DNA of 64,000 nt from the NCBI RefSeq assembly GCF_003716325.1, contig NZ_RDSR01000012.1, positions 1-64,000 on the forward strand, given 5' to 3'. The DNA comes from Cryobacterium tepidiphilum (GTDB taxonomy: Bacteria; Actinomycetota; Actinomycetes; Actinomycetales; Microbacteriaceae). Positions 1 through 64,000 of this stretch are shown here, one piece after another (position 1 is the stretch's first letter; each line of letters starts with the position of its first letter). The position numbers and the translations under genes are program-made. Under the pieces are notes generated by a model that worked only from the letters and a program-made list of their open reading frames with translations, made no database searches and was not told the origin of the DNA.

Positions 1-550
1 GGTTCTCGGTGGCGAACTCCACCAGAGCTTCCTCCGCGAACGCCAGATCCTCCGGGTTAGCGTTCGCCCTAGCCTGCTCGAGGTTCGACATGATCGCCTC
101 GGCCGCGTCCACCGGGATCCGGCCCGCCGAGAGCGCCTCCGCCACCGCCGGGAACGCGACCGGCAGCCGTTCCCCCAGCAAAGTCACCGGCGTCGCCGTC
201 GCCGCGCCCACCCGGCACAGACGGCTCGCCTCGGCCACGGTGATCCGGCCGATCTCGGCCAGCAGCATCGCCGCACTCGCGTTCCCGGTGCGTTTGGCCA
301 ACCCCTCCTGCCCGAGCGACACGCGCGACCGTTCAACCACCTGCCCGGCAAGCCTCGCCAACAAGGCGTCGACCTCACGCTTGACCGCGAAACCCGCCCT
401 AAGCGACTCCATGAGGCCCGCATCGCTCATCCCGGCCGCGTCGACCTCCGCATCGCCCATGCCCGCTGGTTGGGCGAAGTGCAGCGCGCCGGCCCACGCG
501 TCGGCGAGTTCGCCGACCGAGGCGACCAACGCATCCGTTGAACCTGACAT
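1..550 (-). CDS. DUF222 / HNH endonuclease family protein, N-terminal part (cut by window edge)
   Basis: The gene starts at ATG 550 and runs off the left edge, so only about 183 codons are visible. They show the Ala/Leu/Arg-rich helical pattern of DUF222, including a stretch ending RITVAEASRLCRVG near residue 125. DUF222 normally precedes an HNH nuclease domain in the actinobacterial 13E12-type family; that catalytic part would lie outside the window. The role of these proteins is poorly known. A second, frameshifted relative lies at 29832-31318. The 218 bases between this start and the next gene show no further gene. Confidence 0.8.
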   Translation of the reverse strand, partial: MSGSTDALVASVGELADAWAGALHFAQPAGMGDAEVDAAGMSDAGLMESLRAGFAVKREVDALLARLAGQVVERSRVSLGQEGLAKRTGNASAAMLLAEIGRITVAEASRLCRVGAATATPVTLLGERLPVAFPAVAEALSAGRIPVDAAEAIMSNLEQARANANPEDLAFAEEALVEFATEN

Positions 551-768
551 ACCCTCACGCTACGGGTAACCACCGACATTCCCGCCGTCCTCGAATACCA
601 GCCCTCACCAGCGGTTACACCCTGTGGACAACCCCACTCGACACGCCGCTGTGGAGGACCGAAACAGCCGGTCGACACGGGCCCCGACCTCGTCCCCGAC
701 AGTGACGTGAACGAACTGCGCGCACGGCGACGGTCACGCTCCCGGCCCGCGGATGGAAGACTGGAGGC

Positions 769-1494
769 ATGACGATCATCGCTGCCGCCGACGGATCCGC
801 CCTCGGGAACCCGGGCCCCGCCGGATGGGCATGGTACGTCGATGACTCCTGCTGGGCCGCCGGCGGCTGGCCGCACGCCACCAACAACCAGGGCGAGCTG
901 AAGGCCGTTCTCGAACTGTTCCGGGCGACCGCGCACCTCGACGACGACCTCCATGTGCTGTGCGACAGCCAGTACGTCATCAACTCGGTGACCAAGTGGA
1001 TGCCCGGCTGGAAGAAGAAGGGCTGGCGCAAGGCCGACGGAAAGCCGGTCATGAACGTCGAGCTCCTCCGCGAGATCGACGACGCGCTCGCCGGGCGCCG
1101 TTACCGTTTCGAGTGGGTCAAGGGCCACGCCAACCACACGTTGAACGAGGCAGCGGATGCGCGCGCCCGCGCCGTGGCCGAGGCCTACCAGCGACGCACG
1201 ACGATTCCGGCCGGACCGGGCTGGTCCGGTGGCGCGGGCGCACCCGTGACGTCCCCGCCCGCTCCCGCGCGACCGCCGGAGCCAGGCGGCGCCCCGGTGA
1301 CGCTGTTCGACGAGATCGCCGAGCACGGTGCCCTGTTCGACACCGCCTCGAAGGCCGAACCGGCGCGCGAGGCCGGCCGCACGGCATCCGTCACCCTCAC
1401 CCTCACCCTCACCGACGCGGAACACGCCCGGCTCACGCAGCGCGCGGCGCGGCGCGGTGTGAGCGTCGAAGAGCTGTTGCGGGAGCTGATCTGA
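769..1494 (+). CDS. rnhA: Ribonuclease HI with C-terminal extension
   Basis: Cytoplasmic nuclease that would cut the RNA strand of RNA/DNA hybrids. The RNase H fold spans residues 1-145 and the four metal-binding acidic residues can be placed: D8 (in DGSALGNPG), E43 (NNQGEL), D66 (CDSQ) and D130 (NEAAD), with the loop histidine H120 (VKGHANH). Residues 145-241 are an extension absent from the roughly 155-residue classical enzyme: a Pro/Ala-rich linker, then a short helical region with repeated Thr-Leu. GGAGG lies just upstream of ATG 769. The gene ends 4 bases before the protease gene, so the two may be cotranscribed. Confidence 0.9.
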   Translation: MTIIAAADGSALGNPGPAGWAWYVDDSCWAAGGWPHATNNQGELKAVLELFRATAHLDDDLHVLCDSQYVINSVTKWMPGWKKKGWRKADGKPVMNVELLREIDDALAGRRYRFEWVKGHANHTLNEAADARARAVAEAYQRRTTIPAGPGWSGGAGAPVTSPPAPARPPEPGGAPVTLFDEIAEHGALFDTASKAEPAREAGRTASVTLTLTLTDAEHARLTQRAARRGVSVEELLRELI

Positions 1495-1498
1495 GCCC

Positions 1499-2692
1499 AT
1501 GGACCAGCCGATGACCCCGCACCTGATCCTCGACCTGCTCCTGCTGCTGGCGCTCGTGGGCTGCTTCGTGTCCGGCTACCGCAGCGGGCTCCTCCGCAGC
1601 ATCGCCGTGATGCTGGGACTCGTCGCCGGCGGCATCGCCGCCTACTTCGTCGTGCCGCTCGTGGGCAGCTGGGTGCCGGCGCCCGAGTGGCGCACCGCCG
1701 CCACCCTGGGGGCGGCCGCGCTCCTGGTGCTCACCGGCCTCTCGATCGGCCAGTCGGTCGGGTTCGCCATCCGTCGCCGCACGAGCCGCAGCCCGCTGCG
1801 GGTCGTCGACCGGACGCTCGGCGCCGTGGTCACCACCGTGGCTGCCGCACTGGTGCTTTCGATGGTCGCATTCACGGTCAGCGCCCTCGGCGTGCCTGTG
1901 CTGTCGTCTGCCATCGCGTCGTCGAAGGTGTTGCAGACCATCGACGGTCTCACGCCGACCCCGGTGCAGCGGTTCATGGCGCAGCTGCGCACGCTCACCG
2001 TCGACGAGGGGCTGCCGCGCATCATCGACGCGTTCAAGGGTCCGGTGCCGGAGATCCCCAAGATCGAAACCGGAAGCCCCGCTCTCAACGCCGCCGCGCA
2101 ATCCGTGGTGCGCATCACCGGCAACGCCTACGCCTGCGGCCAGAACCAGTCGGGCAGTGGCTTCGTGGTGGCGCCCGGCCGGGTCGTCACGAACGCCCAC
2201 GTGGTCGCCGGGGTGACGAGTCCTGTCGTCGAGTCGCCCGGCGGGCAGGCCGTGCGCGGCGACATCGTCTACTTCGACCCGGTGGGCGATCTCGCCGTGA
2301 TCGCGGCCGACGACCTGTCGGCTTCCCCGCTCGACCTCACGAAGACCCTGGGCGTCGGCGCCACCGCGGTGACCGACGGATACCCCTTCGGCGGCCCGTT
2401 CGATTCCGACCCGGCGCGCGTGATCGCGGTGAACACCCAGGGCGTCGCCGACATCTACGGCGAGAACCGCGCGCCGCGGGAGGTGTACACCATCGCCTCG
2501 AAGGTCGACCACGGCGAGTCGGGCGGCCCACTGCTCACCACCGACGGCCTCGTCGCCGGGGTGATCTTCGCCAAGGCGGCCAACACCGCCAACGTCGGAT
2601 ACGCCCTCACCATGGACGAGCTGCAGCCGGTCGCCGCCAAGGCGCCCGGTCTCAACGACCCGGTGTCGTCAGGGATGTGCGTGAGCGGGTGA
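1499..2692 (+). CDS. MarP-like membrane-anchored serine protease (CvpA domain plus trypsin-like domain)
   Basis: The N-terminal part (about residues 8-130) has four hydrophobic segments of the CvpA/colicin V production type. It is followed by an extracytoplasmic chymotrypsin-like protease domain. The triad is visible as H234 (TNAHVV), D264 (GDLAVI) and S341 (HGESGGPL), spaced almost as in Mycobacterium tuberculosis MarP, which confers acid and oxidative stress resistance. Two cysteines, C213 and C395, could form the regulatory disulfide known for MarP. ATG 1499 is preceded by GGGAG; ATG 1511 is an alternative start. The 3' end overlaps the convergent esterase gene by 24 bases. Confidence 0.88.
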   Translation: MDQPMTPHLILDLLLLLALVGCFVSGYRSGLLRSIAVMLGLVAGGIAAYFVVPLVGSWVPAPEWRTAATLGAAALLVLTGLSIGQSVGFAIRRRTSRSPLRVVDRTLGAVVTTVAAALVLSMVAFTVSALGVPVLSSAIASSKVLQTIDGLTPTPVQRFMAQLRTLTVDEGLPRIIDAFKGPVPEIPKIETGSPALNAAAQSVVRITGNAYACGQNQSGSGFVVAPGRVVTNAHVVAGVTSPVVESPGGQAVRGDIVYFDPVGDLAVIAADDLSASPLDLTKTLGVGATAVTDGYPFGGPFDSDPARVIAVNTQGVADIYGENRAPREVYTIASKVDHGESGGPLLTTDGLVAGVIFAKAANTANVGYALTMDELQPVAAKAPGLNDPVSSGMCVSG

Positions 2693-3556
2693 CTCCTCCC
2701 AGCCGGCGCTGATCTCGGCGAGACCCTCCCGGAACCCGCGCTCCCACACCGACCAGTCGTGGCCACCGTCGTACACGCGGAAGGACGCGGTGATCCCCGG
2801 CGTGCGTCTGGCCCGGTCGTACAGCACCGCCGCCTCCACGTCGAGGTCATGCCCGGCGTCGGCCTCATCGTTCCGGTACTCCGCATCGCCCACGGCGATG
2901 AACAGCCGGATCGGCGTGGCGGGGTCGACGGCGTCGAGTGCCGCAGGGTAGCCGAGCTCCCGGTAGCGGGCGTCGTCGAAGACCCGGCCGCCCACGCCGA
3001 AGGCTCCGGAGTGGCGTGCGGAGGACCCCCGCGGCGGCGTGGGAACGTACACGGCCGGACTCATCACGATCGCCGCCGCGAACAGGTCAGGGCGCACGAG
3101 CGTGAACCGCAGGGCGCCGGCGCCGCCCATCGAGTACCCGGCGACGACACGGTCCCTGCCGCGCCGCGTGCGGTAGCGACTGTCGATGCGTGGAACCAGC
3201 ACCTCCGTGAAGGCGGTTTCGATCGCCGCGCCGCCGCGGTACCGGGAGTCGACGTAGAAGCCGGCGCGGTCGCTCCACGGCGCATCCGGGATCACGCCGA
3301 TGACCGCCGGCAGCGCCCCGCTCCGGATCCGGCCGTCGAGCCAGGGCAGCACCTGCGCCCAGTCGTCCGTCGAGTCGCCACGGCCGTGCAGCAGGTACAG
3401 CGTCGGATACCGTCGGTCCTGGTTCTCGGCGTCGTCGTAGCCCGGTGGAAGGTACACCGAGTAGTCGAGCCGGCCGCCGGGCACAGCGGCCGGCATCCAC
3501 TCGACGCGCAGGTCCCCGCGCGTCATACCGGCGGAACCGTTCTCGGGCTCAATCAC
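2669..3556 (-). CDS. Alpha/beta-hydrolase esterase (esterase D / feruloyl esterase type)
   Basis: A 295-residue serine esterase without an obvious signal peptide. The oxyanion region is LLHGRGD (about residue 56), the nucleophile is S142 in GYSMGG, and the likely catalytic histidine lies in DGGHDW near residue 273. Esterases of this family remove acyl groups from sugars or act on small esters; the substrate here is unknown. The GTG start at 3556 overlaps the stop of the upstream TIM-barrel/SUMF1 gene by 8 bases, so it is probably the last gene of the 2.7-12.4 kb operon and may deacylate the imported glycoside. ATG 3526 is an alternative start. Confidence 0.82.
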   Translation of the reverse strand: MIEPENGSAGMTRGDLRVEWMPAAVPGGRLDYSVYLPPGYDDAENQDRRYPTLYLLHGRGDSTDDWAQVLPWLDGRIRSGALPAVIGVIPDAPWSDRAGFYVDSRYRGGAAIETAFTEVLVPRIDSRYRTRRGRDRVVAGYSMGGAGALRFTLVRPDLFAAAIVMSPAVYVPTPPRGSSARHSGAFGVGGRVFDDARYRELGYPAALDAVDPATPIRLFIAVGDAEYRNDEADAGHDLDVEAAVLYDRARRTPGITASFRVYDGGHDWSVWERGFREGLAEISAGWEESPAHAHP

Positions 3557-5549
3557 TGCCGGGCGTCAGGTCCCAGGCCAACCGGAACCCGATGTTGGGC
3601 GAGCGGTCGAGGCCCAGCCCTGCGAGCAGGAACTTCAGGCTGAATTCGGGCTCGCGGCGACCGCCGTCGACGTACCAGTCCGACCCCAGGGACGCGTGGT
3701 CGCTCCCGCCTTTCAGCATGACGAAGCGGGTGATCCCGTCGCTGTGCTCACTCTCGGTCCAGTTCCACACCCACCGCTCGGATCGGCGGAACCGGGGGTC
3801 GGCGGCCGCGATCTGCCACTCGAATTCAGTGGGGAGGCGGGCGCCCGCCCAGGCGGCGTACGCGCGCGCGTCGTCGAGATCGAGCCAGGTGGCCGCGCCG
3901 TCGCCGTCGCTCTCAACCAGGAACCGGTTCGTGCACACGGGCCGGTATCCGGTTGCGGCGGCGAAGGCCAGGAACTCTGCGCGGGTGACCTCGGTGGCGG
4001 CCACGGCAGTCCTCGCCTGGTCGACGCGGATGCGCTCGGTCCGGTCGTCGTGCAGCCGGGGCGGGAGCGGCTTCCACTCTTCGACGTACGGGGCGCCGGC
4101 GTACATCCCCGTCTCACGCCGCCGGTAGCGCACTTCGAGCGTTCGCTCGCCTGCCTCGATCACGACGGCGCCGGCAGGCGCCATACGGTCCCGCGACGTC
4201 CCGGGTGCCAGGCGCAGGGCGTCGCGGGCTGGGAAGGTGTCGTCGGCGTCGAACTCGTCGCCGGCCGCGGCGGCGAGGAGGCCCCCGAGCCAGTCCGGCT
4301 CGTCACCGCGAACGGCGAGGACGCCCGTGACGCTCCGGGCCGGGACCGTCGTACTCCCGCCCGGCAGGGCGTGTCCGGCGGTCACGTCATAGAGGCGGGC
4401 CCCGGAGGGGGCCTCCGCGATGAGCGGCCCGTGGTAGTCCTCCGTGCCCCGGTTCACGATGGTCCAGAGCGTCAGCGGGCCGTGCGAGTACCGGGAGACG
4501 TACACCCGGGCGGCGAGCGCTTCCGGGGCGGCGCCCGAGAGGGGCGACCAGTCGCCGTTAACCAGCACGTCGTTCAGGGCGCGCTGCACCCGGAGCATCC
4601 GTCGGAGGGTGCTCGTGTCGCGGGCGTTCCAGCCCACCCACACGCCGAACACGGTGTCCCACACCAGCATGCCCGTTCCGTTCATCCAGGCCGATTGCAG
4701 TTCTCCGCTGTGGTCGCGGTTCCAGCGCCTCGTTGAGTGCAGCATGTGGCGGCGCTCGTACCAGTGCGCCCGCATCACCCCGGGGGCCTCGCTGTCGGCG
4801 AACCACTGCGCCCAGCTGAGGAGGTGGTCTTCGATCCGCTGGTTGGGCACGCGCGACTCGCCCTCGAGCACCTGCGGCGGGTCGGCCGCGTGCAGGGCGT
4901 CGATGAGCCGGGAATCGCCCTCCTTCATGGTGTCGAGGAACACGCCGTCGACCCGCAGTTCGCCCACGAGGAGCGCGAGTTCCTCGGGGTCGTCGTTGGC
5001 CGGACGCCGGGTGCCGGTGTCCCACGGGTTGTAGTCGATGAAGACCTTGAGGCCGCGGGATTGGAAGTCCGCGACGAGATCGGCGAGTCCGGGCACATCC
5101 CGGTAGTAGTCGTACTGGTTGCGGTCGTCGATGCCGATGACGGGGTATGCGTGCCAGAGCACGATGCCGTCGAACCCGCCGTGGTCCGCGGTCAGCGAGA
5201 GGAGGCGGTCCGGGGTGAAGCGCTGCGCGTCACGGTCGAAGAGCCGTTCATCCCAGAGCCAGACGAGGGCGACGCTGTAACAGGACCGCGTCCAGGCGTG
5301 GTCGTCGCGGTCGTATTCGCGGCCGCTGTATGCCAGCCGCCGGCGGGCCTCCCGACGCCATGACGCGAGGGCGTCCCGCCAGGCCGGCCACTCGGCGGGG
5401 TCGGTGGGCGCCGCGAAGATCTTGGCGATGTCGCCGGTGGCCGCGTCGAGGGTCCCGTCCAGCGGCAGTACCGTCGGCAGGTCGATGGCGCGCGGAACCA
5501 GCGGGTTGATCTCGTTGGTGTTGGCCTCATCCGGGTCGAAGGAGTTCAT
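3549..5549 (-). CDS. TIM-barrel glycosidase-like protein fused to a SUMF1/FGE-like domain
   Basis: A 666-residue protein with two parts. Residues 1 to about 400 look like a TIM-barrel glycoside-hydrolase fold, with strands such as GFDGIVLWHAYPV, LKVFIDYNPWD and RVDGVFLDTMKEG. After a beta-rich linker, residues about 510-666 form a SUMF1/formylglycine-generating-enzyme-like domain (LPTEFEWQIAA, WNWTES, LKGGSDH, IGFRLA). The cysteine pair used by true formylglycine enzymes is absent, so it is unlikely to activate sulfatases and may bind ligand. No signal peptide is visible. The start at 5549 overlaps the upstream ADP-ribosylglycohydrolase stop as ATGA, implying translational coupling. The reaction is not known. 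Confidence 0.75.
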   Translation of the reverse strand: MNSFDPDEANTNEINPLVPRAIDLPTVLPLDGTLDAATGDIAKIFAAPTDPAEWPAWRDALASWRREARRRLAYSGREYDRDDHAWTRSCYSVALVWLWDERLFDRDAQRFTPDRLLSLTADHGGFDGIVLWHAYPVIGIDDRNQYDYYRDVPGLADLVADFQSRGLKVFIDYNPWDTGTRRPANDDPEELALLVGELRVDGVFLDTMKEGDSRLIDALHAADPPQVLEGESRVPNQRIEDHLLSWAQWFADSEAPGVMRAHWYERRHMLHSTRRWNRDHSGELQSAWMNGTGMLVWDTVFGVWVGWNARDTSTLRRMLRVQRALNDVLVNGDWSPLSGAAPEALAARVYVSRYSHGPLTLWTIVNRGTEDYHGPLIAEAPSGARLYDVTAGHALPGGSTTVPARSVTGVLAVRGDEPDWLGGLLAAAAGDEFDADDTFPARDALRLAPGTSRDRMAPAGAVVIEAGERTLEVRYRRRETGMYAGAPYVEEWKPLPPRLHDDRTERIRVDQARTAVAATEVTRAEFLAFAAATGYRPVCTNRFLVESDGDGAATWLDLDDARAYAAWAGARLPTEFEWQIAAADPRFRRSERWVWNWTESEHSDGITRFVMLKGGSDHASLGSDWYVDGGRREPEFSLKFLLAGLGLDRSPNIGFRLAWDLTPGSD

Positions 5550-6904
5550 GCGTGCATGCTTTCCGCCACGGCGAGCGTGCGCCGGGCCAGGTCGTCGAAC
5601 GCGCTGGCATCGAACCCTGGGATGCTGGACGCCAGGCGGTTGTGCAGTGGGTCGATCCATTCGGCGGGCAGAGCGGATGCGCCCGCGAGCGCCCCGCAGA
5701 TGGAGCCGGCCGTGGCGCCGACCGAGTCGGTGTCCCAGCCGCCGGTGACGGCCAGCGCGATCGCCTCGGCGAAGTCCCCGCCGCTCCGGGTGAGCGCGAA
5801 GGCAAGGAGCGCCGCATTGTTGAGCACATGCACCCAGTGCAGGCGGCCGAATTCGGCGTGCAGGGTGTCGAGTGCCTCCTCGACGGGCGTGTGCCCGCGG
5901 CCGAGCTCGCACCCGCGGCGGATGGCCGCCGCATAGCGGCTGCCGGCGGGAACGACGGAGAGGCCGGCACCGATGACGTCGTCCATGCTTGCGGCGACCA
6001 CGGCCGCCGATGACGCGGCGGCGACGAACATGGCGCCGTACAGCCCGTTCCGGCGGTGACTCAGCCACGCGTCGGTCCAGGCCAGGCGGGCCGCCCGCCG
6101 CGGGTCGCCGGGGCAGGCCCAGCCGTAGACGTCGGTGCGGATCTGGGCGCCGATCCAGTCCCGGAAGGGATTGCGCACGGCCCCTGCCACGTCGGGTTCG
6201 TAGCCGTCGAGGAGGTTGCGATAGGCGATGCGCTCCGCGGTGAAGACCCGGCCCCCGGGGAGGTTTGCCAGCCAGGACCGGGCGACGTCGTCGGTCGTGA
6301 AACCGGCGCCGACGCGCTCCAGGAGGTCGAGGCCGATCAGGGGAAAGTTGAGGTCGTCGTCTTCGGGCATGCCGTCGATGTTCTCGGCCAGGCTCGTGGG
6401 TCGGCTGCGCCGGTTCCACGGATACCGGGCCGCGACGTCGGCATCGAGACCCGCCTCGGTGAAGTAGCCGGTGATCGGCCAGTTTCCGGTGGACTGCGCG
6501 ATCGCCCTGATTCCTTCACGCGGGATCTTCTCGACGGGTTTGCCGAGGAGGCAGCCCGCGGCCCGGCCGAGCCACGCGCCGTGCACGCGGTCCAGGTTGG
6601 TGGTCGGCGGGAGTGACGGCGTTGCCGGGGCGGCGGCACGGATGTCGTCCAGGGCGTCGGGTTCGGCGTGGCGGAGGGACGCGGGGATGGGAATCCGGTC
6701 GATGTCGTCGAGCAGGGTCCGCGCCAGCAGCCGCAGTGCGTCGTCGGCGGCGGTGGGCGTGGCGCCGGTCGCGGGTGCCGTCGTGCTTCCCCCGGCACCG
6801 CGCCAGCGCTCGCGGATGGCGGTGACGTCCTGCTCGTCGGCGTCGGCGGCGGCCAGGGCGTGCGGGAGCAGGTCTTCCGGTTGGGTCCAGGTGAGCCGCA
6901 GCAT
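5546..6904 (-). CDS. ADP-ribosylglycohydrolase family protein (second copy)
   Basis: A 452-residue member of the DraG/ARH superfamily, whose enzymes hydrolyse N- or O-glycosidic bonds to ADP-ribose or similar ribosides using paired Mg ions. The family core begins at about residue 105 (VHGAWLGRAAGCLLGKP). The first metal motif is altered to PEDDDLNF (classically TDDT), and the second is intact as GGWDTDSVGATAGSI near the C terminus. About 100 extra N-terminal residues precede the core. The ATG start at 6904 shares one base with the upstream stop (TGATG) and the 3' end overlaps the next gene by ATGA. The sugar-operon context suggests a catabolic glycosidase rather than protein de-ADP-ribosylation. 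Confidence 0.85.
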   Translation of the reverse strand: MLRLTWTQPEDLLPHALAAADADEQDVTAIRERWRGAGGSTTAPATGATPTAADDALRLLARTLLDDIDRIPIPASLRHAEPDALDDIRAAAPATPSLPPTTNLDRVHGAWLGRAAGCLLGKPVEKIPREGIRAIAQSTGNWPITGYFTEAGLDADVAARYPWNRRSRPTSLAENIDGMPEDDDLNFPLIGLDLLERVGAGFTTDDVARSWLANLPGGRVFTAERIAYRNLLDGYEPDVAGAVRNPFRDWIGAQIRTDVYGWACPGDPRRAARLAWTDAWLSHRRNGLYGAMFVAAASSAAVVAASMDDVIGAGLSVVPAGSRYAAAIRRGCELGRGHTPVEEALDTLHAEFGRLHWVHVLNNAALLAFALTRSGGDFAEAIALAVTGGWDTDSVGATAGSICGALAGASALPAEWIDPLHNRLASSIPGFDASAFDDLARRTLAVAESMHA

Positions 6905-8058
6905 CACCGCTGGGCCGCCGGGACCTGTCCGAGGGCGTTCCGTGCGGTGTCGCGTGCCTGTGCCCGCTGCTGGTCCTTCGCCCAGATGTCCCGGGTCACG
7001 TCGGCCATGGTGGCGCCGGAGCGTGTGAGGTCCATCTGGCTTCCGGTGGAGACGCCGTCGAGCCACTCCGCCGGGACGCTGCCGAGCCCGCCGAGGGCGC
7101 CGGCGATGGAGCCGGCCATCACCGCGATGGAGTCGGAGTCGCGACCGTAGTTGATGGCGCCGAGGACGGATTCTGCGTAGTCCCCGTCGGCGGCCAGGAG
7201 CATGCCGAGGGCGATGGGAAGCTCTTCGATCGACTTGGTGCGGCTGGGGATGCGCGCGTCACGGGCGGGCGCCCGGTAGTCGGGGCCGACGGTGTCGAAT
7301 GGTTCGACAGCGCGGCGCAGCGTCGCGAGTCCGCTCCGCCAGTCGGTGACCGACGCGGCCGCGGTCGCGACGGCGTCGATGGCGTCCTTCGTGCCGTCCT
7401 TGGCCAGGCGGAGTGCCGCCGAGACGACGTCGTCGGGTCCCGCTCCCGGGCGCATGGCTTCGGCGACAGCGGCCGCGTACACCCCGGCCGCCTCGCGCCC
7501 GTAGCTGGACTGGTGTGCGCCGGCGACGTCGATGGCCTCCGCGTACGCGGCATCTGCTGCACCCGCGTTGGCGATGCCGATGGGGGCCACGTACATGGTC
7601 GCCCCGCAGTTCACGATGTTGCCCACTCCGGCTTCCCGGGGATCGATGTGGCCGTAGTGGATGCGGGCGACCAGCCACTTCTCGGCGAGGAAGATGCGGT
7701 GCAGGAGCAGGGCTTCGCTCTCCAGTTCGGGGATCCAGCGTTTGTCGCCGATGAGCAGCGGCACGAGGTGGTCGGCGATGGCGTAGGCGTCGAGGTGGTC
7801 CCGCACGGTGGCGTAGACGTCGACGAGCGCGTTGGTCATGAGGGTGTCGTCGGTGACGTGCCCGTCGCCCTTGTGGTACGGGGCGATCGGGCGGGCATTA
7901 CGCCAATCGGCGAGGAACGGGGGAACGATGCCGCTGATGAAGCCGCCGTACCGGGCCTGGATCGCCTCGGGCGTGTTCCCCTCCGCGGCTCCGCCGAGGG
8001 CGTCTCCCACTGCGGCGCCGGCGAGGGCACCTGTCGCCTTGTCCTCGAGCAGATCCAT
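6904..8058 (-). CDS. ADP-ribosylglycohydrolase family protein (first copy)
   Basis: A 384-residue ARH/DraG-fold hydrolase with both metal-site motifs: T69-D70-D71-T72 in GHVTDDTLM and the C-terminal GRDSDSIAVMAGSIAG. Family enzymes cleave ribosyl N- or O-glycosides. ATG 8058 is chosen because AAGGAG lies at an ideal distance upstream; in-frame codons further upstream are therefore unlikely starts. It is the first enzyme gene after the binding-protein gene, separated by a strong hairpin at 8110-8146. The second ARH gene follows with a one-base overlap. Having two divergent ARH paralogues in one sugar-transport operon is notable. Confidence 0.88.
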   Translation of the reverse strand: MDLLEDKATGALAGAAVGDALGGAAEGNTPEAIQARYGGFISGIVPPFLADWRNARPIAPYHKGDGHVTDDTLMTNALVDVYATVRDHLDAYAIADHLVPLLIGDKRWIPELESEALLLHRIFLAEKWLVARIHYGHIDPREAGVGNIVNCGATMYVAPIGIANAGAADAAYAEAIDVAGAHQSSYGREAAGVYAAAVAEAMRPGAGPDDVVSAALRLAKDGTKDAIDAVATAAASVTDWRSGLATLRRAVEPFDTVGPDYRAPARDARIPSRTKSIEELPIALGMLLAADGDYAESVLGAINYGRDSDSIAVMAGSIAGALGGLGSVPAEWLDGVSTGSQMDLTRSGATMADVTRDIWAKDQQRAQARDTARNALGQVPAAQR

Positions 8059-8109
8059 TGGTTGTTCTCCTTGTTTCACGATTGCGCTCGCACGCTGGTT
8101 CCGGTTGGT

Positions 8110-8146
8110 CGAGGGCGGGCCGGGCGCGATGCCCGGCCTGCCCTCG
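8110..8146 (-). terminator. Intra-operon hairpin between binding-protein gene and ADP-ribosylglycohydrolase genes
   Basis: Two 16-base arms that pair at 15 of 16 positions flank a 5-base loop (arms begin CGAGGGC and end GCCCTCG). No T-tract follows on either strand. A hairpin just after a solute-binding-protein gene often protects the upstream message or partly stops transcription, giving more binding protein than downstream enzyme. A similar hairpin follows the other binding-protein gene at 46166-46197. Confidence 0.6.
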
Positions 8147-8152
8147 CGGTGG

Positions 8153-9454
8153 TCAGCCGCCGACGGCTGCCCAGCCGTCGGTGAGCTGCTTCTTCAGGTC
8201 GTCGGCGCTGATGTTGTTCGCCAGGAACTTCTGCAGGCTCGGGGTGGCGTACTGGTCCTTCCACTGCGGGTAGTTCGCCGCGGACTGGAACGGCGCAGCG
8301 GTCAGGCTCTCGCCCGAGGCCAGCATCGCGCTCCAGCCGTTCTTGCCCTCGGTGTCCTTGGCGACCTGCTCGCGAGCGGGCGCTGACGCCGGGATCAGCC
8401 AGTCGCCCTCGGCCAGCTTCGCCTGGTTGGTGGGGTTCATGAAGTAGTCGATGAACTCCGCGGCCTGCTTGACGTGCTTGCTCTCGGCGGCCACGGACAT
8501 GGTCTGCGGGTTGGCAGCCTGCATGGTTCCCTCGCTCCCTGCCAGCGGGGGCAGGACGGCCCAGTGGAAGCCCTTGGGCGCGGATTCCGTGAGCTGCTGC
8601 GCGACGTAGTTTCCGCCGACGTACATGGCGTACGACCCGTCGAAGAAGCCCGGGAGCACGTCGGAGCCGCTCTGCGTCAGCGACACCGGGTCGATCGACT
8701 TGTCGGAATACGTCATCTCGTTGATGCGCTTGGGAACTTCGAGTTCCGCGTCGCCCACGTGGATCGTCGACGAGCCGCCGTTGTTGTCGAAGAACGTGCC
8801 GCCGAAACCGAGCGCGAGGTTCATGACGGTGGCCGTGGGCGACTTCAGGCCCCAGCCGATGCCGTACTTTCCGTCTGCGGTGAGCTTCTTCGCCAGGGCC
8901 TGGAAGTCATCCCAGCTCAGCTCTTTGCCGTCGGGCAGCGGCACACCCGCCGCGGCGAATGCATCCGTGTTGGCGAAGACCACATAGGTCTGCATGAGGG
9001 TCGGTGCCGCGACGACGGATCCGTCCTGGGCGGTGACCGTGCTCCACACGTCCTTCGACACGGCGTTCACGACGTCGTCGCTGAGGTACGGCTTGAGGTC
9101 GGCGAGGTAACCCTGGTTGGCGAAGCCGGCGATGTCCGCTGACTCGTCGTGGATGATGTCCGGGGCCGTTCCGCCCTGGAACTGCGTGACCAGCTGGTCG
9201 TGCACGTTGTCCCAGCTGCCCTGCTGGAGCTTGACGGTGATGTCGGGGTGATCCTTGTTCCACGAGTCGACAATCTCTTTCGTGGCCGCGATCGTGGTGT
9301 CCTGGAACGCGAGGCTCTGGAACGTGAGGGTGACCGGCCCTTCGGCGGACGGTTCCTGGGAGGACGAGGTGCCTCCCCCGCCGCCGAACGCGCATCCGGT
9401 CAGGACTCCGGCGACCGCGAGAGCGCCGGCGGCTAGTGCAGCCCGTCTTTTCAT
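8153..9454 (-). CDS. Carbohydrate ABC transporter substrate-binding lipoprotein
   Basis: A 433-residue extracytoplasmic solute-binding protein of the family-1 sugar type. It has a lipoprotein signal, MKRR then a hydrophobic stretch, with lipobox LTGC and C21 as the lipidated residue, followed by a Gly/Ser linker. The mature part shows family patterns such as PVTLTFQSLAF and GTAPDIIHD. The start at 9454 is set by AAAGGAG just upstream and by the signal peptide. Together with the two upstream permeases it forms a CUT1-type importer. No ATPase gene is present, so a shared MsiK-like ATPase elsewhere is likely. The substrate is unknown; linked ADP-ribosylglycohydrolases hint at a riboside or similar glycoside. 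Confidence 0.9.
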   Translation of the reverse strand: MKRRAALAAGALAVAGVLTGCAFGGGGGTSSSQEPSAEGPVTLTFQSLAFQDTTIAATKEIVDSWNKDHPDITVKLQQGSWDNVHDQLVTQFQGGTAPDIIHDESADIAGFANQGYLADLKPYLSDDVVNAVSKDVWSTVTAQDGSVVAAPTLMQTYVVFANTDAFAAAGVPLPDGKELSWDDFQALAKKLTADGKYGIGWGLKSPTATVMNLALGFGGTFFDNNGGSSTIHVGDAELEVPKRINEMTYSDKSIDPVSLTQSGSDVLPGFFDGSYAMYVGGNYVAQQLTESAPKGFHWAVLPPLAGSEGTMQAANPQTMSVAAESKHVKQAAEFIDYFMNPTNQAKLAEGDWLIPASAPAREQVAKDTEGKNGWSAMLASGESLTAAPFQSAANYPQWKDQYATPSLQKFLANNISADDLKKQLTDGWAAVGG

Positions 9455-9530
9455 TGTGAGTACTCCTTTGTGATTGCACTGCATTGTGATTGCACTGTTG
9501 GATCTTCCGGTGGAAGCGTGGTCATCCTGG

Positions 9531-10406
9531 TCAGCCCTTCACCGCACCGCTCAACAGCCCCGAGGTGAGGCGGCGCTGGATGATGGCGAAGAAGACGAGG
9601 CTCGGGATGGTGGCGAGCAGCGAGGCCGCAGCGAGCTGGCCCAGTTGGACCTGCCCCTCCGCCCCGACGAAACGGGCGAGGGTGAGCGGGAGGGTCTGCA
9701 GCTTCGGATCCTGGATCAGCACGAGCGCGAAGAAGAACTCGTTCCAGCTGCCGATGAACGTGAAGAGGCTCGTGGCGACGAGGCCGGGGGCCAGGAGCGG
9801 CAGCACGATGCGGCGCAGGATCAGCAGCCGAGAGCCGCCGTCCATGGCGCCGGCCTCCTCCAGCTCGACCGGGATGCCGGCGACGTACCCCTGCAGCATC
9901 CACAGGGCGAACGGCAGCGACCACACCGTGTAGACGAGCACGAGGCCGAGCAGGTTGTTGATCAGGCCGATCTGCTTCAGCACCAGGAACAGCGGGATGA
10001 TGATCAGGATGAAGGGGAACACCTGGCTGAGCAGGATCCACCCGGTCGCGATGGTCCGCAGCTTGGTGCGGAACCGCGCCAGGGCGTAGGCAGCGGGCAG
10101 GGAGATCAGGGTGACGATGATCGTGGTCAGAACCGCCACGATCAGGCTGTTCGTGGCCGCCCGGATCAGGTTGGCCTTGTCGATGGCGCCCGCGAAGTTG
10201 TCGAAGTTCCAGCTCTCCGGCAGGAACGTCGGGTTGGGCGAGAGCAGTTCCTGCGACGACTTGAAGGCCGTCAGGAGCAGGAACAGGAGCGGGAAGCCGA
10301 GGAAGACGACGTAGCAGGCGAGCGCGACGTACTGCAGGGGCCGGCCGATGCGACGTGCCGCGAAGCCCGACGCCATGGGTGCCGCTGTGGTCGTGGTCTG
10401 TCTCAT
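9531..10406 (-). CDS. Carbohydrate ABC transporter permease (MalG-like)
   Basis: A 291-residue inner-membrane permease with about six hydrophobic segments. The cytoplasmic EAA loop that docks the ATPase is visible (EEAGAMDGG through LPLLAPG, near residues 190-215), and the protein ends SGLLSGAVKG as is usual in MalG-type subunits. The ATG at 10406 overlaps the upstream permease stop as ATGA. It pairs with the 10403-11347 permease and the 8153-9454 lipoprotein. Confidence 0.92.
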   Translation of the reverse strand: MRQTTTTAAPMASGFAARRIGRPLQYVALACYVVFLGFPLLFLLLTAFKSSQELLSPNPTFLPESWNFDNFAGAIDKANLIRAATNSLIVAVLTTIIVTLISLPAAYALARFRTKLRTIATGWILLSQVFPFILIIIPLFLVLKQIGLINNLLGLVLVYTVWSLPFALWMLQGYVAGIPVELEEAGAMDGGSRLLILRRIVLPLLAPGLVATSLFTFIGSWNEFFFALVLIQDPKLQTLPLTLARFVGAEGQVQLGQLAAASLLATIPSLVFFAIIQRRLTSGLLSGAVKG

Positions 10407-11347
10407 GACAGCCTGCTCCTTGCCTGGCCGCGGAGGTAGAGGAAGAGGAACACCGAGATCACGATGACCATGACGTTGCCCATCGCGGCCGCGTAACCGA
10501 ACTCCCCGTAGCGGAACGCCTCGTTGTAGGCGAACAGCATGGGGAGCATCGTCTGGCCGCCGGGGCCGCCCGCGGTGAGCACGAAGACCAGGGCGAACGA
10601 GTTGAAGTTCCAGATGAGGTCGAGGGTGGTGATGGCGACGATGATGGGCCGCAGGGCCGGAAGCGTGACGTGCCAGAAGCGGTGCAGCACTCCGGCGCCG
10701 TCGATGGCGGCCGCCTCGTGCAGTTCGGCTGGGACGTTCTGCAGGCCGGCCAGCAGCGTGATCGTGGTCTGCGGCATCCCGGCCCAGACGCCGACGACGA
10801 TGACCGCGGGCAGGGCGGTGCTGAAGCTTCCCAGCCAGTTGATGTCGCCGGGGAAGCCGACGGTGCGCATCGCCTCGTTGATCGGGCCGTAGCTGGGGTT
10901 GAGCATCAGGCGCCACATGATCGCGATGACCACCGGCGGCATCGCCCAGGGCACGAGGGCGAGGGTGCGTGCGACACCGCGAAACTTGAGGTCGAGGTTC
11001 AGCAGCAGCGCCAGCCCGAGCGAGGCGAGGAATTGGAGCGCCGTGACCCCGAACGCCCAGACCAGGCCGATGCGGAAGGAGTTCCAGAAGAGCTCGTTCC
11101 CCGCGAGCCGCGCGTAGTTCTCGAGGCCGTTGAAGCTGACGACGGCATTCAGCCCGGCTTTGGAGTCGGTGAAGCCGAGCAGGATCCCCTGCATGAGCGG
11201 GTACACGCTGAACAGCACGACGGGGATGAGCGCGGGCAGGACGAGGAGCCAGGCGTCGCGGCCTCCGCCGTTGGGTCCGGTGTTCCTGCGCCGGCGCTTC
11301 GGCGGGGCGACCGGCGGGACGGGGCGCGTCAGGGTGCTGGTGCTCAC
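10403..11347 (-). CDS. Carbohydrate ABC transporter permease (MalF-like)
   Basis: A 314-residue sugar permease with an N-terminal basic region (KRRRRN), about six membrane segments and the EAA loop EAAAIDGAG...LPALRP near residue 215. The GTG start at 11347 is supported by GGAGGTG 6-12 bases upstream and by a GTGA overlap with the LacI regulator stop, showing that regulator and transporter are cotranscribed. Longer upstream reading in this frame lies inside the LacI gene and is rejected. Confidence 0.9.
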   Translation of the reverse strand: MSTSTLTRPVPPVAPPKRRRRNTGPNGGGRDAWLLVLPALIPVVLFSVYPLMQGILLGFTDSKAGLNAVVSFNGLENYARLAGNELFWNSFRIGLVWAFGVTALQFLASLGLALLLNLDLKFRGVARTLALVPWAMPPVVIAIMWRLMLNPSYGPINEAMRTVGFPGDINWLGSFSTALPAVIVVGVWAGMPQTTITLLAGLQNVPAELHEAAAIDGAGVLHRFWHVTLPALRPIIVAITTLDLIWNFNSFALVFVLTAGGPGGQTMLPMLFAYNEAFRYGEFGYAAAMGNVMVIVISVFLFLYLRGQARSRLS

Positions 11348-12405
11348 GCCGCACCTCCCCGGACTCCACTGCCGGCCGTGTCGATGCTGCCCGGGGCGGG
11401 GGTGCCGGCGGTCGACTCCCGCACCGTCAGGCGGGGCTCGATGACGACCCGGCTCACCGACGCTGACGGGTCCTCCAGACGCCGCAGCAGCAGCCGGGCG
11501 GCGGTTCTCGCGCGCTTGGCTGAGCGGAGGTCGACGCTCGTGATCGAGGGGATGCTGAGCTCGGCGATGTCTGTGTCGTCCATGCCGACGAGCGCGATGT
11601 CCTCCGGGACGCGCAGCCCTCGCCGGGCCAGCACCTTGAGGGCGGCGACGGCCAGCAGGTCGTTCGCGCACACGATGGCGTCGGGAGTCGACTGGTCGAG
11701 CAGGGTCTCCGCCGCGGTGAGGCCGGCGGCCAGGGTGAAGTCCTCGGCGCCGACCGTTGCGTCGTCGTTCATCGGCAGCTCGCGCTTCACCATGGCGGCG
11801 GTGTACCCCGCGAGGCGGGCGGCACCGGGGACGGTGTCGACCGGACCGTTGATGAACGCGATGCGCCGGCGGCCCAGCTCGGCGAGGTGCGCGACGGCAA
11901 GCGTCATGCCGGCGGCGGAATCGGCGCGCACGTTGTCGACCTCCACGTCGGGCGGGAGGGAACCGATGACGACGATCGGCAGGCGGCTCGAACGGATCGT
12001 GTCGATGAGTTCCGGGGTGACCCGCAAGGGGCTCAGCAGGAGCCCGTCGGCGTAGCCGCGGTTGAGGCTCTGCAGCAGGGTGATCTGGTCGTCGGGGTTG
12101 CTTCCGGTGGACGAGAGCACCAGGCGATACCCGGCATCCGTCACGACCCGGCTGACCTCGTGCATCATGTCGACGTAGACCGGGTTTCCGACGTCGGCGA
12201 CGGCGAGGGCGATCTGCTCGGTGCGGCCCACCTTGAGGGAACGCGCCGTGGCGTCTGCGACATAGCCGAGTTCCTGCGCGGCGGCCTGCACCCGCTCGGC
12301 GAGGTGCGAGGAGGCGGGCAGCCCGTTCAGCACGCGCGACACCGAGGCGATGGACACGCCCGCACGCTCGGCCACGAGCGCCAGCGTTGACTTGCGTGTC
12401 TCCAT
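11344..12405 (-). CDS. LacI-family transcriptional regulator of the ADP-ribosylglycohydrolase/ABC locus
   Basis: A 353-residue repressor. The N-terminal helix-turn-helix and hinge helix are clear (LALVAERAGVSIASVSRVLNG, residues 6-26; then a hinge ending ARSLKVGRTEQ), followed by a periplasmic-binding-protein-like sensor domain (IVCANDLLAVAALK, DIALVGMDD). The ATG at 12405 follows GGAGCC. It is the first gene of the operon and probably represses it by binding the palindrome at 12427-12438, about 20 bases upstream of its own start. The inducer is presumably the imported sugar or a breakdown product. Confidence 0.92.
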   Translation of the reverse strand: METRKSTLALVAERAGVSIASVSRVLNGLPASSHLAERVQAAAQELGYVADATARSLKVGRTEQIALAVADVGNPVYVDMMHEVSRVVTDAGYRLVLSSTGSNPDDQITLLQSLNRGYADGLLLSPLRVTPELIDTIRSSRLPIVVIGSLPPDVEVDNVRADSAAGMTLAVAHLAELGRRRIAFINGPVDTVPGAARLAGYTAAMVKRELPMNDDATVGAEDFTLAAGLTAAETLLDQSTPDAIVCANDLLAVAALKVLARRGLRVPEDIALVGMDDTDIAELSIPSITSVDLRSAKRARTAARLLLRRLEDPSASVSRVVIEPRLTVRESTAGTPAPGSIDTAGSGVRGGAA

Positions 12406-12426
12406 CGGTGGCTCCTTCGCCGGGTC

Positions 12427-12450
12427 GTAAACGTTTACAAGAACGTTTAC
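12427..12450. promoter_or_regulatory. LacI-type operator of the ADP-ribosylglycohydrolase operon
   Basis: GTAAACGTTTAC at 12427-12438 is a perfect 12-base palindrome with the central CG typical of LacI/CcpA-family operators. A second half-related copy, AACGTTTAC, follows at 12442-12450 on the same helical face spacing. The site is between the divergent LacI gene and the DksA/TraR-type gene, so it probably gives autoregulation of the whole minus-strand operon. Confidence 0.75.
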
Positions 12451-12527
12451 AGAAATGTAGCGCACGCCGGTCGTGCGATGCAAGCAGAAATCCGTGATCG
12501 ACGTCGGAGTCGGTGCCATGATGAACC

Positions 12528-12914
12528 ATGTCCACTCCCCGCACGCTGACGGATGCCGACCTGCGGCGACTGCGCCGTCACCTCCGCACCGAACAATCCG
12601 ACCTCGCCGCGGAGCTCGCCCAGCTCACCGGCACGCTCGGCGTGGTGCGTGACGCCCGCGGCGACACGTCCGCCGACGATGAGCACGACCCTGAGGGCCC
12701 GACGCTCTCCGCGGAGTGGTCACGGATCGCCGGCGTGCACAGCGAGCTTGCGCTCAAGGCGGCAGCCATCGAGCAGGCGCTGCAGCGGATGACGGCCGGC
12801 ACCTACGGGCTCTGCCGGCGCTGCGGGCGGCCCATCGGCACCGAACGACTCGATGCGCGCCCGGCCGCCGAGCTGTGCATCGAGTGCGCCCGGGTGCTCG
12901 AGAACCGCCGCTGA
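12528..12914 (+). CDS. DksA/TraR-type C4 zinc-finger protein
   Basis: A 128-residue protein with a helical N-terminal half (residues 8-75) and a C-terminal zinc finger made from two CxxC pairs: GLCRRCGRPI and ELCIECARV. This is the TraR/DksA arrangement of proteins that enter the secondary channel of RNA polymerase. An acidic DDEHDPEG stretch near residue 48 sits where the coiled-coil tip would be. It is divergent from the LacI operon and followed by a hairpin element at 12964-13019. Whether it acts on RNA polymerase here is inference from the family. Confidence 0.85.
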   Translation: MSTPRTLTDADLRRLRRHLRTEQSDLAAELAQLTGTLGVVRDARGDTSADDEHDPEGPTLSAEWSRIAGVHSELALKAAAIEQALQRMTAGTYGLCRRCGRPIGTERLDARPAAELCIECARVLENRR

Positions 12915-12963
12915 GCGTCGCCCCGCCCGCGCCCCCTCGCCTTCCTCCGCCTCCTCTCCCCCT

Positions 12964-13019
12964 GAGGGTCGAGAATCGACCTTCCCAGTGCCCTGAACGG
13001 TCGATATGCGACCCCTCAC
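12964..13019. repeat. TGAGGGGTC-family intergenic hairpin element, copy 1
   Basis: A 56-base element between two convergent genes. The left arm begins TGAGGGTCG and the right arm ends GCGACCCCTCA; inner parts AATCGACC and GGTCGAT also pair, making an imperfect stem of about 20 bases around a 17-base loop. Three related elements occur at 52233-52291, 57418-57471 and 61824-61881; the right arm here is nearly identical to that of the 57.4 kb copy. It probably acts as a two-way terminator. Confidence 0.75.
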
Positions 13020-13053
13020 GCGCTGGTTGGAGTGGTCGTTCAGGGTGGCGCGG

Positions 13054-13407
13054 TCAGTGGTGGAGCAGCAGGGCGAGGGCCAGCACCGCGAGCATGAAAG
13101 CGGATGCCGCGAGCGCCGCCAGCGCCCACGCGGAGGCGGAGTGCAGGGTGCCCCGCTGCACCAGTTCGTCGTGCGCCCGCCGGTAGCGCACCTTCGCCCC
13201 GAAGTACGCCGCGATCGCGAGGCCCAGGCCCACGATGCCCGCGACGACGGCCACCACGCCGGCCTCCTCGGCAACGTAGCGGATGCCGGCGGCACTGGCC
13301 ACGCCGAGCGCGAGTATGGTGCGCTGCCAGGCCAGGAACGTGCGCTCGGGCTGCAGGCCGGCGTCGAAGACCCGGCCGGCGGCATCCGTTTCGCCGGGCA
13401 CGCTCAC
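13054..13407 (-). CDS. DUF202 family small membrane protein
   Basis: A 117-residue protein with the DUF202 signature QPERTFLAWQRTILALG (residues 18-34) followed by three hydrophobic segments ending at the C terminus. The family (YidH-like) is of unknown function. GTG 13407 is chosen because it forms a GTGA overlap with the stop of the next DUF202 gene upstream; the pair is therefore an operon and may form a heteromeric membrane complex. Confidence 0.8.
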   Translation of the reverse strand: MSVPGETDAAGRVFDAGLQPERTFLAWQRTILALGVASAAGIRYVAEEAGVVAVVAGIVGLGLAIAAYFGAKVRYRRAHDELVQRGTLHSASAWALAALAASAFMLAVLALALLLHH

Positions 13408-13763
13408 AGCAGCATCCCGAGGGCGATGAGCACGCCCGCCGAGACCACGCCGACCGTGAGCACGGCGGAGAGCGCCGGGGCCGGCAGCGGACGGCCGAGG
13501 CGCATGGCGCGTTCCGTGCGCATCCAGCTCACCCACGCATGCACCGGCGCGATCAGGCCCAGGATCACGAACACGGCCGAGGACGCGTGCCGGAAGTCCT
13601 CCCGGATCGGCACATCGAGTGCCTCCAGCGCCACGCCCGCGGCGATCAGGGCCAGCGAGGTGCGGATCCAGGCCAGGAAGGTGCGCTCGTTGGCGAGGGT
13701 GAAACGGGGGTCGGGCTCACTCCCCTGGCCGTACACCGCATTCGGAAATCGCCTCACCGCCAC
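13404..13763 (-). CDS. DUF202 / YidH-like membrane protein
   Basis: A 119-residue inner-membrane protein with the DUF202 motif LANERTFLAWIRTSLALI (residues 23-40) and three predicted membrane helices. The GTG start at 13763 follows the Shine-Dalgarno-like GGGAAGGGA. It is longer and closer to YidH than its downstream partner. Its function is unknown. The intergenic space to the divergent small gene at 13849 contains the presumed promoter. Confidence 0.82.
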   Translation of the reverse strand: MAVRRFPNAVYGQGSEPDPRFTLANERTFLAWIRTSLALIAAGVALEALDVPIREDFRHASSAVFVILGLIAPVHAWVSWMRTERAMRLGRPLPAPALSAVLTVGVVSAGVLIALGMLL

Positions 13764-13848
13764 GTCGCATCCCTTCCCTCGCCCTCAGGCTAGCGGGTCG
13801 GGAAGTGAGGGGTTTCCGCGTCGGGCAACCCCGCCTATCGTGGCGGGC

Positions 13849-14112
13849 ATGAACGACAACGACCCTGCCACGAACCGATCCGACGACAACCGGCCCTTCG
13901 ACGACGCCCGCTTCGGCAACACCCCCGTCGACGGCGAGCCGACGGAAGCCGTCGCGTCGCCCGACGACGATGCCCTGGAGAACATCGCGGAGTCGCTGCC
14001 CGGCGCCGGCACCCTGCACGACGGCGAGGCCGAGCGCATGCACGGCACATCCGACGGCGTCACCGACAACGACGACCCCGCCATCCCGAGCCGCCCCGCG
14101 CCCCTGACCTGA
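13849..14112 (+). CDS. Hypothetical small acidic protein
   Basis: An 87-residue polar, strongly acidic and Asn-rich protein (many Asp/Glu, almost no hydrophobic runs), probably disordered. I recognise no family. ATG 13849 is the first sensible start; no strong ribosome-binding site is visible. It lies alone between the divergent DUF202 pair and the convergent M18 peptidase gene. Codon third positions are G/C-rich as in neighbouring genes, which supports coding. Confidence 0.55.
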   Translation: MNDNDPATNRSDDNRPFDDARFGNTPVDGEPTEAVASPDDDALENIAESLPGAGTLHDGEAERMHGTSDGVTDNDDPAIPSRPAPLT

Positions 14113-14121
14113 CCTCTCCGG

Positions 14122-15402
14122 TCAGACGCCCGCGAAGAAGGCGCCGACCGCCGCGGAGAGCGCCACCGGGTCGTTCACGTGGCAGAGCTCCCGCGCGGAG
14201 TGCATCGACAAGAGGGGCACCCCGACGTCGACCACACGGATGCCGAGGCGGGTCGCGGTGAGCGGGCCGATGGTGGACCCGCAGGGCATCTGGTTGTTCG
14301 ACACGAACTCCTGGTAGGCCACCCCGGCGGCGTCGCAGAGCCGCTTCCAGAGGGCGGCCCCGTGCGCATCCGTCGCATAGCGCTGGTTGGCGTTGATCTT
14401 GAGCAGCGGCCCTCCCCCGGCGACCGGCTGGTTCACCGGGTCATGGCGCTCCGGGTAGTTCGGGTGCACGGCGTGCCCGGCGTCGGCCGACACGCACCAG
14501 GAGGCGGCGTAGGCGCGCAGGCGGTCGGAGGCGCTGGCCCCGAGGCCCGCCCCGATGCGGGTGAGGATGTCGTCGAGCATCGGCCCGCTGGCGCCCGAGC
14601 GCGACGCCGAGCCGAGCTCCTCGTGGTCGAACGCCGCCAGCACGCTGATGTGGCCGGCGCTCGGGGCGTCGGCGACGTCGACGAGCGCTTCGAGGCCGGC
14701 GAAGACCGACGACAGGTTGTCCATGCGTCCCGCCGCGAACAACTCCTGGTCCCGGCCGAAGCGCGCGGGGGCGGCCGTGTCGGCGGTGTGGATGTCGTAG
14801 CCGGCGACGTCGCCGGGCGCGAGCCCGGCGAGCGCGGCCAGGTGGCCGAGCACGTCCGCCTCCGACCCGTCGCCCACGCCGTACACGGGCGTGAGGTGCC
14901 GTTGCTTGTCGAGCTTCAGCCCGTTGGAGTTCACGTCGCGGTCGAGGTGCACCGCCAGCTGCGGGATGCGCAGGAACGGTCCGGTGCGCACCAAGTGCTC
15001 GGTGCCGCCGTGTGTGACCAGGCGCCCGGCGAACTCCAGCTCCCGGTCGAGCCAGGAGTTCAGCAGCGGTCCGCCGTACACCTCCACCCCCGCCTGCAGC
15101 CAGCCGTACGCGGCGATCGTCGGGCGCGGCTTGAGCTTGAAGCCGGGCGAATCGGTGTGCGCGCCGAGGATGCGAAACGGCGTGGTGGGGCCGGCGCCCG
15201 CGGGCTGGAACCACGCGACCACGGCGCCGTCACGCACCACGTAGCATCCGCCCGGCTCGCCGTCCCATTCGGCCTGCTCGTCGAGGTGCCGGAAGCCGGC
15301 CGACGCCAGGCGCTCGGCCACGGCGGCGGCAGCATGGTACGAGGAGGGCGATGCCGTGATGAAGCGGGCGAAGTCGTCGATGTAGTCGCTAGCGGCATCC
15401 AT
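14122..15402 (-). CDS. M18 family aspartyl aminopeptidase
   Basis: A 426-residue cytosolic zinc aminopeptidase expected to remove N-terminal acidic residues. M18 landmarks are present: ILGAHTDSPGFKLKP (first metal His, near residue 94), GRMDNLSSVFA (bridging Asp), FDHEELGS (catalytic and metal Glu), SADAGHAVHPNYPE, NNQMPCGSTIGP, and VPLLSMHSAREL with the final metal His. Length fits the family (about 430). ATG 15402 is chosen because homology-like sequence begins there; an in-frame start 17 codons upstream gives unlike sequence. It is convergent with the 13849 gene and divergent from the VOC gene. Confidence 0.9.
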   Translation of the reverse strand: MDAASDYIDDFARFITASPSSYHAAAAVAERLASAGFRHLDEQAEWDGEPGGCYVVRDGAVVAWFQPAGAGPTTPFRILGAHTDSPGFKLKPRPTIAAYGWLQAGVEVYGGPLLNSWLDRELEFAGRLVTHGGTEHLVRTGPFLRIPQLAVHLDRDVNSNGLKLDKQRHLTPVYGVGDGSEADVLGHLAALAGLAPGDVAGYDIHTADTAAPARFGRDQELFAAGRMDNLSSVFAGLEALVDVADAPSAGHISVLAAFDHEELGSASRSGASGPMLDDILTRIGAGLGASASDRLRAYAASWCVSADAGHAVHPNYPERHDPVNQPVAGGGPLLKINANQRYATDAHGAALWKRLCDAAGVAYQEFVSNNQMPCGSTIGPLTATRLGIRVVDVGVPLLSMHSARELCHVNDPVALSAAVGAFFAGV

Positions 15403-15473
15403 TCGTCCATCCAACCATGCGCGCGCTGCCGAGGGTCTTGCCCCCGAGCCCACGGGCGCGCTCTACTGGTCGC

Positions 15474-15887
15474 ATGTCAACGATGATCTTCGTGAATCTC
15501 CCGGTCCGCGACCTGGAGACATCCGTGTCTTTCTGGACGGCGCTGGGATACTCCTTCAATCCCCAGTTCACCGACGAGAACGCCACCTGCCTTGTGATCG
15601 ATGAGGGTCACATCTACGCCATGCTCCTGGTGCACGACTTCTTCTCGACCTTCACGGACCGTCAGATCGCCGACACCTCCACGACGGTCGAGACCCTGAT
15701 CGCCTTGAGCGCCGATACCCGGGAGGGCGTGGACGAACTCGCCGACAAGGCCCTCGCCCACGGCGGCAGCCCCGCCGGCGCAACGCAGGACTACGGCTAC
15801 ATGTACGGCCGCAGCTTCCTCGACCCCGACGGGCACCAGTGGGAGGTCACCTGGATGGACATGTCGCAGGTGCCTCCGGCGCCCTGA
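15474..15887 (+). CDS. VOC (glyoxalase/bleomycin-resistance-like) family protein
   Basis: A 137-residue protein with paired beta-alpha-beta-beta-beta modules: FVNLPVRDLETSVSFWTALGY at the start and RSFLDPDGHQWEVTWMD at the end. It resembles the widespread lactoylglutathione-lyase-like group of unknown substrate. The usual first metal His is not evident near the N terminus, so metal binding is uncertain. ATG 15474 lies 71 bases from the divergent M18 gene. Confidence 0.85.
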   Translation: MSTMIFVNLPVRDLETSVSFWTALGYSFNPQFTDENATCLVIDEGHIYAMLLVHDFFSTFTDRQIADTSTTVETLIALSADTREGVDELADKALAHGGSPAGATQDYGYMYGRSFLDPDGHQWEVTWMDMSQVPPAP

Positions 15888-15943
15888 CCGGCGCGTCCCG
15901 ACCCGCCCGCCGGATTGTCAGTCGCACCTGAGAAGCTGGGTGC

Positions 15944-18079
15944 ATGAGCGAAACGACCACGTCGACGCGGAGCGAGGCCCTCGGCATCCTGCGCACCCTG
16001 GTCGGCCGGGGCGACGCCGGCTTCCACGACGGCCAGTTCGAGGCCATCGAGACGCTCGTCGACGACCGCCGACGCGCCCTCGTGGTGCAGCGCACCGGCT
16101 GGGGGAAGTCGGCCGTGTATTTCGTCGCCACCCTGCTGCTGCGCCGGCGCGGCGCCGGCCCCACCATCCTCGTGTCGCCCCTCCTCGCGCTCATGCGCGA
16201 CCAGGTGTCGGCGGCCGCACGGGCGGGGGTCCGCGCCGTCTCCATCAACTCGTCGAACATGCACGAGTGGGACGACGTGCGGCAGCAGCTGCAGCGTGAT
16301 GAGGTCGACGTGCTACTGGTCTCCCCCGAGCGTCTCAACAACCCGGCGTTCCGCGACCAGCAGCTTCCCGAGCTCATCCGCCGCGTGGGCCTGCTCGTCG
16401 TCGACGAGGCGCACTGCATCTCGGACTGGGGCCACGACTTCCGCCCCGACTACCGGCGCCTGCGCGATCTGATCGCCCTGATGCCGCCCGGCGTGCCGGT
16501 GCTCGCGACGACGGCGACGGCCAACAGCCGGGTGGTGACGGATGTCGCCGAGCAGCTCGACCACGGCGCCTCCGCCGGCGAGGTGGTCACCATTCGCGGC
16601 CCGCTGGCACGCGCCTCGCTCCGCCTCGGCGTGCTTCGCCTGCCCGACGCGAAGGAGCGCCTCGCCTGGCTGCTCAGCCACCTCGGCGAGCTGCCGGGCA
16701 GCGGAATCATCTACGCACTCACGGTCTCGGCCGCCGAAGACACCGCCAGGCTGCTCAGGGAGGCCGGACACGCGGTGCGCGCATACACGGGCCAGACCGA
16801 CACCGCCGAGCGCGAGGAGTCGGAGCGGCTGCTCAAAGACAACGCGGTGAAGGCCCTCGTCGCCACGAGCGCCCTCGGCATGGGCTTCGACAAGCCCGAC
16901 CTCGGCTTCGTGCTGCACCTCGGGGCGCCCAGCTCCCCCGTCGCGTACTACCAGCAGGTGGGCCGCGCCGGCCGCGCCACCGACAACGCCGACGTGCTGC
17001 TCCTCCCGGGCCCCGAAGACGAAGACATCTGGCAGTACTTCGCCACGGCGTCGATGCCGAGCCGCTCCCGGGCCGACGCGGTCCTCTCCGCCCTGCGCGA
17101 GAACGGGGGCGCCCCCCTGTCGACGCCCGCGCTCGAAGCGCGCGTCGACATCCGTCGCAGCCCGCTCGAGCTGCTGCTCAAAGTGCTCGACGTCGACGGG
17201 GCCGTGCGCCGCGTGCAGGGCGGCTGGGTCGCCACGGGCGAGCCGTGGGCCTACGACGCCGACCGTTACGAGCGCATCGCCGCCGCGCGCGTGGCGGAGC
17301 AGCAGAGCATGCTCGCCTACGAACGCACCGACACCTGCCGCATGGAGTACCTGCAGCGCGCCCTCGACGATGAGACGGCGACCCGCTGCGGGCGCTGCGA
17401 CGCCTGCGCGGGGCCCTGGTATCCCACCTCGGTGGCAGCGGATGCCGCCGCGAGCGCCCGCGCGTCGCTCGACCGGGTGGGCGCGGTCGTCGAGGCCCGG
17501 GCGCAGTGGCCGACGGGCGCGGCGAGCCTCGGCGTCGACGTGCGCGGCAACATCCCCGCCGGCGAGCGCGCCGGCCAGGGCCGCGCGCTCGCGCGCCTGA
17601 CCGACCTCGGCTGGGGCGGTCCGTTGCGCGACCTGTTCGCGCCGGGTGCGGCCGACACCGCGGCGACACCCGCCATGCTGCAGGCCTGTGTGCGGGTGTT
17701 GGCCGAGTGGGGCTGGGAGGAGCGCCCCGCCGCCGTGGTGAGCCTGCCGAGCCGCCGGCATCCGCTGCTCGTGGAGTCGGTCGCCAGGACCCTCTCCGAC
17801 GTCGGCCGCCTGCCTTGGCTGGGGAGCCTCGATGACAACCAGACCGGCCTGCCGCCCGGCGAGGCGGCCGGGAACAGCGCCTATCGGCTCGCGCAGGTGT
17901 GGAACCGGTTCTCCGTGGGCGCAGAGGTGGCCAGCGCACTCGGGCAGCTCGGCGGGCGGCCGGTGCTGCTCGTCGACGACCTCGCCGACAGCCGGTGGAC
18001 CGTCACGGTCGTCGCACGCCTGCTCCGCCGGGCGGGGGCAGGTCCGGTCCTGCCGTTCGTGCTCGCCCTGCGGTCCTGA
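15944..18079 (+). CDS. RecQ-like DEAD/DEAH helicase with C-terminal phosphoribosyltransferase-like segment
   Basis: A 711-residue SF2 helicase. Walker A is RTGWGKS (residues 50-56), the Walker B box is VVDEAHCISDWGHDFRPDYR (DEAH at 154-157), and motif VI is QQVGRAGRA. A cysteine cluster near residue 465 (ATRCGRCDACAG, with an earlier TCRMEYL) resembles the RecQ zinc subdomain. Unlike RecQ there is no HRDC; instead the last 60 residues contain VLLVDDLADSRWTVT, a phosphoribosyltransferase PRPP-loop pattern. This suggests unwinding of recombination or repair intermediates; the C-terminal segment's role is unknown. Confidence 0.85.
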   Translation: MSETTTSTRSEALGILRTLVGRGDAGFHDGQFEAIETLVDDRRRALVVQRTGWGKSAVYFVATLLLRRRGAGPTILVSPLLALMRDQVSAAARAGVRAVSINSSNMHEWDDVRQQLQRDEVDVLLVSPERLNNPAFRDQQLPELIRRVGLLVVDEAHCISDWGHDFRPDYRRLRDLIALMPPGVPVLATTATANSRVVTDVAEQLDHGASAGEVVTIRGPLARASLRLGVLRLPDAKERLAWLLSHLGELPGSGIIYALTVSAAEDTARLLREAGHAVRAYTGQTDTAEREESERLLKDNAVKALVATSALGMGFDKPDLGFVLHLGAPSSPVAYYQQVGRAGRATDNADVLLLPGPEDEDIWQYFATASMPSRSRADAVLSALRENGGAPLSTPALEARVDIRRSPLELLLKVLDVDGAVRRVQGGWVATGEPWAYDADRYERIAAARVAEQQSMLAYERTDTCRMEYLQRALDDETATRCGRCDACAGPWYPTSVAADAAASARASLDRVGAVVEARAQWPTGAASLGVDVRGNIPAGERAGQGRALARLTDLGWGGPLRDLFAPGAADTAATPAMLQACVRVLAEWGWEERPAAVVSLPSRRHPLLVESVARTLSDVGRLPWLGSLDDNQTGLPPGEAAGNSAYRLAQVWNRFSVGAEVASALGQLGGRPVLLVDDLADSRWTVTVVARLLRRAGAGPVLPFVLALRS

Positions 18080-18160
18080 CCCGACTTCCCGGCCTCGCCT
18101 ACCCGGCGACCCATTTCGTTGGCATTCTGGAAAGGGGACACCGAGCGACGGGAGGCCGAG

Positions 18161-19120
18161 TTGACGGACGACGAACGTTTCCACGTGCGCCTGGAAGCCG
18201 TCGGTCGTGACCCGGAGATCGCGCGCCACACCCTGTCCGGCTTCTACGACGGCGCCGAGTGGAAGACCCACGCGACCACCGCGCGCGCCTACTCCTACCG
18301 ATACGCGGCCATCGGCGACAACGCGATGACGCTCCGCACCTCGCAGATGAACGGGTACGTCGAGGGCGACATCCCGCCGGGCGACGACTACATCGTGCAG
18401 TGGCTCACCGGCGGCCACGCGATCGTCGACATGGGCGGCGACGCGGTGCCGCTCACGGTCGGGCGGCCCATGCTCTTCCCGGCCCACCGTCCCTTCGTCT
18501 TCGGCTTCACCGACTACCAGCAGAAGCTCGTGCACCTGAACCGGCAGCAGGTCGACGCGGTGGCCACAGAACTTCACGGGGCTGTTCCCGGGTCGATCCG
18601 CTTCGACCACCTCACCCGGCCCTCGGCCGCGTCCATCGCGCTGTGGCATGAGACGGTCGCGCTCGTGTCGCGAACCGTCGCACGGGGCAGCGTGAGCCCG
18701 GTGCTGTGGAACGAACTGATACGGATGACGGCGGTCAGCTTCCTGGAGATGTATGCCCCGAACGCCGCCCACGTGCCGGAAGCGCTGCGTCATCCGCGGA
18801 ACGCCCATGTCCGCCTGGCCGTCGAGTACATCCACGAGTATGCGCACCTGCCGCTCGCGGTCGCCCAGATCGCCGAGATCGCGGGACTGAGCGTGCGTGC
18901 GCTGCAGGAGTCGTTCCAGCGCACCCTGGGCATGAGTCCCATGGCCCACCTGCGGCTGGTGCGGCTCGAGCGCGCCCATGAGGATCTGCTCGCCGGCGCG
19001 CCGCCGGCGACCACCGTCGGCGACATCGCTCGCCGGTGGGGGTTCGCGCACCTCGGCCGGTTCTCCGCCGCGTACGGCGAGCGATTCGGCGAGCATCCAC
19101 GCGACACGCTCCGCCGCTGA
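18161..19120 (+). CDS. AraC-family transcriptional regulator
   Basis: A 319-residue regulator with an N-terminal AraC-binding-like beta domain and a C-terminal double helix-turn-helix (about residues 225-319; AQIAEIAGLSVRALQESFQRTLG and DIARRWGFAHLGRFSAAYGERFG). TTG 18161 is preferred because GGGAGG lies 5-10 bases upstream; TTG 18119 would add 14 residues without a better site. It stands alone on the plus strand between the helicase and a small conserved gene, so its target is unclear. Confidence 0.82.
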   Translation: MTDDERFHVRLEAVGRDPEIARHTLSGFYDGAEWKTHATTARAYSYRYAAIGDNAMTLRTSQMNGYVEGDIPPGDDYIVQWLTGGHAIVDMGGDAVPLTVGRPMLFPAHRPFVFGFTDYQQKLVHLNRQQVDAVATELHGAVPGSIRFDHLTRPSAASIALWHETVALVSRTVARGSVSPVLWNELIRMTAVSFLEMYAPNAAHVPEALRHPRNAHVRLAVEYIHEYAHLPLAVAQIAEIAGLSVRALQESFQRTLGMSPMAHLRLVRLERAHEDLLAGAPPATTVGDIARRWGFAHLGRFSAAYGERFGEHPRDTLRR

Positions 19121-19276
19121 CGACCATCCGGGCGATGCCAACCGGCCGGAAAACGCGGCTGCCGACCGTCATCCGCGCTTGGCGGCTCACCGTGCCGTGT
19201 TTCGACGCCCTGCGGCCTAGCCTCAGTCTGCCCGAATTTCTGCCGTCGGCTGGGCCCTGACAGGAATCCGGTGTTG

Positions 19277-19591
19277 ATGGGAACGCTCACGTATGACTCG
19301 ACCACGACCGTCGACATCGACGATCGGGATCTCGCCCACCTGCAGCTGGTGATCGTGGGGAAGCTGCGCCGGAAGGAATGCTTCCTCTTCACCTGGGAGA
19401 ACGCCCCCGCCGCCGGCGGCACGACGAGCATTTGGATGCACCCTGCCGCCAACCTCACCCTCAGCTTCTCCGAGAGCAGCCGGCAACTGCGCATCAACCG
19501 CGCGTGGGTCGAAGAGCTCGCGGTATCGGCGAACTCGGCGCGCGGCCTCCTCCTCACCCCGGAACCGGCGGACGACGACGGCAGCCGCTGA
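19277..19591 (+). CDS. Small conserved protein of the Microbacteriaceae DUF7882 type
   Basis: A 104-residue protein beginning MGTLTYDSTTTVDIDD, with DRDLAHLQLVIVGKLRRKE, TSIWMHP and LRINRAWVEEL. I recall this pattern from small proteins common in Microbacteriaceae, sometimes mislabelled as DNA ligase fragments; the function is unknown. ATG 19277 fits the usual N terminus; GTG 19271 would add two residues. No enzyme motif is visible. It precedes the membrane protein gene at 19732. Confidence 0.7.
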   Translation: MGTLTYDSTTTVDIDDRDLAHLQLVIVGKLRRKECFLFTWENAPAAGGTTSIWMHPAANLTLSFSESSRQLRINRAWVEELAVSANSARGLLLTPEPADDDGSR

Positions 19592-19731
19592 CACGGCATC
19601 CGCTGCAGGCCGCCCGGCCCTACCCGAAACGCCCTTTGAGGCGTAAACCGGAAGGACAGGAGACCCTCAAGCAGCACTTCACCTCGAAGGTCTGCACGCA
19701 CAGCGCGGCAGGCATAGGGAAAGGAAGCATC

Positions 19732-20361
19732 ATGAGCAGCTCAGATCGTCCCGACCGCGAAACACCGGCCGCCGTTCCGGTCGACCAGCAGTCATCGCTA
19801 CGGGAAGACGTCCTCGCTCGCGAGAAGGAGCGCTACGGTGGCGTGAAGATCGGCTCCGCCTTCTTCGGATGGCTCACGGCCATGGGCACCGCCGTGATAT
19901 TGACCGCCCTCGTCGCGGCGGCGGGCGCCGCCGTCGGCCTCGGCACCAACGGCAGCCCCAGCCAGGCAGCGGATGCCGCGACGCAGAACGCCACGACGGT
20001 GGGCATCGTCGGGGCCATCGCCCTGATCGTGGTCATGCTGATCGCGTACTACTGCGGCGGCTATGTGGCCGGCCGCATGGCGCGCTTCGACGGCGCCAAG
20101 CAGGGCATCGCCGTGTGGATCTGGGCCGTCGTCATCGCGATCGTGATCGCGATCATCGCCGCGATCGCCGGCGCCCAGTTCAACGTGCTGGCCAACGTCA
20201 ACGGATTCCCCCGCATCCCGGTGAATGAAGGCGACCTCACCACCGCGAGCATCATCACGGCCGTGCTCGTGGCCGTGGCCAGCCTCGTCGGGGCGATCCT
20301 CGGCGGGATCGCCGGCATGCACTACCACCGCAAGGTCGACCGCGTCGGCCTCGGCCGCTGA
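19732..20361 (+). CDS. Hypothetical four-helix membrane protein
   Basis: A 209-residue protein with a charged N-terminal tail (about 40 residues, ending KERYGGVKIGSAFFGW) and four hydrophobic segments near residues 45-68, 85-108, 125-150 and 175-198. Gly-rich segments such as YYCGGYVAGRMARFDGAKQG resemble small membrane proteins of stress clusters, but I cannot assign a named family. ATG 19732 follows AAAGGAAG. The PRC-barrel gene starts 17 bases after its stop, so the two are probably cotranscribed. Confidence 0.75.
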   Translation: MSSSDRPDRETPAAVPVDQQSSLREDVLAREKERYGGVKIGSAFFGWLTAMGTAVILTALVAAAGAAVGLGTNGSPSQAADAATQNATTVGIVGAIALIVVMLIAYYCGGYVAGRMARFDGAKQGIAVWIWAVVIAIVIAIIAAIAGAQFNVLANVNGFPRIPVNEGDLTTASIITAVLVAVASLVGAILGGIAGMHYHRKVDRVGLGR

Positions 20362-20378
20362 GGCGTTAGGAGATCCGC

Positions 20379-20963
20379 ATGATCAGCAACCACAACCTCG
20401 GCGCCCTCATGGGCGCGCCCGTGCAGGGCGACGACGACAAGATCGGCACCGTAGGGCAGATCTTCGTCGATCCCGAGAGCGGCAACCCCAACTGGGTCAC
20501 CGTGCACACGGGCCTGTTCGGGCGCCACGAGACCTTCGTTCCCCTGGACGGCGCCACCTGGGACCACGAGGTGCTGCATGTGCCGTTCGACAAGAAGACC
20601 ATCAAGGCAGCGCCGCGCATCGACACCGATGAGGCGCTGAGCCCCCAGCACGAAGCCGACCTCTACCGCTACTACCGCGTGGGCGGGTACGACGACCGCG
20701 GAGACAGCAACCGCGACGACAGCAACCGCGACGACGAGCACCGGGACCAGCACCAAGAGGTCAGTTCCAGCGGAACGCAGGAGCAGGGCCCCGTGCGACT
20801 GCGCAAGTATGTGGTGACCGAGAACAAAGAGGTGACGACGCCGGTCAGCCACGAGGAGATCCGCGTCGAGGCCGAGGGCGACGTGCAGGTCGACACCGCC
20901 GATGTGCCCGACGTGGACGTCGTGCCCGACCAGCGGCCCGGGCGGCACGCCAAGGAGGAATAG
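20379..20963 (+). CDS. PRC-barrel and DUF2382 domain stress protein
   Basis: A 194-residue soluble protein. Residues 5-80 form a PRC-barrel domain (GAPVQGDDDKIGTVGQIFVD, VTVHTGLFG, FVPLDGA). A linker with short repeats (RGDSNRDDSNRDDEHRD) follows, then a C-terminal DUF2382-like segment (VRLRKYVVTENKEVTTPVSHEEIRVE) that is shorter than usual. This architecture is typical of actinobacterial general stress proteins of unknown mechanism. The start follows TTAGGAG. It is likely cotranscribed with the membrane protein upstream. Confidence 0.85.
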   Translation: MISNHNLGALMGAPVQGDDDKIGTVGQIFVDPESGNPNWVTVHTGLFGRHETFVPLDGATWDHEVLHVPFDKKTIKAAPRIDTDEALSPQHEADLYRYYRVGGYDDRGDSNRDDSNRDDEHRDQHQEVSSSGTQEQGPVRLRKYVVTENKEVTTPVSHEEIRVEAEGDVQVDTADVPDVDVVPDQRPGRHAKEE

Positions 20964-20984
20964 CCACGAACTACGCTGGGACGC

Positions 20985-23105
20985 ATGAGTACCGCTCCCG
21001 TCGCAGCGAAGAAGCCGCAGTCCCGCACGCACCACAACGACGAGTACGTCGACGATTACGAGTGGCTGCGTGACAAGGACGCCCCCGAGGTTGTCGCCCA
21101 CCTGGAGGCCGAGAACGCCTACACGGAGGAGCGCACCTCCCACCTTGAGATGCTTCAGGAGCAGGTCTTCGAGGAGATCAAGGAGCGCACGCAGGAGACG
21201 GACCTGAGTGTGCCGGTGCGTCGCGGCGACTGGTGGTACTACACCCGCACCGTGGAGGGGCAGGAGTACGGCATCCACTGTCGCGCCCCGATCGCCGGGG
21301 CCGATGACTGGGCTCCCCCGGTCGTCGCCCCGGGAGAGGCGCTGGCGGACGAGCAGGTCGTCCTTGACGACAACGCCGAGGCCGCGGGGCACGACTTCTA
21401 CTCCCTCGGCAGCTTCGACATCAGCACCGACGGCAGCCGGTTGCTCTATGGCGTGGACACCGAGGGCGACGAGCGCTACACGATCCGGGTGCGGGACCTC
21501 ACGACGGGCGAGAACCTGGCCGACGAGATCTCCGGCACCGGCGGCGGCGCCATCTTCGACCCCCGCGGCCGGTTCATCTTCTACACGACCGTCGACGACG
21601 CCTGGCGGCCCGACACGGTGTGGCGTCACGAGGTGGGCGCGGCATCCGCTGCTGCACAGGTCTTCCACGAACCCGACGAGCGGTTCTGGGTGGGCGTGGG
21701 CCGCACGCGCAGCCGCAAGTACCTCGTCATCGAGGCCGGCTCCAGCGTCACCTCCGAGACCTGGCTGGCTCCGGCCGACGACCCGGACGCCGACTTCAGC
21801 GTCGTGTGGCCGCGCACCGAGGGCGTGGAATACGACGTTGAGCACGCGGTCATCGACGGGGAGGACCGCCTGCTCATCGTGCACAACGACGGCGCCCCCG
21901 ACTTCGAACTGGCGAGCGTGGCTGCGGACGACCCGCAGGGCGAACGACGGATGCCGCTGCCGCACCGCGACGGCGTTCGGCTGGAGAGCGTGGATGCGTT
22001 CCGCGACTTCATCGTGATCGAATACCGCCGGGAGGGACTCACCCGGGTGGCTGTCGCCAGCCGGGCGAGCCGCTCGACCGGTGTCGAGGAGCTGAGCTTC
22101 GAAGAGACGCTGTTCTCGGTGGGCACCGCCGGCAACCCGGAGTGGGAGCAGCAGACCGTGCGACTCGGCTACACGAGCTTCGTCACGCCCTCCACCGTCT
22201 ACGACTACGTCGTCGCGACGAAGGAGCTGCGGCTGCTGAAGCAGCAGCCCGTGCTGGGCGGCTACGACCCGTCGCTGTTCGCCCAGCGCCGGGAATGGGC
22301 GGAGGCCTCCGACGGCACCCGCATCCCGATCTCGCTCGTCTACCGCAGCGACCTGGTCACCCCGGGCACACCGGCCCCCACCCTCCTCTACGGGTACGGC
22401 TCCTACGAGCACAGCATCGACCCGTCGTTCAGCATCTCCCGCCTCAGCCTCCTCGACCGGGGCATGATCTTCGCCGTGGCGCACGTGCGCGGCGGCGGCG
22501 AACTCGGCCGGCACTGGTACGAGAACGGCAAGAAGCACCACAAGCGCAACAGCTTCACCGACTTCGTAGCCTGCGCCGAGTTCCTCATCGACAACGACTA
22601 CACGGCATCCGATCGACTGGTCGCCGAGGGCGGCAGCGCCGGCGGCCTGCTCATGGGCGCGGTCGCCAACATGGCGCCGCAGCTGTTCTCCGGGATCCTC
22701 GCCGAGGTGCCGTTCGTCGACCCGCTCACGTCGATCCTCGACCCGTCACTGCCGCTGACCGTGATCGAGTGGGACGAGTGGGGCGACCCGCTGCACGACC
22801 CCGAGGCGTACGCCTGCATCAAGTCGTACTCCCCCGTGGAGAACGTGCGGGCCACGCACTACCCGCGAATTCTCGCGGTCACGAGCCTCAACGACACCCG
22901 GGTGCTCTACGTGGAGCCCGCGAAGTGGGTGGCGCGGCTGCGGGAGGTGGGCGCCGACGCGCTCCTGAAGACCGAGATGGCGGCCGGGCACGGCGGCGTG
23001 TCCGGCCGGTACGGCGCGTGGCGGGAACGGGCGTTCACCTACGCCTGGGTCATCGATGCCGCCCACGCGCATCCGTCGTACGAAGGTGACGTGACCGCCG
23101 CCTGA
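20985..23105 (+). CDS. ptrB: S9A family peptidase, oligopeptidase B type
   Basis: A 706-residue cytosolic serine peptidase with an N-terminal beta-propeller (about residues 75-400) that limits substrates to short peptides, and a C-terminal alpha/beta-hydrolase domain. The nucleophile is S551 in EGGSAGG and the catalytic histidine is H669 in AGHGG; the Asp lies near LNDTRVLY (about residue 640). The opening TRTHHNDEYVDDYEWLRDKD-like pattern is characteristic of oligopeptidase B, which cleaves after basic residues. The size matches the family (about 700). A perfect hairpin at 23115-23145 follows. Confidence 0.92.
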   Translation: MSTAPVAAKKPQSRTHHNDEYVDDYEWLRDKDAPEVVAHLEAENAYTEERTSHLEMLQEQVFEEIKERTQETDLSVPVRRGDWWYYTRTVEGQEYGIHCRAPIAGADDWAPPVVAPGEALADEQVVLDDNAEAAGHDFYSLGSFDISTDGSRLLYGVDTEGDERYTIRVRDLTTGENLADEISGTGGGAIFDPRGRFIFYTTVDDAWRPDTVWRHEVGAASAAAQVFHEPDERFWVGVGRTRSRKYLVIEAGSSVTSETWLAPADDPDADFSVVWPRTEGVEYDVEHAVIDGEDRLLIVHNDGAPDFELASVAADDPQGERRMPLPHRDGVRLESVDAFRDFIVIEYRREGLTRVAVASRASRSTGVEELSFEETLFSVGTAGNPEWEQQTVRLGYTSFVTPSTVYDYVVATKELRLLKQQPVLGGYDPSLFAQRREWAEASDGTRIPISLVYRSDLVTPGTPAPTLLYGYGSYEHSIDPSFSISRLSLLDRGMIFAVAHVRGGGELGRHWYENGKKHHKRNSFTDFVACAEFLIDNDYTASDRLVAEGGSAGGLLMGAVANMAPQLFSGILAEVPFVDPLTSILDPSLPLTVIEWDEWGDPLHDPEAYACIKSYSPVENVRATHYPRILAVTSLNDTRVLYVEPAKWVARLREVGADALLKTEMAAGHGGVSGRYGAWRERAFTYAWVIDAAHAHPSYEGDVTAA

Positions 23106-23114
23106 CCAGGCTGC

Positions 23115-23145
23115 GGCGAGCCGGGGCACGCCGCCCCGGCTCGCC
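23115..23145. terminator. Bidirectional hairpin terminator between S9 peptidase and aldo/keto reductase genes
   Basis: Perfect 12-base inverted repeat (GGCGAGCCGGGG and its complement) with a 7-base loop, placed 9 bases after the peptidase stop and 8 bases before the convergent reductase stop. There is no T-tract, as is common for G+C-rich actinobacterial terminators. Confidence 0.75.
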
Positions 23146-23153
23146 TGCCGTGG

Positions 23154-24182
23154 CTACTTGACGGCGCTGGACGCCGCCCACAGGTTGATGCCCTGGTCGG
23201 TGGCGTGCTCGTCGATCGCGGCGAGCTCGTCGGCGCTGAACTGCAGGTTGTCGAGCGCGGCCACGTTGGTCTCCAGCTGGGCGACGGACGACGCGCCGAT
23301 CAGCGCCGAGGTGACCTGGTCGTTGCGCAGCACCCACGCCAGCGCCATCTGGGCGAGCGACTGGCCGCGCGCCTCGGCGATTCCGGTGAGCGCGCGGATG
23401 CTCGCAAGCGTGTCGTCGTTCACCATGTCCTTGCGCGCCGACTTCTCCTTCGCCACCCGCGAGTCGGCGGGGATGCCCTTCAGGTAGCGGTCGGTGAGGA
23501 GCCCCTGCGCGAGCGGGGAGAACGGGATGCACCCGACTCCGAGGTCGGCCAGGGTGTCGAGAAGTCCCTCTTCCACCCAGCGGTTGAACATCGAGTACGA
23601 CGGCTGGTGGATGAGGAGCGGGGTGCCGAGGTCGGCGAGGATCTCGGCGGCCCGGCGGGTACGCTCCGGCGAGTACGACGAGATGCCCGCGTACAGGGCC
23701 CGGCCGCTCGTGACAGCGGTGTGCAGGGCGCCCATGGTCTCCTCGAGCGGGGTGTCGGGGTCGGCGCGGTGCGAATAGAAGATGTCGACGTAGTCGAGCC
23801 CCATGCGGTCCAGCGACTGGTCGAGGCTCGCCAGCAGGTACTTGCGGGACCCCTTGTTGCCGTACGGGCCGGGCCACATGTCGTACCCGGCCTTCGTGGA
23901 GATGACGAGTTCGTCGCGGTGCGCGGCGAAGTCCTCGCGCATCAGCCGGCCGAAGTTCGTCTCCGCGCTGCCGTAGGGCGGACCGTAGTTGTTGGCCAGG
24001 TCGAAGTGCGTGATGCCGAGGTCGAACGCCCGCCGCAGGATCGCCCGCTGCGTGGCCAGCGGCTTGTCGTCGCCGAAGTTCTGCCATAGCCCGAGCGAGA
24101 TCGCCGGCAACTCGAGGCCGCTCCGGCCGGTGCGACGGTAGGGCATGGACTCATAACGATTGTCAGACGGAAGATAGGTCAT
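23154..24182 (-). CDS. Aldo/keto reductase, L-glyceraldehyde-3-phosphate reductase (YghZ) type
   Basis: A 342-residue NADPH-dependent TIM-barrel reductase. The catalytic tetrad is D61 and Y66 (FDLANNYG), K97 (STKAGY) and H138 (FYSHRAD). The N terminus (YRRTGRSGLELPAISLGLWQNFG) and the overall length are characteristic of the YghZ/MgrA group, which reduces small aldehydes such as methylglyoxal or L-glyceraldehyde 3-phosphate. CGGAGG abuts ATG 24182, an unusually close spacing, so the later ATG 24146 is a possible alternative. It is convergent with the S9 peptidase. Confidence 0.9.
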   Translation of the reverse strand: MTYLPSDNRYESMPYRRTGRSGLELPAISLGLWQNFGDDKPLATQRAILRRAFDLGITHFDLANNYGPPYGSAETNFGRLMREDFAAHRDELVISTKAGYDMWPGPYGNKGSRKYLLASLDQSLDRMGLDYVDIFYSHRADPDTPLEETMGALHTAVTSGRALYAGISSYSPERTRRAAEILADLGTPLLIHQPSYSMFNRWVEEGLLDTLADLGVGCIPFSPLAQGLLTDRYLKGIPADSRVAKEKSARKDMVNDDTLASIRALTGIAEARGQSLAQMALAWVLRNDQVTSALIGASSVAQLETNVAALDNLQFSADELAAIDEHATDQGINLWAASSAVK

Positions 24183-24206
24183 CCTCCGATACTGCCAGTT
24201 CGACCG

Positions 24207-24656
24207 CTACGAGACCGCCGCTTCGCTCAGCGCCTCCTCCGCCAGGTTCCGTAGCGCGAGGCTGACGGCCAGGTCGGTCTCGTGCTCGAACTCCTCCAGC
24301 GCCTCACCGCCGGCCAGGTCGAACCCCGAGGGGACGAGCGCCGCCCACTCCCGGGAGTCGAGCAACGGGTCGGCGAGGTACCAGCGCACGTTCGCCGGTT
24401 CGTCGAACAGATGATCGTAGTGACGATCGATCTGGTCCACGCAGACGAACGAGCCGGATCCGACGACCGCGGTGGCCAAGCGGATGCGACGGAGCATCGC
24501 CTCCTGCACGGCAGGGAAGCCGGCGAAGAAGAAATGCCATTCGTTGTCCCAGGCATCGGTGGCCCGGGTGAGGCGGTTCAGGATCGGGTGGGTGGCCCAA
24601 TCACATTGGCGGATCGCGTCATACCGCAAGCGGGGGGCGCATTCATTCGGGTTCAT
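24207..24656 (-). CDS. Hypothetical protein
   Basis: A 149-residue, soluble, acidic protein with no signal peptide. It is rich in Trp and Phe in the first half (WDNEWHFFFAGF) and has a helical acidic C terminus (EALEEFEHETDLAVSLALRNLAEEALSEA). I do not recognise a family. ATG 24656 is the first start; no clear ribosome-binding site is seen. It sits upstream of the reductase on the same strand, 24 bases apart, so they may share a promoter in the 24657-24877 gap. Confidence 0.65.
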   Translation of the reverse strand: MNPNECAPRLRYDAIRQCDWATHPILNRLTRATDAWDNEWHFFFAGFPAVQEAMLRRIRLATAVVGSGSFVCVDQIDRHYDHLFDEPANVRWYLADPLLDSREWAALVPSGFDLAGGEALEEFEHETDLAVSLALRNLAEEALSEAAVS

Positions 24657-24785
24657 GCAACACCACTTCTATCGACAGTGACAGTGGCGTTAAATACGGC
24701 AGGCGTGCAGCTAGGGTACTGATTGCGAGTCGGGTTTAACGCAACTTTCCTTGTTGCACAACCTAGACCTCTCATCCGGGGGTGC

Positions 24786-24811
24786 GTCATCACCCCTTCG
24801 GGGGTCATGAC
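24786..24811. promoter_or_regulatory. TTCG-tetraloop hairpin in the leader region of the SNF2 helicase gene
   Basis: GTCATCACCCC (24786-24796), TTCG loop, GGGGTCATGAC (24801-24811): an 11-base stem with one mismatch capped by the very stable UUCG tetraloop. The left arm can also pair with GGGGGTG at 24778-24784, so two exclusive structures are possible. The divergent gap (24657-24877) is also A+T-richer than its surroundings and holds an inverted repeat GCGTTAAA (24687) / TTTAACGC (24735). Confidence 0.45.
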
Positions 24812-24877
24812 AGGTGCGATCGTTTCTGATACACCGGCAGAACCCGCCCTGTCGGCGGCGCGTGAGAACATGTAGGC

Positions 24878-27800
24878 ATGTCCCGGGCCGCCTTTCCCCT
24901 CGTGCAGGCCGGCGACATCATCCGTCTCGTCGGCCCCGCCTCGTTCGAGCGCGCACAGGCCTACAAACGGCGCGGAGCAGTGCTCGACGTGCAGTGGGAC
25001 GCGGGCCGCGGCAGGCTGACCGGAGTGGTAGCGGGCAGCACCTCTCAGCCGTACCGTTGCCACATCGACCTGGAGGCCACCGACACCGGCTTCAGCCGCC
25101 CCCTCGACAGCACTTGCACCTGCCCCATGGACTACGACTGCAAGCACGTGGCGGCGACGCTGCTCATGGCGAACGCCACACACCTGGCTGAAACGGATGC
25201 CCTGGCGCAGCCGGCCCAGCGCGAAGCCGTTGCACCGGAGCCGGATTGGAAGCAGTCGCTCACCGACCTCGCGCGGCGGAGCCAAGACCGGGCCACCGGC
25301 GCCGCGCCGGTCACGGTCATGGGCCTGCAGTTCGAACTCCGCGAGGAGGCGCCGCGCGCGACCGAGCGCTGGCGTGGCCCAACCACCCGCCCGGTTTCGC
25401 CGCGGGAAGCCGCGGCGAAACCGGTGAAGGCCGGCTCGCCCGACGCTGCGGACCGCTACCGGCTCGGCGTGCGCCCGGTCATCCGCAGCGCGCGCGGCAG
25501 CTGGGTGAAGTCCACCCTCACCTGGGGCAACATCACGTACCAGCTGAACCGGCTCAATCTCGATCCCGAGCAGCACCGCTGGTTCTGCCAGCTCATCGCC
25601 CTGCACCGCGCCGTGCGCGAGGTCTACTACGGGCAGGAGGCCGACTGGCTCTACCTCGATGACTTCGCCAGCCCGCTGCTCTGGCAGCTTCTCGACGAGG
25701 CACGCCGCCTCGGCATCGCGTTCGTCGGAACCAAGAAGGACGCCCGGGTGCGGCTCGGTGAACGCGCCGTCGTCGGCCTCGACGCCCGCCGTTCCGACGA
25801 GGTGTTGGCACTCTCGCCGACCCTGGCCATCGACGGCCACGGCCACCCCGCTGAGGACGCGGGCGCCGTAGCCGACCACGGCGTCTACGGCTATCGACTC
25901 ACCCCGCCCGTGTCGATCACCCTGGCCCCCACCGGTAGCCCGCTCACCCCCGAGCAGCGGCGCATCCTCGGCCGGCCGGCGACCGTGACCATCCCCGCGG
26001 CCGACGTCGCGGAGTTCCTGACCGAGTTCTACCCGGCACTCCAACGCGTGGTCGAGGTGACGAGCGCGGATGCCTCGGTGCAGTTCCCCGAGATCGCCCC
26101 GCCGGTGCTGGTGCTCACCGCCCGGTACCAGCCGAAGCACACCCTGGTGCTCGACCTGGCGTGGGAGAACGGGGTGCCCGCCGAGGCCACGGAGAACGCG
26201 ATTCTCGACCGCGTGGCGGGCGTGTTCCCCCGTCTCGGCGGCACCGCCCCTGCCGCCGGGCAGAGCGGGTTCCGGTCGCTCACCCTGCAGGGGCTCGACG
26301 CTGCCGAGTTCAGCGAGAAGGTGCTCCCCCGCCTGGACGAGCTCGACGGCGTGCGCGTCGACGTCGTCGGGGCACGCCCCGACTATCTCGAGCTCACCGA
26401 GGCACCGAAGCTCACGATCAGCACGGTCGAGACCGAGGAGCGGGACTGGTTCGACCTCGGCGTGGTCGTGACCATCGAGGGCCGCAACGTGCCCTTCGGC
26501 CCGTTGTTCACCGCCCTCACCAAAGGGCACGACAAGCTGCTGCTCGTCGACAACAGCTACCTCTCGCTCAAGCAGCCGGCCTTCGAGCGGCTGCGTGAAC
26601 TCATCACTGAGGCCCAGTCGCTGGCCGAGTGGGAGACCGGGGTGCGGATCAGCCGCTACCAGGCCGGCCTCTGGGCGGACTTCGAGGACCTCGCCGACGA
26701 GACGGAGCAGGCCGTGGCGTGGCGCGCATCCGTTGCCGGGCTGAACGCACTCACGCAGGTCGACCCGGCGCCCCTTCCCAACGGTCTCCACGCCACGCTG
26801 CGGCCCTACCAGCGCGACGGGTTCTCCTGGCTCGCGTTCCTCTGGCAGCACGGGCTCGGCGGCATCCTCGCCGACGACATGGGACTCGGAAAGACGCTGC
26901 AGGCGCTGGCGCTGCTCGTGCACGCCGCCGAGCACGGAACGCGGGCGCCGTTCCTGGTGGTGGCGCCGACATCCGTCGTGTCGAACTGGCTGGCCGAGGC
27001 GCACCGCTTCGCACCGGGGCTCGCCGCCGTGGGCATCACGTCGACGCAGACCAAGAGCGGGGTGTCGCTGGCGGATGCCGTGGCCGGCGCGCAGCTCGTC
27101 GTCACCTCCTACGCGTTGTTCCGGCTCGACTTCGAGGCGTACCAGGCCGAGGAGTGGGCGGGACTCGTGCTCGACGAGGCGCAGTTCGTGAAGAACCGCG
27201 CCTCCCGGGCGAACGCGTGCGCGCGCGAGCTGGCCGCACCGTTCAAGCTCGCCATCACCGGCACACCGATGGAGAACAACCTGATGGAGCTGCAGGCGCT
27301 GTTCCACGTGGTGGCGCCGGGCCTGTTCCCGTCGGCGCGCCGGTTCGCCGAGGAATACCAGCGGCCGATCGAGGGCAGCAGGAAGGGCACCCCGACCGAG
27401 CGCAGCGAGAAGGCGGAGGCCACGCAGCGCTCGGAGCGCCTCGCCCGGCTGCGCCGGCGCATCCGCCCGCTGATGATGCGGCGCACGAAGGAACTCGTCG
27501 CCGCCGACCTGCCGCCCAAGCAGGAGCAGGTGCTGAGCGTGGACCTCGAGCCGCGGCACCGCAAGCTGTACGACACATTCCTGCAGCGCGAGCGGCAGAA
27601 GCTGCTGGGGCTCATCGAGGACCTCGACCGCAATCGCTTCATCGTGTTCCGGTCGCTGACGCTGCTGCGGATGCTGAGCCTCGACGCCTCGCTCGTGGAC
27701 GAGAAGTACGCGTCGATGCCGTCGAGCAAACTCGATGCCCTGCTGGAGCAGCTGGAGGACGTGGTGGCGGAGGGACACCGGGCGCTGGTGTTCAGCCAGT

Positions 27801-28225
27801 TCACGACGTTCCTCGGCAAGGCCGCCGCCCGTCTGGAGGCGCAGGGCGTTCCCTACTGCTACCTCGACGGCTCGACGCTGCACCGGGCGGAGGTGATCAA
27901 CCGCTTCAAAAGCGGCGAGGCGCCGGTGTTCCTGATCAGCCTCAAGGCCGGCGGGTTCGGACTGAACCTCACGGAGGCCGACTACGTGTTCCTCCTCGAC
28001 CCGTGGTGGAACCCGGCGACCGAGGCGCAGGCCGTGGACCGCACGCACCGCATCGGGCAGACGAAGAACGTCATGGTCTACCGCCTGGTGGCGTCGGGCA
28101 CGATCGAGGAGAAGGTCATGGCGCTGAAGGCACAGAAGGCGAAGCTGTTCAACGCCGTGCTCGACGAGGACGCCGCGTTCAGTTCCGCGCTCACGGCCGA
28201 CGACATCCGCGGGCTGCTGGAGTGA
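24878..28225 (+). CDS. SNF2-family helicase with N-terminal SWIM zinc finger
   Basis: A 1115-residue SF2 DNA-dependent ATPase. Residues about 79-92 form a SWIM finger (CTCPMDYDCKH). The SNF2 ATPase core starts near residue 640 (LRPYQRDGFSWLAFLWQ) with Walker A DDMGLGKT near 667 and the DEAQ box near 765; the C-terminal helicase lobe includes LISLKAGGFGLNLTEAD and DRTHRIGQ. This matches the bacterial SWI2/SNF2 proteins thought to remodel DNA-protein complexes or RNA polymerase. ATG 24878 fits the alignment-like start. Four bases separate it from the SGNH gene. Confidence 0.92.
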   Translation: MSRAAFPLVQAGDIIRLVGPASFERAQAYKRRGAVLDVQWDAGRGRLTGVVAGSTSQPYRCHIDLEATDTGFSRPLDSTCTCPMDYDCKHVAATLLMANATHLAETDALAQPAQREAVAPEPDWKQSLTDLARRSQDRATGAAPVTVMGLQFELREEAPRATERWRGPTTRPVSPREAAAKPVKAGSPDAADRYRLGVRPVIRSARGSWVKSTLTWGNITYQLNRLNLDPEQHRWFCQLIALHRAVREVYYGQEADWLYLDDFASPLLWQLLDEARRLGIAFVGTKKDARVRLGERAVVGLDARRSDEVLALSPTLAIDGHGHPAEDAGAVADHGVYGYRLTPPVSITLAPTGSPLTPEQRRILGRPATVTIPAADVAEFLTEFYPALQRVVEVTSADASVQFPEIAPPVLVLTARYQPKHTLVLDLAWENGVPAEATENAILDRVAGVFPRLGGTAPAAGQSGFRSLTLQGLDAAEFSEKVLPRLDELDGVRVDVVGARPDYLELTEAPKLTISTVETEERDWFDLGVVVTIEGRNVPFGPLFTALTKGHDKLLLVDNSYLSLKQPAFERLRELITEAQSLAEWETGVRISRYQAGLWADFEDLADETEQAVAWRASVAGLNALTQVDPAPLPNGLHATLRPYQRDGFSWLAFLWQHGLGGILADDMGLGKTLQALALLVHAAEHGTRAPFLVVAPTSVVSNWLAEAHRFAPGLAAVGITSTQTKSGVSLADAVAGAQLVVTSYALFRLDFEAYQAEEWAGLVLDEAQFVKNRASRANACARELAAPFKLAITGTPMENNLMELQALFHVVAPGLFPSARRFAEEYQRPIEGSRKGTPTERSEKAEATQRSERLARLRRRIRPLMMRRTKELVAADLPPKQEQVLSVDLEPRHRKLYDTFLQRERQKLLGLIEDLDRNRFIVFRSLTLLRMLSLDASLVDEKYASMPSSKLDALLEQLEDVVAEGHRALVFSQFTTFLGKAAARLEAQGVPYCYLDGSTLHRAEVINRFKSGEAPVFLISLKAGGFGLNLTEADYVFLLDPWWNPATEAQAVDRTHRIGQTKNVMVYRLVASGTIEEKVMALKAQKAKLFNAVLDEDAAFSSALTADDIRGLLE

Positions 28226-28229
28226 CCTG

Positions 28230-29510
28230 ATGGGCGTGCTGCGTACGGTTGGCGTCGCCCTGGCGCTCGGGCTGGGGCTGGGACTGGGGCTGGGACTGGC
28301 CGCGGCATCCGCTGTGCCGGGAATGGCCACCGCAGCCGGCGGCCACCCGAGCGGCCTGACGTACGCCGCCCTCGGTGACTCGTACGCGTCGGGACTCGGG
28401 CTGCCGCCCTACACCAACCAGCCGGCAACCGGATGCTTCCAGTCGGCGGCCAACTACGCCCACACGGTGGCGTCGGAGTGGGAACTCCAGCTGAGCGACG
28501 CCAGCTGCAGCGGTGCCGTCGCGGCGAACATCGTCCGCGCTCCGCAGGAGACCGGGGAGGGGACGGCGCCCCCGCAGTCGACGGCGTTGAGCTCCGACAC
28601 GGATGTGGTGACCGTGTCGATCGGGGGCAATGACCTCGGCTTCGCCGCAATCGCCGAGTACTGCACGGCATTGTCGGCGGAGGGCCCGATCACCGGCGAC
28701 CTGCAGCTCGACGACTGCCGGTCGCATTTCCACCCCGACGCGGGCACTGATCTGCTGCAGCAGCGACTCACGGAGGTGGTGGAACCGGCCGTGCACTCGG
28801 CCCTTGGCGGCATCGCGGCGGCGGCGCCCCATGCGGTCGTGATCGTGGTCGGGTATCCGGCGATCACGCCCGACGCCGCTCACACTCCGGCCGGCGGATG
28901 CTTCCGCTCGGCCGTCAAGGCGGGGTCTGACTCCGGGCGGTTCGCTGAGAACGCGTTCCCGTTCACGGATGCCGACGTGCCGTATCTGCACGGTGTCGAG
29001 GCCGGACTGAGTGCGATGCTCAAGCGCCAGGCCGAAGCCGCGGGCGCACTGTACATCGACGCCTTCGACGCCTCCCAGGCCCACAGCGCCTGCGCCGCGG
29101 CTTCGGAGGCCTACGTGAACGGGATCACGCTACGTGATCTCGGTGGGAGCACCGCGACCCCGGCTCCCGTACCGGGATCCGGCGCCGGAGCTCCCGCGGA
29201 GTTCGACGTGGAACGGGGCGCACTGCACCCGAACACCGCCGGCGTCGCGTTCCTTGCCACTCAGGTGCAGACCGCGATGAAGGCGGCTTTTCCTGCTCCC
29301 ACCCCGACGGTGTCCACGCCCGGCCCTTCCCCGGCAGCGGATGCGCGGAGTGAATGGACGCTCCCGCTCACCTTCTCGCCGGGGACGGTCATCGGGATCA
29401 TGGTGGTCCTGGTCGCCACGGGCGCCGTCGTGACCGTCCTGTGGCGTCGACGCCAGCAGGAGCAGGACGACATGGCGCGAGACGGCGAGAGCGGGTCCGA
29501 CCGTCGTTAG
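28230..29510 (+). CDS. Secreted, membrane-anchored SGNH/GDSL hydrolase
   Basis: A 426-residue exported esterase or lipase. The signal peptide contains an unusual run of six Gly-Leu pairs. The catalytic domain has block I ALGDSYASG (nucleophile Ser near residue 51), the block III motif VSIGGNDLGF and the His block LHPNTAGVA near residue 334. A Pro/Ala/Thr-rich spacer leads to a C-terminal membrane helix and a basic tail (LWRRRQQEQ), indicating anchoring. Several cysteines suggest disulfides as in streptomycete SGNH lipases. It follows the helicase gene by 4 bases and is followed by a hairpin at 29516-29543. Confidence 0.85.
   Translation: MGVLRTVGVALALGLGLGLGLGLAAASAVPGMATAAGGHPSGLTYAALGDSYASGLGLPPYTNQPATGCFQSAANYAHTVASEWELQLSDASCSGAVAANIVRAPQETGEGTAPPQSTALSSDTDVVTVSIGGNDLGFAAIAEYCTALSAEGPITGDLQLDDCRSHFHPDAGTDLLQQRLTEVVEPAVHSALGGIAAAAPHAVVIVVGYPAITPDAAHTPAGGCFRSAVKAGSDSGRFAENAFPFTDADVPYLHGVEAGLSAMLKRQAEAAGALYIDAFDASQAHSACAAASEAYVNGITLRDLGGSTATPAPVPGSGAGAPAEFDVERGALHPNTAGVAFLATQVQTAMKAAFPAPTPTVSTPGPSPAADARSEWTLPLTFSPGTVIGIMVVLVATGAVVTVLWRRRQQEQDDMARDGESGSDRR
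28266..28299 (+). repeat. Short tandem repeat encoding the Gly-Leu run of a signal peptide
   Basis: About 34 bases of near-perfect 12-base repeats (unit like GGGCTGGGACTG) inside the signal peptide of the SGNH hydrolase. Slippage here would change signal length in 2- or 4-residue steps without a frameshift if whole units are lost. Confidence 0.6.
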
Positions 29511-29515
29511 ATGGG

Positions 29516-29543
29516 TAGGCGCGCCCCTCCCGGGCGGCGCCTA
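29516..29543. terminator. Hairpin terminator between SGNH hydrolase and small zinc-ribbon gene
   Basis: TAGGCGC at 29516-29522 pairs with GCGCCTA at 29537-29543; the inner CCC/GGG extends the stem around a short loop. It lies between convergent genes, so it probably ends transcription from both sides. The right arm overlaps the first bases before the minus-strand stop at 29545. Confidence 0.6.
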
Positions 29544-29544
29544 T

Positions 29545-29805
29545 TCAGGCCGCGTCGCGCAGGCGCGGGCCGGGGCAGCGCAAACGGGTGGGGACCGCGG
29601 CCGTGCCGCGCTCAATACTGTGCTCGGCCATCGCGTGCCCGCAGATGGGGCACCGCGGATCCAGGGGCGGGACGTACGGCGCTTCTTTCTTGCCACGACC
29701 GAGCCCCACCTGGGCGGCACCGCTCACGTTGTAGATGAGCCAGTTCCACCGGTTCCAGAAGCCCGGAAGCCCTCGATAGGGATTGGTTTCATCACGTGTA
29801 GGCAC
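29545..29805 (-). CDS. Small zinc-ribbon-like protein
   Basis: An 86-residue protein. It starts with a conserved-looking NPYRGLPGFWNRWNWLIYN segment and has a metal-binding type motif CPICGHAMAEHSIERG followed by RLRCPG, i.e. a CxxC pair, a His and a third Cys. I have seen similar small proteins next to DUF222-HNH genes in Microbacteriaceae, but no function is known to me. GTG 29805 is the start that retains this N terminus. It lies 26 bases downstream of the frameshifted HNH gene. Confidence 0.65.
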   Translation of the reverse strand: MPTRDETNPYRGLPGFWNRWNWLIYNVSGAAQVGLGRGKKEAPYVPPLDPRCPICGHAMAEHSIERGTAAVPTRLRCPGPRLRDAA

Positions 29806-29831
29806 GTTCGGAATTGTATTCTGTGTACCCG

Positions 29832-31318
29832 TTAAAGCGCTGGGGTGATCCGCTGGGTCAGGCGGGCGGTGGGGGTGGTGGCGCGGTGAGTGCCGGCGGG
29901 CCGCCAGGTGCCGGTGTGGTCGACCCAGGGTGGCGCTTTGACCTGTGGTCTGCCGCGGATCATGCGGATCTGCCAACCGGAGGTGTGGATGGTGTGGTGG
30001 TGGTACCAGCAGAGCAGGACCCCGTTGTCGATGCTGGTTTCGTTGATCTGCTGCCAGGGGATGACGTGGTGGGCTTCGCACCATTGGGCGGGGATGGGGC
30101 AGTCGGGGATGATGCAGGTGTCGCCGTCGCGGGCGAGGAGCGCTTTTCGTTGTTGCGCGGTGAAGCAGCGCTGGGTTTTGCTCCAGCCGAGGATGTTGCC
30201 GTGTTCGCTGAAGATGACCTCTTCGTACCCTCCCGCGCACATGGCCTGCCGGACGGTGCGAAGCGACACGGGCGCCTCGACGCCGTCGACCCACCCGGCG
30301 CCCCGGCCGGTTGTCAGGTCGGTGGCGTTCACGTGCACCGTCACGGTCGGCGCCGCACCGCCCATGGTCGGGGTTCCGGGCTGCCGGGCGGCGGCGTCGA
30401 AGACCATGCGGAGGATGTCGGCGCGCTTCTCCCCGCCGGTGCGGTCGTCGAGGATCTGCTCGGCGCCGGGGATGAGTTCGCCGGCGTCGATGCGTTCCTG
30501 GATGAGCGCCTGTTCCTTCTCTGTCGGAAACGCCGGGCCGGGCAGGGGTGCGCGGGCGGAGAGGTAGGTGTTGAAGACGTTGTCCATGATGCCCCGCAAC
30601 TCCGGCGTCGCCCCGCCCCGAAGCGGGTACAGGCCGTTGCGGAGCCTGCCGAAGCCGATGCTGCTGCGCGCTTCCCTCCCGACCTCGGTGGGCACAACCC
30701 CGTCGGGGTCGAGGCGGGCGGCCCACACCTGCACCTGGCCGCGGATGAGGTCGGCGCTGAACGCGAACCCCGGATACGGTACGTCGGCGGTCTCCGCCGT
30801 GACCACACCGGTCGCCGCGGCGACGAGGGCGCGTTCCGCGGCCTGCAGGTCGGCGACCTCCGCCCGCGGCGCCACCTCCGCCAAGCCGGCGGTGATCGCG
30901 TCAGCGGAGTCGACGCCGAGTTCCCCGGAGGACAGGCCCGCGGCGACGGCCGGGAACAGCGGCGGGAGGATCTCGCCCATCTCCTGCCGCGGCCGGGTCA
31001 GCTCGCCGAGCCGCACCCGCCGGCGTGCTCCGGGCCGGAGACCCGGGTCACCTGGGTGATCAGGTCCGTGCCGGTGCGGGAGCCACGCTTCCACGCCAAC
31101 GACGCATCACCCAGGCTCCTGTCGGAACGTTTCGCGACCTCCGCCGCGGTGACCACCCGCCCGGCATCGGCGAGCCGACCGACCTGTTCGAACAGGTCCA
31201 AACCCTCCAGCAGGGTGTCATCGTTCAGAAGCGACTCGGACAGTTCCGACACCGCTTCCCGGGTCAGCCACGCGGCATATTCCAGCTTCTCAGCAGCGGT
31301 GCCGGGCTCGATTCCCAT
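29832..31318 (-). pseudogene. DUF222-HNH endonuclease gene with a single-base frameshift
   Basis: The frame from ATG 31318 reads a normal DUF222 N terminus (AEVAKRSDRSLGDASLAWKRGSRTGTDLITQVTRVSG) and then stops near 31000. The rest of the protein continues in another frame from about 31030: RVRLGELTRPRQEMGEILPPLFPAVAAGL and then the HNH domain (C..C, EAHHVIPW, NGVLLCWYHHHTIH). Total span is 1487 bases; one added base gives 495 clean codons, so one base is missing close to 31030-31040 in a GGCCCGG run. Either a recent mutation or a sequencing error. GTG 31348 is an alternative start. A complete HNH motif argues for recent inactivation, if real. Confidence 0.8.
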
Positions 31319-31482
31319 ACCACAGATTCTACCAAGGATCAAAGACACCCACGAAAGTTATCCACAGGACGACCGGAAATGCGGCATTCAGTGTCGAATG
31401 TCCGAACTAAGCGTTTCCGGACCTCCACGACGTCCGTGAGCTGGTCGATAATGGGTGCAGTGAGAGCGAGGAGGCCGAACTG

Positions 31483-32661
31483 ATGAGGGCACTTGTCGTC
31501 GGTGCGGGCATTGCCGGGTTGGTCGCTGCCAGGCAGCTCGGCCTCGCCGGGTGGGACGTCGTCGTTCTTGAAGCGTCGCCCGGCCCGCGTACCGCCGGCT
31601 ACATGATGGACTTCTTCGGTCCTGGCGTGAAGGCGTCAGAACGGATCGGCCTGTATCCGCGACTTTCCGCGGTCTCCTACCGGGTGGAGGCGGCCGAGTA
31701 CGTCGATACGAACGGGCGGGTGACTTCCCGCATCGACTACGACCGGTTCGCGCGCGCCGCGGGCGGCAGGGTGCTGAGCCTCCTGCGGCCCGACCTGGAA
31801 CGGGCATCCCTCGAGTCGCTCGACGACGTACCGGCCGGCCGCGTCGAGGTTCGATACGGCGCTCGCGTGAGCAAGGTCTGGGCGGACGAGCACAGCGCCG
31901 GGGTGGACGTGGAAGGAACCGCCAAGGCGACGCTCACCGCTGACGTGGTGATCGGTGCGGACGGAATCCACTCTGTGGTGCGGGAGCAGCTCTTCGGCCC
32001 GGAGCAGGAGTTTCTGCGTCCGCTGGGTATGCGCGCAGCCGCGTACATCGCCGACGCCCCGGACCTGCACGATCGGGTCGGAAACAGGTTCCTGCTGACC
32101 GACAGCATCGATCGGACGGCCGCGCTGTACGGCATCCGCGGCCGGCGGGTGGCATCCTTCTTCGTCTACCGCGCGACGGGCGACGACGTAGACCAGTCGG
32201 GGGCGCGTGACCGTCTCCGGCGGGCGTTCTCCGGCCTGGGCGCCAACGTCGACGAGCTTCTGGCACTGTGCCCCGCCGAGCCGTACGACGACGTTGTGGC
32301 GCAGGTCGTGATGCCGACGTGGCATCGTGAACGGGCGATCCTCGTGGGCGACGCGTGCGGGGCGGTGTCGCTTCTCGCGGGCCAGGGAGGTTCCCTTGCG
32401 ATCGCCGGCGCGGCGCTCGTCGGCGACATCCTCGGACCGGTGACGTCGCCCGCGGGTATCGCGCCCGCACTCGCCGAGGTCGAGGACCGCTGGCGTCCAT
32501 TCGTCGAGACCGCGCAGGCATCCGGCAGGCGGGCAGCGGCGTCGTTTCTCCCCGCGAACGCCCGGAAGCGGCTCATCCGCCGGTGGATCATCCGCGCATC
32601 GGGTCTCCCCGGCATCGACCGCCTCGTGGCGCGGCAGATCGTCAAACGGATCGCCACATAG
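31483..32661 (+). CDS. FAD-dependent monooxygenase-like oxidoreductase
   Basis: A 392-residue flavoprotein of the PHBH-like group. The dinucleotide motif GAGIAGLVAA is at residues 7-16, the DG motif is VVIGADGIHSVVRE (near 156-169) and the second FAD motif is ILVGDACGAVSLLAGQGGS (near 285). A basic C terminus follows (ARKRLIRRWIIR). Such enzymes hydroxylate aromatic or polyketide substrates, or inactivate drugs such as tetracycline; the substrate here is not predictable. GAGGAGG precedes ATG 31483. It is convergent with SbcC only 12 bases away, with no terminator hairpin visible. Confidence 0.85.
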   Translation: MRALVVGAGIAGLVAARQLGLAGWDVVVLEASPGPRTAGYMMDFFGPGVKASERIGLYPRLSAVSYRVEAAEYVDTNGRVTSRIDYDRFARAAGGRVLSLLRPDLERASLESLDDVPAGRVEVRYGARVSKVWADEHSAGVDVEGTAKATLTADVVIGADGIHSVVREQLFGPEQEFLRPLGMRAAAYIADAPDLHDRVGNRFLLTDSIDRTAALYGIRGRRVASFFVYRATGDDVDQSGARDRLRRAFSGLGANVDELLALCPAEPYDDVVAQVVMPTWHRERAILVGDACGAVSLLAGQGGSLAIAGAALVGDILGPVTSPAGIAPALAEVEDRWRPFVETAQASGRRAAASFLPANARKRLIRRWIIRASGLPGIDRLVARQIVKRIAT

Positions 32662-32673
32662 CGGCTGGTGGGG

Positions 32674-35651
<2,978 letters not shown>

Positions 35652-35655
<4 letters not shown>

Positions 35656-36833
35656 GCGATGCTCTCCGCGACGAGGTGCTCGGTGATGACGTCGGCGAGG
35701 AGCTCACGCTCGAACGGGGTCGGCCCCACGCCGTTTCTCACGTGCTCGAGGAACCCGGCCACGATCTCGTGGTCGCTCTTCTGCTTCACGCGCTCCGCGT
35801 ACGTCGTCGCCACGGTCTCGGCGGTCACGGCCGGCCGGTGATCGAGCGTGACGCACCAGGGAAAGCGCTCCTGCAGGCGCCGCATGGCATCCATCGGCCG
35901 AACCTGGTCGGTGACCACCGCGGCGACCCAGGCGTCTTCGAACGGCGTGTACGCGGCATCCGTGAGCAGCTCGTCGATGTCGCCGGTGATGACCTGCAGG
36001 GCCCGGGGCACCGGCAGGTCGACCCAGCGGATGCGCTCGGCCGCGTCGTCGCCCAGGCCGTCGGCGCCGAGGTCGACCAGCCAGGCTCCCCGCGCCTTGC
36101 CCGCTTCGGAGAAGGAATAGTGCAGCGGCGCGCCGGAGTACCGCACGCGCTCGCTCAGCCGAGCGCGCCCGTGGATGTGGCCGAGCGCCACGTAATCGGG
36201 CCCGTCGAAAACCGACAGCGGCACATAGTCGAGGCCGCCGGCGGTGATGTCGCGTTCCCCGTCGCCCGGGTGCCCGGCCTCGGGTGGCACGTCGACGGCG
36301 AAGCAGTGCGACAGCACGACGGCGCGCCCGCCCCGAGCGGCGTGGTCGGCGCGCACACGGTCCATCGCGAACTCGAGCACCTGCGCGTGCGTGCGCAGCG
36401 GCGCCTCGGGCCACAGGTGCCGCACGAGCGCGGGCTCGAGGTACGGGATGCCGTAGACGTGCACGTCCCCGTGCTCGTCGCGGAACGTCACCGGCTGGTC
36501 ATGCTGCTCGGGCCGGGTCATCACGTGCACGCCGGCGAGGCCGGCGAACTCCGACATGAACCCGAGGCGCGCAGCCGAGTCGTGGTTGCCGCTGGTCATC
36601 ACCACGGATGCCCCGGCCTCCCTGATCGCGGCGAGGGCGCGGCTCAGCACGGTGTAGTACTCCGCCGCCGGGGTCGCCGAGTCGAAGATGTCGCCCGCGA
36701 CGACCACGACATCGACCCCGTGTTCGCGCACCACGTCGACCAGCGCGTCGAGCACGACGCGCAGGTGCGCGACGGTGGAGTGCCCGTGGAACGTGCGCCC
36801 GATGTGCCAGTCGGAGGTGTGCAGGATCTTCAT
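35652..36833 (-). CDS. sbcD: Exonuclease SbcCD, nuclease subunit SbcD
   Basis: A 393-residue Mre11-type phosphoesterase. Metal-site motifs are in order: HTSDWHIG (residues 5-12), VVAGDIFDSATP (near 45), TSGNHDSAARL (near 81), LSHCFAV and GHIHGR (near 218). It provides endonuclease and 3'-5' exonuclease activity in the SbcCD complex. ATG 36833 is the first gene of the pair; its upstream region has a (ACACCG)n microsatellite. Translationally coupled to SbcC. Confidence 0.95.
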
Positions 36834-36856
36834 GCGCTCACGCTAACCGCAGCCAC

Positions 36857-36887
36857 CGACACAGACACCGACACCGACACCGACACC
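36857..36887. repeat. Hexanucleotide tandem repeat upstream of sbcD
   Basis: About five copies of a GACACC-type unit, one with an A substitution, in the 86-base gap between the DarT-like gene's stop and the sbcD start. Lying in the presumed promoter or leader of sbcDC, copy-number change could alter its expression. Confidence 0.6.
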
Positions 36888-36919
36888 CGCCGTACACGTC
36901 CACCCCACGCGGCGCCGCA

Positions 36920-37723
36920 CTACGCGAGCGGCTCGTCGGCCTTGCGGAACCACGGCGGGTACACGGCGACCTTCGTGTTCGTGCCCGCTTCGGCCAGGTG
37001 CCGCTTCACGACGTCGCGCACCTTCTCGTCGGAGACCCCGATGAGGGCGACCGACGAGATCGGGAACGCGTCGGCGACGAGGAACTCCGCGTCGAGGAGC
37101 GCCTCTCCCTCCGCGTCGGCCAGCAGGGAGTGCAGCATCCGCTCGGAGCCGTCACGGCCCGTGCCGAAGCGCGTGAGCGGCAGTGCGGCATCGCGGTCGG
37201 CCACGGCCGACTCGCCCGTGGCGAGCGCGGCGGCGGCGCCCGTGACGAGGATCACGAATTCCGCGGGGGCGTAGTGCCCGGCGTCCCCGGCCAGGCGCGG
37301 GTCGGGTTCCCTGCTGCGCAGGCTGTCCCACACACGGGCGTGCGGCGACAGGAAGAACGGCACGAATCCCGCCACGGGCCGCCCGGCCACGTCGACCGAG
37401 CGTCGCGTCTCTCGCCCGGCGGCCGACGAGACGTCGACCGACGGATGAGCGGACTGCGCACCGGCATCGGCCAGCAAGGCGCCGTCGGAGAGGATCGCGG
37501 GGAGGTTCTTGATGTGCGTCACGTGGTAGAGCCGCTGCGTGCCGACCTGGATGGGCTTGCCACGACTCGCCCCGGCCGTGCGTGACGGCGTCGCCCGGCC
37601 GGAGGTGCGAGAAGCGGGAGCCCGGCGCACCGCGGCGGGCTTCGCGGGGACCTCGGGTGCGGGTTTCGGGAAGCAGATGGCGCAGAGGCCGTCCTCAAAC
37701 CCATGGATACATTCGTCGCTCAA
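36920..37723 (-). CDS. DarT-like ADP-ribosyltransferase (DUF4433) with N-terminal Cys cluster
   Basis: A 267-residue protein. Residues 60-267 resemble DarT, which ADP-ribosylates thymidine in single-stranded DNA: LYHVTHIKNLPAILSDGALL (NAD-binding start, residues 65-84), GFVPFFLSPHARVWDSL (119-135), and DAEFLVADAFP with E213 as the probable catalytic glutamate. An extra N terminus has C5, C14 and C17 (ECIHGFEDGLCAICFP), possibly zinc-binding. TTG 37723 is chosen because AGGAAAGG lies 8 bases upstream. No macro-domain DarG antitoxin is adjacent, unlike classic DarTG. It lies between sbcD and a nuclease-helicase on the same strand. Confidence 0.78.
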   Translation of the reverse strand: MSDECIHGFEDGLCAICFPKPAPEVPAKPAAVRRAPASRTSGRATPSRTAGASRGKPIQVGTQRLYHVTHIKNLPAILSDGALLADAGAQSAHPSVDVSSAAGRETRRSVDVAGRPVAGFVPFFLSPHARVWDSLRSREPDPRLAGDAGHYAPAEFVILVTGAAAALATGESAVADRDAALPLTRFGTGRDGSERMLHSLLADAEGEALLDAEFLVADAFPISSVALIGVSDEKVRDVVKRHLAEAGTNTKVAVYPPWFRKADEPLA

Positions 37724-37877
37724 CCGGTGAACCTTTCCTGCGTTGGCGGCCGGCCCGTGGGCCGAAAGTGCAGGGTCAACGTTACGTGGGTTTCCTGACA
37801 ACGGATGCCACGGCGAGGCGCCCGCATCGGCCCGGCCCCGTTGCGCGGGTGCCACGCGCCACCCGCGGGACGACGCA

Positions 37878-40800
37878 CTACCCGCGGGACAGGGCGAGCG
37901 CGTCCGTGGACGCTGACGCGGCATCCGCGAGCTCCGGCACCTGCTCCTCGCCGGACTCGAGCAGCGTGATGAACGCGCTCAGCTCGGCCACCCCGGCCGG
38001 GGTGATGGGCAGGTACTCGGTGAGCGCCGGCGAATGCACGAGGTAAGCCGCCCACTTCGCGCGCGAGATCGCGACGTTCAAGCGGTTCTTCATGATGAGG
38101 AACGACATGCCGCGCGGCGCATCGTCGGGTGAGGATGCGGCCAGCGTCACGATCGCGACCGCGGCCTCCTGCCCCTGGAACTTGTCCACCGTCCCCACCC
38201 GCACCCGGCTGAGCCCCGCATCGTCAAGCGCGGACCGCACGGTGGCGAGCTGCGCGTTGTACGGGGTCACCACGATGATGTCTTCCTCGGCGAGAGGGTC
38301 GCCGTTTTGCGACTCCCCCGGGTCGGTCCACGCCCGGCCGAGCACCGACTGCACCAGGTCGACGACCCGGGCTGCCTCCTCCGCCGACTCCACCGCGTTG
38401 CCGTGTGCGGCACCGGCACCACGTGCAGTCCCGGTTCGACGCCGTCGAGCAACCGCTCGGACGCGCACGGGTGCGCATGCAGCTTGCCCTCGTACGACAA
38501 CCGCGACACGGGCAGGGCGACGGCCGGGTGCATCCGCCGGCTCTCTGCGAGGAAGTACCCGAGCGAGGCCGGCAAGACGTCGTGTCCGTCGCTCACCCAG
38601 CCGAGGGCCGACTGGTCGATGGGTTCCGGATGCGTCCCCTGGCTCACCTGTGGAAGCTGCTGGGGGTCGCCGAGCAGCAGCAGGTTGCGGGCGCCGACGC
38701 TCGCGGCGATGGTAGAGGCCAGCGAGAACTGCCCCGCCTCATCGATCACGAGCAGGTCGAGGCTCTGCCTCGGCACCCGGGCCGGGTTGCTGAAATCCCA
38801 CGCTGTGCCGCCGAGCACGAAGCCCGAGTCCCGGCGTTCCAGCGCGTAGAGCAGCTGCCCGTCCTTGGGCAGCTCGGTGTAGTCGGGTTCGCCTGCCGGC
38901 CCTCCCTCGGCTGTGCCGCTTTTCGGGACCTTGGCCACGGCACCGGCGTCGAGTCCCGCCTTCACGACGGCGCAGAGCAGGTTCTCGACGACAGCGTGGG
39001 ACTGGGCGACGACGCCGACCTTCCAGCCGTGCTTCTGCACGAGCTCGGCGATGACATGGGCGCCGAGGTAGGTCTTGCCCGTCCCGGGCGGTCCCTGCAC
39101 GGCCAGATAGGAATGGTCGAGGTCGAGCAGGCTCGCGACGACAGCGTCGATGCGGTCCTCGCCCTCACGCGCCGGCTCAACGGCCGCGAGCGCCCCGGAC
39201 CGGGTACGCGGCGGCACCCGTCGCAGAATGTCGACCACCGGGTCGCGTGGCCACGCGGGCTGCGCGTCGACGATGGCCTGCGCCCAGCCGTCGATCGCCG
39301 GCTTCTGCTGCCCGGCGGAGGGCGGCGCGGCGGGAGTGAGGGCGCGAGGCAGGCTGTCGTACGCGGTGACGTCCTTTGCGAGAACCTCCTCGACGAGGAT
39401 GCTGCCGTCGTCCTCCACCTCGAGCACGCGAACGGCACGGGCGGCACGCACGCCTTCCTTGGCGGCGGGGGTGTCGAACGGCGCCGGCTGGTCGTACAGC
39501 AGCCACGGGCCGGCCTGGTCGCTGGGCTTGACGGAGCTTCCCGGCCCCCACCGCCCGGACAGCCGCAGGACCCGGCGGTCGGAGCGCTGCTTGCCCTCGC
39601 GGTACCAGTCGCGCACCACGGCCGCATGCTCCACGAGGAGCACGTCACGGGTGTCCTGCCATTCCTCCACCGGGTATTCCAGCCGGAAGAAGTGCCCCCA
39701 CCAGAAGCTCTTCTGCTCGCGCCGGTGGTAGTCGATGGCGGCGGCCGCGAAGGCGGCGGCGGTCTGGTCGGGGGTGCGATCCAGCGCCGGCACCGGAGAC
39801 GCCGGTGAGGCCGCCAGGCCGAACGCGACACCGGCCAGCCCGAGCAGGGCGTCGCGAAGCGGGGACGGCGGTGGTTCGTCGGCGGCCGACTCGACCGGAG
39901 TTCCGCCGATCCGCACCCCGCTCTCCGCCGCGCGGGCGAGCAGCCAGTCGCGCAGGCGCAGCGTGGATACGCAGTCGTACCGGTTGTAGTCGGCGATGGA
40001 GTCGAACATCCGCTGGGCCTCGTCGCCCGACCCGAGCAGCTGCAACTCGCGGGCCCTGGCGTATTCGGTGATCGACGCGGCCGCGTTGGTCACCTCTCCC
40101 GACCGGAACTCGTCGCCCATGTAGAGCGGCTCCAGCTTCTTGATGGAGTACGACCGCGACCCCACCCGCAGGGCCTTGCGCACCAGCGGGTACAGGTCGA
40201 CGAGCACGTTCTCGCGCAGCAGCTGGTCGACCTCGTCTTCGCCCACCCCGTGCCGCGCGGCGACGCCGAGCAGGTGCGTGCGCTCATAGGAGGCGTAGTG
40301 GTAGATGTGCAGGTCGGGGTGGCGCGCGCGGCGTTCCGCCACATAGTCGAGGAACTCCCGGAGCGCCCGCGCCTCCTCCGCGAAGGTGTGCGCCCAGAAC
40401 GGGCGGAAGCTCTCATCGGGCTCGATGAGGCCGAACAGGTAGTCGAGGCCCCACCGCTCGGCCGGTCCCTCGGTGTAGAGCGGGTCGCCCTCGAAATCGA
40501 AGAAGATGTCGCCCTCGCTCGGCTCTGGCAGCACCGCCAACGCAGAGGGCTGGTACAGCTCGAACGGCGGCGGCTGCCCCTCCTCGGCCCGCAGCTGCAG
40601 CCGGGCCTGCGTTGCCAGCGATGCGAGGGTGTTGTCCCCGATCCCGTCGACGCTGGTGAGCGCGCCGGGTGCGTCGCCGACGGATGCCGCCAGCTCGTCT
40701 ATGGTGCGGATGCCCACCTCGGCGAGGTGGGCGCGTTGCGTCACCCGCATCCCCGCCACGAGCAGGAGGTCGCGGCTGGCCTGCACCTCCGCCTCGCACG

Positions 40801-41479
40801 TCGTGCACCGCCCGCACACCGCATACCCGGCCGCGCCCCAGGCCAGCGGCCGGTCGTCGGCGAGCCGCTCCCCGATGATCTGCAGCAGGCGCGCGCGGCG
40901 CTTGCGGTACACCGGGCGGATGTCGGCGACGCGGTGTTCGCTCACGCTCCCGTCGCCGAGCAGCAACTGCACGGTCTCGGCCGGGCGCACGCCGATGCGC
41001 TCGAGCTGCTCGGTGTATGCCGCGAGCTGCAGCAGCGCCGTGACCCGCGCGGTGCGGGCGAGCTTGGTGTCCTGCACCAGGTAGCTGCCGTCTGGCTGCC
41101 GCACGATGAAGTCGGCGAAGCCGAGGAACGCACCGGTGGCGGTCGAATCGTCGAAGAACGTCGCCTGGAAAACGACGTCGTCGCCGCGGTCGAACGCCTC
41201 AGTGGTGGCGGCCGCAACGCCCTGGAGATCGGCCCGCGTCATGCGCTGGGGCCTCGGGATCTCGGCCACCCGGTGCGTCTGCCGGTACCGCTCGAGCACG
41301 CGGTGCTCGTGCTCGTCGCCCAGCCGGGAGGTGCGCTCGAGCATCTCGTCGACGGGGTCGGGCACCGCGTCGATGCGGCCGAGCTTCACGTCGAGCGCGC
41401 GCAGGAACGCGAACTCGCACTTCGACGCGGTCGTGAGGTCGCTGGCGCTCGTCACCCACGTGTCGTCAAGCCGGAACAT
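37878..41479 (-). pseudogene. TM0106-type RecB-like nuclease fused to SF1 helicase, with a one-base frameshift
   Basis: From ATG 41479 (preceded by GGGAGGAGG) the frame reads a RecB-like nuclease N terminus (TSASDLTTASKCEFAFLRALD; a Cys set YAVCGRCTTCEAE), an RNase H-like exonuclease segment (FFDFEGDP ... YNRYDCVSTLRLRDWL) and an SF1 helicase (GPPGTGKTYLGA, LLVIDEAGQFSLAS). After VPVPHT near 38415 it goes out of frame; helicase motifs continue in a second frame to 37878 (GNAVESAEEAARVVDLVQ, TVDKFQGQE, NRLNVAISRAKW). The span is 3602 bases; one added base gives 1200 residues, a sensible full length. One base is missing in CACACGG near 38412. Mutation or sequencing error cannot be separated here. 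Confidence 0.82.
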
Positions 41480-41638
41480 CCGCGCCTCCTCCCATCGCAT
41501 CCGCTGCCCTTCGAGCGTAACGGTGGCCACCGACAATCCCGGTGGGGCGGCCCCCGGCGGCACCCGTTGGGCCCTATGCTTCTCAATCACCACCGCCGTC
41601 GCGACCGCCCGGCGACACCGCAGGCCGAAAGGACGACC

Positions 41639-42058
41639 GTGACTCCGGAGATCAACTACTGGGCCGTGATCCTCGCCACGCTCTCGAGCATGGTCGTCGG
41701 GTCGATCTGGTACACGCCGAAGGTCTTCGGCCGCTACTGGATGAAGGCCGCGAACGTCACCCCGAGCGGCAGGGCAGCGGATGCCGTCGTTCCGATCCTC
41801 ATCACCCTCCTGGTGAGCTTCGTGACGGCCTGGGTGCTGGCCGGCGCCACCTACATCGCCTGGGACTTCTACGGCGGCAGCTACTTCCGCAACGCCGTCG
41901 TGACGGCTCTCATGCTGTGGGCCGGGTTCACGGCCGCCCGGTTCATCACGCACGACGCGTTCGACCAGCGGCCCCGCGGGCTCACGCTCCTGAACGTCGC
42001 GCACGAGCTCGTGACCATCCTCGTGATGTCGATCATCATCGGGGTGTGGCCGGCCTAG
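41639..42058 (+). CDS. DUF1761 family membrane protein
   Basis: A 139-residue protein with four hydrophobic segments and the DUF1761 pattern: NYWAVILATLSSMVVGSIWYTPKVFGRYWMK at the start, a central segment VTALMLWAGFTAARF, and a final helix with NVAHELVTILVMSIIIG. Family function is unknown. GTG 41639 follows GAAAGGA. It is divergent from the nuclease-helicase gene and convergent with the TetR-type regulator, 16 bases apart. Confidence 0.85.
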   Translation: MTPEINYWAVILATLSSMVVGSIWYTPKVFGRYWMKAANVTPSGRAADAVVPILITLLVSFVTAWVLAGATYIAWDFYGGSYFRNAVVTALMLWAGFTAARFITHDAFDQRPRGLTLLNVAHELVTILVMSIIIGVWPA

Positions 42059-42074
42059 CCGCGCCCGCGCCGGG

Positions 42075-42713
42075 CTAGGCCGGAGTCTCCACCAGCCTGG
42101 TCAGGTGACGCAGGTCGTCGTACCGTTCCGGCACGGTGACGGAGGGGAGCAGGATCTCCCACATCTGCCGGATGCGGCCGAGAAGGTCGTGCCGCGAGGT
42201 GAAGACATTCGCGACCAGCTGCACACCGGTGAACGACGGGATGATGAACCACGCCAGCACGTCGGGGGCCACATTCTCGTTGATGTCGCCTTCACCGATG
42301 CCCGTGCGGATGAGGTTCTCGAACGTCACGAGCCAGTCGCGGTACGGCTCGATCACCTGCGGCTGAAAGGACGCCGCCTCGGTCGTGAGGCGGATGCCCG
42401 CCTGCACGACGGGGTCGGTCATCAGGTGCCGGCCGAGGTCGGCGCACAGGAGGATCATCGTCTCGAGGGCGGGCCGGCCCAGCGCGATGATCGCCGTTCC
42501 CGACACCTGCGAAATGCGGTTCTGCTCCTCGATGACAGCCAGCGCAAGGTCGTCCTTGCTGTCGAAGTGGAAGTACAGGGCGCCCTTGCTGACATTCGCC
42601 TCCACCGCCACATCGGCGAGCGAGGCGTTGCCGTAGCCGAGGCGTTCGAAGACCACTGCCGCACCACGGATGATCGCCTCCCGGGTTGCGAGAGCGCGTG
42701 CTTGCCGTGCCAT
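42075..42713 (-). CDS. TetR-type regulator resembling gamma-butyrolactone receptors (ScbR/ArpA group)
   Basis: A 212-residue repressor. The N-terminal HTH region (MARQARALATREAIIRGAA, then FERLGYGNASLADVA and SKGALYFHFDSKDDLA, residues 1-55) closely follows the ScbR/ArpA autoregulator-receptor consensus rather than generic TetR. The C-terminal ligand domain includes PDVLAWFIIPSFTGVQ. In Streptomyces such receptors sense gamma-butyrolactones; no AfsA-like synthase is in this window, so the ligand could be external or different. It stands alone on the minus strand. Confidence 0.85.
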   Translation of the reverse strand: MARQARALATREAIIRGAAVVFERLGYGNASLADVAVEANVSKGALYFHFDSKDDLALAVIEEQNRISQVSGTAIIALGRPALETMILLCADLGRHLMTDPVVQAGIRLTTEAASFQPQVIEPYRDWLVTFENLIRTGIGEGDINENVAPDVLAWFIIPSFTGVQLVANVFTSRHDLLGRIRQMWEILLPSVTVPERYDDLRHLTRLVETPA

Positions 42714-42778
42714 GTGCCTCCTCGCCGCTGCCTGGTGACGCCACGTCGGCGGGCCTTCTCACCCGCGCCGCTTGCATC

Positions 42779-43054
42779 CTAGGGGCTACCGTGCCCGAAG
42801 TCCCGGACGTCGCCCACCCGCGACGCCCCGGTCGCTCGCCGGGCGAATCGCGCCGCGACGACAAGTCCTCCCCCGATGACGGTGACGGCGACAACGAGGA
42901 CCGTCACCCACGCGGCCTGCACCACGACGCCCGCTGCGACCCACAGCAGAACGGGCAGCCCGGAGGCTACCAGCACCCACCCGAATGCCTCCGCGACGAC
43001 GAGACCCAGCCGCCATCGTCTCGCCGTCGTTTCGCTGCCGGCAGCCTCGCTCAT
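42779..43054 (-). CDS. Hypothetical small membrane protein
   Basis: A 91-residue protein with a short soluble N terminus, two hydrophobic segments (about residues 15-45 and 48-70) and an Arg-rich cytoplasmic tail. I recognise no family. ATG 43054 is preceded by a purine-rich GGGGGAAGGG. It begins 28 bases downstream of the cyanophycinase-like remnant on the same strand, so it may now be read from the promoter of that locus. Confidence 0.6.
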   Translation of the reverse strand: MSEAAGSETTARRWRLGLVVAEAFGWVLVASGLPVLLWVAAGVVVQAAWVTVLVVAVTVIGGGLVVAARFARRATGASRVGDVRDFGHGSP

Positions 43055-43081
43055 CGCACGCCCTTCCCCCGTTGCGGCACT

Positions 43082-43325
43082 CTACCGTACATACCGTGCG
43101 ACCGGTTTTGGAGCCGCAACGCCACGACACATGTCTGCCGGGCGCTCGGACGGGGCCGCCCCGGCCCCGTCGACCACGTACACGGCGCCCGAGCCGATGA
43201 CCCGGAAGTCCGTGCCCTCGACGACGATCGTCCTCATCGATGCTGAGCACCCGCGGGCTGTGCGCCACCGCTCCAAGCAGCCGCCCGATGCGCCCGCGCC
43301 CGGCGGCGTGGGTGCGGTCAGTCAC
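43082..43325 (-). pseudogene. C-terminal remnant of a cyanophycinase-like gene, with frameshift
   Basis: In one frame from 43325 the minus strand reads RGRIGRLLGAVAHSPRVLSIDED; after about 43232 the matching continuation is in the next frame: TIVVEGTDFRVIGSGAVYVVDG, ending at 43082. Joined, this matches the end of cyanophycinases as I remember them (a GRxGRLLxAVxxxP, GIDEDTAIVV, VIGSGAVYVVDG series). The two parts join cleanly if two bases were lost at GAGGACG. The first two thirds of the enzyme, including the catalytic serine region, are absent because the isoaspartyl peptidase gene directly abuts. Family assignment is from memory of motifs, not a search. Confidence 0.6.
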
Positions 43326-44247
43326 GGGGCAGGTCCTCGGGGTAGGTATCAGGGTCGGTTTTGTGAATGGTGTCGCGGCCCAGTACCTGCCGCGTCATGG
43401 CACGGACGGATGTCGTGTCGTCGGCATACGCCACGGCGAAGTCGCGACTGCTGTGGGCCCAGCCGATGCGTCCGCCGGCGTCGATGATGATGAGCCCGCC
43501 GTCGCCGCCCACCAGCCGGAGCCGGTCGAGCGCCGCCTCGGCGGCCTCGGCGGGCGAGCCGGTGGCGAGCGCGGCCATCGCATGGGAGGCGAGTGCCACG
43601 CGGGTGATCTCCTCCCCGGTGCCCGAGACGGAGACGCCGCCGATGGCATCCTCGGCGTAGAGACCGCAGCCCGGCAACGGGCTGTCGCCCACGCGTCCCG
43701 GCAGTTTCCCCGCCAGTCCCCCGGTCGACGTTCCCGCGGCGATGTGCCCGGCTGCATCCAGGGCCACGCAGCCGACGGTGTCGGAGCCGATGTGGCTCTC
43801 GCGCTTGCCCGGCGCCACGAGATCGGCGGGGTGTACGAGTTCCACGCCCCGCTCAAGGGCGAAACGCACCGCCCCCGCTCCGGCCAGCAGCACGGTCTGC
43901 TCGGTGAGGAGTTCGGCCGCCAGCGAGATCGGATGCCGCACGCCCTGCACGGCGGCGACCGCGCCGACGTCGAGAGTGGCGCCGTCCATGAGCGCCGCAT
44001 CGCATTCCACGTCGCCGTGATGGTTCACGACCGACCCGAACCCGGCGTTGAAGGTCTCGTCGTCCTCCAGCACCCTGATCGCCGCCTCAACGGCCGACGT
44101 GGCCGCGCCGCCCGATTCCAGGACCGCCTGCCCTGCGCGCACGGCTCGGGCGCAGCCGAGCCGGCTGGCCTCTTCCTCCGACGGATGGATCGACTTCGCA
44201 CCGCCGTGCACGATGATCGCCCACTGCAGTCGTTCCCTTTCAGCCAT
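43318..44247 (-). CDS. Isoaspartyl peptidase / plant-type L-asparaginase (Ntn hydrolase)
   Basis: A 309-residue precursor that should self-cleave before the Thr nucleophile, T157 (SDTVGCVALD), with the following AAGTSTGG as substrate loop. N-terminal landmarks are WAIIVHGGA and NAGFGSVVNHHGDVECDAALMDG. These enzymes hydrolyse beta-aspartyl dipeptides, including beta-Asp-Arg from cyanophycin, and L-asparagine. The start ATGGCTGA overlaps the upstream short ORF's stop by 8 bases. It appears intact while both flanking cyanophycin-like genes look decayed. Confidence 0.9.
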   Translation of the reverse strand: MAERERLQWAIIVHGGAKSIHPSEEEASRLGCARAVRAGQAVLESGGAATSAVEAAIRVLEDDETFNAGFGSVVNHHGDVECDAALMDGATLDVGAVAAVQGVRHPISLAAELLTEQTVLLAGAGAVRFALERGVELVHPADLVAPGKRESHIGSDTVGCVALDAAGHIAAGTSTGGLAGKLPGRVGDSPLPGCGLYAEDAIGGVSVSGTGEEITRVALASHAMAALATGSPAEAAEAALDRLRLVGGDGGLIIIDAGGRIGWAHSSRDFAVAYADDTTSVRAMTRQVLGRDTIHKTDPDTYPEDLPRD

Positions 44248-44590
44248 ACAACGCCTCCTCGCCCCTCACACCCGCCGCACCGGCCGCGGCATCCGCTGGC
44301 CCGCCCGGTGACGGCCCGAAACCGGGCCCGGGCACGAACTCCTGCACCTGCTTCCAGCTGCCGGCCACGTCGGTCGGCATCAGCACCACGAGGTCCTCCG
44401 GCCCCGCCATGCTGAGAGCGCCCATCGCCTCACGCTCGTCGATGTCCCGGCGCACGTGTTCCACGCGCATGCCGGCAGCGATCGCGCTGTAGAGGTAGGG
44501 ACCGCGGTAGACGGACCGCTCGAGGACGCGCATCAACGGATGCGTCGGTGCGCACGCGGGTGCGGGCTCGGCGGAGAATTCGCGGGACAT
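44240..44590 (-). CDS. Short ORF resembling an internally deleted cyanophycin synthetase
   Basis: A 116-residue open frame from ATG 44590. Its first part, HPLMRVLERSVYRGPYLYSAI, resembles the extreme N terminus of cyanophycin synthetases (pattern SVYxGPxxYSxxP). Directly after it comes AGMRVEHVRRDIDEREAMGAL then PEDLVVLMPTDVAGSWKQV, which resembles the end of the Mur-ligase domain of the same enzyme. The ATP-grasp and ligase cores (roughly 800 residues in the family) are missing. The stop overlaps the isoaspartyl peptidase start by 8 bases, so coupling is preserved. If the resemblance is wrong, it is a hypothetical small protein. Confidence 0.5.
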   Translation of the reverse strand: MSREFSAEPAPACAPTHPLMRVLERSVYRGPYLYSAIAAGMRVEHVRRDIDEREAMGALSMAGPEDLVVLMPTDVAGSWKQVQEFVPGPGFGPSPGGPADAAAGAAGVRGEEALYG

Positions 44591-44757
44591 AACCCGAATG
44601 TAGACACGAGTGACGGCCGGCGGAAGGCCTTGCCTCGGGGCCCATCTGTGGGCCTCGGATGGCGCGCGTGCTGGGCGCTGGGGCGCGTGTGGCACGCCAC
44701 GCGCGCGGCGGCGCTGCGTGGGCGTGCCGGCGGCGGCGGGCCCACGATCGGCTGGCG

Positions 44758-46107
44758 CTAGGGCGTGGAAGACCTCACCACGGCCGGCAGGGGGTCGACG
44801 GCGCGGCTCCGCTGGGGCGCCGGCGGCGTCGGGGCCGTTTCGATGGGGTCACCGATGCGGATGAGCCACGAGTGCAAGGCCGCGGCGTACTCGTCCTTGA
44901 TGTGCGCGTACGCCGGGTCCTCCGCTCGGTTGTCCTTCTCGGCGGGGTCGAGCCCGCGATCGTAGAGTTCCTCTCTCGGGCGTGGCTCCAGGTGCCGGTC
45001 GCCCATCATTTGGCGGGTCTTGCTCTTCTCCAGGTCGATGGCGAGCTGAAGGTTCGGACCGGGCTCGTAATTGCGGATGTACGCGTACGAGGCCGACCGC
45101 ACGGCGCGCTTGGGATCGTAGGTGTCGTGGTAGTCCTTGGCGGAGTACACCAGCCGGCCGGGGTCGCCCTCGGATTGTCCGCGCAGCACGGGCAGCAGTG
45201 ACACGCCTTCGAGCTCAGCCGGGGCGGCGCCGCCCGCCAGTTCGATGAGGGTCGGCACGAGGTCCATGTGCGAGACGACCGTCGAGACGCGATGCGGGTC
45301 GACGCCCCACGACACCGGGGGCCTCACGATCAATGTGACCCCGGTCCCCGAATCGCGGAGGGTGCTCTTTCCGCCGGGGAAGGCCGCCCCGTGGTCGGTG
45401 GTGAGGATCACCATCGTGTTTGCCGGGTCCAGTGTGGCGTCGAGGGCTGCCATGAGGCGTCCGAAGCCGTCGTCGAACTGGGCGATGGCGCCGTAGAAGT
45501 CGGCGATGTCGGAGCGCGTGCCCGCATTGTCGGGGAGGAAATCAGGCACGTCGACCTGGTCCGGATCAGCCGGGGAATAGTCCTCGTGCGGCCACGGACG
45601 GTGCACCTCCCAGGTTCCGACGGTCAGGAAGAGGGGGTCGCGCCGCTCGGCGGGAGCGAGGTGCGCCAACCAGTCCTCGGTGGCCTCGACGACCTGGTTG
45701 ACGCGGGGCAGAAAGCCCTGGCCGGGGCACTCATCGAAGCCGAGCACCGTCGGGTCGACGTTCTCGTGCTGGAGACCGATGAGCGCCGAGTGGTAACCGT
45801 ACGGGCGCAGTCGTTCGGGCGCCGTCAGGACGTTCTCGCGGTAGCGCCAGGCGTTGTGGCTGAGCCCCTGGATGCCGTTGACGTACGGTGACATGCCGGT
45901 GAACAGGGCTCCGCGGGCCGGGGAGCAGAGCGGAGCCGCGGAGTGCGCGTTCTCGAACACCACCGAGCGCTCGGCGAACCGCGCGATGTTCGGCGAGGGA
46001 ACGTGGGTCATCCCGTAGATGTTCAGCCACCGGCCAAGATCATGACAGTGGATGAGAACGACATCGGGATGCAACGGCTGGGTCACCTGGGGGTTCCTTT
46101 TCATCAT
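44758..46107 (-). CDS. Type I sulfatase (formylglycine-dependent)
   Basis: A 449-residue S1-family sulfatase with no signal peptide. The maturation motif is C61-S-P-A-R65 (APLCSPARGALFTG), where C61 is converted to formylglycine; metal and active-site motifs include IHCHDLGRW (H22-D23), TVGTWEVHRPW and TTDHGAAFPGGK. The early HDLGRW pattern resembles sulfamidase or heparan-type sulfatases, but the substrate is not decidable. It is the last gene of the second catabolic operon, after a binding-protein gene and a perfect hairpin. The activating enzyme is encoded at 50655-51689. A cytoplasmic location implies that a sulfated compound is imported first. Confidence 0.9.
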   Translation of the reverse strand: MMKRNPQVTQPLHPDVVLIHCHDLGRWLNIYGMTHVPSPNIARFAERSVVFENAHSAAPLCSPARGALFTGMSPYVNGIQGLSHNAWRYRENVLTAPERLRPYGYHSALIGLQHENVDPTVLGFDECPGQGFLPRVNQVVEATEDWLAHLAPAERRDPLFLTVGTWEVHRPWPHEDYSPADPDQVDVPDFLPDNAGTRSDIADFYGAIAQFDDGFGRLMAALDATLDPANTMVILTTDHGAAFPGGKSTLRDSGTGVTLIVRPPVSWGVDPHRVSTVVSHMDLVPTLIELAGGAAPAELEGVSLLPVLRGQSEGDPGRLVYSAKDYHDTYDPKRAVRSASYAYIRNYEPGPNLQLAIDLEKSKTRQMMGDRHLEPRPREELYDRGLDPAEKDNRAEDPAYAHIKDEYAAALHSWLIRIGDPIETAPTPPAPQRSRAVDPLPAVVRSSTP

Positions 46108-46165
46108 GGTTGTTCTGTCCCGTTTTCAGACGGGCTCGTCTCAGGGAGGGACGCACGTCCCGGAT

Positions 46166-46197
46166 CCGGGCCGGTGCACGGGAGTGCACCGGCCCGG
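46166..46197 (-). terminator. Intra-operon hairpin between binding-protein and sulfatase genes
   Basis: Perfect 13-base inverted repeat, CCGGGCCGGTGCA and its complement, with a 6-base loop, located just after the binding-lipoprotein gene and 58 bases before the sulfatase start. No T-tract. As at 8110-8146, it probably protects or attenuates the message so that the binding protein is made in excess. Confidence 0.65.
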
Positions 46198-46207
46198 CGT
46201 GTGCGGG

Positions 46208-47584
46208 TCAGCTGGTGGGCAGTCCCTCTTTCTGGATCAACGCCTCCAGCTGCTGCTGGATCTTTTTCATCCCCTCCTCCGGCGAGACCTTGCCGGCCGC
46301 GATCTGCTGAAGGTCGGGCTCGGTGAAGTTCAGCATCTGGGTCGAGAACGAGAAGCGCAGCGACGTCGGGTCGTCGGGGAGTCCGGCGGCCGTCTCCTTG
46401 ACAGCGGCGAGCGCCTGTTCCGAACCCTTCGGCAGGTCGCTGGCGCTGTAGGCCTCCTCGCGAACGGGGATGCCTCCCGCCTGGGCGAACAGCGTCTGCG
46501 CCTTCGCCGAGGTGATCCAGGTGATGAACTCGAGCGCTGCCTTGGCGCGCGCCTTCGGCAGGCCGCTCGGGATGGCCAGCGACCACAGTCCGGTGGCCGA
46601 GGACGACGTGCCTGCGGGGGTCGGCGGGAGCGGTGCGAAGCCAACCTTTCCAGCCACCGAGGAGTCCGACTCGCTCTCGAGTTGCGCGGCCGCGGCGGCG
46701 ACCATGTAGGTCTGGCCCGCGTCGCCGGCCTGCATGGCCGCGATGGCCTGCGCCTGCCCGATCGTCGTGGTCGCGGCAGGCCCCTGCTTGGCGAGCTCAC
46801 GGAATCGGGTTGCCGCCAGAACGGCTTCGCTGCTGTCAGCGGTGGGCGTCCAGTCTGTTCCCGGGTCCTTGAACCACGCGCCGCCGGCACCGTTCAGGAG
46901 CGACTGGAACTCGAAGGTGGTGCTGTAGGTGCCGGGAACGCCCTGCGTCCGGTACACGCCGCCGTACTTGAGGTCACCGGATTCCTGGATCTTCTTGCCG
47001 TTGGCGATCATCTGGTCCCACGTGGTGGGCACCTCGAGGCCGAGCTTCTTGTAGACGTCGGTGCGGTACACGAAGATGTCGACGTTGCCGAGGATCGGGA
47101 GGTTGGTGAGCTCCCCTGAGCTGTCGAAGATCTTCTTGTCGGCGTTCCATCGGCCGACGTTGCTGTAGCTGTAGATGCTGTCGTCCGGCTTGTAGCTGGG
47201 GTCCACGTCGGTGAACGGCTGGATCCAGCCGTTCTCATTGAACTGGACGAGGTCCTGTTCGTTGATCTGGTAGACGTCGAAGGTGTGGCTCTGGCTCTGG
47301 ACGTCGTTGACCTCCTGGGTCTTCACGTCAGGGTTCGGGAACGGGCGGAGATTGATCCTGTTGCCCGTCTCCTTCTGGTACTCCTGGATCAGCTTGTCGT
47401 ATGCCGGGTTCCAGGGCGCCTGGCTGGTCGGAACGGTCAGGGTCACCGCGTCGCCCTTCCCGGACAGCGACCCTCCGCCTCCGCCCCCGGTGCAGGCGGT
47501 GAAGCCCAGCAGGGCGACGGATGCGGCGAGAGACGCCGCGGTCGCCCGGAGCACGGTCCTCCGGGGTGCGTGTGCTGCTTTCAT
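46208..47584 (-). CDS. ABC transporter sugar-binding lipoprotein of the sulfatase locus
   Basis: A 458-residue solute-binding lipoprotein. The signal peptide MKAAHAPRRTVLRATAAS ends at lipobox FTAC (C31), followed by a Gly-rich linker. Family features include VTLTVPTSQAPWNPAYDKLIQ, VDVYQINEQDLVQ-like strands and LWSLAIPSGLPKARAKAA near the hinge. AAGGAG lies about 12 bases upstream of ATG 47584. With two permeases upstream it forms a CUT1-type importer; adjacency to a sulfatase suggests a sulfated sugar or glycan fragment as substrate. No ATPase gene is present. Confidence 0.88.
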   Translation of the reverse strand: MKAAHAPRRTVLRATAASLAASVALLGFTACTGGGGGGSLSGKGDAVTLTVPTSQAPWNPAYDKLIQEYQKETGNRINLRPFPNPDVKTQEVNDVQSQSHTFDVYQINEQDLVQFNENGWIQPFTDVDPSYKPDDSIYSYSNVGRWNADKKIFDSSGELTNLPILGNVDIFVYRTDVYKKLGLEVPTTWDQMIANGKKIQESGDLKYGGVYRTQGVPGTYSTTFEFQSLLNGAGGAWFKDPGTDWTPTADSSEAVLAATRFRELAKQGPAATTTIGQAQAIAAMQAGDAGQTYMVAAAAAQLESESDSSVAGKVGFAPLPPTPAGTSSSATGLWSLAIPSGLPKARAKAALEFITWITSAKAQTLFAQAGGIPVREEAYSASDLPKGSEQALAAVKETAAGLPDDPTSLRFSFSTQMLNFTEPDLQQIAAGKVSPEEGMKKIQQQLEALIQKEGLPTS

Positions 47585-47640
47585 CTTTTCCCTATCTCCT
47601 TTGATGTGATGGTGCAGGTTGGGTTCGGTGGTGTGCGGGC

Positions 47641-48477
47641 TCATCCCTTGACGGATCCCGCTGTCAGCCCCGCCACGATGTGGCGGTTGGCGAAGACGGC
47701 CAGGAGGATCATGGGAATGGCCGCGATCGTTCCCGCGGCCGCAAGCTGTCCCCATGTCACGGCGTACTGCTGCAGGAAGCCCGCGATCCCGACCGTGATG
47801 GGCGCTGTCTCCCCGCCCGAGGTGAGGGTGAGGCCCATGAGGAACTCGTTCCACGCCATGATCCCGACGAAGACGCCCGTCGCGGCGAGGCCGGGACGCA
47901 CGAGCGGGAGCATGATCAGCCAGAACGTGCGCATCTCGTGGGCACCGTCGACGAGCGCTGCCTCCCGCAGTTCGTTCGGGAGGCTGGAGAAGTAGCTGCT
48001 CATGAGCAGAACGGCGAACGGCAGGTTGAAGAGGCTGTTGACCAGCACGAGACCCGGCACGGTGCCAAGGAGCCCCATGGTGTCGAGCAGCACGTAGAGT
48101 CCGGGCACGAGTGTCGCCGGTGGGATGAGCGGGATCACACCGGCCAGGGCCAGGGCAGGGAGCCGCACCCAGTTCGGCGGCGCGAGCTTCGCGAGCGAGT
48201 ATCCGCTGACCGAACCGATGGCGAGGCAGAGGAAGACGGTGCCGACGACGATGCCGACGCTGTTGAGCAGCTGCAAGAAGAGCGTTCCGCCGCTGAAGAT
48301 GTCCGTGTAGTTGCCCACCCAGAACGGGAACTCCCACTTCGAGCTGACGATGGCGCGGTTGGGCAGGAAGGCCAGGAGCGTTGCCCAGGCGATCGGGGCT
48401 GTAACGGCGATGAGAACCGCGACGAGGAGGATCTCGACGATGATGTTCGGCCGACGCGACTTCAACGTGCTGCTCAT
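47641..48477 (-). CDS. Carbohydrate ABC transporter permease (MalG-like) of the sulfatase locus
   Basis: A 278-residue membrane permease with six hydrophobic segments, the EAA loop EAALVDGAHEMRTFW...MLPLVRPG (near residues 175-205) and the terminal GLTAGSVKG typical of MalG-like subunits. ATG 48477 overlaps the upstream permease stop as ATGA. The 56-base gap to the lipoprotein gene contains its ribosome-binding site. Confidence 0.9.
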   Translation of the reverse strand: MSSTLKSRRPNIIVEILLVAVLIAVTAPIAWATLLAFLPNRAIVSSKWEFPFWVGNYTDIFSGGTLFLQLLNSVGIVVGTVFLCLAIGSVSGYSLAKLAPPNWVRLPALALAGVIPLIPPATLVPGLYVLLDTMGLLGTVPGLVLVNSLFNLPFAVLLMSSYFSSLPNELREAALVDGAHEMRTFWLIMLPLVRPGLAATGVFVGIMAWNEFLMGLTLTSGGETAPITVGIAGFLQQYAVTWGQLAAAGTIAAIPMILLAVFANRHIVAGLTAGSVKG

Positions 48478-49475
48478 GAGCGACCTGCCATTCTCGAGCG
48501 GGTGAAAAGCGCGAGCAAGAGGATCGCGATGGTGATCGCCACGACGAGGATGCTGAACGCTGCGGCCTCGCCGTAGTTGAGGTCCTGGAAGAACCACAGC
48601 TGGATGCGCTGGGACACGAGCGTCGTGGCCCCGTTCGGTCCGCCCGAGGTCAGCAGGTACATCTCGTCGAAGACCTTAACGCCCATCACGACGCGCACCA
48701 CGGCGACCGCACCGATGGCGGGGGCGAGCAGCGGCAGGGTGACCCGGCGGAGGATCTGGCCCTCACTGGCCCCGTCCATGCGGGCCGCCTCGAGCAGTTC
48801 CTCGCTGATCGACTGCAGGGCCGTGTAGATGAACAGGAACACGACGGGCGTCCAGTGCCAGATGTCGAGGGCGATCAGGCTGAGCATCGCACCGTGGCCG
48901 GAGTTCAACCAGGTCTGGCCCGGGAGGCCGAGGTTTTCGAGGACCTTGTTCAGGCCACCGGCGGTCGGACTCAGGATCAGGAGCCAGATCAGGCTGACGA
49001 CGACGGGAGCGATCACCGCCGGCCAGATGAGGACGTTGCGCGCGACGGGAAGCATGAGCACGGCGCGGTTCACCAGGAGCGCGAGGACGAGACCGGTGAT
49101 GATGCTGCCGAGCATCGTCGCGATGATGAAGACCGCGGTGTTCCCGAGCGCCTCCCAGGCATCCTTGTTGGCGAGGACGGCCTGGAAGTTTCCGATTCCG
49201 ATCCAGTCGAAGCTGAATCCGGTGGCCCCGAGGTCGACCTTTGAGAGGCCCATCTGGACGACTCGTGCGAAGGGAAGGGCGCCGAGCGCGAGGCAGAACA
49301 CCACGAACGGCGCCAACGCGATGACGGCGGTCCTGGCCGTGTTCGACCCCGGGCGGCGCCTGGCTCTCGTCGTACCGAGTGCGCCGCTCGACGCGCTCAT
49401 TGCGGAACCCCGGAACGGGCGCGCGCGCCCGCCGCGCCTTGCAATTGCTGCCACACTGTCACGCTGATTCCCCAT
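48474..49475 (-). CDS. Carbohydrate ABC transporter permease (MalF-like) of the sulfatase locus
   Basis: A permease of up to 333 residues with six membrane helices starting near residue 47 and the EAA loop EAARMDGASEGQILRRVTLPLLAPA near residue 235. The start is uncertain: ATG 49475 and ATG 49400 (MSASSGALG) both lack a good ribosome-binding site; the shorter protein (308 residues) is closer to family length. It is the first transporter gene, and a 28-base palindrome at 49499-49526 lies directly upstream. Confidence 0.88.
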   Translation of the reverse strand: MGNQRDSVAAIARRGGRARPFRGSAMSASSGALGTTRARRRPGSNTARTAVIALAPFVVFCLALGALPFARVVQMGLSKVDLGATGFSFDWIGIGNFQAVLANKDAWEALGNTAVFIIATMLGSIITGLVLALLVNRAVLMLPVARNVLIWPAVIAPVVVSLIWLLILSPTAGGLNKVLENLGLPGQTWLNSGHGAMLSLIALDIWHWTPVVFLFIYTALQSISEELLEAARMDGASEGQILRRVTLPLLAPAIGAVAVVRVVMGVKVFDEMYLLTSGGPNGATTLVSQRIQLWFFQDLNYGEAAAFSILVVAITIAILLLALFTRSRMAGRS

Positions 49476-49498
49476 CCAAGCATCGTTGATTCGGCTGG

Positions 49499-49526
49499 TA
49501 GATCGATCTAGCGCTAGATCGATCTA
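49499..49526. promoter_or_regulatory. 28-base nested palindrome, probable operator of the sulfatase/transporter operon
   Basis: A perfect 28-base palindrome made of two copies of the 12-base palindrome TAGATCGATCTA separated by GCGC. The centre CTAGCGCTAG has the CG-centred symmetry of LacI-family operators. It lies 23 bases upstream of the permease start and 30 bases downstream of the LacI gene's stop, so it would control the transporter-sulfatase operon rather than the regulator's own start. Confidence 0.8.
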
Positions 49527-49555
49527 GCTGATGCTAACAGCTCGGTTCGTGCGAT

Positions 49556-50560
49556 TCAAGCAGTGGGCGCACACCCGCACGAGGCGCGGACTTCGAGGTG
49601 CATCGTCATCGGTTCGATGTCCACGGCCGGGTCGCCCCGCAGCCCGGCGAGGATCCACGAGGCGGCGCTTCCGCCCAGCGCCGCGGGCCCCACCGCCACC
49701 GATGTCACCGGTGGTGAGAACACCTCTGACTCGGGCAGCCCGTCGAATCCGATCACGCTGATGAACCGATCGGAACGTGCCGATTCCCGAAGTGCGTGGA
49801 GGAGGGCGAAGGCGATCACGTCGCTGTGGCAGACGACCGCATCGAACTCGATCCCCGAATCCAGGAGCTGCGCGGACAACTCCATTCCGCTCCGGATGCT
49901 CGTCTCCCCCGGGAACTGCCGAATGAGCTGTGCCCCCGGATGCGCCTTCAGCGTCTGCTCGACGCCGGTCATACGGTCGTACCGGGGCCCCGCCTTCTCG
50001 GGACCACCGAGGTAGACCAGTCGCCGGGCGCCGTGCACGACGACGAGATGCTCGGCCGCGAGAGCGCCACCCTGCATGTCGTCGGGAACGAGACTGGGGA
50101 TGTCGTTCATCGATCTGCGAGTGATCGCGAGCACCGGCAGGCTCATCCCCGCGCTGAGGACGAGCGACTCCTCGCCGCCCACCGCGGGCGTGTAGGCGAA
50201 TCCGTCCACCGGGTATTCGAGCATTGCGCGCACGAGGCGCTGCTGGCGGGCCGGCTCGTCGAAGGTGTTCGTGACCATGGTCATGAACCCGGCTTCGGAC
50301 GCGACCTCTTCAAAGCCGAGCGTCATCGCCGAGAAGAAGGGGTTCGAGACATCCGTGAGAAGCAGCCCGAGCAGTCCGCTGCGATTCGTGCGCAGTGTGG
50401 CGGCACCGCGATGGTAGACGTATCCGAGCGCCTCCATCGATGCCTGCACGCGCACGCGGGTCTCGGGGCTCAAGCGACCCGTGCCGCGCACGACCATCGA
50501 CGCAGCCGCCCTGGAGACGCCGGCGTGCTCGGCCACGTCCTGGAGGGTCACTCGCTTCAT
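49556..50560 (-). CDS. LacI-family regulator of the sulfatase locus
   Basis: A 334-residue repressor with an N-terminal HTH (RVTLQDVAEHAGVSRAAASMV, residues 3-23), the hinge region up to AATLRTNRSG, and a sensor domain (GLLLTDVSNPFFSAM, AVVCHSDVIAFALLHALRE, SVIGFDG). Two cysteines end the protein (ASCGCAPTA). ATG 50560 lacks a strong ribosome-binding site; GTG 50569 is possible. It lies upstream of the transporter genes on the same strand and divergent from the formylglycine-generating enzyme gene. Confidence 0.92.
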   Translation of the reverse strand: MKRVTLQDVAEHAGVSRAAASMVVRGTGRLSPETRVRVQASMEALGYVYHRGAATLRTNRSGLLGLLLTDVSNPFFSAMTLGFEEVASEAGFMTMVTNTFDEPARQQRLVRAMLEYPVDGFAYTPAVGGEESLVLSAGMSLPVLAITRRSMNDIPSLVPDDMQGGALAAEHLVVVHGARRLVYLGGPEKAGPRYDRMTGVEQTLKAHPGAQLIRQFPGETSIRSGMELSAQLLDSGIEFDAVVCHSDVIAFALLHALRESARSDRFISVIGFDGLPESEVFSPPVTSVAVGPAALGGSAASWILAGLRGDPAVDIEPMTMHLEVRASCGCAPTA

Positions 50561-50654
50561 TCCATGCACGTTATCGCAAGCGCCGTCCCCGGTCGCCACC
50601 GGTCCTCCCGTCGGGGAGCACGTTCCCGGTCCGAGCGGCTAGCGTGGTACGCAA

Positions 50655-51689
50655 ATGTCGCACCATGACCAAGCCTCCAGCGCACCACCGGCGGATAGCC
50701 GGTCGAACGCACCCGACATGCACCGCAATCGGGAAGACGCGGGGCACCCGCCGTCGTGCTGCGCACCGAGCCGGACTCCCGCTGCGCCGGTGAGCGTCGG
50801 CATCGGAGGCCCTCCGGCTGCCGGTGGCGGCAGCCACCGCATCGAGCAGGCCACGCTCACCGGTGGGCGGTTCCTGATGGGCGACTCCACCGGCGACGGC
50901 AACCGCGCCGACGGCGAGACGCCGGTGCACGAGGTCGAGGTGGCGCCGTTCTCGATCGACGTGACCAGTGTCACGAACGCCGATTTCGCGCGTTTCGTCG
51001 ACGCGACGGGGTACGTCACCGAGGCGGAGAGCTTCGCGTTCTCCGCGGTCTTCCACCTCGCGGTGGCGGCGGAGCCGGACGAGATCATGGGCCCGGCGGT
51101 GGGGGCGCCCTGGTGGTACGGGGTCCGGGGCGCCGATTGGCGGCATCCGGGCGGATCACGCTCGTCGGTCGATGGCCTGGACGACCACCCCGTGGTGCAC
51201 GTGAGCTGGAACGACGCCGTAGCCTACTGCGCGTGGGCGGGCCGGCGACTCCCCACCGAAGCGGAGTGGGAGTACGCCTCTCGCGGCGGCCGGGGCGGCG
51301 CCCGATACCCGTGGGGCGATGAGCTCATGGCCGGCGACGGCCGATGGCGGGTCAATATCTTCCAGGGCGAGTTCCCCCAGCGCAACACAGCGGATGACGG
51401 CTGGCCGACCACCGCGCCCGTGCGTTCGTTCGAGCCCAACGGTTACGGCCTCTGGCAGACGGTTGGCAACGTCTGGGAATGGTGCGCCGACTGGTTCGAC
51501 GCCGGCTACTACGGTCGATCGCCGCTCGAGTCTCCCGCGGGCCCGATCGACGGAGCTGCCCGGGTCATGCGCGGCGGCTCCTATCTGTGTCACTCGTCGT
51601 ACTGCAATCGCTACCGCAACGCGGCTCGCTCGTCGAACACGCCGGACTCCTCGATGGGCAACGCCGGCTTCCGGACCGTGGCCCTCTAG
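50655..51689 (+). CDS. Formylglycine-generating enzyme (sulfatase-modifying factor)
   Basis: A 344-residue copper-dependent oxidase that converts the sulfatase-motif Cys to formylglycine. The N terminus has the actinobacterial SCCAPSR start; the core includes GGRFLMGDSTGDGN, ETPVHEVEVAPFSIDVTSVTN, HVSWNDAVAYCAWAGRRLPTEAEWEYASRGG and NVWEWCADWF. The catalytic pair is visible as C312 and C317 in GGSYLCHSSYCNRYR. The target sulfatase with CSPAR is 4.5 kb away on the other strand, with the LacI regulator between. ATG 50655 is the first start; an internal later start is possible because residues 1-45 are low-complexity. Confidence 0.93.
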   Translation: MSHHDQASSAPPADSRSNAPDMHRNREDAGHPPSCCAPSRTPAAPVSVGIGGPPAAGGGSHRIEQATLTGGRFLMGDSTGDGNRADGETPVHEVEVAPFSIDVTSVTNADFARFVDATGYVTEAESFAFSAVFHLAVAAEPDEIMGPAVGAPWWYGVRGADWRHPGGSRSSVDGLDDHPVVHVSWNDAVAYCAWAGRRLPTEAEWEYASRGGRGGARYPWGDELMAGDGRWRVNIFQGEFPQRNTADDGWPTTAPVRSFEPNGYGLWQTVGNVWEWCADWFDAGYYGRSPLESPAGPIDGAARVMRGGSYLCHSSYCNRYRNAARSSNTPDSSMGNAGFRTVAL

Positions 51690-51728
51690 ACGCTGCGCAA
51701 TCCCCTGGCGCGCGAGTAGCGTGGCGGC

Positions 51729-52235
51729 ATGGCCGAGACCAGCGCGGGCATCCTGCTCTTCCGGCGAGCGCCCGCGCTCACGGTGCTGCTCGGCCACATG
51801 GGCGGCCCGTTCTGGCACGGCAAGGATGCCTCCGCCTGGTCGATCCCGAAGGGAACCTTCATCGCCGAGGACGAAGAGCCCCTCGCCGCCGCCCTGCGCG
51901 AGTTCGAGGAGGAGATCGGGCGGCCGGCCCCTGACGTCGCCTACCGCGAACTCGGCGTCTTCCGCTACTCCTCCGGAAAGCTCGTGTGGGTGTTCGCCGG
52001 TGAATCCGACTTCGACGCCGGCCGGGTGGACAGCAACACGTTCGAGCTCGAGTGGCCGCCGCGGTCGGGCCGGCGCCAGTCGTTCCCGGAGCTCGACGCG
52101 GCCGGCTGGTTTCCCCTCCGGGATGCGCGGCCGCGGCTCGTGAAAGGCCAGCGGGCGGCGCTCGACGCTCTCGCCGAGCTCGTCACCCCGGCGCACCCGG
52201 CGCACCCGGCGCACCCGGGCGCATCCGCCTCGTGA
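51729..52235 (+). CDS. NUDIX hydrolase
   Basis: A 168-residue NUDIX protein. The Nudix box runs from GTFIAEDEEPLAAALREFEEEIG (about residues 41-63), with the REFEEE core that binds metal. Family members hydrolyse nucleoside diphosphates linked to other groups; the N-terminal SAGILLFRR resembles the group often annotated as diadenosine-polyphosphate or general house-cleaning hydrolases. The C terminus ends in AHP repeats coded by three tandem 9-base units, and the stop TGA is also the first three bases of hairpin element copy 2. Confidence 0.88.
   Translation: MAETSAGILLFRRAPALTVLLGHMGGPFWHGKDASAWSIPKGTFIAEDEEPLAAALREFEEEIGRPAPDVAYRELGVFRYSSGKLVWVFAGESDFDAGRVDSNTFELEWPPRSGRRQSFPELDAAGWFPLRDARPRLVKGQRAALDALAELVTPAHPAHPAHPGASAS
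52191..52217 (+). repeat. Three tandem 9-base units at the 3' end of the NUDIX gene
   Basis: GCGCACCCG is repeated three times in a row, encoding an Ala-His-Pro tripeptide repeat at the C terminus. It directly precedes hairpin element copy 2. Confidence 0.85.
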
Positions 52236-52291
52236 GGGGTCAGGTTTACCTAGTGTGAGACGGGGCAACACTAGGTAAACGTGTCCCCTCA
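52233..52291. repeat. TGAGGGGTC-family intergenic hairpin element, copy 2
   Basis: A 59-base element with 24-base arms pairing at 22 positions (left arm starts TGAGGGGTC, inner part TTTACCTAGTGT; right arm ends CCCCTCA) and an 11-base loop. It is the strongest of the four copies and the only one not between convergent genes: it follows the NUDIX stop (TGA shared) and precedes the ABC exporter genes on the same strand. Nothing else is recognisable in 52292-52440. Confidence 0.8.
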
Positions 52292-52454
52292 CGGGGGCGA
52301 GACAACGGGGCTGCCCGAGCGCTACCATTGACTGCCCCGTGCGCCGCCGACCGAGCAGCGGGGCCACCACGCCCCGCGGTGCACCGCCGCCGCCCGCCGC
52401 CCCGCCACCGGCGTCACCTCTCCACACGTCGTCATCTCCTCAGAAGGATTTTCG

Positions 52455-54191
52455 TTGGCCCTCCTCACACTGGTGCTCCACCACGCCAGGCCGTACACGC
52501 GCTGGATCGTCGCCGTCTTCGTGCTCCAGCTCGTCTCGACCATCGCCGCGCTCTACCTGCCGAGCCTGAACGCGCAGATCATCGACAAGGGCATCTCCAC
52601 CGGCGACACCGACTTCATCTGGTCGACCGGCATGACCATGCTCACCGTGTGCCTGGTGCAGGTCGTCACGGCGATCGGCGGCATCTACTTCGGCGCCCGC
52701 ACCGCCATGGCCGTCGGCCGCGACCTGCGCCGCGACGTGTACCGCAAGGTCGACTCCCTGAGCGCCCTCGAGCTCAGCCGGTTCGGCTCCGGCACCCTCA
52801 TCACGCGCGGCACCAACGACGTGCAGCAGGTGCAGCTGCTGGTGCTGATGACCCTGAATTTCATGGTCTCCACCCCGATCATGTGCATCGGCGGCATCAT
52901 CATGGCCCTGCGCGAAGACATCGGCCTCTCCTGGCTGGTGTGGGTCTCCGTGCCCGTGCTGCTGGTGATCGTCGGGGTGCTCGTCTCCCTGCTCATGCCG
53001 CTCTTCCGCCTGATGCAGGAGCGCATCGACGGCATCAACACCGTGCTCCGCGAACAGATCATCGGCATCCGTGTGGTGCGCGCCTTCGTGCGGGAACCGT
53101 TCGAGTCGGAGCGCTACCGCCTGGCCAACGAGAAGATCACCCGCGTGTCGGTGAAGGTCGGCAACCTGTTCGTGCTCATGTTTCCCGCGATCATGATGGT
53201 GATGCACCTCGCCACCGCCGCCGTGCTCTGGTTCGGCGGGCACCGCGTGGCCGACGGCGAGATGGAGATCGGCTCGCTCACCGCGTTCCTGCAATACCTC
53301 CTGCAGATCCTCGTGGCGCTGATGATGGGCGTCTTCATGACGATGATGATCCCGCGCGCCGTCGTCTGCGCCGAGCGCATCCGCGAAGTGCTCACCACCG
53401 ACTCCAGCCAGGCGCTCGTCGCCGACGAGAAGCTGCCCACCCCCACCCGCGGCCGAGTGCGCTTCGAGAACGTCACCTTCGGCTACCCCGGCGCCGAGCG
53501 CCCCGTGCTCGACAACGTCAGCTTCACGGCCGAGCCCGGCCAGACCACCGCCATCGTCGGCTCCACCGGCTCCGGCAAGACCTCGCTGCTGAACCTCGTG
53601 CCGCGCCTCTACGATGCCGGGGCGGGCACGGTGTCGATCGACGGCGCATCCGTCACCGACCTCACCCGCGGCCAGATCTCGCGCGTCGTCGGCCTCGTTC
53701 CGCAGAAGCCCTACCTGTTCTCGGGCACCGTCGGCTCCAACCTGCGCTTCGGGCGAGCGGATGCGACGGAGCACGAGCTCTGGAACGCCCTCCGCATCGC
53801 GCAGGGCGACGATTTCGTGCGCGACATGAAGCGCGGCCTCGACGAGCCCATCGCCCAGGGCGGCACCAACGTCTCCGGCGGCCAGCGGCAGCGCCTCTGC
53901 ATCGCCCGCGCGCTCCTCGCGACCCCCCGCGTCTACCTGTTCGATGACTCGTTCTCGGCTCTTGACGTGACAACGGATGCCCGGCTCCGCGCCGCCCTCG
54001 CCGGCGCCACCCATGACGCGACGGTCATCATCGTCGCGCAGCGCATCTCGACGGTGACGAACGCCGACCAGATCCTCGTGCTCGACAACGGTCGCATCGT
54101 GGGCCGCGGCACCCACGAGGAGCTCCTCGAGTCGAGTGAGACCTACCAGGAGATCGTGCGATCCCAGCTGAGTGTGGAGGCGGTGGCATGA
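52455..54191 (+). CDS. ABC exporter half-transporter, subunit 1 (degenerate Walker B)
   Basis: A 578-residue type IV ABC exporter with six membrane helices (residues 1-320) and a nucleotide-binding domain: Walker A GSTGSGKTS near residue 370, signature NVSGGQRQR near 475, Walker B VYLFDDS with D498 where the catalytic Glu is expected. This Asp marks the degenerate-site subunit of heterodimeric exporters such as TM287/288 or BmrCD. TTG 52455 follows GAAGGA. The stop overlaps the subunit 2 start as ATGA. Probably exports drugs, lipids or peptides. Confidence 0.92.
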   Translation: MALLTLVLHHARPYTRWIVAVFVLQLVSTIAALYLPSLNAQIIDKGISTGDTDFIWSTGMTMLTVCLVQVVTAIGGIYFGARTAMAVGRDLRRDVYRKVDSLSALELSRFGSGTLITRGTNDVQQVQLLVLMTLNFMVSTPIMCIGGIIMALREDIGLSWLVWVSVPVLLVIVGVLVSLLMPLFRLMQERIDGINTVLREQIIGIRVVRAFVREPFESERYRLANEKITRVSVKVGNLFVLMFPAIMMVMHLATAAVLWFGGHRVADGEMEIGSLTAFLQYLLQILVALMMGVFMTMMIPRAVVCAERIREVLTTDSSQALVADEKLPTPTRGRVRFENVTFGYPGAERPVLDNVSFTAEPGQTTAIVGSTGSGKTSLLNLVPRLYDAGAGTVSIDGASVTDLTRGQISRVVGLVPQKPYLFSGTVGSNLRFGRADATEHELWNALRIAQGDDFVRDMKRGLDEPIAQGGTNVSGGQRQRLCIARALLATPRVYLFDDSFSALDVTTDARLRAALAGATHDATVIIVAQRISTVTNADQILVLDNGRIVGRGTHEELLESSETYQEIVRSQLSVEAVA

Positions 54192-56326
54192 CCATCCGGA
54201 AGAAGAACACGGCCCGCGTCGGCGGCAAGGCGGCCAGCGAGATCCGCGCCGAAGAAGCCGTCGCCGAGCACACCGCCGCGGCCGTCGCCGCCGGTGAGGC
54301 GCAGACCGAGGCCGCTGTCGGCACTGTGCTCGTGACCGACACCCCGGCCGAGGAGGAGTTCGTCCCCGGCCAGTCCGACGGCGACATGTTCGGCGGCACG
54401 CCCGCCCGCAAGGCCGCGCACTTCTGGCCGTCGGCGAAGCGCCTGATCGGCCTGCTGCGCCCCGAGCGCGCCCGCATGACGATCGTCGTCGCCCTGGTCG
54501 TGGTCTCGGTGGTGCTCATGGTGCTGGCGCCGAAGATCCTCGGCCAGGCGATGGACACCATCTTCAACGGGATACTCGGCTCGCAACTGCCCGCCGGCGC
54601 CACCCTCGACCAGGTCGTCGCCGGCCTCCGCGCCGAGGGCAACACCCAGTTCGCCGACATGCTCGAGGGGACCAACGTGGTGCCGGGCCAGGGCATCGAC
54701 TTCACCGTGCTGGGGCGGCTGATCCTGGTGGTCCTCGCCATGTACACCGTCGCATCCGTTCTCGCCTGGGCCCAGGGCTACATACTCAACGGCCTGGTAA
54801 TGCGCGTCGTGTACCAGCTGCGCCAGGACATCGAGGTGAAGATCAACAAGCTCCCCTTGAGCTACTTCGACTCCCGGCAGCGCGGTGATCTGATGTCGCG
54901 CGTCACCAACGACGTCGACAACATCCAGAGCGCGCTGCAGCAGGCGTTCTCGCAGCTCGTGCAGTCGGTGCTCACGGTGCTCGGCATCGCTGTAATGATG
55001 TTCATCGTGTCGTGGCAGCTGGCGCTCATCGCGCTCATCGCCCTGCCGTTGTCGTTCGGCATCGCCGCGGTGATCGGGGTGCGGTCGCAGAAGCTGTTCT
55101 CGGCGCAGTGGAAGAACACCGGGGCGCTCAACGGCCACATCGAAGAGACCTTCTCGGGCCAGGAGATCGTGCGCGTGTTCGGCCGCGACCGGGAGATGCT
55201 CGAGGAGTTCGACAAGCGCAACGAGGGCCTGTTCGCCGCGTCGTTCGGCGCCCAGTTCGTCTCGGGCATGATCATGCCCGCCATGACGTTCGTCTCCTAC
55301 CTCTCCTACGTGCTGATCGCCGTGGTCGGCGCCCTGCGCGTGGCGTCGGGGCAGATGACCCTCGGCGACACGACCGCGTTCATCCAGTACTCGCGCGAGT
55401 TCACCCAGCCGCTGTCGCAGATGGCCGGCATGGCGAACATGCTGCAGTCCGGCGTCGCGTCCGCGGAGCGCACCTTCGAACTGCTCGACGCCGACGAGCA
55501 GGACCCGGAGACCGCGACCGAGCACCTGCCCGAGCGCTCCACCGGCCACGTCGCCTTCGACAACGTGTCGTTCTCGTACAGCGCGGAGCATCCGCTGATC
55601 GAAGACCTCTCGTTCTCGGCCGAGCCCGGCCACACGGTCGCGATCGTCGGGCCCACGGGCGCCGGCAAGACCACCCTGGTGAACCTCGTGATGCGCTTCT
55701 ACGAGCTCACCGGCGGACGCATCCTCCTCGACGGCGTCGACATCACCGCGCTCAGCCGCGGCGAGCTGCGCTCACAGGTGGGCATGGTGCTGCAGGACGC
55801 CTGGCTGTTCGGTGGCAGCATCCGCGACAACATCCGTTATGGGCGTCTCGACGCAACGGATGACGAGGTGGTCGCCGCCGCGAAGGCCACCATGGTCGAC
55901 CGCTTCGTGCGGCAGTTGCCCGACGGGTACGACACCGTGATCGACGAGGACGCCGGCAACGTGTCGGCCGGCGAGCGCCAGCTGATCACGATCGCCCGGG
56001 CGTTCATCGCGAACCCGTCGCTGCTGATCCTCGACGAGGCCACCTCGTCGGTCGACACCCGCACCGAGCTGCTCGTGCAGCACGCCATGGCCGCGCTCCG
56101 GCAGGACCGCACCTCGTTCGTGATCGCGCACCGGCTCTCGACGATCCGCGACGCGCACACCATCCTCGTGATGGAGGCCGGCCGCATCGTGGAGCAGGGC
56201 AACCACGAGACGCTGCTGGAGCAGCGCGGCGCGTACTACAACCTGTACATGTCGCAGTTCATGGGCGGCGAGGCGGAGTCCGACGAGGCGGGCGAGCCTG
56301 CCGCGGATGTGTCGACCCCGGTCTGA
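54188..56326 (+). CDS. ABC exporter half-transporter, subunit 2 (canonical Walker B)
   Basis: A 712-residue partner with an extra charged N-terminal region of about 90 residues, six membrane helices (about 95-410; one long loop near 120-180) and an ATPase domain with Walker A GPTGAGKTT near 490, an altered signature NVSAGERQL near 591, and Walker B LLILDEATS with E617. The canonical Walker B here faces the intact SGGQ signature of subunit 1, giving one working and one degenerate ATP site, as in heterodimeric exporters. ATGA coupling fixes the start. Confidence 0.93.
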   Translation: MTIRKKNTARVGGKAASEIRAEEAVAEHTAAAVAAGEAQTEAAVGTVLVTDTPAEEEFVPGQSDGDMFGGTPARKAAHFWPSAKRLIGLLRPERARMTIVVALVVVSVVLMVLAPKILGQAMDTIFNGILGSQLPAGATLDQVVAGLRAEGNTQFADMLEGTNVVPGQGIDFTVLGRLILVVLAMYTVASVLAWAQGYILNGLVMRVVYQLRQDIEVKINKLPLSYFDSRQRGDLMSRVTNDVDNIQSALQQAFSQLVQSVLTVLGIAVMMFIVSWQLALIALIALPLSFGIAAVIGVRSQKLFSAQWKNTGALNGHIEETFSGQEIVRVFGRDREMLEEFDKRNEGLFAASFGAQFVSGMIMPAMTFVSYLSYVLIAVVGALRVASGQMTLGDTTAFIQYSREFTQPLSQMAGMANMLQSGVASAERTFELLDADEQDPETATEHLPERSTGHVAFDNVSFSYSAEHPLIEDLSFSAEPGHTVAIVGPTGAGKTTLVNLVMRFYELTGGRILLDGVDITALSRGELRSQVGMVLQDAWLFGGSIRDNIRYGRLDATDDEVVAAAKATMVDRFVRQLPDGYDTVIDEDAGNVSAGERQLITIARAFIANPSLLILDEATSSVDTRTELLVQHAMAALRQDRTSFVIAHRLSTIRDAHTILVMEAGRIVEQGNHETLLEQRGAYYNLYMSQFMGGEAESDEAGEPAADVSTPV

Positions 56327-56425
56327 CCGGCACACCATCGCGCGAGGCTCTTGCATCCGTTTTTCGACGGTGTTAGAAAAGTTCTGAGGTCGTTGTCCCC
56401 AGATAGTTGTCGTGGAGTTCCAGCG

Positions 56426-56800
56426 ATGATGATCACAGAATCCGATACGGCTCGGTTCCTTGCGGGCTGCGTGCCGTCCGACCCGGCGTTCGCTGAAGCG
56501 GAGTTGGACGACGACTTCGTGCGCGCGGAGTTCGATGCGATCATTGCGGCTGCGTGGCCGCCCCGGCAGTCGATCGCGGCACCACCGACGTGCCCGGTCG
56601 CTCCGATTCCGGCGGCGCCCTTCACCGGCTTCGCCGTGCCCTGCTGGGTTCCGACCCGCTCCGGTGCGTTCGGGCAACGACCCGACATCGGGCGACGGGT
56701 GCGGTCTCCGCCGACCGCGGGCATACAGTATTCTTTCTATGCCGCGGCCTCGCCTGGCGATTCTGTCGCGGGGCTGCGGCATCTTTCTGCCCGCTTAGAC
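56426..56800 (+). other. Possible short coding remnant in the 56327-56807 gap
   Basis: From ATG 56426 about 75 codons look coding (MITESDTARFLAGC, DDDFVRAEFDAIIAAAWPP), a start-pattern I associate with short hypothetical proteins of Microbacteriaceae. The frame then becomes Arg/Pro/Ser-rich and runs on into the lipoprotein gene without a stop until 57289, so a sensible end cannot be given. It may be a degraded or frameshifted small gene. The first 100 bases of the gap hold no gene. Confidence 0.3.
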
Positions 56801-56807
56801 TTGGCGG

Positions 56808-57386
56808 ATGAGGGCGGCAGGCACGGCACTGGTTCTGGCGGGCGTGCTCGCCCTGACCGGCTGCACATCGAGCAGCACGGTGATCCGCGACGAGACGCCC
56901 AGCGCCACGGCCGCCCCTCGGCCGGCCGGGCCCTCCCCCGCGCCGAGCCCCACGGCCAGCCCGGTTCCCGGTGTCCTTCCGGTGGCGCCGTCCGCGTTCA
57001 CCGAGACCGCCCTCGCCGCCGAATCGAAGCGCACGGCCGACGCCGTCCAGGCGCTCATCGACCCGGGCGCCATCGTGAACGTCGACGACCACTCCCAGCT
57101 CGTGACGAAGAACGACGGCACCGGCCACTACTACGGCATCCTGCGCACGATCACGCTGGTGCCGGCAACGGATGCGACGCACCTGGCCCAGTCGATGGCC
57201 GCAACCCTGCTCGCCTCGGGCTGGCTGAGCCGCGACAGCTCGGACAAAGGCGAGGTCTACCTCACCGGCCTCGCCAGCGCGACGGATGACGCGTCGTCGT
57301 GGTTCCTCGTCATCGGCGGCGACGACACGACCCAGGGACAGTCCGCGCTGTCCATCCAGATGGCCAGCCCCGACATCCGCCCCTGA
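56808..57386 (+). CDS. Hypothetical lipoprotein
   Basis: A 192-residue exported protein with a short signal peptide and lipobox LTGC (C19), a Pro/Ala/Ser-rich spacer (residues 30-60), then a compact alpha/beta domain of about 130 residues (TETALAAESKRTADAVQALID, HYYGILRTITLVPATD, SSWFLVIGGDD). I do not recognise the family. It ends 31 bases before hairpin element copy 3, which separates it from the convergent CorA gene. Confidence 0.78.
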   Translation: MRAAGTALVLAGVLALTGCTSSSTVIRDETPSATAAPRPAGPSPAPSPTASPVPGVLPVAPSAFTETALAAESKRTADAVQALIDPGAIVNVDDHSQLVTKNDGTGHYYGILRTITLVPATDATHLAQSMAATLLASGWLSRDSSDKGEVYLTGLASATDDASSWFLVIGGDDTTQGQSALSIQMASPDIRP

Positions 57387-57417
57387 CGTTTTCTGGCGCA
57401 CCGCCGCCGCCATCCGC

Positions 57418-57471
57418 TGAGGGGTCAATCTGCTCTTCCCACCGCCCGGAAGGTCGATACGCGACCCCTCA
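57418..57471. repeat. TGAGGGGTC-family intergenic hairpin element, copy 3
   Basis: A 54-base element between convergent genes (lipoprotein and CorA). The ends TGAGGGGTC and GACCCCTCA pair perfectly over 9 bases. The right half GGTCGATACGCGACCCCTCA differs from copy 1 by one base, whereas the left half beyond the first 9 bases has diverged and no longer pairs. Confidence 0.75.
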
Positions 57472-57487
57472 CGCCCGGGGAAGGCGC

Positions 57488-58456
57488 CTAAAGCCAGTCG
57501 CGCTTGCGGAACGCGACGTACAGCCCGAGGCCGAGCAGCACGATCAGCCCGGTCGAGACCAGGAATCCCCACTCGGTGTTGAAGCCCGGGTAGGGCAGAT
57601 TCTGCCCGTAGAAGCCGGTGATGGCGGTGGGCACGGCGATGATGGCCGCCCAGCTGGTGACCTTCTTCATGATCAGGTTCATCCGGTTGCCCTGCAGGCT
57701 CAGGTTCGTCTCCAGGATCGTCGCCACCAGTTCCCGCAGCGACTCGGTCGTCTCGGTCGCACGCACGACGTGGTCGTACACGTCCTGCAGGTACGGTTCC
57801 ATGCCGTTGGCCACGACGCCGAGGTCCCGGCGCAGCAGCGTGTTCAGCACCTCCCGCATGGGCACCACTACCCGCCGCAGCGTCAAGAGCGACTTGCGCA
57901 GCTCGAAGGAGCGCCGCTGCACCTCCGCCGTGCGCGGCCGCTCGTCGAACAGCAGGTCCTCGAGGCTGTCGATCGCGTCGTCGAGCTGCTCCACCGCGTC
58001 GAAATGACCGTCGACGATCATGTCGAGCAGGCCCCAGACCAGAAAGCCGATGCCGTGGCCGGCCAGGTCGGCCGCGCTGTCCCAGCGCTCGACGAGCGCA
58101 TCCGTATCGAAGTGCTCGGAGTGGATGGTGACCAACGCCTGGGGCGTGATGAACGCGCTGACCTGGCTCGACGTCATCCGCCCCGACGTCTCGTCGAGGG
58201 TCACCGTGTACGTCGCCAGGAACAGGTGGCTGCTGTAGCGGTCGAGCTTCGCGCGTTGCGCCGGGTGCATGGCGTCTTCGACGGCCAGCGGATGCAGCCC
58301 CAGCTCCTCCTCGAGCACCCGCAACTCGTCGACGGAGGGGCTGTCGAAGTCCACCCACACCAGCGCGGCCTTGTCGGCGAGCAGCTCGGCGACCTCCGTT
58401 ACCGGAAAATTCTCGCGAACGAGCGCCCCACTCTGATACATCCGGGTGCGGACCAT
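57488..58456 (-). CDS. CorA-family divalent cation transporter
   Basis: A 322-residue transporter with a large cytoplasmic N-terminal domain and two C-terminal membrane helices. The signature loop between them reads YGQN (residues near 280, IAVPTAITGFYGQNLPYPG) where classic CorA has YGMN; the M-to-Q change occurs in some family members and could alter selectivity. A basic C terminus (RKRDWL) follows the last helix. Expected to import Mg or another divalent cation. It starts 9 bases after the stop of the HTH protein gene upstream, suggesting cotranscription. Confidence 0.88.
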   Translation of the reverse strand: MVRTRMYQSGALVRENFPVTEVAELLADKAALVWVDFDSPSVDELRVLEEELGLHPLAVEDAMHPAQRAKLDRYSSHLFLATYTVTLDETSGRMTSSQVSAFITPQALVTIHSEHFDTDALVERWDSAADLAGHGIGFLVWGLLDMIVDGHFDAVEQLDDAIDSLEDLLFDERPRTAEVQRRSFELRKSLLTLRRVVVPMREVLNTLLRRDLGVVANGMEPYLQDVYDHVVRATETTESLRELVATILETNLSLQGNRMNLIMKKVTSWAAIIAVPTAITGFYGQNLPYPGFNTEWGFLVSTGLIVLLGLGLYVAFRKRDWL

Positions 58457-58465
58457 GGGCCAATG

Positions 58466-58981
58466 CTACTGACCCGCGGGCTCCTCGCCGGGCTGCGCCG
58501 CGTCGTCGAGGAACACACGCTTGTATTTGCGGCCGTCGGGCAGCTGCACGGTTTCGGCGCGAAGTTTGCCGCGGCTCACCTGCAGGTACACGGCCTGCGC
58601 ACTCACACCGAGCTTCTCGGCGGCCTCGGCCACCGAGTGCCCCGGCAGGTCGGTGGGGCGGCTGCTCGGCCGCGCCGACCGCTTGCGGCCGGCCTCCAGC
58701 CGGGCGATGATCTCGGCATCGGTGCCCTGCCAGCGCCACTTCGCCGCCGCCGGCTTGATGCCTGCCGCCTCCGCGACGGCGTCCCAGCTCTCCCCCGCGG
58801 CGGTCGCGTCACGCACCGCCTGCAGCGTCGCCGGGTCTCGTTCGAGCTCGGCGATCAGCGAACGGATGCCGCGCACCCGCTCCAGCGGATCGGCCGCCGG
58901 CTGCGCCGTGTCGAGCTCGGCGAGCCGGTCGAGGGCCGCCCGCGCGGGCTCGGAGAGGAACGGGGTCATGGTGCTGCCCAT
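58466..58981 (-). CDS. Hypothetical protein with helix-turn-helix segments
   Basis: A 171-residue soluble protein. A first HTH-like segment (ESWDAVAEAAGIKPAAAKWRW, near residues 65-85) and a second (HSVAEAAEKLGVSAQAVYLQVSRGKL, near 115-140) are followed by a beta hairpin (QLPDGRKYKRVFLDD), reminiscent of excisionase-like DNA binders. I do not recognise a named family. ATG 58981 or ATG 58969 may be the start. It is probably cotranscribed with the CorA gene. Confidence 0.75.
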   Translation of the reverse strand: MGSTMTPFLSEPARAALDRLAELDTAQPAADPLERVRGIRSLIAELERDPATLQAVRDATAAGESWDAVAEAAGIKPAAAKWRWQGTDAEIIARLEAGRKRSARPSSRPTDLPGHSVAEAAEKLGVSAQAVYLQVSRGKLRAETVQLPDGRKYKRVFLDDAAQPGEEPAGQ

Positions 58982-59113
58982 GCTAGCGGTCGGTCGTGGT
59001 TCGCCTCGCCCGGCCGCGAGTGCGGTCTACCTGCCGCCTCGCGCGCTCGCGGGCGGCAGAAAGCCCGCACGGGCGCTGGGGCGCAGCACCCGCGTGACGT
59101 TATCGGGCCGGCG

Positions 59114-59479
59114 TCAGCGGATGAGGGAAACGCCCGGCCGTTCCTTCCACTGCACGTCTGCCGTCCACACCGGCACGTCCAAGCGATCGCCTAAGGCCAG
59201 GCAGAGGCGGTCGGCGAGCGAGAGACCCTCACCCGCGCGCCACATCGCTGCAGCGCGTTCGGCGTCATCAGCGGTGACGGGTTCCACAGCAAGGCTGTAA
59301 CTGAACAGGAGTGAGCGGGCGAGTTGCCAATCCGCGCCCGTGGCCTGGACTTTCTGCGCAACCTCGGCCCAGTTTGCGGCACCGCAGGTTGCGCCGTCGA
59401 GAAGCAGCTGCCTAACCCGCTCGTGGCCGGCCTCTCCTTGCAGGTAAGCCAAGAGCGCGGAGTCGTCCAGCACGTTCAC
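59114..59479 (-). CDS. PIN-domain toxin, VapC type
   Basis: A 121-residue PIN ribonuclease. The four acidic metal ligands can be placed: D5 (VLDDSALLA), E39 (NWAEV), D90 (SLADRLCLALG) and D108 (VWTADVQW). VapC toxins cleave specific RNAs when freed from antitoxin. The GTG start at 59479 overlaps the antitoxin stop as GTGA, the standard toxin-antitoxin arrangement. Confidence 0.9.
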   Translation of the reverse strand: MNVLDDSALLAYLQGEAGHERVRQLLLDGATCGAANWAEVAQKVQATGADWQLARSLLFSYSLAVEPVTADDAERAAAMWRAGEGLSLADRLCLALGDRLDVPVWTADVQWKERPGVSLIR

Positions 59480-59721
59480 GCGCTGTCCTCCCGTCTTGAG
59501 GCGGCCCTCCGCTCCGCGAGCAGGTCGGCAACGAGGTCCGTCCCGGCGAGCTGCTCTCGGACGAGCTGCTCGAGTTCGCTACGCGCGGCGAGTATCACCC
59601 CCCGCTCGGTCTCTATTGCGACAAGCGCAGTCCCCTCCGCCCAGTTGCGTCGCTCGCGTATTGCTGCGGGCAAGACGATCCGGCCCTTGTTTCCCACCCG
59701 GATCGGTTCTGTGCCACTCAT
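59476..59721 (-). CDS. AbrB/SpoVT-type antitoxin partner of VapC
   Basis: An 81-residue protein whose N-terminal half is a swapped-hairpin AbrB/MazE DNA-binding domain (PIRVGNKGRIVLPAAIRER, WAEGTALVAIETERGVIL) and whose C-terminal half is helical and should wrap the toxin. ATG 59721 gives the family's usual start; upstream extension adds unlike sequence. It would bind the pair's own promoter in 59722-59772. Confidence 0.88.
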   Translation of the reverse strand: MSGTEPIRVGNKGRIVLPAAIRERRNWAEGTALVAIETERGVILAARSELEQLVREQLAGTDLVADLLAERRAASRREDSA

Positions 59722-59772
59722 GGCGACACTGTACCACCCTCGTGCTCCGAGACGCAGGCCCTGCGTCAACCC

Positions 59773-61200
59773 TCAAGCGCCGGTCGCCCATTCCGGGCCG
59801 TCAGAGCCCCACGGATGACTCGGCGCAGGCCAGTCGGTCGGCCCGCCCTCGTAAGCGAGCGCCGGCAGCGCGTACGTGATTTCGCCGCTCGGAGCGCGCA
59901 CGGTCACGGTCGTCGGCTCTGCCGGAGGCATCGGCGCGACAGCCTCGGGTTCCCGGGGCAGCGCCAGCAGCTCCTGCGCGAGCCGGGCGAGGCTCACCTC
60001 GACCAGTCGGCTTCCGCCCTCGTGGCGCATCCGCCGCAACGAACTGAGGACGCCGGCCGCAAGGAGATACCCGCCCGTGTGGTCGAGCGCCTGCACGGGG
60101 AGCGCTCCCGGCCGGTGTCCGTCCGGGGACTCGAGCCAGCCGATCCCCGACGCCGCCTGCACGATACTGTCGAATCCTCGCCGGCCGCCCCACGGGCCCG
60201 TGCCGCCCCAAGCGCTGATTCGTCCCACCACGATCCCCGGATGCCGCTCCGCCAGCTCCTCGGACGACAGCCCGAACGCTGCAAGCGCGTCGGGACGATA
60301 CCCGGTGACCACCACATCCGCCTGCGACAGGAGTCCGTCGAAGGTGCGCCGGTCGGCGGCCTGCCGCAGGTCCAACAGCGTCGAGCGCTTGCCCGCGCCG
60401 GTGTCGAGGTGCTGCCAGCCCACCTCCGGAAGTGCGGGCGAGTCGACGCGCAGCACGTCGGCGCCGAGCAGCGCGAGCGTTCGCGTCGCGACCGGCCCGG
60501 CGATCACCCGGGTCAGATCCAGCACACGGATGCCGGCCACCGGCGCCGCCGGATTGCTCGCGGTGGGGCGCTTGGGGGCTTCGGCATCGCAGAGGAGGCG
60601 CATGGTGATGAGCGGGAGCCCGCGCACCGCCTCGGCCTGCGGGTGCGCCGCCCACTCCTCCGTCGTGCGCACGGCGACGGCTATCGCGCCCACGGCCCCG
60701 GCCTGCTGCTCCACCTGCAGCGGGTCGAGGGAGGCGAGCCGATCTTCGAAAGCCGCCGTGTCGGCATCCGTCGGCAGGCCCAGCATCTCGAGCAGCCGCC
60801 CCCGGTGATGCGGGTAGTTGGCGTGGGTGCGCACCCAGCCGTCGCCGCAGCGCCAGAATCCGGAGAACTCGGCCCAGACGCCGGGCGGCTCCTTGCCGTC
60901 GAGCCGGAAGTGCCGGTCACTGGTGAGGGCGGTTCGGATGCGGTCGGGGCCGAGCGCCACATGTGGAACGCCCGCCGGTTCGTCGCCAGCCTCTGCCGCG
61001 AGAAGCGCCGCGGCAAGAGAGGCCGCCGCTACCGCGCCCCTGGTGAGCGAGTCGACCGGGAGGTGCGACTGCAGACCGGGCTCGCCGCCGGGCGCGACGA
61101 GGGCAAGGTGCCCCTCGTTTTCGCCGAGCGCGACCCACATGCGCTGAAGAGCGGCGTGAGACGTCGTCGACGTTGCCGCTGGGCGAGCTTCGTTGTCCAC
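59773..61200 (-). CDS. CaiB/BaiF family III CoA-transferase
   Basis: A 475-residue enzyme with a pattern of two family modules: an N-terminal part (SLTRGAVAAASLAAALLAAEAG, WVRTHANYPHHRGRLL) and a C-terminal part with the typical GIRVLDLTRVIAGPVATRTLALLGADVLRVDSP (near residue 240) and GTGPWGGRRGFDSIVQAASG. Family III enzymes move CoA between carboxylic acids through an aspartyl thioester. The glycine-rich active-site context is present, but I could not place the catalytic Asp with certainty. Substrate unknown; no pathway genes adjoin it. Confidence 0.82.
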   Translation of the reverse strand: MDNEARPAATSTTSHAALQRMWVALGENEGHLALVAPGGEPGLQSHLPVDSLTRGAVAAASLAAALLAAEAGDEPAGVPHVALGPDRIRTALTSDRHFRLDGKEPPGVWAEFSGFWRCGDGWVRTHANYPHHRGRLLEMLGLPTDADTAAFEDRLASLDPLQVEQQAGAVGAIAVAVRTTEEWAAHPQAEAVRGLPLITMRLLCDAEAPKRPTASNPAAPVAGIRVLDLTRVIAGPVATRTLALLGADVLRVDSPALPEVGWQHLDTGAGKRSTLLDLRQAADRRTFDGLLSQADVVVTGYRPDALAAFGLSSEELAERHPGIVVGRISAWGGTGPWGGRRGFDSIVQAASGIGWLESPDGHRPGALPVQALDHTGGYLLAAGVLSSLRRMRHEGGSRLVEVSLARLAQELLALPREPEAVAPMPPAEPTTVTVRAPSGEITYALPALAYEGGPTDWPAPSHPWGSDGPEWATGA

Positions 61201-61302
61201 AGCTCAATTGTCACCGGAGAAGCGCGGCCAGGCCAGCGTCGCGCACCCGGCCGCTCCCCCGCTAGGCTCGCACCCGCACCCGCTCAGCGACGAAAGGCAG
61301 CC

Positions 61303-61803
61303 ATGGCGTTACGCGTTCCCCCGACCGGCGGCGAGAAGGAGAGCCTGCAGGCCAGCCTGGACCGGCACCGGGAGGCGGTGCTGTGGAAGCTATCGGGCCT
61401 CGGCGACGAGCAACTCCGCCGCCCGATGACGCCGACGGGCACGACTCTCCTCGGCCTCGCGAAACACCTGGCGGCGGTGGAGTACGGCTGGTTCTGCGAG
61501 ACCTTCGGCCGTGAGACGGAGCCGCTCCCGTTCGACGCCGATGACGAGAACGCCGACCTGCACGTGACATCCGCTGAGTCGACGGATGACGTGCTCGCCT
61601 TCTACGCGCGGGCGCGCGCCGCCTCTGACCAGGTCATCGCCGAGCTCGACCTCGACGACACCGGCACCGCCTGGTACGGCGGCGCGGTGTCGCTTCGATG
61701 GGTGCTCATCCACATGATCGAGGAGACCGCAAGGCACGCCGGGCACATCGACATCGTGCGGGAGCTGATCGACGGCATGGTCGGCGACCACCCCAACGAC
61801 TGA
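61303..61803 (+). CDS. DinB / DUF664 family protein
   Basis: A 166-residue four-helix bundle protein of the mycothiol-dependent enzyme-like DinB superfamily. The metal-binding histidines are visible: H55 (LGLAKHLAAVEYGWF), H141 (LIHMIEETARHAGH) and the nearby H-x3-H (RHAGHIDIVRELIDG). Such proteins are thiol transferases or of unknown activity. ATG 61303 follows GAAAGG. It is divergent from the CoA-transferase and convergent with the sortase gene, with hairpin element copy 4 between. Confidence 0.88.
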   Translation: MALRVPPTGGEKESLQASLDRHREAVLWKLSGLGDEQLRRPMTPTGTTLLGLAKHLAAVEYGWFCETFGRETEPLPFDADDENADLHVTSAESTDDVLAFYARARAASDQVIAELDLDDTGTAWYGGAVSLRWVLIHMIEETARHAGHIDIVRELIDGMVGDHPND

Positions 61804-61823
61804 CGCGGGTAGCGCCCGGCCCA

Positions 61824-61881
61824 TGAGGGGCCAAGAAAGATCAGTTACGCGAGCCGACGACTAGGTTTTTTTGACCCCTCA
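61824..61881. repeat. TGAGGGGTC-family intergenic hairpin element, copy 4
   Basis: A 58-base element between convergent genes. Ends TGAGGGGCC and GACCCCTCA pair with one mismatch; pairing extends through CAAGAAAG on the left and the seven-T run on the right, which would also form a classical intrinsic terminator tail for the plus strand. Confidence 0.75.
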
Positions 61882-61899
61882 CCGGCGGCAATAGCGCCG

Positions 61900-62616
61900 T
61901 CAGGTCAGGTGCGCGAAAACCACGACGTCGTCGACGTACTGGTGCTTGTCCGGGTCCCAGTCGCCGCCGCAGGTGATGAGCCGCAGCTCGGCGCGATCGG
62001 TGTTGCCGTACACCTCGAGCTCCGGGAAGCCGTCTTTGGGAAAGCTCTCGACGCGATCCACGGTGAATTTCGCGGTCGAGCCATCAGCGCGGCTCACGGA
62101 GACCGTGTCACCGGGGCGCACGTCGCCGAGGCGGTAGAACACGACCGGTCCGGCCTTGTAGGTGTCGACGTGACCGAGGATGATCGAGGGGCCGATCTCG
62201 CCCGGGGTGGGTGAGCCGCGGTACCAGCCGGCCGGTGAGTCCTTCTCGAACGGCGGCACCTCGAGGGTGCCGTCATCGTTCAGCCCGAGTTCCATCAGGT
62301 CGGAGTCGACATCGATGGCGGGGATCTGGATGCGGGTCGGCTTGGACGCGTCCATCACGGGGCCGGTGGTCTGAGCGGGCTTCGGCGTGGCCGGGCGCGC
62401 GCTTGCCGTAGGCGCCGCAGTGGGCGCCGGGGTCGGGGAGGCCGGTATCCCGGTATCCGCGGTGGCCAGGGGTGTGGCGGCGGATGCGGGCGGCCGGGGC
62501 GGGGGCATCTGCCCCCAGTAAGCGAAGCCGACGGAGGCGGCACCGCCGAGCACCAGAAGAACCGCCGCCAGGGTCAGCAAACGGCTCGGACGGCGGTTCT
62601 TCTGGTTGTTACTCAT
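61900..62616 (-). CDS. Class F sortase
   Basis: A 238-residue membrane-anchored transpeptidase with one N-terminal helix (residues 12-33), a Pro/Ala/Thr-rich linker and the sortase barrel from about residue 93. H149 (ILGHVDT) and C216 (RLITCGG) are the catalytic His and Cys. The catalytic Arg normally found in a following YRDNVVV segment is not seen; here the corresponding stretch reads HQYVDDVVVF. It starts 20 bases after the stop of the CHRD-like surface protein gene, which ends in a sorting-signal-like tail and is its likely substrate. Confidence 0.9.
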   Translation of the reverse strand: MSNNQKNRRPSRLLTLAAVLLVLGGAASVGFAYWGQMPPPRPPASAATPLATADTGIPASPTPAPTAAPTASARPATPKPAQTTGPVMDASKPTRIQIPAIDVDSDLMELGLNDDGTLEVPPFEKDSPAGWYRGSPTPGEIGPSIILGHVDTYKAGPVVFYRLGDVRPGDTVSVSRADGSTAKFTVDRVESFPKDGFPELEVYGNTDRAELRLITCGGDWDPDKHQYVDDVVVFAHLT

Positions 62617-62636
62617 TGGTTCAGCGACTCTCCGTG

Positions 62637-63419
62637 TTACTTGCTGTTGCTGACGGCGAGGCTACGACGACGAGCCACAACGATGCCACCAGCGGTCAGG
62701 AACAGTCCGCCACCGAGGGCGAGCAGGCCCATGTCAGGACCGTTGGACGTGCTGCCACCACCGGTGAGCGGCGCGCCGTTCGGCATGTCCATCTGCGACG
62801 CGGTCAGCGTGCCACAGAGGGCCGGGGCGGTCGCGGCGAGCGGCAGCTCGGGAACCAGGTTGCTCTTGGCGTCCTGGGCTTCCTTGCTCAGCGTTGCCGG
62901 GTCGAGACCGTGAACCACGACGGACGCGGTGCCTGCCTTGAGCGACGCAGCCGTGTCGGCGTTCAGCGTGAAGGTGCGGTCGTAGGTGTAGCTGCCACCC
63001 ATCTGTGCGACCTTCAGGTCGGTGCCGGCTGCGGGGCTGGTGTCGCCGCTCGAGGAGAGCGTCGTGCCGATCATGCCGTAGGACGGGTGTCCTTCGACGG
63101 TGTCGACGATGCCGTCGCCGTTCTTGTCAGCGTCGGGCGTCGGGCAGGTGCCCTGCTCACCGATGTGGATGTGCTGCACGTGCGGGTACGGGCCGTCGTT
63201 GAACGTCTCGGCGAGGCCGCTGACCTCCATGTGCACGTGGGCTTCGTCGCCGGTCAGGGTGACCATCGCGGTTCCGGATGCGTTGCTCCCGTTGAGCGCA
63301 CCGAGCTCGGTCTGGTAGGTGGTGCTGTCGCCGTCGGCGGCGAAAGCCGGTGCTGCCGCAAAGGCGCTCATGCCCAGTGCCACGGCGGGAACCAGCAGGA
63401 GTGTTGCTTTCTTGTTCAT
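62637..63419 (-). CDS. Secreted CHRD-like protein with cell-wall sorting-like C terminus
   Basis: A 260-residue exported protein. The signal peptide ends AFAADG near residue 28. The mature domain resembles CHRD (chordin-like) proteins: HVHMEVSGL and HVQHIHIGEQGTCPTPDADKNGDGIVDT (a His-rich segment plus a calcium-loop-like DxDxNxDG). The C terminus has a sortase-type layout: GAPLTGGG, a hydrophobic helix and a basic RRRSLAVSNSK tail. GAGGAAC lies before ATG 63419. Cotranscribed with the sortase; probably a wall-attached surface protein of unknown role. The 144-base upstream gap holds the promoter region. Confidence 0.82.
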   Translation of the reverse strand: MNKKATLLLVPAVALGMSAFAAAPAFAADGDSTTYQTELGALNGSNASGTAMVTLTGDEAHVHMEVSGLAETFNDGPYPHVQHIHIGEQGTCPTPDADKNGDGIVDTVEGHPSYGMIGTTLSSSGDTSPAAGTDLKVAQMGGSYTYDRTFTLNADTAASLKAGTASVVVHGLDPATLSKEAQDAKSNLVPELPLAATAPALCGTLTASQMDMPNGAPLTGGGSTSNGPDMGLLALGGGLFLTAGGIVVARRRSLAVSNSK

Positions 63420-63563
63420 CAGACGTTCCTCCTTGAATTGTGAGTCCAGATCTCAGACTCCGTGGCTTTGGTTCGGAACCGTAGGCCCGATCGGATTGGT
63501 CGATGTCGAAAAAAGTTCTCAATCAGATGCCGCGGCGCGAGTTCCACATGAGTCGACGCCGCC

Positions 63564-63992
63564 TTACGCGGCCTCCGCAGGCCTCGTGTCAGGCGGCGTG
63601 CGGAGCACCAGTTCGTCCAGGCGCCGGCCCACAACCGCGCCGACCGGCAAGGCGTCAGCAAGCGCGATGAGCTCCTCGATCACGCGCGATACGGGGCGTC
63701 TGCGGCAGCACACGCACCAGCCCATCGCGTCGAAGCAGGACCGCAGCGCCGCCGCGTAACTGCCCGGGGTGAGCCAGGAGATGTCGCGCACTTTCGCGGT
63801 CGTCGTTTCGCCATGCGAGTTCATCCCCTTGAACGAGCGCCCGCACGGGCAGAACCCCAGGGGGTTTCGCACGCTGTTCGGGCAGGGATCGATCATCCAC
63901 ACCAGCTCGCCCTCGATGCACTCGGTGCCGTCACCGCGTTGCGTTCCCTGGGTCTCGGCCGTGGCCACCAGCGCCTTCATCGTCTTCTCCAT
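63564..63992 (-). CDS. Hypothetical Cys-rich protein (may continue past the window edge)
   Basis: A 142-residue protein from ATG 63992; the frame is open to the window end, so the real start may lie further right (ATG 63980 is an internal alternative). Cysteines occur in clusters: IDPCPNSVRNPLGFCPCGRSF near residue 37-55 and WCVCCRRRP near 92, suggesting metal binding. I recognise no family. The C-terminal half is helical and acidic (IEELIALADALPVGAVVGRRLDEL). Confidence 0.6.
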   Translation of the reverse strand: MEKTMKALVATAETQGTQRGDGTECIEGELVWMIDPCPNSVRNPLGFCPCGRSFKGMNSHGETTTAKVRDISWLTPGSYAAALRSCFDAMGWCVCCRRRPVSRVIEELIALADALPVGAVVGRRLDELVLRTPPDTRPAEAA

Positions 63993-64000
63993 GTTCTCGG

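Follow-up and report, generated by a model that had tools for sequence, protein, structure and literature searches.

A relic of a cyanophycin operon, probably of recent collapse, around an isoaspartyl peptidase gene of Cryobacterium tepidiphilum

Described cyanophycin loci and the locus in the window

Clusters that bring together the cyanophycin synthetase CphA1, a cyanophycinase and the isoaspartyl peptidase IaaA form a published class, with Roseivivax halodurans as an example (Sharon and Schmeing, 2023, PMC10206079), and Table 2 of the same paper gives a cyanophycinase and IadA and/or IaaA for all 35 of the CphA1-bearing genomes of Actinomycetota surveyed there. Two further arrangements are named in that source, namely scavenging loci, with a cyanophycinase, an isoaspartyl dipeptidase and a transporter and no cphA (Ben Hania et al., as cited in PMC10206079), and the stand-alone IaaA of the E. 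coli type, in bacteria without cyanophycin genes; hydrolases of cyanophycin dipeptides of the M14 type are mentioned as well (PMC10206079).

The locus treated here lies in a window of 64 kb (the whole stretch of DNA analysed), taken from the beginning of contig C4 in a genome of 2.86 Mb and 31 contigs. Three adjacent units follow one another on its minus strand, in the positions that a preliminary description, made from the letters of the DNA, had given them: a short ORF, the gene iaaA, which this ORF overlaps by 8 bases (44240-44247), and an adjoining stretch read in two frames (43082-43325) (Table 1). Our yardsticks were the cphA-iaaA-cphB operons of Microbacteriaceae bacterium RM56_bin.064 (G079) and Naasia sp. 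RYN_63 (G436), in both of which all three genes are long and open, so that the intact operon foreseen for related genomes does exist. The locus is like these operons in the order and strand of its genes, in its tight overlaps and in the subfamily of its IaaA (60% identity, one clade), and unlike them in that cphA and cphB are short remnants and only iaaA is intact. With the scavenging loci it shares an isoaspartyl dipeptidase without CphA; however, the cyanophycinase that those loci keep is destroyed here, and the transporter genes of the window look, by eye, like a sugar ABC system, with genes for a sulfatase and a LacI-type regulator next to them. With the stand-alone IaaA of the E. coli type it shares the protein family, the presence of a single gene (PF01112, searched in its own genome) and, presumably, a general isoaspartyl role; in contrast, this IaaA is nearer to the operon-linked IaaAs than to those of 20 other genomes of the family (35-42% identity), and its gene still lies between cph remnants.

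The locus is almost certainly the relic of a cphA-iaaA-cphB operon for the synthesis and degradation of cyanophycin, and we would give a probability of about 0.87 to the recent collapse of such an operon as the whole explanation. It is a well-preserved pathway loss and not a new kind of system, caught part-way, in which IaaA stands after both of its partners have gone; a survey of gene presence would score the genome as having IaaA only and overlook its cyanophycin past. In the literature on cyanophycin synthetase pseudogenes, gene loss and Microbacteriaceae, no collapsed cph operon was found by title.

Table 1. Features of the cph locus in the window (CphA and CphB residues by tblastn, the queries being the intact proteins of G079)
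Feature	Positions	Strand	Remarks
Truncated cphA ORF, 116 aa from ATG 44590	44240..44590	-	both CphA pieces (1-17, 826-876) share one frame
CphA N-terminal remnant, residues 1-17	44483..44533	-	88% identity to G079 CphA; 35.0 bits
CphA C-terminal remnant, residues 826-876 of 893	44336..44485	-	59% identity to G079 CphA; E 3.6e-11
GAGGAGG, Shine-Dalgarno-like	44254..44260	-	read in the sequence; 6 bases 5' of the iaaA start
iaaA, predicted plant-type isoaspartyl peptidase/asparaginase (Ntn hydrolase)	43318..44247	-	PF01112, E 7.8e-76
Probable cphB start (GTG, VTDRT), tentative	43311..43325	-	from its place and the 8-base overlap with the iaaA end
CphB remnant, residues 169-196	43227..43310	-	79% identity to G079 CphB; TIGR02069 165-193, E 0.0022
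CphB remnant, residues 200-226, other frame	43148..43228	-	74% identity to G079 CphB; TIGR02069 196-220, E 0.0043

Identity and origin of the remnants

The whole CphA protein has ATP-grasp and Mur-ligase-like domains. In the short ORF, MRVLERSVYRGPYLYSA is joined directly, and in the same frame, to a block with PEDLVVLMPTDVAGSW, as the preliminary description had it, and the two correspond to the two ends of CphA, between which about 810 of the ~893 cphA codons are missing by comparison with G079; a functional cyanophycin synthetase CphA1 (TIGR02068) is not encoded at the locus, from which residues ~18-825 are absent. The pieces score 35.0 and 58.5 bits against G079, and the C-terminal one is 63% identical to the CphA end of G436. 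The open frame extends back to a GTG at 44695, and the ORF has 97 aa if it is counted from the ATG at 44533, a start homologous to that of intact CphA; its last 31 residues have no match, and it ends 8 bases inside iaaA.

The third unit also reads as first described, with RGRIGRLLGAV and then SIDED in the frame of the GTG at 43325, and TIVVEG and VIGSGAVYVVDG in another. Both of its tblastn pieces match CphB of G079 (45.1 and 42.0 bits, combined E 3e-14), short stretches being lost between residues 191 and 199, and neither the residues up to ~168 nor those after ~226 of that query were recognised at the locus; incomplete and with a switch of frame between its pieces, this stretch does not encode a functional cyanophycinase CphB (TIGR02069). 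The CphB proteins of intact operons begin with MT in 11 of 24 rows, and in one of them (L085) with MTDR, which together with the VTDRT read at the GTG suggests that the start of cphB, too, may survive.

If the profiles alone were considered, the iaaA could be conceived as an ordinary gene standing by itself, beside neighbours whose likeness to CphA and CphB is accidental, since Pfam finds nothing in either flank with E values up to 1, and the 116-aa ORF matches the CphA profile NF010623 weakly (810-864 of 871, E 0.28). The NCBIfam cyanophycinase model TIGR02069 does match both CphB frames collinearly, though far under its curated cut-off. The profiles being insufficient, it was tblastn with the intact operons of relatives that settled the identity, and queries from other operons match the same pieces in the window. 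As a control, 300 shuffled CphA and 300 shuffled CphB queries were run against positions 42000-46000 of the window, the best of them reaching 40.0 and 32.3 bits, respectively: the C-terminal CphA piece (58.5 bits) and both CphB pieces stand above all 300 shuffles of their query, whereas the N-terminal CphA piece (35.0 bits) falls within the shuffled range and has no significance alone, and is accepted because it keeps to the frame, is collinear and lies where one would expect it. The remnants are homologous to both flanking genes, collinear, on the same strand and in the right order, and with the E values of the tblastn searches this leaves accidental resemblance a negligible chance. Gene order, strand and the phylogeny of IaaA show the type of the operon. 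What had been identified in the preliminary description, that is, both ends of CphA, the end part of CphB and an IaaA between them, was correct and in the order of real operons; the similarity to those ends that it had set as a test is clear by tblastn and weak by profile.

The case that it had named against itself, a 116-residue ORF that is a conserved family in its own right, shows no sign of being true and was not supported. The 66-residue CphA part of the ORF matches 6 of the 398 genomes of the family, its own (G000) included; the other five (of 397) comprise three in which the match falls on an intact CphA and a marginal pair (G122, E 0.003; G343, E 0.009), and among 56 congeners there is no match.

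Another possibility is that the whole operon exists, and that its short version comes from a misassembly or from a mixture of strains. The genome is, it is true, in 31 contigs; but such an error would need two large joints in different genes, a change of frame and a lost tail, a whole CphA or CphB was found on no other contig, and the genome has a completeness of 99.88% and a contamination of 1.74%, and we therefore regard an artefact of this kind as very improbable. Throughout the genome, TIGR02068, the model for cyanophycin synthetase, is matched with 99 bits at most, where the cut-off is 850; none of six Mur_ligase_M matches scores as CphA, and TIGR02069 has no match at 0.001, which supports, at the level of the genome, the earlier proposal that both the synthesis of the polymer and its depolymerisation were lost. 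IadA has no match at 1e-20. In the family as a whole few genomes have a CphA that passes the cut-off (3/398).

The course of events would have been as follows: (i) both losses would be internal deletions, the one in cphB starting just after its start codon; (ii) these deletions would stem from illegitimate recombination, in a lineage whose genome, at 2.86 Mb, is a small one within the genus (range in 56 congeners 2.5-4.8 Mb, with a single smaller one); and (iii) the organism would make no cyanophycin. A relative at the level of strain or species was not found, as 0/56 congeners match either the IaaA or the CphA relic.

Upstream, at 44780-51679, lie genes that we label by eye as a sulfatase, a sugar-type ABC transporter and a LacI-type regulator. 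This segment has ~81% DNA identity with one congener (G055), which is also the only one of the 56 that the sulfatase matches. The match stops near the end of the sulfatase, directly before the cph relic, which places the cph locus on the border of a segment found in few congeners. The segment was considered as a part of the operon and dropped, G055 sharing it without any cph match at 0.01 (20 kb).

The peptidase that remains

The IaaA of the window has 309 aa and a full-length match to Asparaginase_2 (255.6 bits against a cut-off of 27, in two stretches); its residues 11-273 align with the solved isoaspartyl peptidases, and Thr157, the predicted nucleophile, with residue 1 of their beta subunits. 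None of the 51 positions that are invariant across 25 cph-linked IaaAs is changed, T157, T175, G176, R185 and D188 among them, which we take to be the nucleophilic threonine at the N-terminus of the beta subunit and its neighbouring active-site residues; at the 90% level 3/83 positions are changed, against 0 to 6 in the other 25 members. The gene looks intact, with all of its invariant residues. At 1e-20 it matches 24 of the 398 genomes of the family, its own included: the two operon relatives (60% identity), a third genome (G434) in two pieces (53-56%), and 20 others (35-42%). In a tree of 32 IaaAs it joins the IaaA of the Naasia operon with support of 95/86 and next, less firmly (87/86, under the star level of the program), that of the other Microbacteriaceae operon. 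Its end branch measures 0.47, as opposed to 0.74 and 0.59 in the operon relatives and a median of 0.37 for all rows, and by these lengths it is not lengthened. One open frame that joins iaaA to cphB (L083) was left out of the conservation and tree sets.

How long ago its partners were lost can be gauged from the remnants. Conserved CphA columns are changed in 0/10 cases overall and in 0/6 within the C-terminal piece (rows from 23 of 25 listed loci, L081 and L088 having been removed by a length filter, L083 being unlisted, and two rows with poor ends, L087 and L095, still included), and CphB residues 173-190 are identical to G079 in all 18 places. The changes in conserved columns of the two CphB pieces, 6/21 and 1/10, lie all at the joints in the former and near the lost tail in the latter. 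With the joints counted, the median identity of the first CphB piece to intact CphBs is 0.68, versus 0.82-0.93 among these, and in that sense the piece is changed; the C-terminal CphA piece (0.41) and the second CphB piece (0.63) remain within the ranges of intact genes, 0.16-0.51 and 0.52-0.67, respectively. Away from the joints the remnants are thus barely decayed, and the collapse looks recent. Differences in DNA from G079 fall at third codon positions in 7/8 cases in the N-terminal CphA piece, where 6/8 changed codons are synonymous, and in 7/11 in the first CphB piece, an excess which suggests that in these two most of the divergence is older than the loss of function; in the C-terminal CphA and second CphB pieces the changes are spread more evenly over the codon positions. 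When neutral change was simulated, the 18 CphB residues stayed as they are in 25% of runs at 0.04 changes per site, in 6% at 0.08 and in 0.6% at 0.15, from which the remnants would be young, if they are unconstrained.

This apparent youth bears directly on the question of why iaaA still stands. Where almost no point decay is seen away from the joints (CphB 173-190 with 18/18 residues kept, CphA columns with 0/10 changed), the gene may itself be unselected, the collapse being too recent for damage to have reached it, and such a reading is not without weight: an iaaA free of constraint would keep all 51 positions in 57% of simulations at 0.005 changes per site and in 35% at 0.01, and none of the 56 congeners matches either the IaaA of the window or IadA, which means that the genus in general can do without the enzyme. 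Against it, both flanking genes were hit by losses, none of which reaches into iaaA, and an untouched gene becomes improbable as neutral change accumulates (11% at 0.02 changes per site, 1.3% at 0.04). We hold an unselected iaaA to be possible, at odds somewhat below even. With 35% of runs unchanged at 0.01, the intact gene fits selection and does not prove it, and we lean, by a little, towards retention under selection.

Biochemistry offers a simple reason why iaaA may have outlasted its two neighbours: one IaaA and one IadA taken from cyanophycin clusters were assayed and both were promiscuous isoaspartyl dipeptidases, from which the authors drew the conclusion that enzymes of this kind act in the degradation of both cyanophycin and proteins (PMC10206079). 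Selection for a general isoaspartyl role is accordingly the likeliest reason why the gene stands, recent collapse being the main alternative. The role favoured in the preliminary description was that use of the beta-Asp-Arg dipeptide survived; it may have done so, and given the promiscuity of a cluster-borne IaaA a general role in isoaspartyl turnover is equally likely. The predicted enzyme would be expressed, would process itself at Thr157 and would hydrolyse isoaspartyl dipeptides from the turnover of proteins or, alternatively, given a transporter, beta-Asp-Arg imported from outside. The locus makes it testable whether an IaaA borne in a cluster also serves the general turnover of isoaspartyl peptides.

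Gene overlaps and cph-linked loci in other species

One genome per species was scanned with two peptide patterns across 84,980 species, and the best 80 of 161 stretches that encode relatives were kept. Within these best 80 IaaA loci the order cphA-iaaA-cphB occurs 24 times; cphA is near iaaA in 26/80, the remaining two being one locus with the order cphA-cphB-iaaA (L089, Paracoccus chinensis) and one with cphA-iaaA and no cphB. The other 54 of the 80 have no CphA match past 1e-6, and their only CphB matches are 13 weak ones (28-31%) upstream of iaaA. The 26 loci with cphA presumably belong to alphaproteobacterial genera, except for two actinobacterial loci and one armatimonadete.

An overlap of 8 bases, as between the short ORF and iaaA, is shared by cphA and iaaA in 9/26 of the cph-linked loci and by iaaA and cphB in 7/25 of the rows that have a cphB, with start codons chosen by a script, for which reason single overlap lengths may be off. 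Short overlaps of 8 bases are common in bacteria, and by themselves they are weak evidence. The preliminary description had supposed that the overlap was kept for the sake of the operon; it may have been, and we go no further than this because iaaA has a GAGGAGG of its own and because of the 9 in 26 loci with the same overlap.

One could go beyond this and suppose that the truncated cphA ORF works as a small protein, or is translated as a leader that brings ribosomes to iaaA, its in-frame fusion having been selected. The frame is preserved without a stop across a loss of ~810 codons, and the ORF overlaps iaaA by 8 bases. However, a frame is preserved by chance in one case of three; iaaA has its own Shine-Dalgarno-like site, which falls within the ORF of the cphA remnant; and the same short form is found in none of the 56 congeners or 397 other genomes of the family, two sets that share a few genomes. 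We consider such a leader unlikely, and it seems to us equally doubtful that the deletions that fused the ends of CphA were selected in that synthesis was gone and the flow of ribosomes into iaaA kept. If it were true, an operon for a storage polymer would have become, in a few steps, a dedicated isoaspartyl dipeptide operon with a leader ORF derived from CphA.

For five IaaAs without a nearby cphA (L079, L092, L104, L105 and L075), the queries of seven operons found no remnant of CphA or CphB at E 0.01 with one exception in L075, behind the IaaA of L079 only ~0.7 kb of sequence being available. The exception, a CphA match of 68 residues (E 0.001, 37%) that lies opposite a neighbouring ORF resembling, by eye, saccharopine dehydrogenase, was judged to be due to chance. 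In this same locus (5796-6514, G434), beside the saccharopine-dehydrogenase-like gene, the IaaA (53-56% to that of the window) is split over two frames, and neither CphA nor CphB is matched at 1e-6; the genome is 89% complete, in one contig, so indel errors are possible.

Several of the loci depart from the usual form in other ways. In Aerophototrophica crusticola (L083, 3770-5518) iaaA and cphB share one open frame of 582 codons, possibly a natural IaaA-CphB fusion. In Geminicoccus flavidas (L081, 2992-6648) the cphA match switches frame between residues 621 and 672, and as the first frame continues without a stop into iaaA, over 1218 codons, a cphA frameshift (true or from sequencing error) is likelier than a fusion. 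Two stops lie in the matched cphA frame of Rhizobium mesoamericanum STM3625 (L088, 5269-7962), and the CphA end of Rhizobium wenxiniae (L087) diverges past about residue 836; these are either cphA decay or sequencing error in rhizobia. Lastly, the weak CphB-like matches just upstream of iaaA (28-31%) occur in 13/80 loci (L128, L134, L137, L139, L140, L141, L145, L147, L149, L150, L154, L155 and L156), all named Stenotrophomonas save L141, which is labelled Bacillus subtilis SK7B5; since its arrangement is the same as in the Stenotrophomonas loci, this record may be mislabelled.
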